Assembly (NCBI RefSeq): GCF_000760115.1
Contig: NZ_JNAS01000002.1
Coordinates: 1 to 64,000 of the forward strand
From: Prochlorococcus marinus str. SB
Lineage (GTDB): Bacteria > Cyanobacteriota > Cyanobacteriia > PCC-6307 > Cyanobiaceae
Direction of reading: 5' to 3'
DNA: 64,000 bases
The position numbers and the translations under genes were made by a program. The notes under the pieces were generated by a model. It ran no database searches, had not been told where the DNA came from, and saw nothing but the letters and a program-made list of their open reading frames with translations. Below, one piece after another: positions 1-64,000 of the stretch (position 1 is the first letter of the stretch; every line of letters begins with the position of its first letter).

Positions 1-372
1 GAAGACGATGATTATCTTAGAGGTGGAGATGATGGAGATGAATTATATGGAGAAAGTGGAGATGATTTATTAAAAGGAGAAGATGGCGATGATATTTTAG
101 TTGGAGGTTTAGGTAAAGATGATTTATATGGTGGAAGTGGTAATGATGTATTTAGATTAACTGCAGGAAGTGGTTATGACAGAATAAGAGATTTTGAAGA
201 AGGAGATAAAGTAAATTTAAATGGTATTGATAATAATCAACTCGGAGTATTTGACAGTGGCAAAAATATGAAGGTCTATCTAGATGAAAATAAAAGTGAT
301 TTGCTGGCAATAATTTATGGCTACAATTTATCGGATTTAAATGGTGTAGGAATAACAGATATTCTTGTTTAA
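1..372 (+). CDS. RTX/hemolysin-type calcium-binding repeat protein, C-terminal part
   Basis: Frame 1 is open from the window edge to a TAA at 370-372, so only the last 123 residues are visible. The first ~50 residues are acidic glycine-rich nonapeptides of the GGxGxDxLx type (GEDGDDILV, GGLGKDDLY, GGSGNDVFR), the parallel beta-roll repeat that binds calcium. A non-repetitive tail with a DRIRDF-type segment follows, common at the ends of RTX proteins, which are usually exported by type I secretion. The N-terminal effector or adhesin region lies outside the window, so the activity is unknown. It is on the opposite strand to the small genes that follow and is probably island cargo. Confidence 0.85.
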   Translation, partial: EDDDYLRGGDDGDELYGESGDDLLKGEDGDDILVGGLGKDDLYGGSGNDVFRLTAGSGYDRIRDFEEGDKVNLNGIDNNQLGVFDSGKNMKVYLDENKSDLLAIIYGYNLSDLNGVGITDILV

Positions 373-570
373 ATTAAAGTTTAGGAGTTATGTAGGATAA
401 AAAAGAGCTGGGCTTCACTACTGTTTGCATGACAGTACACCCACTAATTAATGAGACTGGCCAACCTATTCCCAATGCTTTTAGCGTCTTAGACTGAGAC
501 CAGATTTTAGAAAATAACCAATATTTCGTCCAATAATTTGAAAAGCCATGTCCAAGACCGATGAGACATA

Positions 571-933
571 CTAAAACTTACAGTTGCCGTGATAAGGTTT
601 GTTAGCTTTTTTTTCGGCAGCTTCTATTGTTATTCGGTGCATTAAATTTAAACTTCCAATTGCTGCACTTAATTGGTTAGATTCCAGAGCTTTTAAATAT
701 ACCCTTTCTGTCTGTGTAATAAGCCATGCCATTAGGTCTTTTCGTTCATACTTATCTAAGTTCTGTACTATTTGAGCACTAGCCCAATTAATATCCAGAT
801 TCGCACTTCTGCGAGTAATTCCGTAGTCCCTCACAAGAGTTCTGTTCACTTCAGACACTCCCATTCCAGAGTTTAATCTTTCTAGAGCGACACATCTGCG
901 TTTTTTCCTTTCAGCTCTACTGACTAAAGCCAT
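571..933 (-). CDS. small helix-turn-helix protein, possibly small-terminase-like
   Basis: 120 residues starting at ATG. The N-terminus is very basic (RAERKKRR). A segment at about residues 22-50 reads as a helix-turn-helix (GMGVSEVNRTLVRDYGITRRSA), followed by a mostly helical region. The arrangement of a short basic N-terminus, HTH and helices resembles phage small terminase subunits or element-encoded regulators, but no diagnostic motif is visible and the function is an inference from context. It lies in the same minus-strand series as the tyrosine recombinase at 2677-3852, on the recombinase-distal side. Confidence 0.6.
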   Translation of the reverse strand: MALVSRAERKKRRCVALERLNSGMGVSEVNRTLVRDYGITRRSANLDINWASAQIVQNLDKYERKDLMAWLITQTERVYLKALESNQLSAAIGSLNLMHRITIEAAEKKANKPYHGNCKF

Positions 934-1080
934 AAATAAGTATGGATAGTTTTATTTCTTAGAATGTAATTGATTAGTTTTAACTATATTTTCAGTTAAC
1001 TTTTATCTACTAATATGTGCAAATAAACTTATACAAATATAACTAAGATGTTAAGCCATGATTTAAATAATTTTGGTGCA

Positions 1081-1098
1081 AGTAGTAAGCGTTTCATT
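1081..1098 (-). repeat. 18-bp direct repeat, copy A
   Basis: On the minus strand this reads AATGAAACGCTTACTACT, identical to the copies at 1530-1547 and 1727-1744. Here it follows immediately after the TAA of the 139-residue gene. The ATG opens a short frame (MKRLLLAPKLF...) that ends after about 22 codons and looks like a truncated signal peptide. Confidence 0.9.
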
Positions 1099-1517
1099 TA
1101 AGGATTAAAGTCTCTACATTTTGATCTTTCGTTTTCATAATCTTTGATAGCAGTATCCCATTTTGATAAATCTGCTTCTTTTCTAGAAATATATAATTCC
1201 ATTTGTGCCGAATAGGTTGCTGATTCAATCCGACTATTGAATGAAGAATTACAAAAAAGAATACTTCCAAATTTTTCATAGTCAGTAAAATCCCTATTCG
1301 CTGCATATTCAGCATTTGCCCTTTTCTTATCTAATGCTTTATATTCCAAATCCTCGATACTAGGTTTTGGGCGGAGCAAGAATGCTTTATAGTCAAAATC
1401 CTCAATACTAGGTCGCAGTAAGGATTGGTATGCTTGTGCATTTAGATATGAGAAAAGGGAAACACAAATAAGAACAACAGCAAATACTCCAATTAACCAA
1501 GTGTTAGTTTTATTCAT
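1098..1517 (-). CDS. small membrane-anchored or exported protein with internal repeat
   Basis: 139 residues. A single hydrophobic segment at about residues 8-28 (WLIGVFAVVLICVSLFSYLNA) is a signal anchor or uncleaved signal peptide. It is followed by two imperfect repeats of LRPxxSIEDxxYKA (about residues 34-63) and a charged helical remainder. I do not recognise the family. The gene sits exactly between repeat copies A and B, with its stop codon abutting copy A. It is probably part of the integrase-linked island and may face the periplasm. Confidence 0.65.
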   Translation of the reverse strand: MNKTNTWLIGVFAVVLICVSLFSYLNAQAYQSLLRPSIEDFDYKAFLLRPKPSIEDLEYKALDKKRANAEYAANRDFTDYEKFGSILFCNSSFNSRIESATYSAQMELYISRKEADLSKWDTAIKDYENERSKCRDFNP

Positions 1518-1529
1518 TAATTAATTACG

Positions 1530-1547
1530 AGTAGTAAGCGTTTCATT
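1530..1547 (-). repeat. 18-bp direct repeat, copy B
   Basis: Identical 18-mer on the minus strand. Its ATG opens MKRLLLVIN and then stops, so only the first codons of the signal-peptide cassette remain. It lies 12 bp upstream of the ATG of the 139-residue gene and downstream of the 58-residue gene. Confidence 0.9.
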
Positions 1548-1566
1548 AATTACATCATCATTAGTT

Positions 1567-1743
1567 TTAGTCTTCTGTATTTTTAGATGTAGTTTCTGTG
1601 TCTTCTTCACTTTCTTCTTCAGAAATATCTTGCGCAGGAGAATCTGCTAAGTCTATGAATCCAGCATTTATATCAGATGTCTCAGCATTAACAGCAATAG
1701 TTAAAGCGAGTGCTGCTAGTAGTGGGAGTAGTAAGCGTTTCAT
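1567..1743 (-). CDS. 58-residue secreted acidic protein
   Basis: Read directly from the minus strand: ATG at 1743-1741, TAA at 1569-1567. The first 20 residues (MKRLLLPLLAALALTIAVNA) are a textbook Sec signal peptide with a VNA cleavage site. The mature part is only ~38 residues and very acidic (SEEESEEDTE). The signal peptide is nearly that of the PDZ gene immediately upstream (MKRLLFPLISALTLSTAVHA), while the mature parts are unrelated. The start codon lies in repeat copy C. Function unknown; the acidic tail could bind metals or be a remnant of a longer protein. Confidence 0.65.
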   Translation of the reverse strand: MKRLLLPLLAALALTIAVNAETSDINAGFIDLADSPAQDISEEESEEDTETTSKNTED

Positions 1744-1744
1744 T
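1727..1744 (-). repeat. 18-bp direct repeat, copy C
   Basis: Third exact copy of the 18-mer. This is the only one of the three that leads into a complete signal peptide (58-residue protein). A diverged relative begins the PDZ gene at 2315. Confidence 0.9.
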
Positions 1745-1751
1745 CAGTAAT

Positions 1752-2315
1752 TTAAATTGAGGTTCCTTTTTTTTGATTTGGGGAAAGTTCATTTTCTGGA
1801 AAAATTTCTTTTAAATTTTCTGGAAAGAAAAACTCCAATTGTCTCCTTAAATTACCTTCATAAAATTTGTTTGGAACTTTAAAAGTATCTCTTACTAATT
1901 GAACATTTATTTTTTCCTTTTTACCTGCCTCATTTACTCTTAATAAGACTAACTTAATTGGCTTATCTTTTGGTCCTTTTATGAGAGAAACTGCTTCTGT
2001 TATACCCATTCCTCTCGTAGATTTCCCATCTATTTTGATAATTACATCATTTGGTTTAATGTCAGCGGAGGCAGCAGGAGAATCATTTATTACAGATTGA
2101 ATAGTTAATTCAGCAGTATCACTATTAAGAAAGAGCCTTATTCCAATCCCTGTTATTTCCTTATCTTTTCTGTGAGATAGATTTTTATTGGTTGTCACAC
2201 AACCTGCATAATCTCGTGCTTCTAAACATTTTTTATGTAATTCATCAGATATTCCAGCATGAACAGCAGTAGATAAGGTTAGTGCCGATATTAGTGGGAA
2301 TAGCAGTCTTTTCAT
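1752..2315 (-). CDS. secreted PDZ-domain protein
   Basis: 187 residues with a Sec signal peptide (residues 1-20, cleavage after VHA). A short cysteine pair follows (KKCLEARDYAGCV, about residues 29-41), then a PDZ domain at about residues 54-140 (GIGIRL, SPAASADIKPNDVIIKIDG, GPKDKPIKLVLLR). No protease domain is present, so it is a stand-alone periplasmic PDZ protein that might bind peptide C-termini. It starts 4 bp downstream of the DUF3764-like gene and 9 bp upstream of the 58-residue gene, suggesting co-transcription. The PDZ call is firm; the partner is unknown. Confidence 0.8.
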   Translation of the reverse strand: MKRLLFPLISALTLSTAVHAGISDELHKKCLEARDYAGCVTTNKNLSHRKDKEITGIGIRLFLNSDTAELTIQSVINDSPAASADIKPNDVIIKIDGKSTRGMGITEAVSLIKGPKDKPIKLVLLRVNEAGKKEKINVQLVRDTFKVPNKFYEGNLRRQLEFFFPENLKEIFPENELSPNQKKGTSI

Positions 2316-2318
2316 TTG

Positions 2319-2624
2319 TTAATCACAACAATCTTCCTTTGTTAATGAAGCAGTCCAAGAGGATTCCTCCATTGTTGATAAGTCAACTCTATGAGTTGCC
2401 ATCCAGTCACCATTTGCTTCAACAAACTTTTGAACATTACCTTCTGGAGCTTGATGAATAACAATTATTCTTTGAGGATCATCCTTGCTTACTCCTCTGA
2501 AAAGCGGCTTAATATCAAATTCTGAATGCCTTTTATCTGCTTCTGCACTATCAAATATTGCAGCCCATTCATCGAAAGTACTTTCAATTTTAAAAGTAAA
2601 CACGGAGGTAACTAAACAAGACAT
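2319..2624 (-). CDS. DUF3764-like small protein
   Basis: 101 residues, cytosolic by appearance (no signal peptide). The pattern TFKIESTFDEWAAIFDS, then FRGVSKDDPQRIIVIHQAPEG, then a WMATHRVD end resembles the DUF3764 family of small picocyanobacterial proteins, which probably adopt a ferredoxin-like dimeric alpha/beta barrel. The family assignment is from memory of its pattern and was not searched. Biochemical role unknown. It lies between the recombinase and the PDZ gene on the same strand. Confidence 0.6.
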   Translation of the reverse strand: MSCLVTSVFTFKIESTFDEWAAIFDSAEADKRHSEFDIKPLFRGVSKDDPQRIIVIHQAPEGNVQKFVEANGDWMATHRVDLSTMEESSWTASLTKEDCCD

Positions 2625-2676
2625 AAAAAAGGAGCTAATTGCCCCTTATTTTAGATCGACTGTCAATTACTAACTA

Positions 2677-3852
2677 TTATTGTTGGTCTAATAAATTTAA
2701 CGTCTGCAAAACATCTTGTTTGACATATCCCTTTTGATAAGTTGCGGTATGAACAGCTTCACTATGACCCATAAATTTTGATGCTGATGCTGTATTGATA
2801 TTCATGTTTTCAGTGCGATAACCATAAGCGTGTCTAAGGTCATATGCCTGAAATGATTGATTGGTTTTTTTAGCAAGCCATTTGGTATATCTTCTATTTA
2901 ATGACTTTAAAAATGCAGAATCATAATCTTCAGTTTTATCAATACTAAATTCCTTATATATATTCAAAATATCTAAAGTTCTTGCCCATTCCTGTTTTAA
3001 TGCTGGAGTGATTCTCCATTCTGATGGTTCTTCACTCTTGGGCACTGTCAAAACTTCAGCCATAATCTTTCCAGATTCTTCAAATGGTTTGATGCTCCAT
3101 ATTTCAGAAGTCCTAGTACCGAATACAAATTGAGCAGCTAATGCCCAACCCCAAACTGGGTCTTCTCTCAACAAACGAACATGATATAAATATTCCTCAT
3201 CTTTCAATCTTTTTCTGGATCTTTTCTTAGCATCATCCTTATAAGCCTTTTGAGTAGCTGTTGACCACTCCTGGAGTTTTTTCAGATTTGGTATTTCTGC
3301 AAACTTAGCTAATCGCAGAAAATGCTTTGCAGTATCCGCCTTCTTCTTTGATCCGGCTGGTGCTTTATTGGCAAGTTCAACAATATTTTCATAATTAAGA
3401 ATTTTATGTTTTTCCATTTTCAATAAATAACCTTCAATCTGTTTCCACCCAGCCATGTTTTGGTTATTGTTTTTGTCCTTATTTTCAGCACTCCAGAAAT
3501 CCTTTTCAAATCTTTTGATAATATCTCCTACTTTTCTACTTTCTTTGATTAACTCAACAGGCTCTTCATTCTTTTTCTCCCAATCACTCCATTTAAATAA
3601 TCCAGCCCTTTTTTCCTCCCCTAATTTTTCAGATAACCTTACTGCCTCTTTGATATTTTTTTGGTCAGCCTTTAATCCAATGGATACCCATTGTTGAATA
3701 TTCTGATTAGATTGACCATCTTTTGAAGGTAATGATGCCCTTAAAGCAAAAGCATCTTTCTTTATATATATAGTTACCCCAACTTTTTTTCTTTTTAATA
3801 CATCATTGGTTGCTGAAACTTTTGCCTTTAAAAGTTCAAACGGATTAGCCAT
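2677..3852 (-). CDS. tyrosine recombinase/integrase beside tRNA-Ser
   Basis: 391 residues starting at ATG (3852-3850). The C-terminal catalytic domain shows the tyrosine-recombinase set: the first arginine in FGTRTSEIW, then YDLRHAY with Arg340 and His341, MGHS with His363, and the nucleophile Tyr372 in HTATYQKGY. The N-terminal ~200 residues contain a lysine-rich core-binding region. The protein would cut and rejoin DNA at an attachment site, most likely in or beside the tRNA-Ser gene 210 bp away. It appears intact. The co-oriented small genes downstream (2624 to 571) are plausible passengers. Placement in the tycheposon recombinase family is an inference. Confidence 0.9.
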   Translation of the reverse strand: MANPFELLKAKVSATNDVLKRKKVGVTIYIKKDAFALRASLPSKDGQSNQNIQQWVSIGLKADQKNIKEAVRLSEKLGEEKRAGLFKWSDWEKKNEEPVELIKESRKVGDIIKRFEKDFWSAENKDKNNNQNMAGWKQIEGYLLKMEKHKILNYENIVELANKAPAGSKKKADTAKHFLRLAKFAEIPNLKKLQEWSTATQKAYKDDAKKRSRKRLKDEEYLYHVRLLREDPVWGWALAAQFVFGTRTSEIWSIKPFEESGKIMAEVLTVPKSEEPSEWRITPALKQEWARTLDILNIYKEFSIDKTEDYDSAFLKSLNRRYTKWLAKKTNQSFQAYDLRHAYGYRTENMNINTASASKFMGHSEAVHTATYQKGYVKQDVLQTLNLLDQQ

Positions 3853-3874
3853 TGTTCGGATGGTTTTTATTGGA

Positions 3875-3921
3875 GGACTAACCTCGGTGGACTAATTCTA
3901 ACTATTATGTACTAATCGGTG
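3875..3921. promoter_or_regulatory. repeated ACTAA/CGGTG motifs upstream of the recombinase
   Basis: GGACTAA occurs at 3875-3881 and 3889-3895 (14-bp period). ACTAACCTCGGTG (3877-3889) is echoed by ACTAATCGGTG (3911-3921). GTTCGGAT also occurs at 3854-3861, overlapping the region before the recombinase start codon, and at 4037-4044, just before the tRNA. Such clustered short repeats between a recombinase and its tRNA could be recombinase arm or core sites or an autoregulatory operator; this is inference. Confidence 0.35.
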
Positions 3922-4062
3922 CAAGTACACCTATATTCTGTCAACCAAAAAATGTTTTCATTTTATAACTCCTGAGAACCCCTGCAGTAAGGTAAATTAC
4001 TTGACTATGACTGACTTCTTATGATATATATTAATGGTTCGGATACAACTGAATAACCCGTT

Positions 4063-4149
4063 GGAGGGGTGGTCGAGTGGTTTAAGGCTCTAGTCTTGAA
4101 AACTAGCGTATCTGCAAGGGTACCGTGGGTTCGAATCCCACCCCCTCCG
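4063..4149 (+). tRNA. tRNA-Ser (anticodon TGA)
   Basis: 87 nt. The acceptor stem GGAGGGG pairs with CCCCTCC and the discriminator is G. The anticodon stem-loop is CTAGTCTTGAAAACTAG with anticodon TGA. A long variable arm of class II type (serine) follows, and the T arm is GTGGGTTCGAATCCCAC. No CCA is encoded. The tyrosine recombinase is on its 5' side, and conserved chromosomal genes are on its 3' side. Confidence 0.97.
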
Positions 4150-4234
4150 TTCTAAAAAAATCAAGTGAAGTTTAACAAAATAATATTAACGCCTTTTTGG
4201 TCCGTTTTTGTTAAAGTATATTTTTATTTGGTCT

Positions 4235-4435
4235 ATGAGTAAAGGATTCGCCACAGATACTTTAATATCCAAAAAAACGAAAAAAAAAGTTATTCCAAAT
4301 GAACCTCAAGGAAGATTAATATCTTGGTCCCCTTGGCCACCAGCTAATTTTCAGACCAGATATCCTGCTTTCCCTTTTGTTCTTACTATATTAATAGTAG
4401 TAATCGGGCAATGGTATCTAACTCTACTAAGATAA
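4235..4435 (+). CDS. conserved small membrane protein
   Basis: 66 residues from the ATG at 4235 (MSKGFATDT); an in-frame TTG at 4208 would add nine residues that look non-coding. Basic N-terminal half (SKKTKKKVIP), a tryptophan- and proline-rich middle (SWSPWPPANF), and one C-terminal transmembrane segment (FPFVLTILIVVIGQWYLTLL). It resembles single-span proteins conserved among marine picocyanobacteria. Function unknown. Confidence 0.65.
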   Translation: MSKGFATDTLISKKTKKKVIPNEPQGRLISWSPWPPANFQTRYPAFPFVLTILIVVIGQWYLTLLR

Positions 4436-4490
4436 CCTGAAAATGATTTTAGTTTTTGAATTTCAGATGAATTGAGTTTGAGAATTTATT

Positions 4491-5075
4491 TTGTTTTTTT
4501 CAATTTTATTATTAGCCCATTTTCAAGCGGCAATCATCCCAATATTATTAGGAATTAGATCGATCAAAAAATTCAAACACATTAGCAAGAACGAATTTAT
4601 TCCTTTTGGTTTTATTTTTTTAGGATTGGCATCGATTTCTGAAATGATCGATCATACCCAAACATCTTGGATTTATGTAGATCATTCCTCTTTATTTAAT
4701 TGGTTATTTTATTCTTTCCTATCTTTAGGTTTAACATGTTTATCAATATCAGTAATAAAAAATAGATTTGTTCAAAAAACTAATTTTTACATTTCTCTAT
4801 GTTCAATAATCTCATATTTTTTATTTGGTAAAACAATTGCTCTTCTTTTTCAAGTAATTATAAGTATCCTTCTAATTATTTATTGGCAAAGAGTTTTTAA
4901 AGATTGGCTTTTCATCCTCTACCCAATATTTGGCATTTTTTTTACGACTTTCTTTGGAACAAAGCTCTCCATAAGTGGCGATCAATTTTGGCATGTTTTA
5001 ATAGGCCCATCTGGAACAATTAGCGTAATTACCTTTTATTTAGTTTTAAAGAGATCGAATAAAAAATTTGCCTAA
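4491..5075 (+). CDS. conserved multi-span membrane protein
   Basis: About 194 residues with roughly six hydrophobic segments and few charged loops. The first plausible start after an in-frame stop at 4479 is the TTG at 4491; no ATG precedes the first membrane span. I recognise no family signature. Its 3' end is 7 bp before the ATG of the next exported protein gene, so the two may be co-transcribed. Confidence 0.65.
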   Translation: MFFSILLLAHFQAAIIPILLGIRSIKKFKHISKNEFIPFGFIFLGLASISEMIDHTQTSWIYVDHSSLFNWLFYSFLSLGLTCLSISVIKNRFVQKTNFYISLCSIISYFLFGKTIALLFQVIISILLIIYWQRVFKDWLFILYPIFGIFFTTFFGTKLSISGDQFWHVLIGPSGTISVITFYLVLKRSNKKFA

Positions 5076-5082
5076 GATTCTT

Positions 5083-5412
5083 ATGAAAAAATTTGTATTT
5101 GCAAGTTTTATAGTGTGCTTAGTCACAATAATTTCTCCAGTTCGAATCCTTGCTGATACGGCACTTGATGTTTACATGAATGATTTTTATTCTAAATCGA
5201 ATGAAGCTAGCCAGATTCTCAAAGAAATCGAAAATAGTCTAAAAGAGGGGTCAAGAAAAAAAGTATGCTCTAGGCAAAGAGAGGCTGCAAGATTAGGCCT
5301 ATTAGCTAATAAATCATTAATCAAAGCCTTTGAAATTGAGGGGGCTAATCCACCAATGCAAGCAATAATGGCAAGTCAACAAAGATGGGAATCTATTCTG
5401 AATGAGTGCTGA
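5083..5412 (+). CDS. small exported protein, helical
   Basis: 109 residues from the ATG at 5083, chosen because MKKFVFASFIVCLVTII begins a proper signal peptide; a TTG at 5068 adds five unlikely residues. The mature part is helical and has two cysteines (KVCSRQ and the C-terminal LNEC) that could form a disulfide in the periplasm or lumen. No known domain recognised. Confidence 0.65.
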   Translation: MKKFVFASFIVCLVTIISPVRILADTALDVYMNDFYSKSNEASQILKEIENSLKEGSRKKVCSRQREAARLGLLANKSLIKAFEIEGANPPMQAIMASQQRWESILNEC

Positions 5413-5439
5413 AGAAAGTCAGTAAATCTATAAATCTTC

Positions 5440-5874
5440 TTAAATTTGCATTCTCACAGATTTACTAATTAAGGGTATTTCAGGTTCAACTCCATAAATA
5501 CATTTAGAAATCGAATAAATAAAAATACATAATGTAAATATAAAAATAATTGAGCCCAATTCAACTATGGGAAATATTCTCAATAGATATGAAATTATTA
5601 TCAAAGCAATATCAATAAGCAATGCTTGGCATGCGTTATATCTAACAAAATAAGGTACTTTTGAGTTTCTTGCTAATCCAGCAAACAAAATTATAAATAA
5701 TAAAAAACTTCCAAAAGGCAAAGATTTTTCAATTATTGCTATCGGGAAAGTTATTAATAATAGTATTTTTAAAAAAGAATATTTATAGAACAAATAATAT
5801 CCAAAAGGTATTGATGCCTTTAATGGCAAAGTATACAAAAATACTGATGAGAGTCTCTGGAATATCTTATTCAA
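5440..5874 (-). CDS. Tic20-family membrane protein
   Basis: 144 residues with four hydrophobic segments. The signature LPFGSFLLFIILFAGLARN followed by VPYFVRYNACQALLIDI is typical of the Tic20/Ycf60 family, which forms part of the chloroplast inner-envelope import channel in plants. The role of the cyanobacterial protein is not established. It starts at ATG and ends 28 bp from the convergent exported-protein gene. Confidence 0.8.
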   Translation of the reverse strand: MNKIFQRLSSVFLYTLPLKASIPFGYYLFYKYSFLKILLLITFPIAIIEKSLPFGSFLLFIILFAGLARNSKVPYFVRYNACQALLIDIALIIISYLLRIFPIVELGSIIFIFTLCIFIYSISKCIYGVEPEIPLISKSVRMQI

Positions 5875-6007
5875 TATATTATTGGAATTTCGTATTTACA
5901 TCTTAACCTAATTTTTCTGAACTTAATAAAAGACTTAGCCTCCAAAAAATCAACTTTGGCAGATGGTTATTAAATATAAGATAATTGATTAATGTTTATA
6001 ATTCAAA

Positions 6008-6397
6008 ATGCGTATTCTACATACAATGTTGAGAGTTGGAGATTTAGATAAATCCATTGATTTCTACGTCAATAGATTAGGAATGAATTTATTAAGAAAA
6101 AAGGATTACCCTCATGGAAAATTCACATTGGCATTTGTTGGTTACGGCTCAGAAAAAGAAAACACCGTAATTGAATTAACTTATAACTGGGGCAAAAAGT
6201 CTGAAGACTATGAGCTTGGAGATAAATATGGTCATATAGCTATTGGAGTAAAAGATATTCATCTAATTTGCCAAGGATTAGAAAATAATGGCTGTAAAAT
6301 AACAACCAAACCTAAAACAATGAAAAACAGTGCTACTGTCTTGGCTTTTGTTGAGGATCCTGATGGTTATAAAATTGAACTTATTGAAAGAGATTAA
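6008..6397 (+). CDS. gloA: lactoylglutathione lyase (glyoxalase I)
   Basis: 129 residues, the usual length for bacterial GloA. Isomerises the methylglyoxal-glutathione hemithioacetal to S-lactoylglutathione in the cytosol. Typical glyoxalase I segments: [14 protein letters not shown] at the start, [26 protein letters not shown] and [11 protein letters not shown] at the end. The metal ligands of the family are present: His5, Glu in VIELTYN, His in YGHIAI and Glu in KIELIE. Stands alone, with long AT-rich DNA downstream. Confidence 0.95.
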
Positions 6398-6583
6398 AAA
6401 CTCAGAAATTTTTAATTAAATAAACAAATAACTAAAATTTAAAAAGATTGAAGTATTGTATATATCGTTTTCAATAAGCGAAAAAAATACCTCTAAGATC
6501 ATATTCGATGGATTCTGCTGTCTCAATATTGTAAAAGATTATTTCTAAGACAAGGAATTATTAAAAATAAAATTAAACTTTAA

Positions 6584-6632
6584 ACAATCTATATTAAATC
6601 TATTTAGAATTTATAGACAATCTATATAGATT
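6584..6632. promoter_or_regulatory. palindromic operator-like site upstream of the RHH gene
   Basis: AATCTATATAGATT at 6619-6632 is a perfect 14-bp palindrome, 30 bp before the RHH start codon. The 11-mer ACAATCTATAT that enters it (6617-6627) also occurs at 6584-6594, exactly 33 bp (about three helical turns) upstream. Paired half-sites on one DNA face upstream of a ribbon-helix-helix gene suggest autoregulation. The rest of 6398-6662 is AT-rich DNA in which I see no gene. Confidence 0.45.
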
Positions 6633-6662
6633 TATATATTATAGAATTATCTTTTAAAGCTT

Positions 6663-7160
6663 ATGCCTAGTAATTGGTCAAAAATAAGAGATGAATGGCT
6701 TGATAGAACCGCGGTTGCTAAAGATGATGCTAAATGGGCATTAGAAGCTTTAATTAATTCTGAAGAAGAGTTATTTGAAATAGAACAAAAAATAAAGAAT
6801 AAAGAGGACGCTGTAAGCAAAGTAAAATTTTTGAAGAAAAAGGTTAAAGAAACTATTTCCTCTAAAGAAATTAGTCTCGATGATATTGCATTAAATACTT
6901 CAAATTCAAACAAAGTACAGATCTCAGTGCCATCAAATCTTACTTATCTTTTGAAAGTTTGGGCAGCAGCAGAAGGAAGAGATCTATCAAGTGTTGCTTT
7001 TCAATGTTTAGAAACTGGTATAAGGGAAATGAAAAGCAAAGGTTCAATACCTTCAATAGCAGTAAATAGATATGACTCGGCCTGTCAAAAGAGGATTGCA
7101 CTAGCAGAAGTAAACAATCTATTGGAGAAATACGAATTAGCTCAGGATGAAATCAAATAA
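6663..7160 (+). CDS. ribbon-helix-helix-type DNA-binding protein
   Basis: 165 residues. An N-terminal helical, coiled-coil-like part (about residues 15-65) is followed at about residues 82-120 by KVQISVPSNLTYLLKVWAAA and EGRDLSSVAFQCLETGIRE. This is a beta strand with alternating polar residues, then two helices, the Arc/CopG ribbon-helix-helix pattern. A C-terminal helix follows. It is separated from the next gene by 2 bp and is clearly in an operon with it. A palindromic site lies upstream. RHH proteins with short operon partners are often antitoxin-type regulators; that role is inferred here. Confidence 0.7.
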   Translation: MPSNWSKIRDEWLDRTAVAKDDAKWALEALINSEEELFEIEQKIKNKEDAVSKVKFLKKKVKETISSKEISLDDIALNTSNSNKVQISVPSNLTYLLKVWAAAEGRDLSSVAFQCLETGIREMKSKGSIPSIAVNRYDSACQKRIALAEVNNLLEKYELAQDEIK

Positions 7161-7162
7161 TT

Positions 7163-7555
7163 ATGAATAACAGAAAAATCATTAAAGGATACAAAACATT
7201 AACATCATCAAGATTTAATGTAGATAATTCTGTAGATAAATCTAAAGATGGAATAATTTATACTCTTTATTCTGATGCATTTAATTCACTTAAAGTTGGT
7301 TTTGCTGAAAATGATAAGGTACTAGAAAAAAAATTATCAAGTGAAGCATTGATATTTTTGGATATGAAAAAAGGCAAAAAGAAAGATCTATTTTTATTAA
7401 TAACCACTCTAAAAGAACTTGGCATCAAATATTCAGACAATTATTATTTCAAGTACTCAGGTTCTTTAATGAAACATTTATCTACTTTAGGTTGGCCTGT
7501 TGGAAGATCACTTTATAAACAAAGAAATATTAAAAAAGAACTTGTATGTGCATAA
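7163..7555 (+). CDS. GIY-YIG-like (T5orf172-like) small protein
   Basis: 130 residues. GIIYTLYSDAFNSLKVGFAENDKVLEKKL matches the spacing of a GIY-YIG or T5orf172 core (GxxYxL...LKVGF with an arginine/lysine helix after it), but the canonical catalytic Arg and Glu are not obvious. The second half carries KGKKKDLFLLITTLKELGIK and a HLSTLGWPVG end that I associate with a picocyanobacterial family. Possibly a degenerate nuclease or DNA-binding domain. It is the downstream partner of the RHH gene. Family assignment is tentative. Confidence 0.6.
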   Translation: MNNRKIIKGYKTLTSSRFNVDNSVDKSKDGIIYTLYSDAFNSLKVGFAENDKVLEKKLSSEALIFLDMKKGKKKDLFLLITTLKELGIKYSDNYYFKYSGSLMKHLSTLGWPVGRSLYKQRNIKKELVCA

Positions 7556-7563
7556 ATTTAAAT

Positions 7564-8031
7564 TTAATCACACTCTAAAGTTTCTCTGGTTTCTCTATTT
7601 GTAATTGGATTAGTTCCAGTAGCACTTTCACAAAATTTCCTAATAATATCTTTTGGCAAAAAAACATTTGTGAAATCTGCGCCTTGTATTTTTACATTTT
7701 CAAACTGGGTACTATAAGCAAAAGAATCCTCCAAGTTAGTATTTGATAAATCTGTTCCATCTAAAACAGCCGAGTCTAAAGTTACTTCTCTTAAGTTGGA
7801 GTTACTTAAATTAGTATCTTTCAATTTTGCTCCATAAAGAGTCGCATTTTGGAGCTCACAACCTGACAAATTTGCGTCTTGTAAATCAGTTAAATAGAAA
7901 GTTGCTCCTTTTAAATCAGATCCAGAAAAATCAGCCCCTACCAAAGATTGTTTACCATAATCCAAAGCTGCGAAGCTTCTAGAAGGGAGGGTTAAAACAA
8001 CTATTAAAAAAGTTAAAATTATAAATCTCAT
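7564..8031 (-). CDS. exported pentapeptide-repeat protein
   Basis: 155 residues. Signal peptide at 1-22 (cleavage near SFAA), then about 16 consecutive A(D/N)Lxx pentapeptides from LVGADFSG to IQGADFTN, forming a right-handed quadrilateral beta-helix. A short cysteine-containing tail follows (KFCESATG, ETLECD), which may be disulfide-linked. Similar cyanobacterial proteins reside in the thylakoid lumen or periplasm; the molecular role is unknown. It faces the RHH/GIY-YIG-like pair convergently with an 8-bp gap. Confidence 0.85.
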   Translation of the reverse strand: MRFIILTFLIVVLTLPSRSFAALDYGKQSLVGADFSGSDLKGATFYLTDLQDANLSGCELQNATLYGAKLKDTNLSNSNLREVTLDSAVLDGTDLSNTNLEDSFAYSTQFENVKIQGADFTNVFLPKDIIRKFCESATGTNPITNRETRETLECD

Positions 8032-8138
8032 TTGGTTGAGTAATATTTCAATAAATTCTAACTTCTTAAGCTGAAATCTAAAAATTAATTATTTACTGAA
8101 TGCTATATTTATTGAAATAGCAAATCACGAAATAGGTT

Positions 8139-9779
8139 TTGGATATAAGTCCTTATGATGCAATTGTTGTTGGTTCTGGAGCTACAGGCGGAATAGCAGC
8201 ACTTACATTGGCAGAACAAGGGATCAAAGTTTTAGTAATAGAAGCAGGGCATCAAATTAAAAGGCATGAAGCTAGTAATCATGAGCCAAAAAGTACATTA
8301 AAAAGATTATCAGGACTCATAACAAAAAAACATGCCAATCAGTGCCAACATCCTGGTTATTGGAAAAATAATCCTGACTTATATTCAAATGAATTGAAGC
8401 ATCCTTATGACTTCCCAAAAAAAAAGCCATTTCTTTGGACACAAGGTAAACAATATGGGGGGAGATCATTAACTTGGGGAGGTATAACATTAAGACTTTC
8501 CTCAGACGACTTTCATCCGGCTAAAAATGACGGATTCGGACCAAACTGGCCTATTTCATACGAAGAAATTTCCCCGCACTACGATTTTATTGAAAATTTC
8601 TGCGGAATTTATGGACGAAAAGATGATATCAAGGAGGTCCCAAACGGTAAGTATATTGGTGAAATTCCTCTTACAGAAAACGAAAATGTTTTTGGCAGCA
8701 AAGTTAAATCAAAATTAAACTATCCATTTATCCAATCAAGAGGATTTGACCGTAATTCATCTGTAAAAGAAAAAAACTGGCCCAAATCCTCTAGCGTAGG
8801 AAGCTCTTTAAAAAAAGCTTTAGATACTGGAAATGTACAAATAATCTCTAATTACCTAGTGGAGTCTTTTGAGATTAACAAGATAACAGAGCTTGCCTCA
8901 AAACTAACGATTGTAAACCTAGAAAATGGACACAAAGAAGTATTGGATTGTGATTTGGTTCTTCTTTGCGCATCAACAATTTCAACACTGAGAATACTAC
9001 TGAACTCAGAATACAAATCAAATTCCTCAGGGTTTAAGGATAATTCTGGGAAATTAGGTAAATACCTAATGGATCACATATCTATCTGTAGATTTTTTTC
9101 AGTCCCAAAAGCAAAAAACTCAGATAAATCATTAGATAATACTCCCGATCTTTCTGGAGCAGGCAGCTTCTTTATTCCATTTGGTTCAAATTTACCAGAA
9201 ATTGACGGCATATATTTCCATAGAGGTTATGGAATCTGGGGGGCAATTGATAGATTAGGGATACCTAAATTTTTACAAAAAGACGCAAACAAATCCATTG
9301 GCTTTCTTATCGCCCATGGCGAAGTCCTTCCTAGAGAGAAAAACTCAGTTTCTCTATCAAAAAAAACAGATGAATGGGGCATCCCAATTCCATACATTGA
9401 ATTCGAATGGAGCGAGAATGAGTTAAATATGGCAAAACATATGGAAAAAACAATACAAAAATCAGTCAAAGCTGCAAATGGAGAAATAAAAAATATTGAT
9501 GAACTAATGAATATTCCATTAGTGAGTTTATTTACAAAAAATTTGACCGCACTTTCAGATAGTCCTCCTCCACCAGGATATTACATACATGAAGTAGGAG
9601 GCGCACCAATGGGAACAAATGAAGAAAATAGCGTAGTTGATAAATTTAATAGATTATGGAGATGTAAGAATGTACTTGTACTAGATGGAGCATGCTGGCC
9701 CACATCATCTTGGCAAAGTCCCACACTTACAATGATGGCCTTGAGTAGAAGAGCCTGTTTAAATATTAAAAAGACTTAG
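8139..9779 (+). CDS. GMC-family FAD oxidoreductase
   Basis: 546 residues from a TTG start (8139) that places the dinucleotide-binding motif YDAIVVGSGATGGIAALTLAEQG directly at the N-terminus; no ATG is available there. Other GMC marks are GGRSLTWGG (FAD contact, about residue 108), LLCASTISTLRILLNS, and a C-terminal GGAPMG...VDKFNRLW...DGACWPT end with the substrate-site His in IHEVGGAP. GMC enzymes oxidise alcohols or sugars. The substrate is not evident. The 3' end overlaps the convergent DUF2811 gene by 14 bp. Confidence 0.85.
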   Translation: MDISPYDAIVVGSGATGGIAALTLAEQGIKVLVIEAGHQIKRHEASNHEPKSTLKRLSGLITKKHANQCQHPGYWKNNPDLYSNELKHPYDFPKKKPFLWTQGKQYGGRSLTWGGITLRLSSDDFHPAKNDGFGPNWPISYEEISPHYDFIENFCGIYGRKDDIKEVPNGKYIGEIPLTENENVFGSKVKSKLNYPFIQSRGFDRNSSVKEKNWPKSSSVGSSLKKALDTGNVQIISNYLVESFEINKITELASKLTIVNLENGHKEVLDCDLVLLCASTISTLRILLNSEYKSNSSGFKDNSGKLGKYLMDHISICRFFSVPKAKNSDKSLDNTPDLSGAGSFFIPFGSNLPEIDGIYFHRGYGIWGAIDRLGIPKFLQKDANKSIGFLIAHGEVLPREKNSVSLSKKTDEWGIPIPYIEFEWSENELNMAKHMEKTIQKSVKAANGEIKNIDELMNIPLVSLFTKNLTALSDSPPPPGYYIHEVGGAPMGTNEENSVVDKFNRLWRCKNVLVLDGACWPTSSWQSPTLTMMALSRRACLNIKKT

Positions 9780-10023
9780 AAGGTTTAAATAATTGATTTA
9801 AATAAATCTCTGAGACAGAATTATCTGTACATCCGTTTTGAACGAGAAAAGTAGCTAATGCTGAATTTATAAGCTTGTATTGATCCCAAGTCGGGTTACT
9901 TAATACGAAATCTTTCATAGTGTTATAAAGAGTTTCTGAAAGCTCTGTTTCTAATGAGACTTTATCTGAAGAGCACTCTACGAGTTTCTTATCAGTTAAA
10001 TTTGTTTGGCTGATTTGATCCAT
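9766..10023 (-). CDS. DUF2811-family small protein
   Basis: 85 residues. SLETELSETLYNTMKDFVLSNPTWDQYKLINSALATFLVQNG reproduces the cyanobacterial DUF2811 pattern (E-P/LxxLYxxMxxFLxxxPxWDQYRxxxAAL), a short all-helical domain. Function unknown. It overlaps the GMC oxidoreductase 3' end convergently. The long intergenic region at 10024-10404 is its upstream region. Confidence 0.75.
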   Translation of the reverse strand: MDQISQTNLTDKKLVECSSDKVSLETELSETLYNTMKDFVLSNPTWDQYKLINSALATFLVQNGCTDNSVSEIYLNQLFKPSKSF

Positions 10024-10404
10024 AAATTTATTTTTTTTACCTCAACAATAATGATATTTTTCTCTAAAAATATCAAGAATAATCTTCTGATAAACTTTTC
10101 ACATTATCAAATAAGACTCACGTTATAAGTCGGTTTTTAAAAAACTTCTTTTTCAAATAAGGAAATTGAATAGATCTTAAAAAAAAGTCAACAATAATGT
10201 TGAAGTCCTGTTTTTTTTGAAAAATACTGCCATTTCTAATCCAGTGTGGATTTGGACGTGGAAAACAACCTGCATATTGTGGAAAATCTAGCTCAAAATA
10301 TTTTCACGATTTTATATTAAGAATACTTATATATACTGAGTCTATTAAGACTAAGTCGAGAAAGAGACAGGTGATTCATTGATTTCAACGGATTTTCTTA
10401 AGAT
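10024..10404. other. 381-bp intergenic region with DnaA-box-like cluster
   Basis: No reading frame of note. It contains T- and A-tracts, the nonamer cluster at 10245-10286, and a weak inverted repeat: AGTCT/AGACT near 10342-10355, and AAGACTAA pairing with TTAGTCTT around the cbiX stop codon. A -10-like TATACT lies near 10335 on the plus strand, so a small RNA is possible but not supported enough to call. It must hold the promoter of the DUF2811 gene. Confidence 0.5.
10245..10286 (-). promoter_or_regulatory. three DnaA-box-like nonamers
   Basis: Read on the minus strand, AAATCCACA (10253-10245), TTTTCCACG (10265-10257) and TTTTCCACA (10286-10278) lie within 42 bp in one orientation. TTTTCCACA is the DnaA-box form known from cyanobacterial origins. 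One copy is exact and the other two differ at one or two positions. Neither dnaA nor dnaN is adjacent, so this is more likely a DnaA-binding or titration site, or chance, than the main origin. Confidence 0.4.
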
Positions 10405-11529
10405 TTAGTCTTTATTAGGCAAGCGAAGCGTGACAGGTCCTAAAGGGTGTTTTGAATTTGGATAAATACTATGGTGATGGTGATGGTGATTATGTTCATG
10501 TTGATGGGCCTCTACATGTTCATGTTCTAAGTAATTACCCCCTCCTGTGTCTGATTTTTCTTGATTATGAGTTGGGATTTGATTTTGCATTTCACAAGCA
10601 CCATTACATTCAGGATCACATAAATCACAGCTGATACCCAAGCCCTCTACATGGTCATGATGACTTTCTTGGACCATTCCAACTTCTTTTTCAAAGCCAA
10701 ATAAATTTGATCTATATTTACAAGTTGAGCAATTCATAAAATTATTACCTTCGTTATTAAGAATCTCTTCAATCCTTTCTACAAAAGTGTCGACCACATA
10801 AGACTGTGACGAAAGATATTTTGCATGTATAAATGAAATATTTGGATTATTAATCGCAACTAAATCACTTTGCCTTTTTATTCTTGTAACAAGGACACCT
10901 GAAAAAAGGAAATAAGGGAAAACAATTATATTTTTATAACCAAGTCTCACAACATTTTTCAAGCCAGGTTCAACAAGGGGGAAAGTTACTCCAGAAAAAA
11001 CTGTTTCCCCCCACCCTAAACCAATACCCTCTACGATCATTCTCGTAATTTTTGAAACATTGGAATTCGCATCTGGATCAGAAGAGCCTCTTCCCACAAC
11101 AACTAATAATGATTCTTCAGGTTTGAGATTATTATTTTGTTTAAATACATCTTTTACTCTTTCACAAGCTGCACTAATCATTAAATTATTAATACCTAAT
11201 TCTCTTCCATAAATTATTTCAATTCCTGTTTTACTTGAATAATTCATAAGCAGGCTAGGTATATCATTTTTTACATGGCCAGCAGCAAAAAGCATTGCAG
11301 GTATTGCAATTACTTTTTTTATAGAAAGATCTTTTAACTTATCTAAAGCATCAACAATCGAAGGTTTAGCAAATTCCAAGAAACCATATTCAACTAAAAA
11401 GTTTGGATATCTTTTTTGGATGAAATTAGTTAATTCTTGAAATTCAGTAATGGCTAGTTTATTTCTACTCCCATGTCCACAGATAAGTATCGCGACTTGA
11501 TTATTTAACTTCAAATCTAAATTATCCAA
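10405..11529 (-). CDS. cbiX: sirohydrochlorin chelatase CbiX, His/Cys-rich C-terminus
   Basis: Two CbiX repeats. The first opens with AILICGHGSRNKLAITEF (active-site His) and the second with LLVVVGRGSSDPDANSN. The enzyme inserts Co2+ or Fe2+ into sirohydrochlorin, for cobalamin or siroheme. The ~110-residue tail has an MNCSTC motif (MxCxxC, the Fe-S site known in Bacillus CbiX), a second cluster CDLCDPECNGAC, and a long histidine run (EHEHVEAHQHEHNHHHHHH), all metal-binding in appearance. All in-frame starts are TTG; 11529 is preferred because it begins just before the conserved core, while 11610 would overlap the divergent gene. Confidence 0.88.
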   Translation of the reverse strand: MDNLDLKLNNQVAILICGHGSRNKLAITEFQELTNFIQKRYPNFLVEYGFLEFAKPSIVDALDKLKDLSIKKVIAIPAMLFAAGHVKNDIPSLLMNYSSKTGIEIIYGRELGINNLMISAACERVKDVFKQNNNLKPEESLLVVVGRGSSDPDANSNVSKITRMIVEGIGLGWGETVFSGVTFPLVEPGLKNVVRLGYKNIIVFPYFLFSGVLVTRIKRQSDLVAINNPNISFIHAKYLSSQSYVVDTFVERIEEILNNEGNNFMNCSTCKYRSNLFGFEKEVGMVQESHHDHVEGLGISCDLCDPECNGACEMQNQIPTHNQEKSDTGGGNYLEHEHVEAHQHEHNHHHHHHSIYPNSKHPLGPVTLRLPNKD

Positions 11530-11576
11530 ATTCAAATTATTACTTATACCATAATAGTAAAGAACAATATCATGTA

Positions 11577-12857
11577 GTGAAAAATAATAATAACTTGCTT
11601 GAAGTTCCAAATATCAACTCAAAGGATGCAAAATTTAAGAAATTAATTTATGACGTCGACGAATCATTATTTAATGAGGATAACTATTCTTGCGAAAAAT
11701 TCGAGCACCTTTGCGTGTGTAGTGGAGGTACAACTTCTAGCTGTGCAAAAAATGGTTTTACAACTCTTGATCTAAGAAAAAATCACAGCAAAATTCATCT
11801 AGATAGAAAAACCAATTTAGTAACAATTGGAGGTGGAGTAATAATGGGGGATCTATTAAATCATTTACAAAAATATAATCGAAGTTTTCCAATCGGACTT
11901 TCTAAACTTCCCGGAGCAGGCTATATACTAACTGGTGGAGTAAGTCCGCTCAGTAGAACCTATGGATTAGCCATTGATAATATTGAATCAATAAAAGGTT
12001 TCTTGGGTAATGGCACATTTATTTCTTTAAAAAAAAATCAAATAAATACCGAAGAACAATTAATTTGGGAAGGAATTAAAGGCGCAGCACCCTTCTTTTC
12101 AATTATTACCGAAATAGAACTTAAGACTATCCAATCTAATTCAATTAAGGTTATTGAAGGATTTGTAAATCTAAATGAACTTACAGAAATAATAAAACTA
12201 TCAGAGGAATTTCCAGAAAATATTAGTCTTCAATGGATTTATGCCCAAAAAATTTACATATATATTTTTGCTGAACTCAAAAATAATTTAGAGGATAAAA
12301 GAACAGAAGAATGTCTGATGCTTCTAGACAAATTCCCTAGTCTAGAAAAACAATTTTATGAAAACTTTAACAAAATAAATTTCTTCCCTAAGGAATTGAA
12401 TTTATATGAGCTGAATGCAAATAACCATTCTGAGGTAATTAGTCTTCTTGGAGAAGATTTAAAAAATGATATCCCAATTTTCATAAAATGTTTGGATGAA
12501 ATAATGGATAATAAACCTAATAATTCCTGTTACATTGCTTCTCAACAATTAGGTTGCAAAACTAAAAAGTTAAATCATGGCTCAAGCTTTTTTGTTCATA
12601 GAAAAAGCACTTGGAAACCATGGATATATGCATCATGGAAAAAAAATGATCTTCAAGAAAAAGAGGTCGCTTTGGAATGGATTTATAAATCGTGGAGCAA
12701 GCTAAAAAAGTTTTATCCAAATATTCACTTAGCCCAATTGCATAATCATTTGAATTCTCATGATGAAGAAATTACATTAGCCTTTGGAGATAGAATGAAT
12801 GAATTAAAAACTTTAAAGAATATTTTTGACCCACAAGGTATTTTGCCTCCTTTATGA
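11577..12857 (+). CDS. FAD-binding oxidoreductase (PCMH/FAD_binding_4 type)
   Basis: 426 residues from a GTG start. The FAD-binding PCMH domain is at about residues 45-170: CVCSGGTTSSCAKNGFTTLDL, VTIGGGVIMGDLLNHLQKY, PIGLSKLPGAGYILTGGVSP and GLAIDNIESIKGFLGNG. It ends in NIFDPQGILPPL, the usual terminus of this fold (GlcD and berberine-bridge relatives). The substrate is unknown. It is divergent from cbiX across a short gap and precedes the SulP gene by 30 bp on the same strand, so it is probably co-transcribed with it. Confidence 0.82.
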   Translation: MKNNNNLLEVPNINSKDAKFKKLIYDVDESLFNEDNYSCEKFEHLCVCSGGTTSSCAKNGFTTLDLRKNHSKIHLDRKTNLVTIGGGVIMGDLLNHLQKYNRSFPIGLSKLPGAGYILTGGVSPLSRTYGLAIDNIESIKGFLGNGTFISLKKNQINTEEQLIWEGIKGAAPFFSIITEIELKTIQSNSIKVIEGFVNLNELTEIIKLSEEFPENISLQWIYAQKIYIYIFAELKNNLEDKRTEECLMLLDKFPSLEKQFYENFNKINFFPKELNLYELNANNHSEVISLLGEDLKNDIPIFIKCLDEIMDNKPNNSCYIASQQLGCKTKKLNHGSSFFVHRKSTWKPWIYASWKKNDLQEKEVALEWIYKSWSKLKKFYPNIHLAQLHNHLNSHDEEITLAFGDRMNELKTLKNIFDPQGILPPL

Positions 12858-12887
12858 GGTAACTTCTTAATTATAAAGAAACTTAAA

Positions 12888-14453
12888 ATGTCAAATTTCT
12901 CAAGATATTTATCTAAAAATTGGTTAGATGATCCAAAGTCAAATATTCTCTCAGGCTTAGTTGTTGCTTTTGCAATGATCCCAGAAGCAATTGCTTTTTC
13001 AGGTATAGCTGGTGTAGATCCTAAAGTTGGCCTTTTTGGTGCATTTTGCTTATCCATAACAATTGCGATTGTTGGAGGGAGAAGGGGGATGATCACTTCA
13101 GCTACAGGTTCAACAGCTCTTTTGATGACTGGACTTGTTGCTTATGGAGAATCACAAGCTCCTGGATTAGGAGTCCCATATCTTATTGCAGCTGGAATAT
13201 TAACTGGAATTTTCCAAATTATTTGGGGGTATTTAAGACTTGCCTACCAAATGCGATTCGTGCCTACGGGAGTATTAAGTGGATTTGTAAATGCACTAGC
13301 GCTTTTAATATTTCAGGCACAACTACCTCAGTTAGGAATAGGTATTAAAGAATCAAATGGATTAATTGAACAAACTTTGAGTCAGTATCCAGTTAACTCT
13401 CAGATCCCAGTAGTTTGGATTCTTGTAATCCTAGGATTAATAATTATCTATGGGCTTCCAAAAATCACAAAAGTAGTCCCATCTCAACTTATCGCGATAG
13501 TAGTAATTACTCTCATAAGCATATTCTTGAATCTAGATGTCCCAACAGTTAGCGATTTGGGTAAGTTACCTGATGGATTACCAAGTATTTCTCTTCCTTT
13601 TGGATCAATAGAAAATGGAAAAGTACCTTTTAGTCTAGAAACATTAGGAATTATTTTACCGACTTCACTCGCAATATCTCTCGTAGGTTTAATGGAAACC
13701 TTTTTAACTCAAGACATTTTAGACGATGTAACTGATACAAATTCTAATAAAAATAAAGAAGCAAGAGGGCAGGGAATATCAAATATTGTCGCATCCTTAT
13801 TTGGTGGAATGGCAGGATGTGCCTTAGTTGGGCAATCTGTTATGAATACTGAAAATGGAGGTAAATCCAGATTATCAACTCTCTCCTCAGGTATATCTCT
13901 ACTAATTATGATTATCCTCTTGAAGTCTTGGATTGGAGCAATACCAATGGCTGCTTTAGTAGCAATCATGATAACTATCGCAATAAGTACAGCAGATATA
14001 AATGGATTAAAAAATATTAGAAAGATACCTAAAAGTGATACTGCAGTAATGCTTATGACTTTTGCGGTTACAATGCTGACAAAACCTCATAATCTTGCAC
14101 TTGGAGTTATTGCTGGAGTTTCATTAGCTGCAATTCTTTTCAGCAGAAAAGTCGCAAAAGTTATAACTGTCTCAAGAGCTAAAGAAAATAATCTGACTAC
14201 CTACAAAGTAAAAGGACAATTATTTTTTGTAAGTAAAATTTATTTCTTACAAGGATTTGATATTCATGAACATCCAGAAAATATTTTAATTGATATGTCT
14301 TTAGCTCATATTTGGGATCAAAGTGGCGTTGTTGCTCTTGAGCAAATTATTAGAAAGTTCCAGAATGGGGGTTCTAAAGTTGAAATTGTAGGATTAAATA
14401 AAGAAAGTCTTAACTTATTTGAAAGACTAGGTGGTATGGAAAGCGCTCATTAA
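12888..14453 (+). CDS. SulP-family anion transporter
   Basis: 521 residues. About 10-12 membrane spans with the SulP N-terminus SNILSGLVVAFAMIPEAIAFSGIAGVDPKVGLFGAF, then GSTALLMTG and FVPTGVLSGFVNAL. A cytoplasmic STAS domain occupies roughly the last 110 residues (IDMSLAHIWDQSGVVALEQII). SulP members in cyanobacteria move sulfate or, as BicA, bicarbonate with Na+. Neighbouring metA/metY and cbiX hint at sulfur, but sequence alone does not decide the ion. It ends 5 bp before the convergent metA. Confidence 0.9.
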   Translation: MSNFSRYLSKNWLDDPKSNILSGLVVAFAMIPEAIAFSGIAGVDPKVGLFGAFCLSITIAIVGGRRGMITSATGSTALLMTGLVAYGESQAPGLGVPYLIAAGILTGIFQIIWGYLRLAYQMRFVPTGVLSGFVNALALLIFQAQLPQLGIGIKESNGLIEQTLSQYPVNSQIPVVWILVILGLIIIYGLPKITKVVPSQLIAIVVITLISIFLNLDVPTVSDLGKLPDGLPSISLPFGSIENGKVPFSLETLGIILPTSLAISLVGLMETFLTQDILDDVTDTNSNKNKEARGQGISNIVASLFGGMAGCALVGQSVMNTENGGKSRLSTLSSGISLLIMIILLKSWIGAIPMAALVAIMITIAISTADINGLKNIRKIPKSDTAVMLMTFAVTMLTKPHNLALGVIAGVSLAAILFSRKVAKVITVSRAKENNLTTYKVKGQLFFVSKIYFLQGFDIHEHPENILIDMSLAHIWDQSGVVALEQIIRKFQNGGSKVEIVGLNKESLNLFERLGGMESAH

Positions 14454-14458
14454 AAAAG

Positions 14459-15349
14459 TTAATTAAGACTAACTTGTTGATAACAGAACCAAAGCCATTG
14501 TTGAAAAAGCAAATTCCTATGAGACCTCCAAGCGGTTTTTGAACTATTTGGATCAAAATTTTTAGGAGGAGGAACATCTCCCTTTTCTTTGTCTCTTTCA
14601 ATTTCACTAATAATTCTATGCACCGTATATTCAGGATGACCTAAATGCATAAGTTGTTTTTGATCATTAGATTCAAATATTGTATATCCAACGTTTTCTC
14701 CATAAGCCAACAAATTCAATTTCCCCTCTTTTTGGGCTTTCTCCATTTCCAAATCTGGTAATCCCGCAAATCTACTTTGAGGACAAATAAATTCATCATC
14801 TTGTGTACCCATCAAAGGGTGTCCAGGAACAAGACTTTTTAAAGGGAATACCCCAAATAATTTCCTATCAAAAACTTTCTTATCAACCCCTGCCAAATAA
14901 GCTAGCGCAAAGCCAGCCCAACATAATCCAAGAGTACTCGCACAAGAATTTCTGGCTTCATTTACAATTTTTACAAATTCATCCCAATACTTAACCTCCT
15001 CAAAGGCTAGGTGTTCAATAGGTGCTCCAGTAATAATGATTCCATCTAACGGTTCTGGATTATTTGCTTCTTCCCAAGTAATATATAGATTATTCAGATG
15101 ATTAAGATCCCATGTTTTATAAGAGTGAGTTTTAAGCTTTATCCAAACTGGCTCAATTTGAAGGGGAGATAAACCAAGTGGATGTAGCAAGTTAAATTCA
15201 TACTGCTTGCCTAGAGGCATGATATTTAAAATACCAATCCTAAGAGGACGTATATCCTGTCTTTTTGCCAATTCTGGTTCGATCCAAGATATATGATTTT
15301 TCTCAACATCACTAATCTTGTGATAGTTACTAGGAATTATTAAAGCCAA
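14459..15349 (-). CDS. metA: homoserine O-acyltransferase MetA
   Basis: 296 residues, typical for MetA. Acylates homoserine for methionine synthesis. Shows RPLRIGILNIMPLGKQYEF, the nucleophile Cys in TLGLCWAGFALAYL (about residue 142), FGVFPLK, and the catalytic His in HLGHPEYT with the following glutamate. Acetyl or succinyl specificity cannot be read with certainty; pairing with an O-acetylhomoserine sulfhydrylase 13 bp upstream suggests acetyl. The two form an operon. Confidence 0.93.
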   Translation of the reverse strand: MALIIPSNYHKISDVEKNHISWIEPELAKRQDIRPLRIGILNIMPLGKQYEFNLLHPLGLSPLQIEPVWIKLKTHSYKTWDLNHLNNLYITWEEANNPEPLDGIIITGAPIEHLAFEEVKYWDEFVKIVNEARNSCASTLGLCWAGFALAYLAGVDKKVFDRKLFGVFPLKSLVPGHPLMGTQDDEFICPQSRFAGLPDLEMEKAQKEGKLNLLAYGENVGYTIFESNDQKQLMHLGHPEYTVHRIISEIERDKEKGDVPPPKNFDPNSSKTAWRSHRNLLFQQWLWFCYQQVSLN

Positions 15350-15362
15350 TAAATCTCCTTTC

Positions 15363-16718
<1,356 letters not shown>

Positions 16719-16763
16719 TTAACTTAAAAAAGTCCCAAAAAAAAACAAAAAAAAGATAAATAT

Positions 16764-17465
16764 TTATAAATCCTTTTTTAATGAGGGGTAATTATCTTTC
16801 ATATATAAACTCAAATCTTCTTTTATCGCAGATCTGAGTTTCTCAATATTTGCAGAATCAATTATTGGAAAAGTTTTATTAGCTTCAGGATCTTTTTCAG
16901 TAATTGATTTCCAATTCTTACCTACATTTTTTTCAGAATTGTTAAGTACCTCATCAAAATTGAAACACTTATCATTGTTGTTAGCATCAAATTCGTTAAA
17001 AGCTTTATTTATAAGCTCTTTTCTATTTTCGAATAGATTCTTAGCTTTTAAAGTATCTGGAAGACCCATAACTGGTTTTAATTCTTTAAGAAGTTTTATT
17101 TCCTCTTCAATTAAGAGTGTCCAAACACCATATTTATTTTTTGGAAGATTAGATTTACTAAAAATATTAATTTCATCGAGGTAAAAATTTAACCATAGAT
17201 AATAAGCTTTTTCTTCAATAGTTTTTTTAACGGATATCTTTTTATTTTGGATCTTTGGGAGTAACTTTTCTGCCTTCTTTAAAAACTTTCTGTCTTCTCT
17301 TTCTAAATTTATTAATCCCCATCTTTGACTGTAGTCCCATAAATCTTCGTATCTTGTTAAGTCTTCTTGATTCCAACCAAGAGCTTTAAGTTCATGAGAA
17401 CGATGAGTTAATTCCTTTTTCAAAAAAATCCTTTTAAACCATAATAATTCTAACCCTGCAATCAA
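16764..17465 (-). CDS. membrane-anchored hypothetical protein
   Basis: 233 residues from a TTG at 17465. In the same frame the hydrophobic segment continues upstream of this TTG (residues KFLIYLLILIAGLELLWF) back to a stop at 17498-17496. No ATG, GTG or TTG lies in that stretch, so a rare start codon is possible. The rest is highly charged and helical, with many Lys/Glu residues, probably a cytosolic domain tethered by one N-terminal span. No family recognised. Confidence 0.6.
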   Translation of the reverse strand: MIAGLELLWFKRIFLKKELTHRSHELKALGWNQEDLTRYEDLWDYSQRWGLINLEREDRKFLKKAEKLLPKIQNKKISVKKTIEEKAYYLWLNFYLDEINIFSKSNLPKNKYGVWTLLIEEEIKLLKELKPVMGLPDTLKAKNLFENRKELINKAFNEFDANNNDKCFNFDEVLNNSEKNVGKNWKSITEKDPEANKTFPIIDSANIEKLRSAIKEDLSLYMKDNYPSLKKDL

Positions 17466-17515
17466 AATTAGTAAATAAATTAAGAACTTTACTTTCTAGC
17501 AAATTAGAAAAATAA

Positions 17516-19024
17516 TCAATTATTAAAATATTTATTAATAATTTTCAATACATTGATATAACTAGGATTTTTTTTAGAAATTTGATTATTATATTGATTT
17601 GTTTTAAGGGCGTTTTGCTCTTTGTCAATAAATAATTTCTTATAAAAGTTTTCAATATCGTTAAAAAGATAATCTCCTTTTAATTTTTCATTTAGTTCTA
17701 AAGATGATTCAGATTTCACAGATTCTTGGCAAAAATTAGTGATTTCTTCTGAACTAATTAAAACCTTATAAATTTCTTTTTTTTCTTCTGAATTTGCATT
17801 AAAGCATAAATAAATCAGATTTATCATAGAACAATTATTATTATTGATTTTGAATTCTTTATAAATTTCTGGCCAAAATTTTAAAGATTTTAGACCTTCT
17901 AAACCTCCTTGACTTAGAGAGTATTTATCACACCAATTTACGAATTCTGATACCTCTTTTGGACATCTATTGAGTTGCAAAAGCATATCTGATAAAACTT
18001 GTCCTGCTTGAAAATTCCGTGTTGGTTTCCCTTCACTTGGAAGAGTCATACTCCCTAAGACATCAGCCTTAACAGCATTTAATTGAGAAAAAGTATAATC
18101 TCCTTTTTCACAAAATTCATCATTAATTATTTCCTTTGCACTAATTATTTCTTCACCATAACCAAGTTCTTTTAATGAAAGATATTTATTCTCTAATTTA
18201 TTTTCTTTTCTAACTTGTAATGATACTGATGCGGCCTGATCTAAACATTGAGTTAACAAAATCGTATTAATAGTAGGTAGCATTCCAGGCTTATCAGAAT
18301 GAAAGTTATTTACAAAACCTGCAAATATGGATGATATATTTTTTATTGATTTTATATATTGACATTCAATATTATGAACTCCAGGAGAAACTTGAATTTT
18401 CGGCGATAATTGATTTAAAATGCGAGCTCCTATTAATGCTGTTAGTGCATCAGGATGACAGAAATTTGCAGTAAAACTATCATTAGGATTTCGTAAAGCT
18501 CCATGACGGTGAAATCCTGTAAAAAAAGCTAAATTTGGATATTTATTACAGATAATAAAAGGGTTTTTATTTTTTTTATCAATGCAAAAGGAACCGACAA
18601 GACAACCAAGAACCACATTTTCTCTTTTTAAAGTTTTTCTGAGTTCTAAAGCATGTTTAACATCATCTTGTATATGATTACTATTTGAAGCAAGAATAAC
18701 TATCTTACATTTCAAGAGAAGATCTTCTAGATCAAAAGACTTTCTTTTTCCCTCCGAAGAATAATGTCCCATTCTCTTAATCTTTTCAAGAATCTCATTA
18801 TCCATATTGTTAATAACATCTTTTGAAAATGCACCTAACAAATCTCTATCTTCCCTAGGAGCTAATAGAATATTATTTGATCTTCCATGCATGGCACAGT
18901 TGTATGCTAACGATGCAGGATATAAACCGACACTGTAAAATCCAACTTTCATCTTCTCTATATCTTCAATCAATGAATAAAAATATTTTTTATCATTTAT
19001 GTTTTCTATAAAATTATTCTGCAT
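17516..19024 (-). CDS. GpsA-like NAD-binding protein
   Basis: 502 residues. The N-terminal half reads like a Rossmann dehydrogenase: MKVGFYSVGLYPASLAYNCAMHG, CKIVILASNSNHIQDDV, LGCLVGSFC. A middle segment with GVHNIECQYIKSIKNISSIFAGFVNNF recalls the Lys-containing helix of NAD(P)-glycerol-3-phosphate dehydrogenase. The C-terminal ~150 residues are low-complexity, charged and Asn-rich. The canonical GxGxxG is altered (SVGLYPAS). It is divergent from stpA across 167 bp, so a link to glycerol-phosphate or compatible-solute metabolism is possible. Distant homology, moderate confidence. Confidence 0.55.
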   Translation of the reverse strand: MQNNFIENINDKKYFYSLIEDIEKMKVGFYSVGLYPASLAYNCAMHGRSNNILLAPREDRDLLGAFSKDVINNMDNEILEKIKRMGHYSSEGKRKSFDLEDLLLKCKIVILASNSNHIQDDVKHALELRKTLKRENVVLGCLVGSFCIDKKNKNPFIICNKYPNLAFFTGFHRHGALRNPNDSFTANFCHPDALTALIGARILNQLSPKIQVSPGVHNIECQYIKSIKNISSIFAGFVNNFHSDKPGMLPTINTILLTQCLDQAASVSLQVRKENKLENKYLSLKELGYGEEIISAKEIINDEFCEKGDYTFSQLNAVKADVLGSMTLPSEGKPTRNFQAGQVLSDMLLQLNRCPKEVSEFVNWCDKYSLSQGGLEGLKSLKFWPEIYKEFKINNNNCSMINLIYLCFNANSEEKKEIYKVLISSEEITNFCQESVKSESSLELNEKLKGDYLFNDIENFYKKLFIDKEQNALKTNQYNNQISKKNPSYINVLKIINKYFNN

Positions 19025-19191
19025 TTTGGAAATTCTTTATAATTTTTTTTAATTTCTTACCAATACCAACATTTTTCTACATTAAAGCAATTTTTGACCA
19101 TAGCAAATTATTTATTATAAATATTGAATTTTTTAATTTATAATTTTACTGAGATATAGAAATTAAATTAAAAAAAGAAATAATTATAAAT

Positions 19192-20412
19192 ATGGAATAT
19201 TTGGCAAGTAATTTAAAGGCACAAAAACAATTAATTTCTTCTAAAAATATTTTAATTATTCAAGACATTGACGGAGTTTGTATACCTTTAGTTAAAGATC
19301 CAATGACTAGAGAATTAGAATCAAAATATATCTATGCAGTAAAAAAATTTGCAGAGGAATTCTTTGTATTAACTTGCGGGGAACATGAAGGTCCAAGAGG
19401 GGTTAATAGAATAATAGAAAGGAGTTTAAGAAGCACTACTGAGCCAAAAAAAAAAGAACTATATTTAAGAGGTTTAGCAGCCTGTGGCGTAGAGTATCAA
19501 GACAACAATGGTGAAATAAGTTTTGAAGGAGTCTCACAAAAAGAACTAAATTTTTTATATAAAGTTCCTAGTCTAATAAGACCAAAGTTTAATTTTATAG
19601 TTAAGAATATTTTTCCTGAACTTAGCCAAGAAGATATCAATTTTCACGCATTAAAATCAATATGCGAAACACGCTTCTCGCCAACAATTAATTTCAATAG
19701 TCTATTTGATTTAGTTAACAATGATTCTGATAGAAGAAAGCTTATTCAAATTAGTTTTGAAAAAATGATGAATGAAATCATCTTTAAAGCTGAATCCGAA
19801 GGCCTCAAAAACTCATTTTTCCTGCATATTTCACCAAATTTAGGAAATAAAAATGGTAAAGAAAGAATTAAACTTTCTTCTAAAGATGATATCGGATCAA
19901 CAGACATACAATTACTTATTAAAGGAGCAGTTAAAGATTCTGGAGTCTTATTTCTTTTAAATAAATTTATTGAGAAAAAAACAGGTAAAGCTCCTTTTGG
20001 AAGAGATTTTAATTTTAGAAACTCTCCAAATTCTATTACAGGAAAAATTGATTTATGCAAAAGTACTATTCATACAGAAGATATGCCTTTGATTGTAGGA
20101 GTTGGTGACACAATAACATCAAAAAAAAATAATGGTGAAAAAAGTTATTTGAGAGGAGGAAGTGACAGATCTTTTTTAGAATTTATACAAATATTAGGGA
20201 ATGAATTTGGTATTAATAATAAAATAATTTTTGTAGATAGTAGTTCTGGTGAAGTTGAAAGACCTTCTACAAAAAAAACTGGTTTAACAGGGATCAGTGA
20301 TCTTTATGACAACTTAAAGTTTGACTTGGTTTTTCAAAATGGTCCCAAAGAATATATAAGTTGGTTTATTGAACTTGCTAATAAGAGATCAAACTTTAAA
20401 AAAATTAGTTGA
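19192..20412 (+). CDS. stpA: glucosylglycerol 3-phosphatase
   Basis: 406 residues, close to the ~420 of Synechocystis StpA. Matches its landmarks: NILIIQDIDGVCIPLVKDPMTRE, FVLTCGEHEGPRGV, GLKNSFFLHISPNLG, LIVGVGDTITS, GGSDRSFLEFIQILG and VDSSSGEVERP. Removes phosphate from glucosylglycerol-phosphate in osmolyte synthesis. The partner synthase gene ggpS is not in this window, so whether it makes glucosylglycerol here is open. It is followed 39 bp later by the ArsS-type gene and is divergent from the GpsA-like gene. Confidence 0.85.
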   Translation: MEYLASNLKAQKQLISSKNILIIQDIDGVCIPLVKDPMTRELESKYIYAVKKFAEEFFVLTCGEHEGPRGVNRIIERSLRSTTEPKKKELYLRGLAACGVEYQDNNGEISFEGVSQKELNFLYKVPSLIRPKFNFIVKNIFPELSQEDINFHALKSICETRFSPTINFNSLFDLVNNDSDRRKLIQISFEKMMNEIIFKAESEGLKNSFFLHISPNLGNKNGKERIKLSSKDDIGSTDIQLLIKGAVKDSGVLFLLNKFIEKKTGKAPFGRDFNFRNSPNSITGKIDLCKSTIHTEDMPLIVGVGDTITSKKNNGEKSYLRGGSDRSFLEFIQILGNEFGINNKIIFVDSSSGEVERPSTKKTGLTGISDLYDNLKFDLVFQNGPKEYISWFIELANKRSNFKKIS

Positions 20413-20451
20413 CTTTTGAATTTTTAATGACAATTTATAAATAATAGATTT

Positions 20452-21384
20452 ATGAAAGAAAAATTCCCCTCAATATATAAAGAACCTATAGAAACATTGC
20501 AAATCAATATAGGTTATAAATGCAATCAGGCTTGTAAGCATTGTCATGTTAATTCAAGTCCTCTAAGGACTGAAAAGATGTCCAATGAAATAATATCTCT
20601 CATTCCAAAAATAATTGATAAGTACAAAATCAAGACTTTAGATATAACAGGTGGTGCGCCAGAACTTCACCCAGAATTTAAAAACCTTATAGCTAGTTTG
20701 AGCACAAAACAAATTGATATTATTGATAGATGCAATTTAACAATTTTCTTTGAAGAAGGTTATGAAGATCTTCCTCAATTTCTTGCAAAGAATAAAGTAA
20801 TAGTTACTGCTTCGCTACCATGTTATGAAAAAGATAATGTTGAGTTTCAAAGGGGTCTTGGGGTTTTTGAAAAAAGTATTAATGCTATAAAAATTCTTAA
20901 TGATCTAGGCTATGGAAAGAAGGAAAATGGATTGCAATTAAATCTTGTTTACAATCCTGTAAGCCCAATTCTTCCACCTTCTCAGAAAATATTGGAAAAA
21001 GATTACAAAAAAATACTATTCGAAAAATATAATATTGTTTTTAATAATTTATTCACAATAACTAATATGCCAATAAATAGATATGAAGAATTTCTAAGAA
21101 GAGAAGGGAAACTAAATAGTTATTACAAATTACTAAAAGAAAATTTTAATGAAAATAATTTAGAAAATCTAATGTGCAAAAAAACTATTAGTGTAAATTG
21201 GCTTGGAGAAATTTATGATTGTGACTTTAATCAACAGATAAATTTCCGAGAGAATAAAGGACCAAAATCACTTTTTGATCTATTGGATGAGTCATTTACT
21301 TTTGACTACAGGGTAGCTGTAAAAGAACATTGTTTTGCCTGTACTGCAGGAGCAGGATCAAGTTGCGGAGGTACTTTAAGTTAA
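20452..21384 (+). CDS. arsS: radical SAM protein of the ArsS type
   Basis: 310 residues. The radical SAM CxxxCxxC is in GYKCNQACKHCHVNSSP (about residues 25-32), then DITGGAPELHPEF, IDRCNLTIFFEEGYEDL, TASLPCY and LNLVYNPVSPILPPSQ. The C-terminal part is the DUF3641/SPASM-like end with MCKKTISVNWLGEIYDCDFNQQ and HCFACTAGAGSSCGGTL, cysteine-rich for extra Fe-S clusters. This matches ArsS, proposed to act in arsenosugar synthesis. No arsM is adjacent. Confidence 0.85.
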   Translation: MKEKFPSIYKEPIETLQINIGYKCNQACKHCHVNSSPLRTEKMSNEIISLIPKIIDKYKIKTLDITGGAPELHPEFKNLIASLSTKQIDIIDRCNLTIFFEEGYEDLPQFLAKNKVIVTASLPCYEKDNVEFQRGLGVFEKSINAIKILNDLGYGKKENGLQLNLVYNPVSPILPPSQKILEKDYKKILFEKYNIVFNNLFTITNMPINRYEEFLRREGKLNSYYKLLKENFNENNLENLMCKKTISVNWLGEIYDCDFNQQINFRENKGPKSLFDLLDESFTFDYRVAVKEHCFACTAGAGSSCGGTLS

Positions 21385-21390
21385 AATCTG

Positions 21391-21846
21391 CTAGATGCAA
21401 TTAGGACATATAGCTCTTACGTTTAAAGAGGATTCAATTAGTTTAAACCCATTAATTTTTGCTGCAACTTTACCTGCTTCTAAAACTTCTTCATTTTCGA
21501 ATTCTTCTGTTCTACCACACCTAATACAAATTAAATGATGATGATCAGGAGTTTCATTACTAAGCAACTCATATCTGTGTCCGCCCTCACTGAGTTCTAA
21601 TTCATGAAGCAAACCCATTTGCACTAAAAGTCTTAAAGTTCTATAAATTGTTGCAAGTGAAACTTTGGAGCTTGATTTAACTAACTTTTCATGTACTTCT
21701 TCAGCACTAAGATGCTTTCCAGAACCAATATTTTCAAATAAATTAAGAACCTTAAGCCTTTGAGGAGTTAACCTCTTCCCATCTTTATGTAAGCCGTCTC
21801 CAAGAGGAGATGTGATGACATTGTATTGAGAAGATAATGACAACAA
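21391..21846 (-). CDS. Fur-family metalloregulator
   Basis: 151 residues. Winged-helix N-terminal domain (RLTPQRLKVLNLFE, HLSAEEVHEKLVKSSSKVSLATIYRTLRLLVQMGLL) and a metal domain with PDHHHLICIRCGRTEEF and a terminal ICPNCI. The two CxxC pairs would form the structural zinc site, and the His cluster the regulatory site. Fur, Zur and PerR cannot be separated from sequence alone. Convergent with the ArsS-type gene at 6 bp. Confidence 0.92.
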   Translation of the reverse strand: MLSLSSQYNVITSPLGDGLHKDGKRLTPQRLKVLNLFENIGSGKHLSAEEVHEKLVKSSSKVSLATIYRTLRLLVQMGLLHELELSEGGHRYELLSNETPDHHHLICIRCGRTEEFENEEVLEAGKVAAKINGFKLIESSLNVRAICPNCI

Positions 21847-21960
21847 TTAACCCAAGGCTATTCTCAATAATAGCTCTAGATGAGAGTAAAACAACTTTTT
21901 GATTAAAAATGTTTACTAAAGTTGTTCAAAATACTATGTTGAATATATCTTTAAATACAA

Positions 21961-22530
21961 ATGATGAAGGGTCATGAAAAATCTTCTGACAAACTATCAC
22001 CAAAAGTGAATGCTTTACTAATCGTAGATGTTCAGGAAAAAATTTTAAGAGCAATATTTAAAAAGGATTCAATAACTAAAAACATCAAAAAGCTTATAGA
22101 TGCCTACCAAATTTTAGAAGAAAACATTTTTTTATCTGAACAGAACCCATTCAAATTGGGTGCAACGATACCTGAATTATTGCCCAAAAATGGATTTAAA
22201 AAAATTGAGAAAATGGAATTCAGCTTAGCTAACATTCAAGAATTTTTAGAAGAACTTAAAAATAAGAAAATTACAAATTTGATAGTTTGTGGTGTCGAAA
22301 CGCATATTTGTATTCAACAAACAGCCTTAGATTTTTTACAAAAAGGATTTGAAGTTATTCTCGTATCAGATGCTATGAGCAGTCGAAATAGGGTAGATCA
22401 TGAAATAGCATTGCAGAGAATGATTCAAAAGGGGGCGATCTTAACTACTACTGAATCAATAATTTTTGAATTATGCAAAACTGCGGATAGAAAAGAATTT
22501 AAAGAAATTAGGAATATAATAATTAGATAA
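21961..22530 (+). CDS. isochorismatase-family cysteine hydrolase
   Basis: 189 residues. The fold's motifs are visible: nucleophile-proximal Asp in ALLIVDVQEKIL, and the catalytic Cys in NLIVCGVETHICIQQTAL (about residue 117), followed by VILVSDAMSSR. Members hydrolyse isochorismate, nicotinamide or N-carbamoyl compounds. The substrate here is unknown and the gene stands alone. Start at ATG 21961; a second ATG follows at once. Confidence 0.85.
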   Translation: MMKGHEKSSDKLSPKVNALLIVDVQEKILRAIFKKDSITKNIKKLIDAYQILEENIFLSEQNPFKLGATIPELLPKNGFKKIEKMEFSLANIQEFLEELKNKKITNLIVCGVETHICIQQTALDFLQKGFEVILVSDAMSSRNRVDHEIALQRMIQKGAILTTTESIIFELCKTADRKEFKEIRNIIIR

Positions 22531-22607
22531 AGAAAAATTAAGACTGGTTTGTTATCTAGAGATAATTTAAAATTTTATTAAAGATAAATTTTAAGTTCTA
22601 TTTGAAT

Positions 22608-23639
22608 ATGAAATTAGTTAGTGAAAACTTCCTTCTGGCAATATCTATTTTTTTTATTGGAATTTTATTGTCGCTATTAATCTCTAAACTTTCAAAAATA
22701 TTCTTCAAAAAGATTTCCAAACGTACAAAAACAAATTTTGATGATTTTATTTTTGAGGTAATCTCTGGAATTATTAGACCTATAGGTTTTCTCCTCTCAT
22801 TTTATTTTTCAATTGACTATTTTGTTGCTGATGAAATAACTTTTATCTCTGTATTATTAAATATTCTGAAATTATTTATATTGATAATAATTATAAAAGC
22901 TCTCAACAAAGTTTTAATAAGATCTTTAACAGAATCGACATCGAAAATTAATGATTCCTCAATTAGTTCAATGATATCTTCACTTACTCCCTTAATAAAA
23001 GCATTAACATGGACTATTGGTTCAATCTTTTACTTACAAAATATAGGTGTTCAAATGACTGCTATTTGGGCTCTTCTCAGTGCTGGGGGTATTGGTGCAG
23101 GATTAGCTTTGAAAGATCCAGTTCAGGAGTTTTTTGAATACATAACAATTTTGCTTGATAAACCTTTTCAAAAAGGTGAGTTTATAAAATCTGATGGCGT
23201 CCTTGGAATGGTTGAGAGGGTCGGAGTAAGATCCTCAAGAATAAGAAGTATCAATGGAGAAGTAATAGTAATGAGCAACAGCGCCCTTACAAATGGAATA
23301 ATTTCAAATTACGCACAAATGGAAAAAAGAAGGTTAGTGCATAAATTAGGAGTTGTTTATGAAACCTCTCCAAAACTTATGAAATCGATTCCAATAATAA
23401 TAAAAAAAATAGTTGAAGAGACAAAAGATGCTTCTTTTGATAGGTGTCATTTTACAGATTTTGGTGACTTCAGTCTTAATTTCGAACTTGTTTATTACAT
23501 ACCAACTAATAATTATCTTGCTGCAATGGAAGCTCAACAATCTATAAATTTAAGAATTATTGAGGAATTTGCAATTAATAATATAGATTTTGCATTCCCA
23601 ACACAAACCTTAAATATTGAAAGTAACAAATCCAAATGA
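22608..23639 (+). CDS. MscS-family mechanosensitive channel
   Basis: 343 residues from the ATG at 22608; a TTG two codons earlier is less likely. Four N-terminal hydrophobic segments, then the pore-lining and beta domain mark: GGIGAGLALKDPVQEFFEYITILLDKPFQKGEFI, with SNSALTNGIISNYAQMEKRR. It would release solutes on hypo-osmotic shock. The 3' end overlaps the convergent SDR gene by 30 bp. Confidence 0.9.
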   Translation: MKLVSENFLLAISIFFIGILLSLLISKLSKIFFKKISKRTKTNFDDFIFEVISGIIRPIGFLLSFYFSIDYFVADEITFISVLLNILKLFILIIIIKALNKVLIRSLTESTSKINDSSISSMISSLTPLIKALTWTIGSIFYLQNIGVQMTAIWALLSAGGIGAGLALKDPVQEFFEYITILLDKPFQKGEFIKSDGVLGMVERVGVRSSRIRSINGEVIVMSNSALTNGIISNYAQMEKRRLVHKLGVVYETSPKLMKSIPIIIKKIVEETKDASFDRCHFTDFGDFSLNFELVYYIPTNNYLAAMEAQQSINLRIIEEFAINNIDFAFPTQTLNIESNKSK

Positions 23640-24611
23640 TCTACAAATATCTTTACTTAAAATCCAAAGTTTTGAAGCCAACTCATCACTATTTGCTTCA
23701 TCACTAGCGTTACTTTCAACTAATTTATGTTTTTTTCTAGCTATAAGTTTATTACTTAAATATATGAAACCAACATTATTTAAATTTGAATCAAGAACAA
23801 TTTCAGAAAGAATCTTTCCTGCATTTTCTATACTTTCAGAAATTCCTAAAATATTTTTTGCAGCTTTAGAAAAAATTAAATATCCAAAGAGATTAAAACG
23901 TTTACTGTATCTAAAAAAACCAGAATCATCATTTGGTATTACGAGACCGGGAGCCCAAGTTATTACAGAAATTTTACTGGAGGACATTTTTAATTTTTTT
24001 TCAAGTTCTTTAGCAAACAAAATATTACATAACTTACTATTTTTATAAGCTTCATCAGCATTAAAATTTAAAAATTGCCCAGTTACTTTTTTTCTAAAAT
24101 CAACTAGGTTATTAAGTCCCGCTTTCTTTCCTATATTGCCACCTGAACTTTTCGGATCGTGAACATCTGATGATGTAATAATGATTCTAGATTCTTCTTC
24201 ATCTCTAATAAAATCTTTCAGTACATTGACCAAGTAAAAATGTGCAAGATGATTTACCGCAAATGTTAGTTCTATGCCTTGTTTTGATACTTTAGGGTAA
24301 AAAGAGCCTGTATATTGCAATCCTGCATTTAAAACAACAACATCTAAAAAATTTTTTTTACTAATAAAGTAATCTTTAATTTTGTTAATATTCTCTAGAT
24401 CTGAAAGATCACAATTTTCAATAATATTTAAAAATTTAATAAGGTAATTTTTATCAAAATATTTCTCAATTTTTTTGAGAAATTGATTCTTTCTTAATTC
24501 GTTTTTTATTACAACATATAAAATATTTTTCGTCTTTAGTAAATTAATAATGGCAAAAAAACCTATTCCTGAATTACCTCCAGTAATTAAAATATGTTTA
24601 TTTTTAATCAT
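23610..24611 (-). CDS. short-chain dehydrogenase, protochlorophyllide-reductase-like
   Basis: 333 residues with the SDR TGGNSGIG nucleotide-binding motif, NAG in VVVLNAGLQ, and the catalytic YxxxK in EAYKNSKLCN. Its length and AVNHLAHFYLVN, TSSDVHDPKSSGG and WAPGLVIPNDDSGFFR segments resemble light-dependent protochlorophyllide reductase (POR) and its relatives such as retinol dehydrogenases. The POR active-site Cys pattern is not clear, so true POR is not claimed. Lysine-rich, AT-rich gene. Confidence 0.75.
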   Translation of the reverse strand: MIKNKHILITGGNSGIGFFAIINLLKTKNILYVVIKNELRKNQFLKKIEKYFDKNYLIKFLNIIENCDLSDLENINKIKDYFISKKNFLDVVVLNAGLQYTGSFYPKVSKQGIELTFAVNHLAHFYLVNVLKDFIRDEEESRIIITSSDVHDPKSSGGNIGKKAGLNNLVDFRKKVTGQFLNFNADEAYKNSKLCNILFAKELEKKLKMSSSKISVITWAPGLVIPNDDSGFFRYSKRFNLFGYLIFSKAAKNILGISESIENAGKILSEIVLDSNLNNVGFIYLSNKLIARKKHKLVESNASDEANSDELASKLWILSKDICRSFGFVTFNI

Positions 24612-24833
24612 TTAAATTCCTATTTTTTTTATCATAAAAAAATAAATAAAGTTTTTTTTATTTTGTAATCTTATAAATTATTGTTAAAACACCGAAAACT
24701 TAGTCACTAGTATTTGAGTAATTTGATTATTATTAATCTACTTTCATTATAAATATTGGATGAAATATATAACCCTAGTCGCAGAAGTAATAATTTGTTC
24801 CATAAATTTCTTTAATCATAAGATTTATATTTA

Positions 24834-26117
24834 ATGTCAAAAGAAAATATGCCAGATGTTCTTGTTTTGGGTGCAGGGCCTGCAGGTATGGCAATTGCCT
24901 CAGCTTTAGGAAAGGAAAAATTAGATGTTGGAGTGCTTTCTCCAAATGGACCAGATGAACCTTGGCCAAACACATATGGCATTTGGGGGAAAGAAGTTGA
25001 TCAACTCGGGCTTCAGGATTTACTTGAATATAGATGGAAGAATACTGTAAGTTTTTTTGGGCATGGCGCTTTAGAAGAACAGGACGATGAGAATAAAGCC
25101 ACGGAACATTCACTAGATTATGGACTATTTGATAAGAAGAAACTCCACAATTATTGGTTTAATGAATGCAATAAGTCTTTTATTAAATGGCATAAAGGCT
25201 TTGCAAACAAAATACATTTTGAAAAAAACAAAAGTACAGTAACCACAAAAGATGGCAAGACTTACTCTGCAAGATTAGTAGTAGATGCAACAGGATATGA
25301 TCCTATTTTTCTTAAATTAAAATCGTGTGGTCCCTTAGCAGTCCAAACTTGTTATGGAATAGTAGGTAATTTTAGTAAACCTCCACTTAAGAAAGGGCAG
25401 TTTGTATTGATGGACTATAGAAATGACCATCTTAACGATGAGCAAAAAAAAGAACCGCCCACTTTTCTTTATGCAATGGATATGGGGGATGGTAAATATT
25501 TTCTTGAAGAGACATCTCTTGGTTTAGTAAATCCTCTAACAATGGAAAATTTAAAAGAGAGACTAGAGAAGAGGCTTTCTTATCGAAATATATCAATCAC
25601 GAGCATGCAGCACGAAGAGCTTGGCTTATTTCTCCCTATGAATATGCCAATCCCAGATTTCAAACAACCAATACTTGGATATGGTGGTGCTGCTTCAATG
25701 GTACATCCTGCATCTGGATATTTAATTGGTAATGTTTTAAGAAGAGCTCCACTTGTCGCTAAGGCAGTCTCAGAAGCAATTAAAAATAAAAATCTAAGTA
25801 CCTATCATATTTCTAGAAAAGGTTGGGAAACTTTATGGTCAAAAGAATTAATTAGGAAGAAATCACTTTACCAATTTGGATTAGAAAAACTTATGCGGTT
25901 TGACGAGAAACTATTGAGAGAATTTTTTGGTAGTTTTTTCCAACTACCTAAAAATCAATGGTATGGTTTTCTAACTGATACTCTTTCTTTAAAAGAGATT
26001 GTATATGCGATGTGCGTAATGTTTATAAAGGCTCCATGGAGTGTGAAAAAAGGTCTTATGGTTATGCATGGTAGAGAATTTAAAATGTTACTTAGGATAA
26101 TATTTCCAAACATATAG
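24834..26117 (+). CDS. crtL: lycopene cyclase (CrtL family)
   Basis: 427 residues. FAD/NAD-binding N-terminus VLVLGAGPAGMAIASALG, then the cyclase marks PNTYGIWGKE, DATGYDP, QTCYGIVGNF, FLYAMDMGDGKYFLEETSL and GGAASMVHPASGYLIGNVLRRAP. Cyclises lycopene ends to beta and/or epsilon rings for the alpha/beta-carotene and zeaxanthin of Prochlorococcus. Neighbourhood (pcbA, downstream SDR) and my memory of related genomes suggest the epsilon-type crtL-e, but the sequence alone does not prove it. Confidence 0.92.
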   Translation: MSKENMPDVLVLGAGPAGMAIASALGKEKLDVGVLSPNGPDEPWPNTYGIWGKEVDQLGLQDLLEYRWKNTVSFFGHGALEEQDDENKATEHSLDYGLFDKKKLHNYWFNECNKSFIKWHKGFANKIHFEKNKSTVTTKDGKTYSARLVVDATGYDPIFLKLKSCGPLAVQTCYGIVGNFSKPPLKKGQFVLMDYRNDHLNDEQKKEPPTFLYAMDMGDGKYFLEETSLGLVNPLTMENLKERLEKRLSYRNISITSMQHEELGLFLPMNMPIPDFKQPILGYGGAASMVHPASGYLIGNVLRRAPLVAKAVSEAIKNKNLSTYHISRKGWETLWSKELIRKKSLYQFGLEKLMRFDEKLLREFFGSFFQLPKNQWYGFLTDTLSLKEIVYAMCVMFIKAPWSVKKGLMVMHGREFKMLLRIIFPNI

Positions 26118-26124
26118 TTTAAAA

Positions 26125-26832
26125 ATGAGAACCATACTAATAAGTGGAGCCAGTAGAGGTATTGGACTAAATATTGCGCATAAAGAATTAAAAGAAGGCA
26201 ATAGAATTAGTGTTGGCATAAGAGATTTAGAATCATTAAAAGGAAGCGCTATTGATCCCAAAAAATGGCCAGAAGGGAAAATTATAATCAACCACTATGA
26301 TGCATTAAAAAAAATTACAGCCGAAAATTGGATAAAGAATACCGAAGATGAATTTGGAGGATTTGATTCAGTAATAAATTGTTCTGGAGTATTATCGAGA
26401 GTTCCTTTCTTATTCAAGGATGGTGACGAAGAAGATATTTTAAATACAATAAATATCAATTTTTTGGCAATTTGGAATTTATGTAGGCTTTCTTGGGATA
26501 ATTTATGCGCCTCAGGCAGAGGAAGAATTATCGTTTTAGTTTCAATGAGTGGGAAAAGATCTAAAGGTGATTTAGCCGCTTACTCTTCTTCAAAGTTTGC
26601 TTTGATGGGATTATGCCAAACGATGAAAAATAAAGGTTGGGATAAAAATATAAGGGTTTCAGCAATTTGCCCAAGTTGGGTTAATACAGAAATGGCTCAA
26701 AATATCTCTTCCCTGGACAAATCAAGCATGACACAACCTGAAGATATTGCTGAAATATGCTCAACGATTCTGAAGTTACCTAACCAATCAGTTCCATTTG
26801 AAATTGCCCTAAATTGTAATTATGAAATTTAA
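26125..26832 (+). CDS. short-chain dehydrogenase/reductase
   Basis: 235 residues, classical SDR: ILISGASRGIGLNIA (cofactor loop), NCSGV in place of the usual NAG, SMSG Ser and YSSSK with catalytic Tyr/Lys, and a PSWVNTEMA loop. It begins 8 bp after the cyclase stop and is therefore probably in the same transcript, but its substrate is unknown. It shares the TTAA (26829-26832) stop overlap with the convergent GIY-YIG protein. Confidence 0.88.
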   Translation: MRTILISGASRGIGLNIAHKELKEGNRISVGIRDLESLKGSAIDPKKWPEGKIIINHYDALKKITAENWIKNTEDEFGGFDSVINCSGVLSRVPFLFKDGDEEDILNTININFLAIWNLCRLSWDNLCASGRGRIIVLVSMSGKRSKGDLAAYSSSKFALMGLCQTMKNKGWDKNIRVSAICPSWVNTEMAQNISSLDKSSMTQPEDIAEICSTILKLPNQSVPFEIALNCNYEI

Positions 26833-27371
26833 CCTAAATTGAAAATTAAGTAAGCTATAGAGAGCATTGCAATTGCAATGAATAAACCTTTTATTCGATT
26901 AGTTAACAATGAAAAAAGAGATAAATCTTCAGAAAAGTATCCTCCAAAACTACCTGTAATGAATAATATAACCATTGGTAGCGAAGCCATTCCGAAAGAA
27001 TAAGATATAGATTTTACAATTCCAAAATTTAAATAATTAAAAATAAAGGTACTTGATGAAAAAAATAAAAAAGATGCAAATAGAGTTATGGAAACTTCAG
27101 CTTCTAAAGTATGAGGTAAGCTACCCTTTAATTCAAATTGCTTTATACATTCTCTAATTTGTCTTTTAGAAAGCTTTAAATAACCAGTTTCAGGAATTCT
27201 TTGCGACTTATATTTTCTTAGTAATCTTGCTTCGAGAGTTTCTGGCTCTTTCGTCATAATTGATGTTAATAATTCATCTGGCTTTAATTTCTTAATTTTC
27301 TTTTCAAGATTATCTGCTTTCCCAATCCTATAAAGGTCTCCTACTCTAATGAGGTAAACATATCCCGACAT
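26829..27371 (-). CDS. GIY-YIG-like domain fused to membrane segments
   Basis: 180 residues starting at ATG. The N-terminal half reads YVYLIRVGDLYRIGKADNLEKKI (GIY-YIG core spacing), an ETLEARLLRKY helix with the Glu/Arg typical of T5orf172-like domains, then YLKLSKRQIRECIKQ. Residues ~100-180 contain about three hydrophobic spans. A DNA-nuclease-like domain anchored in a membrane is unusual. Activity unproven; the catalytic set is partly present. No partner gene is evident. Confidence 0.7.
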   Translation of the reverse strand: MSGYVYLIRVGDLYRIGKADNLEKKIKKLKPDELLTSIMTKEPETLEARLLRKYKSQRIPETGYLKLSKRQIRECIKQFELKGSLPHTLEAEVSITLFASFLFFSSSTFIFNYLNFGIVKSISYSFGMASLPMVILFITGSFGGYFSEDLSLFSLLTNRIKGLFIAIAMLSIAYLIFNLG

Positions 27372-27445
27372 TTGCGTTGTAAAATTAATTCTGTTACTTC
27401 TTAAATAATACTAAAAGAATCAAGGAAATTTAAAGTTTTTACAAT

Positions 27446-28105
27446 ATGAAAAACGATATTTTATATTCATTTCGAAGATGTCCATATGCAATTCGTGCAA
27501 GATGGGCCCTGTTAATTTGTGAAATAAAAGTAGAGATAAGAGAAATTGATTTAAAAAATAAACCTCTAGATTTTTTAAATAATTCAAAGACGAAAACGGT
27601 TCCAATACTTATAAAAAAAAATAGTGAAGTTATTGAAGAAAGTCTTGAAATCATCCTTTGGGCTCTCTCAGAATCAAAAAAGAAAAACATCAAATTAATT
27701 TATTTTCCTGAAAACAAAAAGGAAGCTATTTTTAAAATAATTAATGAAAATGATAACAAATTCAAATATCATTTAGATCGATTTAAATATGCCACAAGAT
27801 ATAACAATAGTGATGAAGAATTTCATTTCACAAATGCGATTAAATTTATAAAGAGATGGAACGAACTTCTTTCAGAAAACAAATACTTTTTTGGAGATAG
27901 CCCCACGATCGCTGATTGGTCTATTTGGCCTTTTGTTAGACAATTTAGAATCGCTTGTGAAAGTCAAAAAAGAACAAATTATTTTGAATCCTCAATAAAA
28001 AAATGGTTAGATTCATTTGAGAAAAATAGAGGATTTCAATCCTTAATGTATAAATACGAATTATGGGAACGATCTTCTAGAAAGAATTTTTTCCCATATA
28101 ATTAA
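27446..28105 (+). CDS. glutathione S-transferase-family protein
   Basis: 219 residues with an N-terminal thioredoxin-like domain. RRCPYAIRARWALL carries the CPY motif seen in omega/glutaredoxin-type GSTs, and KTVPILI has the cis-Pro. A helical C-terminal domain follows, with GDSPTIADWSIWPFVRQF. Likely conjugates or reduces electrophiles with glutathione; substrate unknown. Convergent 4-bp TTAA stop overlap with the 85-residue gene. Confidence 0.85.
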   Translation: MKNDILYSFRRCPYAIRARWALLICEIKVEIREIDLKNKPLDFLNNSKTKTVPILIKKNSEVIEESLEIILWALSESKKKNIKLIYFPENKKEAIFKIINENDNKFKYHLDRFKYATRYNNSDEEFHFTNAIKFIKRWNELLSENKYFFGDSPTIADWSIWPFVRQFRIACESQKRTNYFESSIKKWLDSFEKNRGFQSLMYKYELWERSSRKNFFPYN

Positions 28106-28359
28106 CTTTCCAACAACTTCCTTTTCTCAATTATTCTTGCTAACTCCAAAAAATATCCTGCAGTCCTAAATTTGCCTATATTTTTTTCCTTAAAATCAAG
28201 ATCGCTTCTAATTTCTGCAGTCTCCGCCATAAGCAAATCTAATTCATTTGATCCAAGACTATACAGTTCACCAAGTTCGATTTCCCTTCCGAGTAAATGA
28301 CTCCTAAACCACTTCCCTTTATTTTCTTGAGGTGGAATATCGTAGGGAGTAAATGACAT
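28102..28359 (-). CDS. conserved small protein
   Basis: 85 residues, soluble, with no signal peptide. Proline-containing start (SFTPYDIPPQENKGKWFRSHLLG) followed by helices (GSNELDLLMAETAEIRSDLDF). I recall similar short cyanobacterial proteins but no named family. It lies 33 bp beyond the GltS-type gene's stop, on the same strand. Confidence 0.6.
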   Translation of the reverse strand: MSFTPYDIPPQENKGKWFRSHLLGREIELGELYSLGSNELDLLMAETAEIRSDLDFKEKNIGKFRTAGYFLELARIIEKRKLLES

Positions 28360-28392
28360 TAATATAAAATTTAATTTTTCACCATTCTAGTG

Positions 28393-29784
28393 TTATCTTT
28401 GAAACTTTTTCATCTCTACTTTATTAAAAATCAATGCAATAAAAAGAATTACGAATGTAATTAGGGCACAAATTTCTGTCCAATAATCTAACCCAATTTT
28501 AGAAATCATTAATGGTGCAAGAACTGTGAATAGTCCCCCAGAAAGAATTAACTGAGCGAATAGCTGTTTTGACGTAAAAATTGGTAAAGTCTTAGAAATA
28601 TTTTTAGGATCTGCAAGCCTTAAAAGAAGTAACCCAGAAGCCACTACACCTGTAGAATTTCCAAACTCTATCAAACTTTTTTCAAACCAATAATCATCAA
28701 AAATAAAGAATGCGAAATAAGCAATGCAGATTAAATTCCAAAATAAACCGAAAATAGTAAACACTAAAATAAGTAGCCAATTATCAAAAACAACTGCAAT
28801 ATCTAAACTCGCCATAGCTGTAAAAATTAATAAGTCTGTGGATAAAATACCAATCTCCCTTTGCAGAATATTTGAAATGAATTCTGTATTTTTGGTTTTC
28901 TCCAAAATATATCTTATAAGGAGCGAACCTATAAGGATAAAAGGGAATACTGGAAGTGAAAAAATAATTTCCTTCGAAAAATCACCAAAAGAACTTGAAA
29001 TATACCTTAGAAATTTAAGTAGCAAAACACCAAAAGAAATTGCCAAACCAGAGAATCCAAGATTTATTATAAAAATTCTTAAATCTGCAAAAATTCCTGT
29101 ATTATTTTTTCCCTTTAGAGTATCTTTTTGTTCAAAAATTTCCTCAGTATCTGAAAGACCTAAAGTTCTACCAAGAAAGATAAATATGCTTCCCAATATT
29201 GAAGAGGATAAAAGACCCATTGTTGCCATAGCCAAACCAAGATCTAAACCATTTGGGAAACCTAGTTTATTAAAACTTTCACCGATTATTGATGCGGCTC
29301 CATGACCACCCTCAAAACCTACTTCAATTAAACAACCCATTAGAGGATTTGCATCCATAGATGGAGGCAGAAAATATTTAACAACAAGACCACCGACAAA
29401 AAATTGTCCGAAACCTAGTGAAAGAGCTAATAGAAATTGATTAAAAATTGGTTTAACTAAACCATTTATATTAGGGATAGGTCTTCCCATCATTAAAGTT
29501 GCGAAGACTAATGATAAAAGAGGAGTAGGAAAATTACTCCAAACATTGATTGTTTCTTTTGGTAAAAAGTGTATTGCTCCAAATGGGCCTATAGATATAC
29601 CTAAAATTCCTGATATAACTGCAATCGGCAATCCAAATCTCTCAAGTTGAACAGCCAATTTAAATTTCCTCCCAAAAATCAAGAAAAAAAATATAATTAA
29701 TAATCCCCAAAAACTTATCAAGAGAGAATTTGAAAAAATATCTTTATTCTGTAGAGACAAAATATTCAATGATTTCAAAAACAT
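28393..29784 (-). CDS. GltS-like sodium:glutamate symporter
   Basis: 463 residues with about 11-12 membrane spans. Marks include ERFGLPIAVISGILGI near the N-terminus, a GHGAA motif (FEGGHGAASIIGES) with repeats typical of the ESS/GltS fold, and FGNSTGVVASGLLLLRLADP in the second half. Family members import glutamate with Na+. The substrate in an oligotrophic cyanobacterium is uncertain. Confidence 0.82.
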   Translation of the reverse strand: MFLKSLNILSLQNKDIFSNSLLISFWGLLIIFFFLIFGRKFKLAVQLERFGLPIAVISGILGISIGPFGAIHFLPKETINVWSNFPTPLLSLVFATLMMGRPIPNINGLVKPIFNQFLLALSLGFGQFFVGGLVVKYFLPPSMDANPLMGCLIEVGFEGGHGAASIIGESFNKLGFPNGLDLGLAMATMGLLSSSILGSIFIFLGRTLGLSDTEEIFEQKDTLKGKNNTGIFADLRIFIINLGFSGLAISFGVLLLKFLRYISSSFGDFSKEIIFSLPVFPFILIGSLLIRYILEKTKNTEFISNILQREIGILSTDLLIFTAMASLDIAVVFDNWLLILVFTIFGLFWNLICIAYFAFFIFDDYWFEKSLIEFGNSTGVVASGLLLLRLADPKNISKTLPIFTSKQLFAQLILSGGLFTVLAPLMISKIGLDYWTEICALITFVILFIALIFNKVEMKKFQR

Positions 29785-29820
29785 ATAATTATCAATCTAG
29801 ATTAATAAACAAAATTTTTC

Positions 29821-29849
29821 AAATAAAAAAGGCCCTGTAGAGGGCCTTT
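29821..29849 (-). terminator. rho-independent terminator of pcbA
   Basis: Stem GGCCCT at 29831-29836 pairs with AGGGCC at 29841-29846 around a 4-nt loop, extended by AAA/TTT. On the minus strand it is followed by TTTTTTATTT. It sits 24 bp past the pcbA stop, as expected for a strongly expressed antenna gene. Confidence 0.9.
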
Positions 29850-29872
29850 AATTAAAAGATTAAATTAAGAAT

Positions 29873-30931
29873 TTAATCCTTTAGAGTAATTGTGGCACTA
29901 TCAATATTACTAATAGCATTAGTAACTCTCTTGAAATCAAAGCCTAATGCTCTTAGAGCATGCCAAAGGTGACCTTGAATAAAGAAGAAACCAAAGTAGT
30001 AGTGAACATTTGCTAACCATGCCCTTGATGTAAACTCACCATCAGGAAGATCAACAGTATCAATCCAATATGGAGAAATACTAAACTTCAACTCTAGTGG
30101 TTCACCAAAATATTCAACAGGATATACAGTTGTATTTGCTGCACTCCAGAAAGCTGCAATAATAGCCATCCAGCCTATACCTGCTAAGGACCAAGAAAGA
30201 ACAGCTTCAGCTGATAAAAGACCTTTACCTTTGAACTTGGTGAATTCTCCTACTTGTTTAGTAGCAATATGCCATGCACCGCCTGTTATCTCGACAAAAG
30301 CTAAGAATGCATGACCACCCATAACCTCTTCCAGACTATCGATAGTCAAAAAATCTGTTTGATGGTTCCAAATTTTTGCTAAGTTTAATTCGTATTCAAC
30401 TTGTCTTACAGCACCAATAGCTGGATCATAAATCCCATGGACTCTGGCCCATTCAACGAAAGCAATAACCGCAAATCCTAAGAAGAGGAGATGATGTCCA
30501 AGAATAAATGTCAATTTGTCAGGATTATCCCATTCAATATTGAATTTTCTTGCTCTAGCAATATCTGAATCTTCTAAATTTCCAGGAAGAAGTAGAGAGT
30601 GTAAAAGTCCTCCAGCAGCTAAAACCATAGAAGAGACTAAGTGTACAATTGCTATCGCAAGTACAGGTTTAGTATCTCCCATTGCAACGCCATTGGCGTC
30701 AAACCCTATTCCTAGAGTTGCTAAGTGTGGAAGAACAATTAAAGGTTGATGACCCATAGGAACACTAGGATCAAATCGTGACAGTTCAAAAAGGGTGAAA
30801 GCACCAGCCCAGAAAACAATTAATCCTGCATGAGCTACATGAGCAGCGATAAATTTTCCTGAGCGATTAGCTACACCTGAATTTCCAGCCCACCACCCGT
30901 AAGTGGTATCTGGATTACCGTAGGTTTGCAT
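29873..30931 (-). CDS. pcbA: prochlorophyte chlorophyll a2/b2-binding antenna protein
   Basis: 352 residues with six membrane spans in the CP43/IsiA-like fold. Conserved His/Trp chlorophyll-binding segments include [71 protein letters not shown] and [27 protein letters not shown]. It forms the membrane light-harvesting antenna around PSII in Prochlorococcus and replaces the phycobilisome. It lacks the large lumenal loop of true CP43 (PsbC). Only one copy is seen in the window, which fits a high-light strain. Confidence 0.98.
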
Positions 30932-31258
30932 TTAGGAAATGATTAGCTTAAACGTTTTGAGAATACTTTAATTTTCATCAAACAGTTGAATTCACAACAA
31001 AATTGTAAAAATTAGTAATCCTAAGAAAAAATAATCAATCAATTTACCAAAACGATTTAGTACAAAAGAAGTTAGATTTCATCAGTAAATTTATTGCTAG
31101 ACAATAGATTTCATCTCAAAAAAAAGAGTTTTAAGTTTAATTTATTTTTATTAAATTTCTTTTTGCTGACATTAAACGATGTTTTGTTTCATTAAACCAT
31201 CCTATTTATTGCCTCATTCTCAAACAATTATTAAATATGAAATAAGACATCTAATATT
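30932..31258. other. intergenic region upstream of pcbA and a small gene
   Basis: 327 bp, AT-rich. It must hold the pcbA promoter (minus strand) and possibly that of the 58-residue gene (plus strand). A minus-strand TACAAT hexamer lies about 60 bp before the pcbA start, but no convincing -35 was found, so no promoter is called. No other gene seen. Confidence 0.5.
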
Positions 31259-31435
31259 ATGACTACTTCTCAAGAGTCTTCTAGAAAATTTTCACTAGAA
31301 ATGAAATCTGAAGTTCATTACAAAAAGGCCGCAAAATCATATAGAAAATCAAAACAATATATAAATATGATTAACTTATATCCAACTTTGCAAAACACTC
31401 TAATTGAGTGTAAGGATGAGAATTTAATAGAATAG
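31259..31435 (+). CDS. 58-residue basic protein
   Basis: ATG at 31259, TAG at 31433-31435. Lysine-rich helix (HYKKAAKSYRKSKQY) and no hydrophobic segment. Not a long frame, but it is open and amphipathic with codon use like its neighbours. I recognise no family. It lies in an otherwise gene-free stretch between pcbA and the DNA-binding-like gene. Treat as probable. Confidence 0.45.
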   Translation: MTTSQESSRKFSLEMKSEVHYKKAAKSYRKSKQYINMINLYPTLQNTLIECKDENLIE

Positions 31436-31481
31436 ATAATTTATATATATTTCCAAATCAATGAAATATATACATTTGCTT

Positions 31482-31715
31482 TTATGCTGCAATATTATAG
31501 TTTTCTTCAGAATAAAATTTATTAATTATTTTTTTGCACATTTTTATATTGTAAAGCGCTTTGGGTTTCCAAGGCTTTTTCTGACCGAGTGGAGAGCTTT
31601 TCCAATGAATCCCAGGCTTGAGTATTCCATTTTCACGTAAAAAAGAAAGTTTAATTTCAGTTATTCCTAGTTTTTTCGCCGTCAACTCTGATGAGCTCCA
31701 TATATCCCCTAACAT
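31482..31715 (-). CDS. small excisionase/MerR-like DNA-binding protein
   Basis: 77 residues. SSELTAKKLGITEIKLSFLRENGILKPGIHWK is a winged-helix HTH with the (L/M)xxLRxxGxLxPGxHW pattern of excisionase and MerR-like small regulators. A basic tail follows. No integrase lies nearby, so a regulator function is more likely than an excisionase role. Flanked by about 130 bp without genes on the upstream side. Confidence 0.65.
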   Translation of the reverse strand: MLGDIWSSSELTAKKLGITEIKLSFLRENGILKPGIHWKSSPLGQKKPWKPKALYNIKMCKKIINKFYSEENYNIAA

Positions 31716-31851
31716 TGGATTAAGTTAATATTATTAATCCTTGATAACGTTAATTTTATTTTTTTGAAAGGGGTAAAACTTTTAAATAATTATTAAGTAA
31801 CAAAAAACTTAGTTTTGATAAAGAAAAGAGATTTGAATGATTTATGTAAAA

Positions 31852-32151
31852 TTAAGAAATATTTAATAAAGAATCTTCATTTATAAATATCTCATCGCTA
31901 CCTGCTCCTTTATTAATGGATTTATAAATAACGTATTCTTCTGTAATCGATTGAAGCTTTGGAAGATTGAGCCAACCCATGTACCAATTTCCACTATTAA
32001 TTAATTCTTCGTAAGTAGTTTTTAAATTAATTTCAGAGTCAAGTACTGAAACCATTAAAAAAATAATATTTCCTTGTTCTCTAGTCTCATTTACTAAAAC
32101 AAAATGTCTTAATCCTTTTATGGGTTTATTTGAAGTCCAGAAATTTTCCAT
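31852..32151 (-). CDS. small Trp-rich protein (TIGR02450-like)
   Basis: 99 residues. FWTSNKPIKGLRHFVLV followed by a strand-rich stretch and NSGNWYMGWLNLPKL fits the small Trp-rich TIGR02450-type pattern (W-T-xxP-x-G-x-RHF ... W-xx-GW-xx-L). Function unknown. It lies 2 bp downstream of the membrane-anchored 96-residue gene and, with it, behind hisS. Confidence 0.6.
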   Translation of the reverse strand: MENFWTSNKPIKGLRHFVLVNETREQGNIIFLMVSVLDSEINLKTTYEELINSGNWYMGWLNLPKLQSITEEYVIYKSINKGAGSDEIFINEDSLLNIS

Positions 32152-32153
32152 AA

Positions 32154-32444
32154 TTATTTTTTCTTGATGTTTTTCTTCGAATTTTCTCTAGATATTTCTT
32201 TATACTCTTTTCTAATTTCCTCTAATAGAAGTTTTCTTCTATCCATATAGTTAAATGAGTCTTTTTTTAATAAGTTATATCGTTCTTTTTTGGTTAAATT
32301 CATCCAATTATCAAGATTCTTCTTATTGAAAGTTGTTAAATTCTTAGCCTTCAAGCCTTTTTCTTTTTTATTTAATTTAAGAAAATTTCTTAAACTAAAT
32401 AAAATGATTATCAAAAGAAAAATTATTACCAATATCAATAGCAT
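32154..32444 (-). CDS. small membrane-anchored basic protein
   Basis: 96 residues. An N-terminal transmembrane segment (LLILVIIFLLIIILFSL) is followed by a strongly basic helical tail (KKERYNLLKKDSFNYMDRRKLLLEEIRKEYKEI). Its ATG overlaps the last base of hisS, suggesting translational coupling. No family recognised. Confidence 0.6.
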   Translation of the reverse strand: MLLILVIIFLLIIILFSLRNFLKLNKKEKGLKAKNLTTFNKKNLDNWMNLTKKERYNLLKKDSFNYMDRRKLLLEEIRKEYKEISRENSKKNIKKK

Positions 32445-33721
32445 TACTCGAGCAAGTTTTTATTAATCCAACTTTTTAATTTAATATCATTCTCAAAAGA
32501 TATAAGCTCTTCTTTATTTTCATTACCTAATTGATCAAAGAGTCTTATTAAAAATTCTCTTTTAACTGCCTCATCATCCCCAATGACAATAATACTTTTA
32601 GATTTTAGTTTATTTGCCTTTTTAAATTGTTTAGAAAATGAGGCCCCACTTAAATCTAACTCAACTATCAAATCATAATTTCTTAATTTTCTAGATAATT
32701 CCATTGCTAATGATTCAGCAATTAAGCCTTGATTAACAATATAAATATCAGTATTTCTTGGAACATCAAGCTCTTTTCCTGCTAGTAAAATTAATCTTTC
32801 TAGACCAATAGCGAATCCAATTGCCGGGGTATTTGGACCTCCCATTTGTTTTATTAAATCGTCGTATCTTCCTCCTCCGCAAACTGTAGCTTGGGAACCT
32901 AAGTCCCCACTTGTGATTTCAAAGGCAGTATGAGTGTAATAATCTAAACCTCTTACTAAATTAAAATTTTCCACGTAAGGTATTTTTAAAGCCTCTAATT
33001 GTTTTTTTAAGTCTGAATATCTATTCTGACTTTTTTCAGATAAAAAATTAAATAATTTTGGTGCATTTTTAAGAGATTTTTTTGTTTGAATATTCTTTGA
33101 GTCCAAAATCCTCAAAGGGTTTTTAGTAATTCTATTCTGAGAATCTAAATCTAGAGAATCTTTATTTATTTCTAGCCATTTTAAAAAGGATTTTTGAAAA
33201 TTTGATCTATCATTAGCATCACCTAAAGTATTTATTTCAAGATTTAGTTCTTTTATTCCTAATTTACTTAAGATATCCCAAGCTATGGCAATAATTTCAA
33301 CATCACTTCTAACTGATTCATGCCCTATAAACTCAACACCTAACTGATGAAACTGTCTTTGCCTGCCAGCTTGAGGTCTTTCGTATCGAAACATAGGACC
33401 CATGTACCAAAGTTTTTGAAGAGGATTAGACGATATTCCATGTTGTATTAACGCTCGTGCGACTGAGGCTGTTCCTTCGGGTCTAAGAGTACAGGATCTC
33501 TCCCCCCTATCAAGAAATGTATACATTTCCTTACTAACAACATCTGTTCCTTCACCAATTCCTCTTATAAATAACTCGGTCATTTCCAGTATTGGTGTTC
33601 TTATTTCTTTGATGGATGCTCTTGAAAGCTGTTCCAATACAATTTTCTCAACGTTTTGCCACTTTATTAATTGATCAGGCAACAAGTCTACTGTTCCTCT
33701 TAGATTTTTTAAGTTATTCAA
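32444..33721 (-). CDS. hisS: histidyl-tRNA synthetase
   Basis: 425 residues, the usual length. Class II motifs: GTVDLLPDQLIKW start, motif 2 GPMFRYERPQAGRQRQFHQLGVEFIG, the histidine-specific LVRGLDYYTHTAFEI (HisA motif), CGGGRYDDLIKQMGG, and motif 3 AIGFAIGLERL. The C-terminal anticodon-binding domain begins near DIYIVNQG. Attaches histidine to tRNA-His. First gene of a short operon with the two small genes. Confidence 0.97.
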   Translation of the reverse strand: MNNLKNLRGTVDLLPDQLIKWQNVEKIVLEQLSRASIKEIRTPILEMTELFIRGIGEGTDVVSKEMYTFLDRGERSCTLRPEGTASVARALIQHGISSNPLQKLWYMGPMFRYERPQAGRQRQFHQLGVEFIGHESVRSDVEIIAIAWDILSKLGIKELNLEINTLGDANDRSNFQKSFLKWLEINKDSLDLDSQNRITKNPLRILDSKNIQTKKSLKNAPKLFNFLSEKSQNRYSDLKKQLEALKIPYVENFNLVRGLDYYTHTAFEITSGDLGSQATVCGGGRYDDLIKQMGGPNTPAIGFAIGLERLILLAGKELDVPRNTDIYIVNQGLIAESLAMELSRKLRNYDLIVELDLSGASFSKQFKKANKLKSKSIIVIGDDEAVKREFLIRLFDQLGNENKEELISFENDIKLKSWINKNLLE

Positions 33722-33819
33722 AGTTCTAAAAAATAATTCAAAATTTTTAATTCCTCTAGAAATTAATCATTGATTAGTTATTCTGTGAGACAATTTTAAT
33801 TTAACATTTAGAAAAACTA

Positions 33820-34242
33820 TTGGGAATTAATAAAGGTAAAGGAAATCAGCATTGCGGTACAAAGCCAAAAAAAATTGCTTTTGGAATAGCACCTCTTGGT
33901 ATAGTTTCAATAGGAATAGTGCCAATGGGAGTAATAAGTATTGGGGTAGTACCAATGGGTGTATTTTCTTTTGGTGCAGTAGCAATGGGAATAGTCAATT
34001 TATCAGTAGTTGGAATGGGAATTATCTCTGCAGGTGTTACTACCATGGGAATATGGGAGTATTCACCTAGTTCACATAACAATCATCACAATCATTCCAA
34101 ACAAATTTCAAATTCAAATAAGGAAAATATGATGTTAGATCTATTTAACACTAAAAAAGAGGCTGAAGAGGCTGCCTCAAAATACGGATGCTTTGGAGCA
34201 CATAAAATGGGTAATAAATGGATGCCTTGTAAGATGCACTAA
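33820..34242 (+). CDS. glycine-pentad repeat protein with DUF3721 end
   Basis: 140 residues from a TTG. Residues ~25-80 form about twelve consecutive hydrophobic pentads beginning with Gly (GIVSI, GIVPM, GVISI, GVVPM, GVFSF...), a regular array suggesting a beta-helix or membrane-associated repeat. A His-rich linker (SSHNNHHNHSK) follows, then a C-terminal DUF3721-like domain (FNTKKEAEEAASKYGCFGAHKMG...PCKMH) with two Cys and two His. The His/Cys groups look metal-binding. Function unknown. Confidence 0.65.
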   Translation: MGINKGKGNQHCGTKPKKIAFGIAPLGIVSIGIVPMGVISIGVVPMGVFSFGAVAMGIVNLSVVGMGIISAGVTTMGIWEYSPSSHNNHHNHSKQISNSNKENMMLDLFNTKKEAEEAASKYGCFGAHKMGNKWMPCKMH

Positions 34243-34271
34243 ATATTTTCTTAGTCAAAAATTATTTAATA

Positions 34272-35051
34272 TTAATTTAAAATCTCTACTCTAAAATCAA
34301 GATTTTTTGCCTCATCAGTAGTTAATTTTCTTGACCAAGCTCCTTGTACAGGACTATTCCATCTGAACCCAGCATTTTTAGCTAAAGACCTATCCTCGTA
34401 ACTAATCAGTGCCTTGTATAAAAACCTTGGTTCAGTAGCTTTAAGTAAAAGTTCCTCTAAATTATCACATTTTTTGAAGACTTCAGATAGGTAAAAGCAA
34501 TCAGATAAAGCTCTATGTAAATTCCAAACTGGTATTGAAAAAGATAAAGCTAAATCAGTTACTGAGGGTCTACTTTTTAGTGATTTTTGAAAAGACCAAT
34601 TAATATCTTCTAAACTGCATATCCATTTTTTATTAAGTTTAGGTAATCTTCCTTTTCCAAACCATTTCTTATCAAACTCTACATTATGCGCGACAATAAA
34701 ATCCGAACAATCAACAAGTTTTAAAAAGAAATTCAATCCATCTTCCCATGGTTGAGAGATATTAGTTACTTCTGCAGATATGCCATTAACATATTCTGCT
34801 TCATTATTATTAACAGGGAATAAAAATGAGACCTGTGAAAGTACACATTTAAAAGATACATCAAACAAAATACAACCTATCTCTATTACTTCATCTTTAT
34901 TTTCATCTAAACCTGTTGTTTCAGTATCAAGAATTAAAATTTTTTCAATTCTTTTATTCTGATTTGCAACACTATCTTCAGATGGATAACTGATAAATTG
35001 ATCCTGCAGAATATCCAATTGATTTAATTCTTTTTTGTTAGATAGTTCCAA
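34272..35051 (-). CDS. DEDDh 3'-5' exonuclease (DnaQ-like)
   Basis: 259 residues. ExoI DTETTGL (about residue 43) with following Glu/Ile, ExoII FIVAHNVEFDKKWF, and ExoIII-type NLHRALSDCFYL with the catalytic His/Asp give the DEDDh set. The C-terminal part with RSLAKNAGFRWN is seen in a subset of these proteins. It is a proofreading-type exonuclease, either DNA polymerase III epsilon or a free DNase/RNase T relative; the polymerase link is not proven. Confidence 0.88.
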   Translation of the reverse strand: MELSNKKELNQLDILQDQFISYPSEDSVANQNKRIEKILILDTETTGLDENKDEVIEIGCILFDVSFKCVLSQVSFLFPVNNNEAEYVNGISAEVTNISQPWEDGLNFFLKLVDCSDFIVAHNVEFDKKWFGKGRLPKLNKKWICSLEDINWSFQKSLKSRPSVTDLALSFSIPVWNLHRALSDCFYLSEVFKKCDNLEELLLKATEPRFLYKALISYEDRSLAKNAGFRWNSPVQGAWSRKLTTDEAKNLDFRVEILN

Positions 35052-35169
35052 TTAGCTGAAAACACTTTCATTTATCTTGACGCATTTAATAAAAATTTCT
35101 CTTAAATTAATATAAATTAAGAAACATGATTAATAAATAATTTTTTAAAAAATTCTTAGTTTATGAAAG

Positions 35170-35892
35170 ATGACTTTTACACAATATCAATTTAATAACT
35201 TTTGTTATTGGCCTTCAAATCCAAAAAAAATTGTGGAATTTATTGGTGGAAGTTATCTAGCTTCTAAACCAGATTTAACTTATAGAAGATTCATCGATAG
35301 TTTAATTAATAAAAACTATGCAGTACATGCTTATAAATACACTCCACAATTTGATCACCAACAACTTGCTATTAAAGCATGGAGGGATTTCAAGAATTGC
35401 CGAATATCTCTATCAAAGAGAATAGGAGCATCAATTCCATCCATAAGAGTTGGTCATAGTCTAGGCTGCAAACTTCATCTAATTTCCCCTGATGGTGGAA
35501 GAAATTGCGAAAAATTCATATCAATAAGTTTTAATAACTTCAGTGCTAACAAATCTATTCCATTTTTAAAACAAATTTCTCAAAAATTAGAATTCAACAG
35601 TGAATTCAGCCCAAGCCCTGAAAGAACTTTGCTATTAATTGAAAAAACATATAATCAAAAAAATAACTTCCTAATAAAATTCAACTCAGACGAATTAGAT
35701 CAAACAGATAAATTATTTTCTTGTCTGAAAGCAAGAAAAGAAGATAATTCTAAGGGGATAATGTTAAAAGGGACACACACTATAATTGCAAGCGCAGGAC
35801 TAAGAGAAAATTTTTTGGGAGACTGGGCCGATGATGAATTCAAAAGAGATACTATAAAAAAAATTTCCAATTATATTGATAAATCTGATTAG
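35170..35892 (+). CDS. DUF1350-family protein (alpha/beta-hydrolase-like)
   Basis: 240 residues. [24 protein letters not shown], then the nucleophile-elbow-like [29 protein letters not shown] and GTHTIIAS match the cyanobacterial/plastid DUF1350 family. The Ser in GHSLG, with an Asp and the His in GTHT, would form a hydrolase triad. Natural substrate unknown. Shares a TTAG stop overlap with the convergent acs. Confidence 0.85.
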
Positions 35893-37871
35893 GATAATAC
35901 TTTAAGCTTTTCCAAAACAGAACTATCTTCAAGAGTGCTTATATCACCGCTAATTTTTTCTCCTGCAGCCAAAGATCTTAAAATTCGCCTCATAATTTTT
36001 CCACTACGTGTTTTAGGAAGAGAGTCAGAAATTATAATCTTTTCAGGCTTTGCGATAATTCCAATTTCATTAACAACATGTTCTTTTAGATCCTCTACTA
36101 ATTCTGAAGAACCGTTCACGTCTTTCTCTAGAGATACAAAAGCAACTATAACTTCACCTTTTAAATCATCTTTTTTGCCAACGACTGCAGACTCTGCGAC
36201 TGATTTATGACTTACCAAAGCAGATTCTATTTCCATTGTTCCTAACCGATGTCCTGAAACACTTATGACATCATCAACCCTTCCCATAATCCATATATAT
36301 CCATCTTCATCAATGCGTGCTCCATCTCCAGCGAAATAAACATTTTTTTCTCCTTTAAAGGAAATATATTCCCAATAACTCTCCAAGTATCTTTCTGAGT
36401 TTCCGTGGATTGTTCTCATCATTCCTGGCCAAGGTTTCTTAATAATTAAATATCCACCCTCGTTCTCCTTAACCGTATCTCCATTCTTATCGACAATTTC
36501 AACTTCGATTCCTGGCAGAGGGAAAGTAGCTGAACCTGGCTTTGTGGCAACTACTCCAGGCAAGGGACTTATCATCACACCACCAGTCTCAGTTTGCCAC
36601 CAAGTATCAACAATAGGGCATTTATCTTTACCAATAACATCCTTGTACCACATCCATGCTTCAGGATTAATTGGTTCACCAACTGTGCCCAAAAGTCTAA
36701 GACTCTCCAAATTATACTTATCAGGTATTTCACGCCCAGACTTCATAAATGCTCTTATTGCAGTCGGTGCAGTATAAAAAATAGAAACCTTATATTTTTC
36801 AACAATTTCCCAAAAAGCCCCTAAATTTGAGGGTCTTGGCACTCCCTCATACATTAAGGTTGTAGCACCATTAGATAAAGGCCCATAAACTATGTAACTA
36901 TGACCTGTAATCCACCCAACATCAGCAGTACACCAGTAAATATCCTCATCTTTTAAGTCAAAAATCCATTTAAATGTCAAATGAGACCAAAGATTGTAAC
37001 CCCCTGTCGTATGAACTACACCTTTGGGCTTTCCAGTAGACCCTGAAGTATAAAGAATAAAAAGTCTATCTTCGCTATTCATTATTTCTGGTTCACAATG
37101 ATCTTTTTGATCTATTAATAATTCGTGCCACCAAAAATCTCTATTATCAACCATCGAAATATTTTTTTGGGATCGTTGAACAACAATTACTTTTTCAACA
37201 ACTTTATCTGCCCCACTTTCAATGGCCGCATCAACTGCTTTCTTAAGTTCAATAACCTTATCTTTTCTAAAGCCACCATCAGCAGTAACAACAAATCTTG
37301 CGTTTCCATCAATTAACCTATCCTTTAAAGCTTCAGAAGAAAATCCTCCAAAGACAACTGAATGAGGCGCGCCAATTCTTGCACAAGCTAACATCGCAAA
37401 CATCGCTTCAGGAATCATCGGCATATAAATGCATACCAGATCTCCTTTTTTTACACCAATTGCTTTTAATGCATTAGCTGCTTTACATACCTCTTTTAGA
37501 AGTTCTTCGTAAGTATATTTTTTGCTATCTCCGGGTTCGCCTTCCCATATAAGTGCCGTCTTCCCTCCAAGCCCTCTCTTAATATGTCTATCTAAGCAGT
37601 TATATGTAATATTGAGTTTTCCTTCTTTAAACCATTTAAAAAAGGGCGCATTTTCGTTATCTAATACAGTTTGAAATGGCTCAAACCAATCTAATTCAGA
37701 TTTTGCATAAGATTTCCAAAATTGAATAGGATTATCTGATGCTTGTTTTTTTAAACTTATTAATTCCTCTTGAGTACTAATATTTGAGTTTTCTGCAAAT
37801 TTTTTTGATGGAGAGAAAATTCTCTTTTCTTCAAGTATGTTATTGATTGAATTTTTTTTATCTAATGACAT
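35889..37871 (-). CDS. acs: acetyl-CoA synthetase
   Basis: 660 residues, full length. Adenylate-forming motifs: [22 protein letters not shown] (P-loop), WWQTETGG, and the C-terminal [15 protein letters not shown] and [13 protein letters not shown] with the catalytic Lys that is acetylated in regulated Acs. Makes acetyl-CoA from acetate, ATP and CoA. The neighbour sds is 94 bp upstream on the same strand, but no operon link is evident. Confidence 0.97.
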
Positions 37872-37965
37872 TAAATAAATCTATGCTTAATAAATTTAGT
37901 CGAAAAAATTAGGGTTTTCAAAAATTTTAATATTAATTAAGCTCAAAGATTTATTTCTAACAAAT

Positions 37966-38937
37966 CTAATAAATACGGCTTAAAACAAATTCTGGAAGAG
38001 CCATTAAAGCTCTTTTATATTCTGAATCAGGAAGCCAGACTATAGCTTCTTTAGAGAGCATCGCAAAATCCTCAGCTAGTTTTCTGGAACTTTCAATAGC
38101 TTTAGAGTTCATGATGATATTAAGAGCATCATCTAAATCATCTTTTTCAGCAAGTTCTCTATTAATGAGAACTGACAAATGTTTATTTTCTTCTAAGGCA
38201 TATAAAACTGGGGCGGTAAGATAACCACTAGCAAGATCACTTACAGCAGGTTTTCCAAGTTGTTTATCATTTCCAGTAAAGTCAAGAATGTCATCTACAA
38301 CTTGGAATGCCAAACCAATATTTTTGCCAAAATCGTACAACGAGGTTAAGTTTTCATCTTCAATTTTACTTAAAACCCCAGCTGCTTTGCAACTATTGGC
38401 TATTAATGAGGCTGTTTTACAATAACTTTTATTGATGTATTTAGAAAAAGATTGAGCCGAATCAAATCTATTTAAATTTTGTTTAATTTCACCCTCTGCT
38501 AAATCCATTATTACTCTACTAAGTAATTTAACTACATTTACATTGTCAAGATTAGCCAAATGCCAACTTGCTTGAGCGAATAAAAAGTCACCCGCCAAAA
38601 CAGCTACTCTGGTATTAAATCTACTATGAACAGTGTCTACTCCTCTTCTTGTAGAAGCTTCATCAACAACATCATCATGGACTAACGAGGCTGTATGAAT
38701 CATCTCAGTTATTTCAGCAAGTCTTTTATGTTTGGTTGTCAAGCAAAATTTAGGAGATATAGCTTTTGAAATCAATAAAACTATTCCTGGTCTCAATCTT
38801 TTACCCCCAGCACTAAAAAGGTGTTCTGCTGCTGCTTGAAGAATTGGGTGACCCGCTCCTATTAGATTTTTCAGTTCTAGAATAAGATCATCAAGATCAT
38901 TTTCAACTGGTTGTAGTAGCTCTGTTACTGTATTCAT
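37966..38937 (-). CDS. sds: solanesyl (nonaprenyl) diphosphate synthase
   Basis: 323 residues, trans-prenyltransferase family. First Asp-rich motif LVHDDVVDEASTRRG and second QVVDDILDFTGNDKQLGKP, with GGKRLRPGIVLL at the N-terminus. Builds the C45 side chain of plastoquinone-9 in cyanobacteria. The chain length is assigned from family context. Probably last gene of a minus-strand operon that includes murI. Confidence 0.93.
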   Translation of the reverse strand: MNTVTELLQPVENDLDDLILELKNLIGAGHPILQAAAEHLFSAGGKRLRPGIVLLISKAISPKFCLTTKHKRLAEITEMIHTASLVHDDVVDEASTRRGVDTVHSRFNTRVAVLAGDFLFAQASWHLANLDNVNVVKLLSRVIMDLAEGEIKQNLNRFDSAQSFSKYINKSYCKTASLIANSCKAAGVLSKIEDENLTSLYDFGKNIGLAFQVVDDILDFTGNDKQLGKPAVSDLASGYLTAPVLYALEENKHLSVLINRELAEKDDLDDALNIIMNSKAIESSRKLAEDFAMLSKEAIVWLPDSEYKRALMALPEFVLSRIY

Positions 38938-38964
38938 GATTGACCTCTTCTATATCTTAGGGAA

Positions 38965-39759
38965 TCAAACATTACTTCGGAGGTTAACCAACCTAATTTC
39001 TTTATTAATTCCAAGCCAAAATTTTACTTTATTTGAAAATTCATCTTTTTCTGAAGTAACAAAAAATTTTACATTTTCGAGAGAATTACTCTCACAGCGG
39101 TCAGTTTCTGGAATAGCAAAAGATTCATTAAATTTTTTGATTAATGCTACCGATGGATCAATGATTTTTATATTTGAATCTAATTTTTTTCTTAAAAAGT
39201 CATAAATTAAAGGATAGTGACTACATCCAAGTAGTAATTCTTCAATATTTTTGTTTATTAGTGGTCTTAAGTATAATTCTGAAAGACTATTTAACTTGTC
39301 AAGATTTAATTTTTCTTTTTCAATTTCTGATACAAATGCTGGACATTCTTGCTGAAATATTATCGTATTCTCTTTTTTAGCATTTATAGCTTTCTTGTAA
39401 TACGATGATCGAACAGTTGTTTGTGTTGCTAGGACACCAATTATTTTTTTATCAACTATTTCCGATACTGAGTTTATAAGGTCAAAACAAGGTACCTTTA
39501 GATTATCTTCTAGAATATCAAGCGCACACGCATTTGTAGTGTTACAAGCAACTAAAAGTGCATCCAAATTCTTATCAACAAAAAAAGCACAAATCTCCTT
39601 TGCAATTAATCTTATCTCTTTAGAATTTTTGTTCCCAAAAGGTATTCTTTTTGTATCCGCCAAATAAAAAACTTCTACATCTTTACGAGTTTTTAGTAAA
39701 GAATTAAGGATAGTAAAACCACCTATTCCGCTATCAAATATACCTATTTTAAGTTTCAT
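38965..39759 (-). CDS. murI: glutamate racemase
   Basis: 264 residues. IGIFDSGIGGFTILNSL at the start, the first catalytic Cys in LLVACNTTNACALDIL and the second in EELLLGCSHYPLIYDF. Supplies D-glutamate for peptidoglycan. It overlaps the amidase gene stop by 4 bp (ATGA) and lies 27 bp before sds. Confidence 0.96.
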   Translation of the reverse strand: MKLKIGIFDSGIGGFTILNSLLKTRKDVEVFYLADTKRIPFGNKNSKEIRLIAKEICAFFVDKNLDALLVACNTTNACALDILEDNLKVPCFDLINSVSEIVDKKIIGVLATQTTVRSSYYKKAINAKKENTIIFQQECPAFVSEIEKEKLNLDKLNSLSELYLRPLINKNIEELLLGCSHYPLIYDFLRKKLDSNIKIIDPSVALIKKFNESFAIPETDRCESNSLENVKFFVTSEKDEFSNKVKFWLGINKEIRLVNLRSNV

Positions 39760-40841
39760 CCTACTTTATCTAGATATTCGAGGATGCCTTTTGCAATTGC
39801 ATAGGCTAATCTTTTTCTATGGGTTATTTTTTCTAATCTTCTTGCATCTAATCTTCCCGTTAAAAATCCAATTTCTACAAGGACTGCAGGCATGCTCGTA
39901 TTTTTAATTACATAAAATCGACCTTGTTTAACTCCTCTATCAGGACTCCCAGGGGAAACTCTTAAAATTTGCTTTTGAATTCTTTTCGCGAGTAATCTTC
40001 CTTTCCACCCCCTGTAATAAAAGGTTTCCAATCCATTTATGTCTCTTCTTTTACCTCTTGAGGCATTTGCATGAATACTTACAAAGATATCTGCATCCGT
40101 ATTATTAGCAATGGAAACTCTTGGAGGTAAATCTAAATCAACGTCATTTGCTCTGGTCAACCTTACTTTGACCCCTTTGTCAGAAAGTAATTTTTTAACT
40201 ATTTTTGAAATCTCTAGAACAACATCTGTTTCTCTAATACCACCAATACCTATTGCTCCTGGGTCAGGTCCTCCATGCCCTGGATCGATTACAACTTCAA
40301 ACTTATTTCGTTTTACTTCTGGTAATTTCAAGTAACCATAATAGTTTTTCTTCTTATGAATTAAATTTTGGTTGGCTTTGATATTTCCTCTTTTCTTTTC
40401 AACTAAACCTTCACCAATCTTTTTAAATGAATATTTTGGGTTAAATAGTTTAATTCTCCATCTATTTTGATCTAAGCCAACCATTTGCCAAGTCAAAGGT
40501 TTCAAATAAGTCTCTTCCTTAAATTCAATTACTAGTCTTGTTATACCCTTATCTGGTTTACCTAATCTAATTTCTTTTATTGGGCCATTACCTTTTATTG
40601 TTCTGGGATTTTTTAATTCTCCTGGGAAATCTACCCAGAATCTATCTCCCGATATTTGGTTAGCCTTCTGAAAGTATGCTCTTAAATTTGTATTTGATTT
40701 AGTTCTTAATTCTAAAACCCCATTAGTATTTATAGCCCATGCCGCAAGAGCACTTGAAGATTTAACTGGAAAGATTGAAGAATTTAAAAATAAAAAAACG
40801 GATAAATAACGAAAAAGTTTATAGTTTAAAAACTTTATCAT
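39756..40841 (-). CDS. N-acetylmuramoyl-L-alanine amidase
   Basis: 361 residues. Signal peptide (hydrophobic region ending near SSALA), an AMIN-like N-terminal domain (about 35-135), then Amidase_3 from KFEVVIDPGHGGPDPGAIG: Zn ligands His in PGHGG, Glu in IRETDVVLE and His in DIFVSIHANAS, with catalytic Glu in MPAVLVEIGFLTG. Cleaves peptidoglycan side chains during cell separation. Operon with murI, and adjacent to the nitrilase gene. Confidence 0.93.
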   Translation of the reverse strand: MIKFLNYKLFRYLSVFLFLNSSIFPVKSSSALAAWAINTNGVLELRTKSNTNLRAYFQKANQISGDRFWVDFPGELKNPRTIKGNGPIKEIRLGKPDKGITRLVIEFKEETYLKPLTWQMVGLDQNRWRIKLFNPKYSFKKIGEGLVEKKRGNIKANQNLIHKKKNYYGYLKLPEVKRNKFEVVIDPGHGGPDPGAIGIGGIRETDVVLEISKIVKKLLSDKGVKVRLTRANDVDLDLPPRVSIANNTDADIFVSIHANASRGKRRDINGLETFYYRGWKGRLLAKRIQKQILRVSPGSPDRGVKQGRFYVIKNTSMPAVLVEIGFLTGRLDARRLEKITHRKRLAYAIAKGILEYLDKVG

Positions 40842-41668
40842 TAGTTTGAAAACAATTTGCTTTTTCTATGTTTAAGGCTTGGCATCTGCTCCCTAATTTT
40901 CTTTACTCTTTCTTTATCAGCAGGTGCAATTGCAGCTCCCTGAGTTTTTCCTGCATCAGATAAAACTGTTCCCCAAGGGTCAATTACCATTGCATGGCCA
41001 TGACTTTGCCTTCTTCCATAATGAATCCCAGTTTGAGCTGGAGCAACTACATATGCTGTATTCTCAATTGCTCTTGCTTGTAGTAGAATTTGCCAATGAT
41101 CTTTTCCAGTAAATGCTGTAAAAGCTGCGGGAATCATAATTAGCTCTGCACCATTTGAAGACAAATATCTATAGAGTTCAGGAAATCTAACGTCGTAACA
41201 AATCGATAACCCTATTTTGCATAATCCCGGGACATCTACAACGGGGGGATACTCTGACCCAGATAAAATAGTGGATGATTCCTTGTATAAATTTCCATCT
41301 GGCAAATCAACATCAAACAAATGAATCTTGTCATATTTTGCCAAAATCTGTCCATCTTTCCCAAATAAGGCTGACCTATTAAAAGTATGATTGTCATCAC
41401 CAGCAGGAACAGGATACCCTCCTCCCAAAAGAAAAACCTGATATCTTTGTGACATAGTTTTTAGAAAATTTGCGCACTTCACTGACAATTCAGAAGCTAA
41501 TTTAAGTTTTTCATCATCTCCTCCTAAAAAAGCAAAATTCTCAGGCAATCCTATTAACTCTGCACCTCTTCTTGCAGCTAATTCAATCTGTTCTTCTGCT
41601 TCAATAAAATTCGCTTCAACATTTGAAGTACTAGTAATTTGCAATGCAGCTACCAAAAAATCAGTCAA
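40841..41668 (-). CDS. carbon-nitrogen hydrolase (nitrilase superfamily, Nit-like)
   Basis: 275 residues. Catalytic Glu in LIGLPENFAFLGG, Lys in AKYDKIHLFDVDLP and Cys in IGLSICYDVRFPELYR form the nitrilase-superfamily triad. The closest type is the Nit1/Nit2 group that repairs deaminated glutathione or acts on omega-amides, judged from the R-F-P-E-L-Y-R pattern. Last base of this gene meets the start of the amidase gene. Confidence 0.92.
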   Translation of the reverse strand: MTDFLVAALQITSTSNVEANFIEAEEQIELAARRGAELIGLPENFAFLGGDDEKLKLASELSVKCANFLKTMSQRYQVFLLGGGYPVPAGDDNHTFNRSALFGKDGQILAKYDKIHLFDVDLPDGNLYKESSTILSGSEYPPVVDVPGLCKIGLSICYDVRFPELYRYLSSNGAELIMIPAAFTAFTGKDHWQILLQARAIENTAYVVAPAQTGIHYGRRQSHGHAMVIDPWGTVLSDAGKTQGAAIAPADKERVKKIREQMPSLKHRKSKLFSN

Positions 41669-41698
41669 GACTTTACTCCTTGTGAACCAATTCGTAGA

Positions 41699-42427
41699 TC
41701 ATGAGGCACGAATCACACCTCTTTCAACTTGAGCTGGAACAATATCTAAGCAATCAAGTTTAGAACAACATTTAAAATCATCCTCATAATCTCCAAGACT
41801 TGTCAATCTTTTGCCATGGGTTGCTGTTTTTAAACATTTCAAAATATCATTTTTCCACAAATCCCAAAGTGCTAAAGCAGCTTGTAATTCGTCATTCAGA
41901 ATATTAATTTCGAAATCACAGTTCTGTTCTAGGTATGAGGCCAAAGCACCAGCAGCTAAAGAATCCTCAAGTGAATAAGAGCCTTCCCAACCACTACCAA
42001 GTATTAAAACATTTTTATTTTTTAATGAAATGATTTTTTCGGCAACTGCTTTTCTATTTGGGAGACACATAGCAAATAAATGCTTAGCATTTTGAACTTT
42101 TTGCAATGATTTAGTCCCATTCGTCGTACTCATAAATAGTCTTTTGCCATTAACAACTTTTTTTGTAACTGATAAAGGAGAATTTCCTAAATCAAACCCC
42201 TCAATCTTCTTTCCTCCTCTCTCTCCAAGCATTAGTCTCTTTTCAGCTTGCCACTTAGTTGCAGATTCTTTTAATAAATCTAAATCTGCAAAAACTTGTA
42301 TTGAATCTGCACCATTTTTTAAAGCCCAAGAAATTGTGGTAGTAGCTCTTAAAACATCAATGACCACCGCTATATCTGGACTTATTTCTGGAACATCCTT
42401 TGCAACGTGATAATAAGTAAGATTAAT
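41699..42427 (-). CDS. comB: 2-phosphosulfolactate phosphatase-type protein (ComB)
   Basis: Family marks: VVIDVLRATTTISWALKNGADSI, GERGGKKIEGFDLGNSP, STTNGTKSL and ILGSGWEGSYSLEDSLAAGAL. The first usual start, GTG at 42367, would drop the conserved lead-in. In frame upstream are residues LTYYHVAKDVPEISPDIAV, running back to ATT codons at 42427/42430, so an ATT start giving ~242 residues is proposed. In methanogens ComB acts in coenzyme M synthesis; in cyanobacteria the role is unclear. Followed after 30 bp by the nitrilase-family gene. Confidence 0.85.
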   Translation of the reverse strand: MNLTYYHVAKDVPEISPDIAVVIDVLRATTTISWALKNGADSIQVFADLDLLKESATKWQAEKRLMLGERGGKKIEGFDLGNSPLSVTKKVVNGKRLFMSTTNGTKSLQKVQNAKHLFAMCLPNRKAVAEKIISLKNKNVLILGSGWEGSYSLEDSLAAGALASYLEQNCDFEINILNDELQAALALWDLWKNDILKCLKTATHGKRLTSLGDYEDDFKCCSKLDCLDIVPAQVERGVIRAS

Positions 42428-42562
42428 AATTGAATCCTTTTTTTCTGATTTTATTATAAGAAACAGTTACTTAATTTGATTATTTTTTTTTTAAAACAAA
42501 CTTATTGATAATATATTAATAATTTGTTTCTACAGAAATCTTATCAAGTATTTAATTTGAAA

Positions 42563-43873
42563 ATGAATAATATCCGCACAATAAATAGTGGAGTTAAATT
42601 AAAAGGAAAAGTAAAAGTACCTGGAGATAAATCTATTTCTCATAGAGCTTTAATAATAGGAAGTATTGCTAAGGGTGAGACGACTATTGAGGGATTTTTG
42701 CATTCTGAAGATCCACTTTCAACTGCTGATTGTCTTAGAAAATTAGGTGTAAATATACCAGAAATAAAAAAAAATGAGCCTTTTACGATTTCAGGATTGG
42801 GTCTTGATGGATTTAAAGAGCCCAAAGAAATTCTAAATTGTGGGAATTCGGGAACCACCATGAGATTATTAATGGGGTTACTTGCCGGTCAAGAAGGAAA
42901 GAATTTTATCCTAACAGGTGACATTTCTCTTAATGAAAGGCCAATGTGGAGAGTGGGCAAACCATTATCGTTAATGGGCGGCAAAATTTTTGGTAGAGAA
43001 AAAGGAAACAAAGCTCCAATCTCAATTGATGGGAATAAACTAAAAGGATGTGTTATTGGTACCCCTGTAGCGAGTGCTCAAGTTAAATCTGCAATCTTAT
43101 TGGCAGGTCTCAAAGCTTCTGGAACCACTTCTGTTATTGAACCAGCATCTTCAAGAGATCATACTGAAAGAATGTTAAAAGCATTTGGAGCAGACGTCAG
43201 TATCAGAGGAGAATTAGGAAGGAATGTAGTTATCAAGTCTGGGAGCAACTTAAGTGGCCAGAGAATATTGATTCCTGGAGACATAAGCTCTGCTTCTTTT
43301 TGGATGATTGCTGCATCTATTGTTCCTAATTCAGAGGTTTTAATTCAGAATGTAGGATTAAATCCCACTAGAACAGGGATTTTAAATGTAATGGATTCAA
43401 TGGGGTGCAATTACGAGATTTTAGATAAATCGACTATTGCAGGTGAACCTATTGGATCTATTAAAGTAAAGACTTCAAATAATTTAAGATCATTCACCAT
43501 TGAAGGTGATATTCTCCCAAAACTTATTGATGAAATTCCTATCCTTACTGTGGCTGCTTGTTTTTGTAATGGAGTTTCTGAAATTAAGGATGCACAGGAA
43601 TTAAGAGTTAAGGAGACAGATCGATTAAAAGTCATGGCACGACAGTTACAAAAATTTGGTGCTGAAATAACAGAAAAGGAGGATGGGTTAATCATTAATG
43701 GACAATCAAAATTTCATTCTGCGGAGGTAGACAGTGAGACAGATCATCGAGTGGCAATGAGTCTTGCTATTGCTTCACTTCTTGCCAAAGGCACCTCAAA
43801 AATCAAGAGGGCAAATGCAGCTAGCGTCTCTTATCCCACTTTTTGGGAAGACCTTGCCAAACTAACTAACTAG
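42563..43873 (+). CDS. aroA: 3-phosphoshikimate 1-carboxyvinyltransferase (EPSP synthase)
   Basis: 436 residues from the ATG at 42563 ([15 protein letters not shown]); the earlier in-frame TTG adds 13 residues without family similarity. Signatures: [55 protein letters not shown] and [11 protein letters not shown]. Joins PEP and shikimate-3-phosphate in aromatic synthesis. It is followed 12 bp later by the MnmC-like gene. Confidence 0.97.
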
Positions 43874-43885
43874 CCAAAAAGGTTT

Positions 43886-44791
43886 TTGTCTGAATTAACA
43901 GAAATTTTAACTAAAGACGGTAGTTACTCTTTAAGAAGTGCACTTTTTCAAGAGAACTTCCATAGTTTATTGGGCGCATTGGAGGAAACAAAGTTAAAGT
44001 TTACATCTACTTCTAATTTGCAAAGATTTAAGGATAAATCTCTCAATGTTTTGGATATATGTTTTGGTTTAGGATACAATTCCGCTTCTTTATTAGATGA
44101 ATTAATTAAACAAAAATCGTATTTAAATTTGTATGCGTTGGAAATTGATAAAAAGCCTCTTGAATATTCGCTTAGTAATGAATCTTTCCTTAAATTATGG
44201 GCTCCAAAAGTCAAAACAATATTTGAATCACTTTATCGAAAAGATTACTTTGAGGATCAATTTTTTAAATGCAGTGTTTTGTGGGGTGATGCTAGAGAAA
44301 GAATCAACATTATTCCTTCATCTATTAAATTCGATCTGATTTATTTAGATGGTTTTTCTCCTCAAAAATGCCCACAATTATGGACAATTGAATTTTTATC
44401 TAAAGTGTCAGAGAGTCTCAATTCTCAGGGTTATTTAATAACTTATTCTTCTTCAGCGGCGGTAAGAAAAACTTTAAGAAATCTTGGATTAGAAATTTTT
44501 AATATTAAGCCAATTTTTAAAAACAGAACTTTTTGGAGTCAGGGAACCGTCGCAATATCAAATTTTGATAAGAATAAATTGAAACCAAATTTCAATTTTG
44601 AAAAGTTATCTTTAATGGAAGAGGAACATCTCAAAACTAAAGCTAGCATTCCATATAGAGATCAAGATTTAAACTCAAGTAAAGACGATATAATTAGGAG
44701 AAGATCAGATGAGCAATTATTCTCAAATCTATTATCTACAAAAAAATGGAGAGAGAAGTGGGGAATGACGAAGTTATCCTTTAAGAGTTAG
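43886..44791 (+). CDS. MnmC-like SAM-dependent methyltransferase
   Basis: 301 residues from a TTG preceded by AAAAAGG. SAM-binding [21 protein letters not shown], the acidic [16 protein letters not shown] and [22 protein letters not shown] match the methyltransferase domain of MnmC (DUF752), which acts on wobble uridine in tRNA. The FAD oxidase half of E. coli MnmC is absent, as is common in cyanobacteria. Confidence 0.85.
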
Positions 44792-44816
44792 ATTTAAGTT
44801 AGGATTTCAAATAAAC

Positions 44817-46178
44817 ATGTTAAGTGTTGCGATATTAGCGGCAGGCAAGGGCACTAGGATGGAAAGCTCATTGCCAAAAGTTTTACATAAAATTTCTGGC
44901 AAAAGTCTTCTACAAAGAGTAATTGATTCATGTGTAGAATTAAAGCCCGATAAAATTTTCGTAATTACTGGACACAAATCTAAAGAAGTACAGAAGTCAA
45001 TCCCAAACGATAAAAAAATCCATGTTGTTGTTCAAGAACCTCAATCAGGAACCGGTCATGCTATCCAGATACTTTGTAAAGAAGTAAAAAAACATGAAGG
45101 AAAACTTTTGGTACTAAACGGCGATGTGCCACTCATTAGGCCTAGTACTCTAAAAAGACTTTTGTGTTTACACGATTCGAAAAATGCTGATGTTTCTTTA
45201 ATTACCACAAAGAAAACAAATCCTCATGGATATGGCAGAGTTTTTTTGAAGGGGAGTTTTATAGAGAGAATTGTTGAAGAAAAAGATTGCAATAATTTAG
45301 AAAGAGAAAATCCATTAATCAATGCAGGTGTTTACTGTTTTAACTGGAGTAACTTATCAAAAATAATTAATACCTTGCAAAGCAATAATAATCAAAAAGA
45401 AATTTACTTAACAGATACAATTTCTCTGCTAAAAAATTCCTCAAGTCTAGAGGTAGAGGATGATGGAGAGCTTCAAGGAATTAATAACAGAATTCAACTA
45501 TCAGAGTGCGAGGAATGTATTCAGAATTCAATTAAAGAAAAACATATGCTTAATGGTGTAACTTTTACAAATAAAGCAAGTTGTTCAATTAGTGAAGAAG
45601 CTGAAATTGGTAAGGATGTAATCATAGAGGCTAATACACATATAAGAGGAAATACGAAAATAAATAGTCATTGCATTATTGGTCCAAATACTTTTATTGA
45701 GAATTCTAATGTGGGATCAAATTGTGAAATTTTAAACTCTACTGTTTATGATTCTCAGTTAATGGATCATATAAAAATTGGCCCTTATAGTCATATAAGA
45801 CCTAATTCCAAAATATCTTCCGATAGCAAAATAGGTAATTTTGTTGAGATCAAAAATAGTCAATTAGAGGAAGAATCTAAAGTAAACCATCTAAGTTATA
45901 TTGGTGATTCTATTATTGGAAGATCTACAAATATTGGAGCAGGCACTATTACTGCAAATTTTGATGGACAGAAAAAATATCAAACAAAAATTGGCAAAAA
46001 TTCCAGTATTGGAGCAAACACAGTTTTTGTAGCACCAATAAATCTAGGGGAATCAGTAACAACAGGTGCAGGTTCAGTGATCACAAAAGACTCTAAAGAT
46101 AATTCATTAGCGATCTCAAGAACTAAGCAAGTAAATATAGAGAATTGGAAAAAAAGAAATCCTGATTTAGTTAATTAA
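44817..46178 (+). CDS. glmU: bifunctional UDP-GlcNAc pyrophosphorylase/GlcN-1-P acetyltransferase
   Basis: 453 residues. Uridyltransferase domain: [30 protein letters not shown] and [10 protein letters not shown]. The C-terminal left-handed beta-helix from about residue 250 shows hexapeptides ([13 protein letters not shown]...) and [20 protein letters not shown]. Supplies UDP-GlcNAc for peptidoglycan and LPS. The 3' end overlaps murF convergently by 12 bp. Confidence 0.97.
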
Positions 46179-47540
46179 TTCAATAATTTTTTCTAGTTGC
46201 CAACATCTGCTTCCTTTTATAAGAATAGAATCACCTTTTTTTGTAGATTTGTTTATCTCTTGAGGTACGTCTTTAATATTATTTAAAACTAAGAATTTAT
46301 TCATATCTTTTAAATAATTATAGTAAATTTTTTCATTTTCTTTATCGCAAATAAATAAACACTTTTCTATATCTGAATTATTTATTAAGTTGAATATTTC
46401 TTTGTGATACTTTTCAGATTTTTTCCCCAATTCTTGCATACTTCCAAAAATGAAAAATTTATTTCTCGGTTTTTCAAGCAGGTTTCTAATACATGCTTTT
46501 ACTGACTCCGGCGAAGCATTATATGATTCATCATATATTGTTGTTTTTACTGATTTAAGAATTTTATTTCTTCCACCTAAACTTACAAAATCAAATTTAT
46601 TAAAACTTGCGAAATCAATGCCTAGCTCTTTTGCAACTGCATAAGCAAATAAGAAATTCGAAGCATTGTGAAATCCCTCAAATGAAATTTCAAAGGTATT
46701 TTCTTCAATTAAGATTGTTTTATTCGAAGGATTATAAAATCCTCGCAAATTATCATCTTTCTTAAAACTATCCTTTTGATTTTCTATATTTAATAGTTTT
46801 ACTTTTATCACTCTACCTTTCCAAAATTCTTTTAAAGTTTTTTCTAGGAATGGATCATTCGCTGGAATTATTACAACTCCCTTTGGATTTAAGAACTTAC
46901 TAATTTCACACTTTGCATGAGTAATATTTTTTTTTGAGCCCAATAATCCAATATGAGCTGTCCCAATATTAGTAATAACTGCAATATCGGGTTCACTATA
47001 TTTAGATAAATTCTCGATCTGTCCAAGACCTCTCATCCCCATCTCAAGAACTAAAACTTTATCTTCTACATCTGTAGCAAGAATAGTAAGACCAACTCCA
47101 ATCTCATTATTGAAATTTGCATGAGATAATTTAATTCTTCCAAGTTTATTTAAAACGCCACCAATCATTTCTTTTGTTGTGGTTTTACCCACTGAGCCAG
47201 TTATTGCAACAATAGGGATATTTAATTTTTTTCTTTTTAGCAATGCTAATTTTTGAAAAGCCTCTGTTGTGTCATTTACAACCCAATAAGGAAAATCACT
47301 AGGCAGTAATCTCTGCATCCCTTTTTTAATTACAACAGATTTAACTCCTTTATTTAAAACCTCTGGAAGAAAACTATGTCCGTCAAAATTTTTACCATTG
47401 ATAGCGATAAAAAGATCATTTTTTAATAAAGTTCTACTATCAATACTTATATTCTTAAAATTAAAAAAATCTTTTTTACCCTCTCTCAGATTTCTAATAT
47501 CCCCCAAAACATTATTTAATTCTGATAAAGAGAATTCCAT
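46167..47540 (-). CDS. murF: UDP-MurNAc-tripeptide-D-Ala-D-Ala ligase
   Basis: 457 residues. ATP-binding [17 protein letters not shown]-terminal domain with [17 protein letters not shown] (UDP-binding style), [11 protein letters not shown], and [12 protein letters not shown] in the C-terminal domain. Adds D-Ala-D-Ala to the peptidoglycan precursor. It lies 12 bp after glgA on the same strand. Confidence 0.96.
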
Positions 47541-47552
47541 TTAAAAATTAAG

Positions 47553-49004
47553 TCATACTTTTTTTAAAGATGGATCAGCTGATTGGCCGTAAGAAAATTT
47601 TTCAACTTCAGCAACATCTGGCGATGGTTCTTTTATTCCGCAAACATCCTTATACATAACTTCGTATTCAAGAGCTGATCTCTGCCAACTAAACTCTTGG
47701 CTCATGGCTCTTTTTTGCAGTAATTCCCAACTTTCTTTATGCCTAAAGGCTTCCCAGGACCTTACTAAAGAAGTATAAAAATCTATAGGTTCAAAGCGAT
47801 CAAAGCAAAATCCCGTACCATTATTATTTTCCGGGTCATGAGGTAAAACTGTATCAACTAAACCTCCAACTCGCCTTACTATAGGGATAGAACCATACCT
47901 CATAGCAAGGAGTTGACTAATTCCACAAGGTTCGAATCTACTTGGCATTAAAAATGCATCAGAGCCACCGTAGATAAGCCTTGATAAAGAATCATCATAG
48001 GTAAGAAATACTGAGAATCTTCCTGGGTAATCTAACGCCAGTTGCCATAATCCAGACTCTAAATATCTATCTCCAGTCCCTAAAACAGCAATTTGAGAAT
48101 CTGTATAGGCTAATAGTCTTCTTGAAACTTGTAAAAGTAAGTCAACCCCTTTCTGATCAACTAACCTACTGACCATACCTAAAAGATATTTTTTAGGATT
48201 AACTTCGAGACCCATTTCTCTCTGCAGAATTTTTTTATTTTCTAGCCTATTTTCTAAATTCTTAATACTAAATTTTGCAGGTAAAACTGGATCTTTGGCT
48301 GGATTCCATTCATCAAGATCTATGCCATTAAGAATTCCCCTTAATTTACCTGAAATGTAATTAAGTAATCCTTCTAGGCTTTCCCCATATTCATGGGTTT
48401 TAATCTCATCTGCATAAGTCGGAGAAACAGCATTGACCCTATCTGCGTACAACATTGCCGCAGCCATCGTGTGGTCTCCATGCATATACCAAGGACACCA
48501 AGTCATTTTTTCAAGTTTCCACCTCCAAGGGCCTTGGTACTTTAAATTATGAATTGTGAAAACAGTACTAATTTCGGGATCCTGATGCATCCACACAGGA
48601 ATCATTCCTGTGTGCCAATCATGGCAATGGAGAACTTGAGGTTTCCAACAATTCCAGGCAAATTCTGAAGTGGCACTAGCAAAAAATGTAAAGCGCCAGT
48701 CCTCATTTTCGCCTCCATATATTTGGTCAGAGTCAAATGTTGGATGACCCACTAGGTAAATTACATAATTATGAATGGGATGTTTTGCTTCATATACGGC
48801 AAAATCAGTGCCCATTGTATTTGCTCTAAATACTGGTTCATTCGATACCTCTAAAAGACTCCACAATTTTCCATATCCTGGAATTATTACCCTTACATCG
48901 TGACCAAGTTTTATCAAAGATGGAGGCAACGAACCAACCACATCTCCCATACCTCCAACTTTGATCATTGGAGCACATTCAGCAGCGGCAAGAAGAATTC
49001 TCAT
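47553..49004 (-). CDS. glgA: glycogen synthase
   Basis: 483 residues, GT5. ADP-glucose-binding [16 protein letters not shown] at the N-terminus, [13 protein letters not shown], and the C-terminal [21 protein letters not shown] with GGLVDTV. Elongates glycogen from ADP-glucose. It starts 36 bp after menB. Confidence 0.96.
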
Positions 49005-49040
49005 TGATAATTATTTAAAAAAGTTCTTTTGAAAAATAAA

Positions 49041-49898
49041 CTAGGGTGTCCACTTATAGTCAGAAAAGTCTGGTGGACGCTTTTCAAGAAAGGCATTTCT
49101 ACCTTCTTGAGCTTCTTCAGTCGAATAGAATAATTGAGTTGTGAATCCAGATAATTCTTGAATACCTGCAATCCCATCATTCTCTGCATTGAATGAAGCT
49201 TTAAGAATACGAATAGCAGTTGGACTATTTCGTAAAATCTCTCTTGCCCAGATTACACCCTCAGCTTCTAATTCTTCAATCTTTGTAATTGCATTTATCA
49301 AGCCCATCTTCAGAGCTTCCTTGGAATTATATTTTCTACACAAAAACCAAATTTCTTTTGCTTTTCTTTGACCAACAAGTCTTGCTAAATAACTAGATCC
49401 AAAACCTGCATCAAAACTACCAACTCTTGGACCTGTTTGACCAAATATTGCATTTTCAGAGGCGATACTGAGATCACAAATTAGATGAAGTACCTGCCCT
49501 CCTCCAATTGCGAAACCAGGAACTAAGGCAATAACTACTTTAGGCAAACTTCTTATTAATCTTTGAAGTTCAAGTACATTTAATCTCTGCTTCCCTTCAT
49601 CATTTTTATATCCATTTTTACCCCTTACACTCTGGTCACCTCCAGAGCAAAAAGAATAAATGCCTTTCTTGTCAGGTCCCGCACCTGTAAAGAGAACTAC
49701 GCCAATAGTTTCATCATTTCTTACGATATCAAATGCGTCAATGAGTTCATCTACAGTTTGAGGCCTAAATGCATTTCTTTTTTCAGGCCGATTAATTGCA
49801 ATTCTCGCAATTCCCTCATCTGATTTGTGAAACAATATATCTTCATAAGATTTGCACTCTGACCAATTTAAAGTTGTTTTACCAGGTAATACTTTCAT
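49041..49898 (-). CDS. menB: 1,4-dihydroxy-2-naphthoyl-CoA synthase
   Basis: 285 residues, crotonase fold. [67 protein letters not shown] and the C-terminal [12 protein letters not shown] are typical of MenB. Ring closure of succinylbenzoyl-CoA in phylloquinone (PSI cofactor) synthesis. Precedes glgA and follows menD by 35 bp on the same strand. Confidence 0.97.
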
Positions 49899-49933
49899 GA
49901 AATCTAATTATTCAAAAATAGAAAATGATAAAT

Positions 49934-51697
49934 TTAACTGCCAATTATTTTTTCTAGCAGAGCATTTTTTTCACAAATTTCATTTTCTGGATCAACATCA
50001 ACTTTAATTATTACAGATTTCTGGATAGAAATGCTCCAATCTAATGCCTCTCGTAATTTTTTAAAATTTGCCACACTTTTAAAGTTTACTTGAAAGCCCT
50101 CTGCGAGTTTTGGCCAGTTTATTTCTTTAGGCATAAGAAATAGTTTTTTTAATTCATCTTCTTTTAAATTATTTTTATAAATGCGATTAAATATATTTCC
50201 GCCATTATTATTTATTAAAAGTATTGTTAAATTCATGTCGATTGAATTTTCAATCAGCCAACCGTTTATATCATGAATAAAAGCCAAATCTCCAGTCACA
50301 AGAAGTAGAGGATTTTTAATTCTAGAAATACCTAATGCAAGAGATAAAGTACCGTCTATACCAGAAGCGCCCCTAAAACTGAAACAGTTTCTTGTTAAAG
50401 TACCATTCTCAGAAAATGTGAGCCAATCTCTAATTGGGCTACTTGCGGAGAGCATTATAGGATTTTCAGCTGGCCAAAGTTTTGGGACAAGGTTTGCAAG
50501 CATATACTCAGTAATTTGATTGTCTTGAGTAATTTTCTCTTTTAAAATACCTCTAATCTTCTCGCCTTCCTCTATTAGATCTAAAGCCATTGGAGTAAGA
50601 GATTTTTTGTTTTTTTCGTTAATTGATAATTCTTCTAGCAATAGATTAGTAAAATTTGAAAGCCCAAAATCATATTCAAATGATTTTTTTATTGGGTCCA
50701 ATTTTCTATAGTTTTTTTCTTTTACAAGAATTTGTATACCTTCGAAAGTTGTTAAAAATTTCTCCAAATCTATTGAAGATGACATGGGGCCAAGCCTCAA
50801 AAGTTGATGACAATTTATTGAATTTTTATTTTTTCTTAAGACTAATTCCCAATTCACAACTAATCCTCTCAAATCAGAATAAACTCCTGAAACAGGATCA
50901 GCAAATACTGGCCAACCAGTAATTTCTTGCAATCTTTCTAAAGATTTATTGAAAGAAATTAAATCATTTATGGAACCTTGATAGGGACCTACCAAAATAA
51001 TGCCAGATTCATCTAAATTTAAATTTTTTGAAATTTCTAAGAGTTTGTTTTTATCAGATTTTATTTCAACTTCCTGAGATATATATTTTTTCTTTAAATA
51101 AATTCTTTCAAAAACCTCTAAAACATTTTTTTTATTTAAAAGTGAAATACCTAAAGGCTTATCAATAGGAATATTTAAATGAATAGGCCCAGGGAAAGTT
51201 GATATTTGTTTCTCAGTAATTCGAACTAAATTCAGGATTTCATTTTCTTGTGTTTCATGAAGTCCATTTAGATTCGTACTTAAAACCCTTCTGCAGACTG
51301 AAGTCAAAAAATCTTCTTGATTTACTGTTTGATTAGCCCCACAATCTTTTAATCTTAAGGGTCTATCAGCAGTAAGAAATATAATACCTTTACAAGACCG
51401 GTCTGCCTCAACTGCTGCTGGCAATAAGTTACTTACAGCAGTCCCAGAAGTGGTAATAACTAAAGAAAGATTACCTGATGCAGCAGAAATCCCAAGAGAG
51501 TGGAATCCCGCAGATCTCTCATCTATTGAATTAAAAATATTTACCAGTCCTAATTTATTTAATTCTCCAGCAGCTATCGCTAGGGGTGCTGATCTACTAC
51601 CTGGACATAGTATTAAATTTTGAACTCCTATTTTTATAAAGAGATTCAAAAGTTGTAAACTTCTAAGAAAATTTTTGCATTCAATAGATGATGTCAT
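49934..51697 (-). CDS. menD: SEPHCHC synthase
   Basis: 587 residues, thiamin-diphosphate enzyme. [52 protein letters not shown], and the ThDP-binding [15 protein letters not shown] with [10 protein letters not shown]. First committed step of phylloquinone synthesis from isochorismate and 2-oxoglutarate. Starts 50 bp from the divergent lepB, and is probably co-transcribed with menB. Confidence 0.97.
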
Positions 51698-51747
51698 AAT
51701 TTATATAAATGCTTTGGGATTTTCCTTATAACTGAATTAAATAAAAC

Positions 51748-52332
51748 ATGTCTACAACTCAAGAAAAAAGAAATTCAATAATAAAGGATTTAAAAAATCT
51801 TTTAATCTGGATATCTATAGCTTTAATTATACGATGGCAGGTTATAGAGCCAAGATGGATCCCCTCCGGTTCAATGCTTCCAACTCTTCAAATACAAGAT
51901 AAAATTCTGGTTGAGAAAATAACCCCCAAAATCACTTCCAAATCAAATCTTTCAAAATTAAAAAATAAAATAGTTGTTTTTAAGGTTCCGGAGCAATTAA
52001 TTAATGCTGGTTATGAAGCAGATACTGCACTAATAAAAAGAGTAATTGGAATACCTGGAGACAAAGTAGAAGTAAGAGACGGTAACCTTTACTTAAATAA
52101 TATCGCTCAAAAAAATTACGTTTTTGACAAAAATATTAATTATTCTATAGGGCCTTTTATTGTCCCAGAAGAGTCATTATGGGTAATGGGAGATAATAGA
52201 AATAACAGTATGGACTCACATATTTGGGGATTTTTACCCTATGAAAAGGTTATTGGTAAAGCCATTTTTAGATATTGGCCGTTTAATAAAATTGGACCTA
52301 TTCGGTTCCCTGCCCTTAATAATTTAGATTAA
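51748..52332 (+). CDS. lepB: signal peptidase I
   Basis: 194 residues with one N-terminal membrane span. Catalytic Ser in RWIPSGSMLPTLQ, Lys in ALIKRVIGIPGD, and the GDNRNNSMDSHIWG box, closing with a FRYWPFNKIG end. Cuts Sec signal peptides at the membrane. Divergent from menD. Confidence 0.95.
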   Translation: MSTTQEKRNSIIKDLKNLLIWISIALIIRWQVIEPRWIPSGSMLPTLQIQDKILVEKITPKITSKSNLSKLKNKIVVFKVPEQLINAGYEADTALIKRVIGIPGDKVEVRDGNLYLNNIAQKNYVFDKNINYSIGPFIVPEESLWVMGDNRNNSMDSHIWGFLPYEKVIGKAIFRYWPFNKIGPIRFPALNNLD

Positions 52333-52377
52333 TGGGTACTTGATGTTGTAGTGTTTTTATATCTTGAAGTTGTAGAA

Positions 52378-52713
52378 ATGTTTAATCCAGAATTTCTTGC
52401 TACTGAAAATAATGATCCAAACGATGAGAATGATTTAATCCAATATTTACAAAAACAATCTCCAGAAGTTTTGCAAAGAGTAGCAAAATCAGCTAGTGAA
52501 GATATTCAAGAAATTATTAGACATAATGTTCAAGGTCTTCTTGGAATGCTTCCTTCAGATCAATTTGATGTAAAAATAACATCTTCAAAAGACAACATTG
52601 CTAATTTATTATCTTCTGCAATGATGACAGGATATTTCTTAAGACAAATGGAGCAAAGAAAAGAGCTGGAACAAACTCTTAAAAATGATGAGAACATGTC
52701 TATTGAAGAATAA
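52378..52713 (+). CDS. DUF760-family protein
   Basis: 111 residues from the ATG at 52378; the earlier in-frame start adds nine residues with no similarity. LIQYLQKQSPEVLQRVAKSASEDIQEIIRHNVQGLLGMLPSDQFDV, then NLLSSAMMTGYFLRQMEQR, is the DUF760 pattern found in cyanobacteria and plastids. Helical; role unknown. 45 bp after lepB. Confidence 0.8.
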   Translation: MFNPEFLATENNDPNDENDLIQYLQKQSPEVLQRVAKSASEDIQEIIRHNVQGLLGMLPSDQFDVKITSSKDNIANLLSSAMMTGYFLRQMEQRKELEQTLKNDENMSIEE

Positions 52714-52719
52714 TTGTTT

Positions 52720-53892
52720 TTAAAGATTTACTTCTTCAGGAATTATTCCTAGTTCAAACAACTTTTTATATAAACCCATCAAAAATTTATTATCCTCAGG
52801 AAGTTTGTCCCACTTTTGGGAATTAATTTCATTAATTAATTTTTGACAATCCTCTATTGTAAATTTAATAGGGGCCGTAAAATGAGCTGGAATTAAATAT
52901 TCCATATCTTCAAAACACTTAATATTTTCTAACCATTTGAGTAAAACTTCTTTTGAACGCGGAAAAATTAATTTCTGTAAAACTGGTGCAATTTGAATCT
53001 TAGGAGTATCTTTACCCATTATTTCAACAAGGGAAGATTCCCAATCTTCGTCCCACAAAAAGGGATAAATACCGAAATGAGATCTCCAATTCCTTAGATC
53101 TTTTTTGAATGAATACTTAAATATTTTTTTTAAAGGTGGAATATTTAATTTACCTGGTTTTAAAAAAGATGAAAACAAGACTAACCTTTTCCATCCTTTT
53201 TTTCTATTTTCGATGGAGTCAATCAAAGGTTCATCTCCTCTTTCTCTAGAATGAAAAAGAAGTGGAGTTGGATCAAAATCAAATATCTCAGGGGGAGTAG
53301 AGTCTATTCCAACTATTGCGTCTGTCACATGAAGTGTTTTCGTAGGATAATGGAAACAGCTTATCTCCTGATATCTTCCAAGTCCTAAATTTAGAGGGCC
53401 TAATGAAGACCATTTAAAAAAGTTTGGATGTGGAGTACCTTCCTCAAAGAGTATTCTTGATCTTTTTGATGGAATTCCTAAGAAATCTAGTGGTAGATTT
53501 ATGGGGAAACTCCATTGTCCAGGACAAAGCCAAATTTCTGCATCTTTAAAAGTTCTTGAAAGAGCTGGAAGTCCGATTTTATGTTCTAGTCCAGAAGCAC
53601 TAGGTAGAATTATTGTTTTTACTTTGCCATGAATTGTAATTAATTTTTCTAACTCATTTATTAATTCTTTTGTCGGAGGTAGTGGATTTATTATCATCAA
53701 GCCATTATCAACCTTTATTACCGTCATTCTTATTGGAACAGCAACATAATAAAGTCCCTGTATTTGTTCCAAGGACCATATTTGATCAGGAATTAATTCT
53801 TTTAAAATTGTTTTCTTTTTTCCATAAGGATATAAGGGGAATAATGGCCACCAATTCCACTTTTTATTTAAAGTATCATCCACCACAATCAT
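52720..53892 (-). CDS. DUF4336 protein (metallo-beta-lactamase-like)
   Basis: 390 residues. IRMTVIKVDNGLMIINPLPPTKELINELEKL and IILPSASGLEHKIGLP recall a metallo-beta-lactamase-like fold with degenerate metal sites, as in DUF4336. It overlaps the last 4 bp of the mntB-like permease gene and is thus in the manganese transporter operon. Biochemistry unknown. Confidence 0.75.
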   Translation of the reverse strand: MIVVDDTLNKKWNWWPLFPLYPYGKKKTILKELIPDQIWSLEQIQGLYYVAVPIRMTVIKVDNGLMIINPLPPTKELINELEKLITIHGKVKTIILPSASGLEHKIGLPALSRTFKDAEIWLCPGQWSFPINLPLDFLGIPSKRSRILFEEGTPHPNFFKWSSLGPLNLGLGRYQEISCFHYPTKTLHVTDAIVGIDSTPPEIFDFDPTPLLFHSRERGDEPLIDSIENRKKGWKRLVLFSSFLKPGKLNIPPLKKIFKYSFKKDLRNWRSHFGIYPFLWDEDWESSLVEIMGKDTPKIQIAPVLQKLIFPRSKEVLLKWLENIKCFEDMEYLIPAHFTAPIKFTIEDCQKLINEINSQKWDKLPEDNKFLMGLYKKLFELGIIPEEVNL

Positions 53893-54761
53893 TTATACCC
53901 AGCAAATAATTTCTTTAACTTAAATATTCCGTATCTTGGAGCGAATAAAAAAGCAAATAAAAATATAAAAGTTTGTGCCAAGACAATTGATCCACCTGTT
54001 TCAAGATCAAACCAAAAACTAACATAGATTCCTATAAGGCTTGAAATGATTGCACTTAATACTGAAATTACTGTCATATTATCAAACTTATCCGTAAGTA
54101 AATATGCTGTAGCCCCTGGTGTAATCAACATTGCAACTACCAAAATAATTCCTACAGACTGCAACCCCACAACAGCTGCCAAAGATAAACATGTGAGGAG
54201 TAAATAATGAAGAAAAAATACATTAATCCCAACTGTTTTTGCATGCCTAGGGTCGAAACAATAAAGCATTAAATCTTTTCTGAAAATTGATAAAAGGATT
54301 ACTACTAATAAAGAAATGAATATAGTTTGTTTTACATCTGAAAGTGATATTCCTAATGGACTACCAAAAAGAATAGAGTGCAGATCAATATTACTTTTAA
54401 TCTTAGAAACCAATACTATTCCAAGAGCGAAAAATCCAGTAAATACCAACCCAATAACAGTATCTTCCTTAACTCTAGATTTCTGCTTAATAAACCCTAT
54501 CAACGCTACAGAACCAACTCCGAAAATAAATGCCCCTAATGAGAAAGGAAGACCTAATGCATAAGCAACCACAACACCAGGCATTACCGAATGTGACACT
54601 GCATCTCCCATTAAAGCCCATCCTTTAAGAGTCAAATAACTTGATAGAAAACCACAAACAGCCGCAACTAATGAACTCATAAGAAGTGCTTTTCTCATAA
54701 AGTCATGAGTTAAAGGATCTGTGATGAATGTATCTAAAGTTAAAAAAGAACAGAGCTCCAT
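53889..54761 (-). CDS. mntB: manganese/zinc-type ABC permease
   Basis: 290 residues, ABC-3 family with about 8-9 spans. LMGDAVSHSVMPGVVVAYALGLPFSLGAFIFG and VGIILVVAMLITPGATAYLL are family marks. It follows the ATPase gene by 12 bp. The metal is inferred from the binding protein: Mn2+ rather than Zn2+. Confidence 0.88.
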   Translation of the reverse strand: MELCSFLTLDTFITDPLTHDFMRKALLMSSLVAAVCGFLSSYLTLKGWALMGDAVSHSVMPGVVVAYALGLPFSLGAFIFGVGSVALIGFIKQKSRVKEDTVIGLVFTGFFALGIVLVSKIKSNIDLHSILFGSPLGISLSDVKQTIFISLLVVILLSIFRKDLMLYCFDPRHAKTVGINVFFLHYLLLTCLSLAAVVGLQSVGIILVVAMLITPGATAYLLTDKFDNMTVISVLSAIISSLIGIYVSFWFDLETGGSIVLAQTFIFLFAFLFAPRYGIFKLKKLFAGYK

Positions 54762-54773
54762 ATAAATTAAAAT

Positions 54774-55538
54774 TTAGGATTCAGGTCCAAACAAGAAATC
54801 AGGTGAGATCCCTCCAAAAGTAGTTGTAATATTTTCAGGGGTAAACACTTCAGAGGTTTCACCATAAGCTACAACAGTTTTATTTATTAAAAGAACCAAA
54901 TCACAAAATTCACGGACATGAATCATATCGTGCGTTGATAATAATATGGTTTTCCCCTCATTTTTAAATTGAATAAATAATTCCGAAATAAGTTTTTCAG
55001 TTCTTATATCAACACCTGAAAAAGGCTCATCAAGAAGAAGTATTGATGCTCTTTGCGCAATTGCTCTAGCTAAAAAAGTTCGTTTTCTTTGTCCTCCCGA
55101 TAAGTTTCCAATAGGTGTAGATAAATGATCAGTAAGATCAACTCTCTCAATAGCATCTTTAACCGCCTGAACATCAGACTCTCTAGGAGACCTAAAAATA
55201 TTCATCGAACCATATCTTCCCATCATCACTACATCCCAAACACTTATTGGAAATTGACTATCAATTCCCTCATTTTGAGGAACATAAGCAATTGTCTGAT
55301 CTTTTTGAGCAGATCTTACAGACTCTCCATTTATTCTAATTTTTCCCTTTGAAATATTTACAAAGCCGGTTAAAGCATTAAAGAAAGTTGTTTTACCAGC
55401 CCCGTTCATCCCTACTAACCCACAAATCTGGCCAGGTTTCAATCTTAAATTGGCATCATACAAAGCCACCTTACCGTTGTAATCTACGCAAATATTCTCT
55501 GCCTCAATCCTAAAGTTTTGATAATTGATTTTTTCCAT
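54774..55538 (-). CDS. mntA: metal ABC transporter ATPase
   Basis: 254 residues. Walker A GLVGMNGAGKTTFF, signature NLSGGQRKRTFLARAIA, Walker B ILLLDEPFSGVD and the switch His in LLSTHDM. Drives uptake with the permease and binding protein on either side (3-12 bp gaps). Name follows the MntCAB order. Confidence 0.9.
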   Translation of the reverse strand: MEKINYQNFRIEAENICVDYNGKVALYDANLRLKPGQICGLVGMNGAGKTTFFNALTGFVNISKGKIRINGESVRSAQKDQTIAYVPQNEGIDSQFPISVWDVVMMGRYGSMNIFRSPRESDVQAVKDAIERVDLTDHLSTPIGNLSGGQRKRTFLARAIAQRASILLLDEPFSGVDIRTEKLISELFIQFKNEGKTILLSTHDMIHVREFCDLVLLINKTVVAYGETSEVFTPENITTTFGGISPDFLFGPES

Positions 55539-55541
55539 AAT

Positions 55542-56441
55542 TCAAAAAAGTCCTTTTTTAATCAAATCCAAATTATGCTCAAGCATTTTTATATAGGAAC
55601 TAGCAGGCCCACTATCATCAGATAGTGAATCAACAAAAAGATTTCCTCCAAAATTAGCCCCAGTTTCGTTTGCAACAACCATTTGAGATTCGTTACTTAC
55701 AGTACTTTCGCAAAATACAGATGGAACATTTTTTTCTTTAACTAGTGAGATTGTTCTTGCCATTCTTTTGGGAGTAATTTGACTCTCAGCATTAACTGGC
55801 CACAAATAAACTTCCTCTAATCCATAATCATTTGTCAGATACGAAAAAGCACCTTCACAACTTACTAAATACCTCCTGTCTTTATTTAAGTTATTAATAA
55901 AAAGTGAGAATTCTTTATCTATTTTAGATAGTTTATCTTTATAAATTTTTCCATTTTCTTCAAATAATGTCCTTTTGGATGGCCTCAATTCTGATAAAGA
56001 ATCCACGAGAATATCTACGTATAGGATCCCTCTTTTTGGAGAAATCCATGCATGAGGATTGGGTTTCCCTTTATAAAAATCTTCACTGATAAAAATAGGA
56101 TCCAAATCTTCCGAGACAGTAATTCTTTTAACTTTTAAATTAGAGACAAATTTTTCAGCCCATAATTCAAATCCAAATCCATTATCAATAAAAACAAAAG
56201 CATTAGAGGCATTTACCAAATCACTTGGAGTTGGTTGGTAGCCATGAACTTCAACTCCAGGTTTCGTTATTGATCTAACAATAAAATCATCTTTAGCGAC
56301 ATTACTAATTATATCCGCCAAAACAGTGAAACTTGCCAGTATTACTTCTTTAGTTTCATTTTTATTTGATATTCTCTTACATGAGCCTGAAGCAATAGTA
56401 AGCAGAAGTATCAAACTTAAAAAAAAAATATTTTTTTTCAT
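55542..56441 (-). CDS. mntC: manganese-type ABC binding lipoprotein
   Basis: 299 residues from the ATG at 56441, which begins a clean lipoprotein signal (MKKNIFFLSLILLL...SGSC); an in-frame ATG at 56450 and a TTG at 56459 are alternatives. Cluster A-I binding protein with four metal ligands in VHGYQPTPSD (His), NPHAWISP (His), SCEGAFSYL (Glu) and DSLSDDSGPAS (Asp). The His-His-Glu-Asp set is that of Mn/Fe binders (PsaA, MntC). Zn-specific ZnuA has a third His and a His-rich loop, absent here. Confidence 0.88.
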   Translation of the reverse strand: MKKNIFFLSLILLLTIASGSCKRISNKNETKEVILASFTVLADIISNVAKDDFIVRSITKPGVEVHGYQPTPSDLVNASNAFVFIDNGFGFELWAEKFVSNLKVKRITVSEDLDPIFISEDFYKGKPNPHAWISPKRGILYVDILVDSLSELRPSKRTLFEENGKIYKDKLSKIDKEFSLFINNLNKDRRYLVSCEGAFSYLTNDYGLEEVYLWPVNAESQITPKRMARTISLVKEKNVPSVFCESTVSNESQMVVANETGANFGGNLFVDSLSDDSGPASSYIKMLEHNLDLIKKGLF

Positions 56442-56461
56442 TTTTAACATCCATCCCAAGA

Positions 56462-57796
56462 TTATGAATTAAAAGATAGTTTCATAAGTGGTTTTCTAAG
56501 ATCAGAAATAAATCCTTTCCAATTTATTTTTTCTTTTTCAAAAGCTTCTTCAACAATTTTCTCAGAATTTTTCTTTATAAAATCCAAATCAGGTTCTTCT
56601 ACTCCTTTTGTTATTGCCATAAAATCAGCCAAAGAACTTGACACTACTCTTGTTAAATAAGCAGCACTAACCGCCTGAAATGTTCCAGAGACAAGCCAAT
56701 TTGGGCCATGTAATTTTGTTATACCAATTAGAGTCTGCCCACTCCATTCAACAACTCCCTGAGCAATTGCAGTCTTTAAAATCTCTTTGGATACTTTATC
56801 TAAAATTTCAGGGGACCAATTACATCCCCATATAGACTTAATTTCTTTAATCATTAAAGAATTTAATACTGTCATTGCCATAACATCAATTGATGGGATT
56901 GGAGACAAGAAAACAGTTGTTGCGACAAGAATTTGATTTTTTCTTTGTATACCTTTTAACTGCATTCTTCTTATACCTTCAATTTCAGATTGCCAGGCAG
57001 CATGAAGTTCTTTCATGAGCCTTTTTTTTGTATTTTCAATATTTTTAGATGAACTTATGAAAAACTTCCTTAAAGAAAAAGGTATATTTGTTATTTCACT
57101 CTTATTCACATCAAAAGTAATAATTTTGTTTGTAAAGTCACTTGAAATTTGAGACTTTAAGTCCTCTATCTGATTTTTGGATTCTATTTGGTTGGAAGTT
57201 AAAGCCACCAACCAGATTGGCATATTTTTAGGAAACTTTTCCAGCCACAAAAAATCATTTGCCGACAAAGGCAAGTTTATAAAATACAAGATTGCATCAC
57301 TCTTCAAAGCTTCTTCTGGAATAACTTGAGAAGAATTGTATTTAGGCAGTTTTTCGTATAAATCAAAGTCAAACTTATCTGCTTTGAAATTACTTTTCAA
57401 AACAGATTGAAAACTTTGATAATCTTTTTGTCCAATGCAACTTATTTTTTCTTTTTCACATCTATTAAGAATAGATTCAAGTGTTTTTTGTCTTTTTGAA
57501 TTCTGTTTTTCTAATTCATTTGTTGCTTCTAGTTCTTCAAAAAAATTTAAATCTTCATTACATAGGTTTATCCAACCATCTAAATTACTTGGCTCATTAA
57601 ATTTAGGCTTATCATTCTTCAAGTAAAAATATCCCCCCAAACACAACGCAAAAAATCCTATTGAGCCTCCTGCAAAATGAATTAAGTCACTGACAAACCA
57701 TTCCCCAAAACCTAACAATAATAAAATAATAAGAAGATTTTTTTTTGGAAACTTTATGAAATCCTTTAAAAGGTTGTTTTTACTAATATCAAACAC
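56462..57796 (-). CDS. DUF697 membrane protein (YcjF-like)
   Basis: 444 residues. Two N-terminal spans, a middle region with P-loop-like remnants but no Walker A, and a C-terminal DUF697 domain: AAWQSEIEGIRRMQLKGIQRKNQILVA, FLSPIPSIDVMAMTVLNSLM and GTFQAVSAAYLTRVVSSSLADFM. This is the YcjF/DUF697 family of membrane proteins, often linked to GTPases. Here it is first in an operon with the manganese transporter, a link worth noting. Role unproven. Confidence 0.75.
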   Translation of the reverse strand: MFDISKNNLLKDFIKFPKKNLLIILLLLGFGEWFVSDLIHFAGGSIGFFALCLGGYFYLKNDKPKFNEPSNLDGWINLCNEDLNFFEELEATNELEKQNSKRQKTLESILNRCEKEKISCIGQKDYQSFQSVLKSNFKADKFDFDLYEKLPKYNSSQVIPEEALKSDAILYFINLPLSANDFLWLEKFPKNMPIWLVALTSNQIESKNQIEDLKSQISSDFTNKIITFDVNKSEITNIPFSLRKFFISSSKNIENTKKRLMKELHAAWQSEIEGIRRMQLKGIQRKNQILVATTVFLSPIPSIDVMAMTVLNSLMIKEIKSIWGCNWSPEILDKVSKEILKTAIAQGVVEWSGQTLIGITKLHGPNWLVSGTFQAVSAAYLTRVVSSSLADFMAITKGVEEPDLDFIKKNSEKIVEEAFEKEKINWKGFISDLRKPLMKLSFNS

Positions 57797-57961
57797 AATT
57801 CTTTATTTTTCTAATTTTATTTTAATGCAAGTTGTGAATGAGAAAAGCAAAATTTCATAAGTCGTTAATCAAAAGATAAAAATTTAAGCCTTTTAAAAAG
57901 ACTTATTGCATAACAAGATGCTAAGTTAATAGACTATTTAAATAACTTAAGAAACATTAAG

Positions 57962-58384
57962 ATGTCTAATTCAAATTTCAGCAATAATCCTGGACAAGAA
58001 AATTACAGAGGTCGTTCTAACAATGAAAGATCTAATTTCAGAGATAGATCGGGCGGCAGAAGAGATGGAGGAGGATTCCGCATAAGATTGAGTGATAACG
58101 AAATGAAAGCTGTTAAATCAATACAAGAGACCTTTCAATTAAGATCTACCGTTGCAGTTCTGGGTTTCTCTGTTAGAACACTTAGCGAAATGATCAAAGA
58201 CGAAAAATTGATTGAATCAATCAAAGAATATGCAAAAAATAATAAAAACTCTTCTCCTAGTAGACAATCACAAAATTCTTATGAAGAAAAGACAAAAAAA
58301 GCACCTGACCCTTTTGCAAGACCTGTAAAAAGTACATCAACTGAAGAGATCCAATCTAGCGAAGTAGAAGAGGATGGCAAATAA
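57962..58384 (+). CDS. RGG-rich conserved protein
   Basis: 140 residues. The N-terminal ~40 residues are disordered and rich in Arg/Gly/Asn (RGRSNN, RDRSGGRRDGGG), as in RNA-binding proteins. A conserved core FRIRLSDNEMKAVKSIQETFQLRSTVAVLGFSVRTLSEMI follows, then a charged tail. The core is conserved in picocyanobacteria, but its function is unknown. Overlaps the trpS start by 11 bp in another frame. Confidence 0.7.
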   Translation: MSNSNFSNNPGQENYRGRSNNERSNFRDRSGGRRDGGGFRIRLSDNEMKAVKSIQETFQLRSTVAVLGFSVRTLSEMIKDEKLIESIKEYAKNNKNSSPSRQSQNSYEEKTKKAPDPFARPVKSTSTEEIQSSEVEEDGK

Positions 58385-59390
58385 AAAAAGAATTCTTTCG
58401 GGAGTTCAACCAACTGGTGATTTACATATTGGGAATTGGCTTGGGGCCATAAATAATTGGGTTACGCTCCAAGAGCAATATGAAACATTTCTATGTGTAG
58501 TTGATTTGCACGCAATAACAGCCTCATATAATCCCAAAGAATTATCTAATAACACTATCTCTACAGCGGCTTTGTACGTCGCTTGTGGGATAGATCCAAA
58601 TATATGCTCAATTTTTGTCCAAAGTCAGATTTCAGCGCATTCAGAACTTTGTTGGATATTAAATTGCATGACCCCAATAAATTGGATGGAAAGAATGATT
58701 CAATTTAAAGAAAAATCCATACAACAAGGTAATAATGTATCTATTGGATTATTTGACTATCCAATACTTATGGCTGCAGATATCCTTCTTTATGATGCTG
58801 ACTTTGTACCAGTAGGTGAGGATCAAAAACAACATCTTGAACTGGCGAGAGATATTGCACAACAGAGAATTAATGCCAGATTTAGTAAGGATAAAAATAT
58901 TTTAAAGATCCCTCAACCAATCATCATGAAGAATGGTTCAAAAATAATGAGTTTAATTGATGGTTCAAAAAAGATGAGCAAAAGTGATCCTAATGAGGGC
59001 AGTCGCATTAACTTATTAGATCCACCTGAAATAATCACAAAAAAAATTAAAAAAGCAAAAAGTGACAGTTCTATTGGAATTGAATTTAACAACCCTGAGA
59101 GACCAGAATCTAAAAATCTTTTGATGATTTATTCAATATTATCTGGCAAAGAAATTTCTCAATGTGAAAATGAATTCTCAGAGACTGGATGGGGGACATT
59201 TAAAAAATTAATTACCGAACAACTTATTGAATCACTAGAACCTATTCAGAAAAAATATAAATTATTAATTAATGATCCCTATCAACTAAATAAAATCCTT
59301 AATGAAGGGAAGGAAAAAGCTGAAGATTTAGCGAATCAGACTTTAAAAAGAGTTAAATCAAAACTGGGATTTTTTGAAATGGAGAAATAA
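58374..59390 (+). CDS. trpS: tryptophanyl-tRNA synthetase
   Basis: 338 residues, class I. SGVQPTGDLHIGNWLGAI (HIGH-like HIGN) and KKMSKSDPNEGSRI (KMSKS), plus PVGEDQKQHLELARDIA. Charges tRNA-Trp. It is followed 3 bp later by thrS, forming a translation operon. Confidence 0.97.
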   Translation: MANKKRILSGVQPTGDLHIGNWLGAINNWVTLQEQYETFLCVVDLHAITASYNPKELSNNTISTAALYVACGIDPNICSIFVQSQISAHSELCWILNCMTPINWMERMIQFKEKSIQQGNNVSIGLFDYPILMAADILLYDADFVPVGEDQKQHLELARDIAQQRINARFSKDKNILKIPQPIIMKNGSKIMSLIDGSKKMSKSDPNEGSRINLLDPPEIITKKIKKAKSDSSIGIEFNNPERPESKNLLMIYSILSGKEISQCENEFSETGWGTFKKLITEQLIESLEPIQKKYKLLINDPYQLNKILNEGKEKAEDLANQTLKRVKSKLGFFEMEK

Positions 59391-59393
59391 ATT

Positions 59394-61310
59394 ATGCCAA
59401 TAATTACCTTGCCTGATGGTTCAAAAAAGGTTTTCGAAAAATCTGTAACTATTCTAGAAATTGCCCAGAGTATAGGCGCAGGATTAGCTAAAGCAACAAT
59501 TGCTGGGAAAGTAAATGATGTTCTTATTGATGCAACAATTCCTATAAATAAAGATTCCAAAGTTGTAATCATCACATCAAAAGATAAAGAAGGAATTGAA
59601 ATAATAAGACATTCTTTCGCTCACCTTATTGGTCATGCAGTTAAACAAATTTACTCTGATATTAAAATGGCGATTGGGCCTGTAATTGAAGATGGTTTTT
59701 ATTACGATATTTTCTCTGAATACAGATTTACTCCTGAAGATTTAATAAAAATCGAAAATAGAATTAATAAATTAATAAAAACAAACTATGACGTTGAAAT
59801 TTTACAAGTTTCTAAAGAAGAGGCAATTAAAACTTTTAAAGAAAGAGATGAGACTTTTAAATTAAGGATAATTGAAGAAATTCCTGAAGAAGGTCTCATC
59901 AATTTATACAAGCACGAAGAATACATCGACATGTGTAGAGGGCCTCACGTGCCAAACACTAGACATTTGAGGCACTTTAAATTACTTAAATTATCAGGTT
60001 CATATTGGAGAGGTAATAGTGAGAATGAATCATTACAGAGAATATATGGAACTGCATGGGCAAAAGAGAAAGAACTCAAAGATTATTTAACAAGAATTGA
60101 AGAAGCGGAAAAAAGAGATCATAGAAAACTTGGTAAAAAACATTCACTATTTCATATACAAGAGGAATCTCCAGGAATGATTTTTTGGCATCCAAATGGA
60201 TGGACAATCTACCAAGTACTGGAAAAGTACATAAGAGAAATACTCAAAAAAAATGATTATTTAGAAATCAAAACCCCACAAGCTGTTGATAAATCTCTTT
60301 GGGAAAAATCTGGTCATTGGGAGAAATTTAGAGACGATATGTTCACTACTGCATCAGAAAATCGAACCTATGCAATTAAACCAATGAATTGTCCATGCCA
60401 TATTCAAGTATTTAATCAAGGTTTAAAAAGTTATAAGGATTTACCTATTCGTCTTGCTGAATTTGGTTCTTGTCACAGAAATGAGCCCTCTGGAGCACTG
60501 CACGGCTTAATGAGGGTAAGAAACTTTACTCAAGATGATGCACACATATTCTGCACAGAAGAGCAAATACAAGAAGAGGTATCTACTTTTATAGATCTTG
60601 TTTTCGAGGTTTATAAAACTTTTGGTTTTGATGAAATCATTATCAAATTATCAACTCGTCCTGAAAAAAGAGTAGGTAGTGAGGATATTTGGGATAAATC
60701 GGAAGAGGCTCTTACCAAAGCTCTCGATAATAAGAATCTGAAATGGGAACTTCAACCTGGAGAAGGTGCTTTTTATGGTCCAAAAATAGAATTCTCTTTA
60801 AAGGATTGTCTTAATAGAGTTTGGCAATGCGGAACTATTCAGGTTGATTTCTCAATGCCTATTAGATTGGATGCAACTTATGTGGATATTGATAATGAAA
60901 AAAGAAATCCAGTTATGCTTCATAGAGCAATTTTAGGATCCTTTGAAAGATTTATAGGAATCTTAATTGAACAATATGAGGCAAAATTCCCAATTTGGCT
61001 TGCGCCTTATCAAATAATCTTATTAAGCATTACTGATAGAAATATTGAAAAATGTTTAAAGTTTAATGAATTTATAAATAATAATGGTTACCGATCAAAA
61101 GTTGATATTAGGAATGAAAAAATAGGATATAAAATACGAGAAGCAACTCTCGGGAGAGTTCCTTTAATTGCAGTTATTGGTGATAAAGAAGAGGAAATTG
61201 ATTCAGTCGCCTTAAGAGCCTTGAATGGAAGCAATTTAGGAATATTCAATTTACCAAATCTTTTCAAATTAATGGATGAATTAATAGAAAAAAAAGGGAG
61301 AACAGAATAA
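59394..61310 (+). CDS. thrS: threonyl-tRNA synthetase
   Basis: 638 residues, full length. TGS domain at the N-terminus, then editing domain ([15 protein letters not shown], with the Zn/His-Cys region of the editing fold), class II core with motif 2 [25 protein letters not shown]-type residues, and motif 3 [15 protein letters not shown]. The CPCH and terminal His residues bind Zn. Charges tRNA-Thr. The trpS-thrS-glk-thrB genes are closely spaced. Confidence 0.97.
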
Positions 61311-61320
61311 TTTCTCAAAA

Positions 61321-62355
61321 ATGAATTTTCTAGCTTGTGATTTAGGAGGTACAAAGGTTTTATTAGGAATTTTCGAAAAAGAAAAAAATAATAATTCGCC
61401 TAAGTTAATATTCAAAAAGAAATATATATCGTCTGATTGGAGTTCTTTTGAATTAATCCTAGAAGATTTTCTCAAAAAAGAATGTAAGAATATTACTCAT
61501 CCTTCTACTGCATGTTTCGCCGTAGCTGGTCCTTTATCTAAAAACAACGCCAAAATCATTAACTTGTCATGGAATATTTCTGGAAATGCTCTACAGAACA
61601 CATTTAATTTTAAAAGTTGCGAACTCATAAATGATTTCGCTGTACAAATCTATGGAATACCTTTTTTAAAAAAAAATCAATATTCTATTATCCAAAATGG
61701 ATCCGCTTCTGAAGGTTCTAATAATGATTTGCATGCCATTGTTGGAGCGGGGACTGGCTTGGGGATTGCGAGAGGAATAATTTCAGGGGAAAAAGTAAAA
61801 GTTTTAGCTAGTGAAGGTGGTCATGTTGAGTACTCCCCAAAGTCAAAATTAGAATGGGATTTAAAAATGTGGCTTAAAAATTACCTAAAAGTTGAAAGGA
61901 TATCTTGTGAGAGAATTATTAGCGGCACTGGTTTATCAAGAATTGCCGAATGGAGACTAAGTAAACCTGATGCCCAAAACCATCCTCTACAACAATATTT
62001 AAAAAAAATTAAAACTTCTGATGCTGGGAGAAAAGAACTACCTGAAAAGATTTGTAATCTTTCTAAAGAAGGTGATCAGATAATGATTGAAGTTGAGAAA
62101 ATTTGGTTAGGCACTTATGCCTCTTTATTGGGAGATGTTGCTCTTCAAGAATTGTGCTTTGGCGGATTGTGGATTTCTGGAGGAACAGCATCAAAACATT
62201 TCAAAAACTTTAAATCAGACTTTTTTTTAAAACAATTTTTCGACAAGGGAAGATTAAAAGATATTCTTAAAACAATACCTATAAAAGTAATTTTAGATGA
62301 AGAGTTTGGACTTTTTAGTGCAGCCTGCAGAGCAAAAATGCTTTTAAAAACTTAA
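61321..62355 (+). CDS. glk: glucokinase
   Basis: 344 residues. LACDLGGTKVLLGIFE phosphate motif, then CFAVAGPLSKNNAKIINLSWNIS, ELINDFAVQIYGIPFL and IVGAGTGLGIA, matching bacterial Glk of the cyanobacterial type. Phosphorylates glucose, allowing use of sugars in the dark or mixotrophy. Follows thrS by 10 bp, thrB follows by 9 bp. Confidence 0.93.
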   Translation: MNFLACDLGGTKVLLGIFEKEKNNNSPKLIFKKKYISSDWSSFELILEDFLKKECKNITHPSTACFAVAGPLSKNNAKIINLSWNISGNALQNTFNFKSCELINDFAVQIYGIPFLKKNQYSIIQNGSASEGSNNDLHAIVGAGTGLGIARGIISGEKVKVLASEGGHVEYSPKSKLEWDLKMWLKNYLKVERISCERIISGTGLSRIAEWRLSKPDAQNHPLQQYLKKIKTSDAGRKELPEKICNLSKEGDQIMIEVEKIWLGTYASLLGDVALQELCFGGLWISGGTASKHFKNFKSDFFLKQFFDKGRLKDILKTIPIKVILDEEFGLFSAACRAKMLLKT

Positions 62356-62364
62356 AAACAAAAA

Positions 62365-63312
62365 ATGTTTATTCCTGAAATAGGTAAAAAAATAAGAGTA
62401 ACAGTGCCTTCCACAACTGCAAATTTAGGGCCTGGATTCGATTGCCTTGGAGCAGCATTAGATTTGTACAATGAGTTTATTTTTACGAGAATTGAAGGTG
62501 GCGGAGATAGATTTGATTTAATAATGGAAAGTACAGATGGTAATCATTTAAGAGGAGGACCTGAAAACTTAGTTTTTAGAGCAGCTCAGAAAGTATGGGA
62601 GAGCGCCAATATGGATCCTTTTGCACTTGAAGCAAGAGTTAAGTTGGCAGTACCACCTGCACGCGGGCTTGGAAGTAGCGCTACAGCAATCGTTGCTGGA
62701 TTAATCGGAGCGAATGCAATAATGAACTCTCCATTGTCCAAAGAAAAACTCCTTGAACTTGCCATTGATATAGAAGGACATCCTGATAATGTAGTATCCT
62801 CACTTCTGGGTGGGCTTTGCTTGACAGCCAGGTCTTCTTCTCAAAGATGGAGAATCATTAGATGTGATTGGCACGATTCAATTAAAGCTGTTGTCGCAAT
62901 ACCTGCGATTCGTCTAAGCACAAGTGAAGCAAGAAAGGTTATGCCCAAGAATGTACCCATATCTGATGCAGTTACAAATATGGGGGCACTTACTTTGTTA
63001 CTAAACGGCTTAAAGGCAGGTAATGCGGAACTAATAAAAGAGGGAATGTTTGATAAGTTACATGAACCCTACAGATGGAAACTTATTAAAGGCGGCTTAG
63101 AAGTTAAAGATGCCGCACTAAATGCAGGCGCTCTAGGATGCGCAATTAGTGGGGCTGGGCCAAGTATCTTAGCTTTATGTAAAAAAGAAAATGGTAAAAA
63201 CGTCAGTCAAGCCATGGTGAAAGCATGGGAGAAATCAGGTGTAGCTAGCAGAGCACCGTTCTTAAACGTTCAAACAACTGGCAGCCAATTTAGCACAATC
63301 TCCGGTAAGTAG
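62365..63312 (+). CDS. thrB: homoserine kinase
   Basis: 315 residues, GHMP kinase: VPSTTANLGPGFDCLGAALDLYN at the N-terminus, PPARGLGSSATAIVAGLIGA (ATP loop), and the C-terminal ALGCAISGAGPSILALCK. Phosphorylates homoserine for threonine synthesis, the branch competing with metA for homoserine. Confidence 0.97.
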   Translation: MFIPEIGKKIRVTVPSTTANLGPGFDCLGAALDLYNEFIFTRIEGGGDRFDLIMESTDGNHLRGGPENLVFRAAQKVWESANMDPFALEARVKLAVPPARGLGSSATAIVAGLIGANAIMNSPLSKEKLLELAIDIEGHPDNVVSSLLGGLCLTARSSSQRWRIIRCDWHDSIKAVVAIPAIRLSTSEARKVMPKNVPISDAVTNMGALTLLLNGLKAGNAELIKEGMFDKLHEPYRWKLIKGGLEVKDAALNAGALGCAISGAGPSILALCKKENGKNVSQAMVKAWEKSGVASRAPFLNVQTTGSQFSTISGK

Positions 63313-63391
63313 TTTTACTTAGGCATTTTTAATGTTATAGTCTCAAGCTAGTACAACTTCAACTAGAATAAAAAAATTATTCATTACATAA

Positions 63392-64000
63392 ATGAATTTA
63401 GAATCTTTTCCTTGGCTATCATCTATTGTTTTACTGCCTTTAATTGGGGCATTAATAATGCCTTTCTTGAGTTCAAAAGAAGGAGAAGATAATTCACTCC
63501 CTAGAAATATCTCATTAAGTTTTTTATTTATAGATTTTTTACTAATTATCGGCGTTCTTTTTCAAAAATTCAATACTTCAGATAGCTCTTTACAACTAGT
63601 AGAGAGAGCTTCTTGGCTACCATCTATAGGCTTAGAGTGGTCTCTTGGAGTAGATGGGTTATCTGCTCCTTTAGTAGCTTTAAGTGGGTTAATTACATTT
63701 TTATCGGCTGCAGCTAGTTGGAAAATTAAGAAAAAATCTAATCTATATTTTGCTCTTTTACTAGTCCAAGCATCAGCACAGGCACTAGTTTTCCTTTCTC
63801 AAGATTTTCTATTGTTTTTCTTGGCATGGGAACTTGAATTAGTCCCGGTGTATCTTCTTATTGCGATTTGGGGAGGGAAAAAGAAATTATATGCTGCAAC
63901 TAAGTTCATACTTTATACAGCTTTAGCTTCTTTATTAATTCTCATAAGTGGGTTAGCACTTGCCTTGAGTGGCGATACCTTTACTTTAAATATTACTGAT
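63392..64000 (+). CDS. ndhD: NDH-1 subunit 4 (NdhD), truncated at the window edge
   Basis: 203 residues are visible from ATG at 63392 to the right edge; full NdhD is about 500 or more. SWLPSIGLEWSLGVDGLSAPLVALSGLITFL, a quinone/proton-channel motif, and LFFLAWELELVPVYLLIAIWGG with the conserved Glu of antiporter-like subunits identify it. Part of the cyanobacterial NDH-1 complex for cyclic electron flow and respiration. Confidence 0.95.
   Translation, partial: MNLESFPWLSSIVLLPLIGALIMPFLSSKEGEDNSLPRNISLSFLFIDFLLIIGVLFQKFNTSDSSLQLVERASWLPSIGLEWSLGVDGLSAPLVALSGLITFLSAAASWKIKKKSNLYFALLLVQASAQALVFLSQDFLLFFLAWELELVPVYLLIAIWGGKKKLYAATKFILYTALASLLILISGLALALSGDTFTLNITD

Follow-up and report, generated by a model that had tools for sequence, protein, structure and literature searches.

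An 18-bp repeat as a likely portable gene-junction module of Prochlorococcus genomic islands

Why should the same 18 bp stand between genes that otherwise have nothing in common? The question is raised by a locus of Prochlorococcus marinus str. SB, where the sequence AATGAAACGCTTACTACT has three exact matches, all on the minus strand, in the window (the whole 64-kb stretch of DNA analysed here). Shuffled sequence would be expected to hold 0.07 copies even with 3 mismatches allowed, and no further copy with up to 3 mismatches was found in the whole 64-kb window. The features concerned are the following.

1081-1098, minus strand: 18-bp junction copy 3, an exact match that contributes, with its first base, the last A of the TAA stop in the 139-aa gene
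1098-1517, minus strand: 139-aa ORF (MNKTNTWLIGVF...), a gene cassette flanked by copies 2 and 3
1530-1547, minus strand: 18-bp junction copy 2, an exact match at which the 58-aa gene meets the 139-aa gene
1567-1743, minus strand: 58-aa ORF (MKRLLLPLLAALALTIAVNAE...) from the ORF list, the shared signal peptide MKRLLLPLLAALALTIAVNA followed by a short acidic mature part
1727-1744, minus strand: 18-bp junction copy 1, an exact match at which the 3' end of the PDZ gene meets the 58-aa secreted-protein gene
1752-2315, minus strand: PDZ-domain protein, 187 aa (PF00595, E=4.4e-12), with a signal peptide of the same family
2299-2316, minus strand: decayed 18-mer with 5 mismatches (AATGAAAAGACTGCTATT), recognised by its sequence, at the start of the PDZ gene
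2319-2624, minus strand: DUF3764 protein, 101 aa (PF12594, E=1.6e-37), the next gene past the second junction repeat
2645-2666, minus strand: second junction repeat (TTGACAGTCGATCTAAAATAAG), lying after the stop of the integrase and before the start codon of the DUF3764 gene
2677-3852, minus strand: tyrosine recombinase of the island, 391 aa (PF00589, E=0.002, under the curated cut-off)
4062-4150, plus strand: tRNA-Ser, the island border (ARAGORN; Rfam RF00005)

Along the minus strand the order is thus tRNA-Ser (itself on the plus strand), tyrosine recombinase, the repeat TTGACAGTCGATCT (2666-2653), DUF3764 gene and PDZ gene, followed by an 18-mer, the 58-aa gene, an 18-mer, the 139-aa gene, an 18-mer and other ORFs. 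A preliminary description, made from the sequence alone, had placed the three copies at these positions, and exact matching confirmed it. It had also read one copy as leading into the 58-residue signal-peptide protein and the other two as stopping after about 9 and 22 codons, which translation bears out: the ATG at 1546 (copy 2) reads MKRLLLVIN and then a stop (9 codons), and that at 1097 (copy 3) reads MKRLLLAPKLFKSWLNILVIFV and then a stop (22 codons). Two further claims held as well, namely that the PDZ gene at 2315 carries a diverged version of the signal peptide (5 mismatches to the 18-mer; relatives of this gene in L014, L226 and L227 have the 18-mer intact) and that the 139-residue gene sits exactly between two copies (1517-1098, its stop sharing a base with copy 3).

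Neither the 58-aa ORF nor the 139-aa gene matched any Pfam family. The latter occurs in 70 of the 266 genomes of the genus, in many contexts; a phage origin was rejected, with 0 matches among 50,697 phage records, as was a known RNA family at the locus, the tRNA alone scoring above the Rfam threshold. Two observations may be recorded here in their own right: the 139-aa gene contains an internal 33-bp duplication (1333-1413, minus strand, 91%) that yields two PSIED-Y-KA repeats, and positions 1-372 (plus strand) hold an incomplete ORF, cut off at the start of the contig, whose Gly/Asp-rich GGxGxD-like repeats resemble an RTX-type calcium-binding protein.

Had the 18-mer been unique to this locus, the view of it as a recurring module would have failed. 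It is genus-wide: 171 of 266 Prochlorococcus genomes (one per species, many of them single-cell assemblies) have at least one exact copy and up to 12, often clustered within a few kb, while the reversed sequence used as control gave 0 matches in every one of the 266. The rest of the family has it in 5 of about 184 genomes, all five of 1.7-1.9 Mb, it was absent from all 23 genomes searched elsewhere in the class, and among 2.9 million viral contigs only 4 contain it, the one looked at (L067) having a tRNA-Ser and an integrase. Six matches in unrelated organisms were set down to chance. This distribution is shown directly, and so is the position of the repeat at gene junctions. Among 268 sites with up to 2 mismatches, 9% fall within ORFs, whereas random points taken from the same DNA do so in 68% of cases, and the upstream neighbour has the orientation of the site in 221 cases and the opposite one in 21. 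The stop codon of these 221 sense genes upstream ends at site base 1 (TA/A) in 80 cases, at base 2 in 13 and at base 5 (TGA inside AATGA) in 39, and the ATG of the site is the start of 104 downstream genes; the 18-mer therefore gives both a stop and a start codon. Downstream of many copies lies non-coding DNA or a gene for a non-exported protein, without any signal peptide, and the non-coding copies retain the exact sequence. The preliminary description, which had seen in the repeat the start of a signal peptide, must be amended accordingly: the module is wider, and many copies join genes that have no signal peptide.

Its expectation that copies would be tied to gene boundaries and to different downstream genes was met, and the upstream genes differ too. 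All three window copies are mosaic junctions. The PDZ 3' end found at copy 1 is joined to other sequences in L023, L046, L344 and L357, and the signal-peptide start on its other side is joined to other genes elsewhere. At copy 2, the 139-aa gene start follows an 18-mer with other upstream genes in L087, L094, L125, L287 and L288 and again in L289, L301, L305, L306 and L309, at least 8 other upstream sequences being joined to it outside the window. At copy 3, the 3' end of the same gene has at least 10 different downstream partners elsewhere, one of which, in L094, is a signal peptide-ubiquitin-autotransporter gene. When the 150-bp flanks of 276 sites were clustered, 156 upstream and 110 downstream families came together in 222 pairings; because the loci were gathered mostly around the 18-mer, these counts are not an unbiased census. 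Where the upstream family is common and the downstream one differs, homology mostly ends 18-23 bases from the site start; where the downstream family is common and the upstream one differs, it mostly ends 16-21 bases from the site end. Particular cases are five loci in which 900 bp upstream, at 98.8-99.9% identity, end at site base 18-23 and give way to total divergence, a 1024-bp site-to-site segment present in L033 and missing from L028, and a 913-bp site-to-site unit that is 99-100% identical in 15 genomes with neighbours that vary on both sides.

Breakpoints concentrate at the repeat. Of the ends of blocks of 96% identity (n=1155), 15.6% lie within 5 bp of an 18-mer versus 1.1% of random points (14-fold), and 15.4% lie at TTGACAGTCGATCT versus 0.9%; the statistics refer to island stretches and not to whole genomes, from loci mainly around the 18-mer, the random points being drawn from the same loci. 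These pairings and breakpoints are shown; that the 18-mer is a recombination junction at which neighbours are swapped is a likely reading of them, no such event having been observed in the laboratory. Three other readings may be weighed against it. First, the 18-mer could be a selected translation or regulatory signal (stop/start coupling, signal-peptide start), the shuffling of its neighbours being ordinary island turnover. It does give neighbours their stop and start codons, and it encodes a signal-peptide start, predicted to be functional in secretion, in about 200 ORFs; however, the 14-fold enrichment of block ends, the 99.9% identical flanks that end 0-5 bp from the 18-mer and the exact sequence kept in non-coding copies make this reading very unlikely. 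Second, the many dispersed copies could be those of a short mobile element of MITE or REP-like type that inserts at the ends of genes, but the two flanks of a copy are not contiguous elsewhere, each flank is joined to many others, and neither target duplications nor terminal inverted repeats were seen, so that this possibility is highly unlikely. Third, since many of the genomes are single-cell assemblies, the joins could be chimeras formed at the repeat during amplification or assembly. Mosaicism is found, however, among genomes of no more than 6 contigs as well: of their 75 sites, mosaic partners exist for 63, and for 38 of these they lie in other genomes of that kind, and for this reason chimeras are unlikely to account for the pattern. 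Identical junctions moreover recur in several genomes, and the strict orientation and stop/start geometry likewise speak against artefact, which is highly unlikely.

Many of the sites also begin a predicted export signal. Among 211 ORFs of at least 45 aa that start at an 18-mer, 199 have a hydrophobic N-terminus or core and 156 an A-x-A-like cleavage motif; the features of a Sec signal peptide are met (a K/R n-region, a hydrophobic core and an A-x-A-like motif within about 20-30 residues), secretion itself being a prediction only. The canonical LPLLAALALPTAVNA-like peptide is found in 100 ORFs belonging to 39 unrelated mature families, and DNA identity between families is high through codon 20 and falls to about 0.2-0.4, the background, from codon 22. 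The proposal that the 5' end of a secreted-protein gene recurs as a module on different exported proteins is thereby supported. A search with the peptide that made no use of the 18-mer, and is in this respect unbiased, recovered two alternative 5' ends, MKRLLLPLL (the 18-mer) and MRKLLIPLL (the second repeat). Signal peptides are demonstrably exchanged: (i) the PDZ protein has both 5' ends, in L220 and L239, on mature parts that are 98% identical; (ii) the KEPTYKQIVSQCK protein has a standard signal peptide in L217:1543 and a lipoprotein signal (LIFGC) in L332:8831, the mature parts being 94% identical; and (iii) three unrelated signal peptides, the shared module among them, are found on the ubiquitin-autotransporter protein. 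As a separate observation, this last gene (L094:584-1861, plus strand), a Prochlorococcus island gene, encodes a signal peptide, a complete ubiquitin domain that closely resembles the ubiquitin of eukaryotes (PF00240, E=1.3e-28) and the beta-barrel of an autotransporter (PF03797, E=2.6e-26); five more genomes (L391-L395) hold relatives with the two other signal peptides, and the same barrel carries other passengers in further genomes.

The 18-mer is not alone in this behaviour. Of 87 near-complete genomes from the genus, 62 contain an exact 20-mer of the second repeat, which is non-coding and unrelated to the first, and this second repeat shows a partner promiscuity like that of the 18-mer, a further amendment to the preliminary description, since TTGACAGTCGATCT shuffles genes likewise. 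Outside the window, 269 contexts hold TTGACAGTCGATCT, usually followed by a hairpin and a T-run and then directly by a start codon, and the stem varies (GGGGC...GCTCC or GAGGG...CCCTC). Some tyrosine-recombinase genes of the islands terminate within a junction repeat: the stop of the L383 recombinase is the TGA of an 18-mer, and those of the L382 and L344 recombinases are the TGA of TTGACAG, the L382 relative, 97% identical to that of L383, ending in the second repeat instead of the 18-mer. The tRNA 3'-end sequence TTTGGGAGCACTAGGTCGCAGGTTCGAATCC (L285, about position 1918, and other loci) is a third widely joined island repeat, which probably represents an attachment site.

We thus propose to regard the 18-mer as a portable module for gene junctions in the genomic islands of Prochlorococcus, exchanged by short-homology recombination, and we consider this the likely explanation. 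Its left end would give the stop codon of the upstream gene (TA/A or A/TGA), and its ATG with the next 19 codons would give the downstream gene its start and the predicted Sec-type signal peptide MKRLLLPLLAALALPTAVNA; other copies would lead into non-coding DNA that contains TTGACAGTCGATCT and a hairpin resembling a terminator. With the module present in hundreds of genes, incoming DNA and resident islands would be identical over 18 to about 60 bp where genes meet. At the 18-mer, homologous recombination over such short homology may then swap neighbours with reading frames intact, and mature proteins may gain, lose or trade the common signal peptide at the cleavage site: as genes are cut and re-joined at the 18-mer, unrelated proteins would come to share one export signal. 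Among copies of the 913-bp unit whose upstream neighbours differ, mismatches per site amount to 0.002 in the gene body and 0.049 over codons 13-20 of the signal peptide, and to 0.17 over codons 7-12 and 0.13 within the 18-mer itself. Crossovers at several points along the common stretch follow from this pattern. A linkage scan inside the 18-mer points to a diffuse swap, position 0 going with the upstream gene and position 17 with the downstream one. As crossovers spread through the 18-mer and the signal-peptide codons, short-homology recombination is favoured over a fixed-point integrase. That general homologous recombination is the agent, as well as the donors of the DNA, is inferred, the spread of crossovers lending it indirect support only, and the recombining enzyme has not been identified. 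An identity of 18-23 bp is near the lower limit commonly given for RecA-dependent exchange, and this counts against our explanation.

The remaining rival is integron-like: the 18-mer would be recognised by a dedicated (tyrosine) recombinase as the place at which gene cassettes are inserted and excised. The units are indeed cassette-like, gene and site pointing the same way; a layout of tRNA-Ser, recombinase, second repeat and same-strand array of 18-mer genes is common to the window, L344 and L347; and the second repeat lies 0-25 bp past the recombinase stop in at least 18 of 48 recombinase ORFs. Several points nevertheless argue against it: (i) crossovers are scattered through the 18-mer and as far as 40 bp into the signal-peptide codons; (ii) the linkage swap within the site is diffuse; (iii) the consensus junction has no inverted repeat or hairpin beyond shuffles (z -1.0), and no palindrome is visible in the 18-mer, so that an attC-like or palindromic reading was rejected; (iv) two unrelated repeats behave alike; and (v) G015 has 7 exact sites and, as sole PF00589 match, a near-universal 389-393-aa recombinase. 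With the queries used, 15 of 41 island regions, window included, showed a tyrosine recombinase inside the stretch that was fetched; a strict need for an adjacent recombinase is thereby rejected, and yet the involvement of one cannot be excluded for the same reason. Because recombinases are near in some islands, often with the second repeat directly after them, a site-specific contribution is kept as a rival, although an unlikely one. In a bolder version, which we also hold to be improbable, the 18-mer, TTGACAGTCGATCT or both would be recognised by the tRNA-linked tyrosine recombinase, which would build up arrays of genes for small secreted proteins, the picture being blurred later by homologous recombination; if it were true, a recombination site would double as start codon and signal peptide.

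The portable junction module that we favour has relatives among known systems. Short conserved boundary sequences in lambdoid phage mosaics have been proposed as targets of homologous recombination (PMC3029335), and the likeness is close: an identical short sequence stands at the junctions of unrelated modules, and breakpoints of recent homology are concentrated there. The 18-mer differs in lying in bacterial chromosomal islands, genus-wide, and since this boundary encodes a stop, a start and often a complete signal peptide, it is predicted also to change protein localisation. Integron cassettes (attC/attI, IntI) are likewise compact same-orientation one-gene units in arrays with a repeat at gene ends, and a recombinase gene is nearby in some 18-mer islands; but the 18-mer has no attC-like palindrome and no fixed crossover point, and it sits inside the start of the next gene. 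Tycheposons are tRNA-associated cargo elements of Prochlorococcus with a tyrosine recombinase, 4-200 kb long, with a tRNA at the border (PMC10872708). The window array similarly adjoins tRNA-Ser and tyrosine recombinase (2677-4150), its far border lying outside the window; close relatives of the window recombinase adjoin tRNA-Ser in 13 other genomes, and a tyrosine recombinase beside a tRNA at the border is also seen in L344, L347 and L360-L372. The 18-mer, however, is an internal single-gene junction that also occurs far from any detectable recombinase. Coleman et al. (2006) reportedly described PRE1, a 48-bp Prochlorococcus island repeat; it resembles our repeats in being short and concentrated in islands, and the second repeat with its hairpin measures about 48 bp, but identity with either repeat has not been compared. 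Prochlorosin leader peptides are a conserved N-terminal module on hypervariable parts in the same organisms; these are precursors of modified peptides, whereas the present module is a signal peptide on unrelated proteins. Neither the 18-mer nor the shared signal-peptide module was found described in the literature searched, which did not include Coleman 2006, Kettler 2007 and Hackl 2023.

For Prochlorococcus, an ocean cyanobacterium among the most abundant photosynthetic organisms, the module would provide a concrete and testable answer to how single genes may be exchanged in hypervariable islands without broken reading frames. It would be a bacterial counterpart of exon shuffling, with one DNA-level export signal on at least 39 unrelated proteins, and swaps of the signal on one mature protein are documented, as in secreted and lipoprotein forms or in the three found on the ubiquitin-autotransporter. 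Both repeats, the 18-mer and its partner, can already serve to mark cassette boundaries and to follow exchange rates in natural populations.
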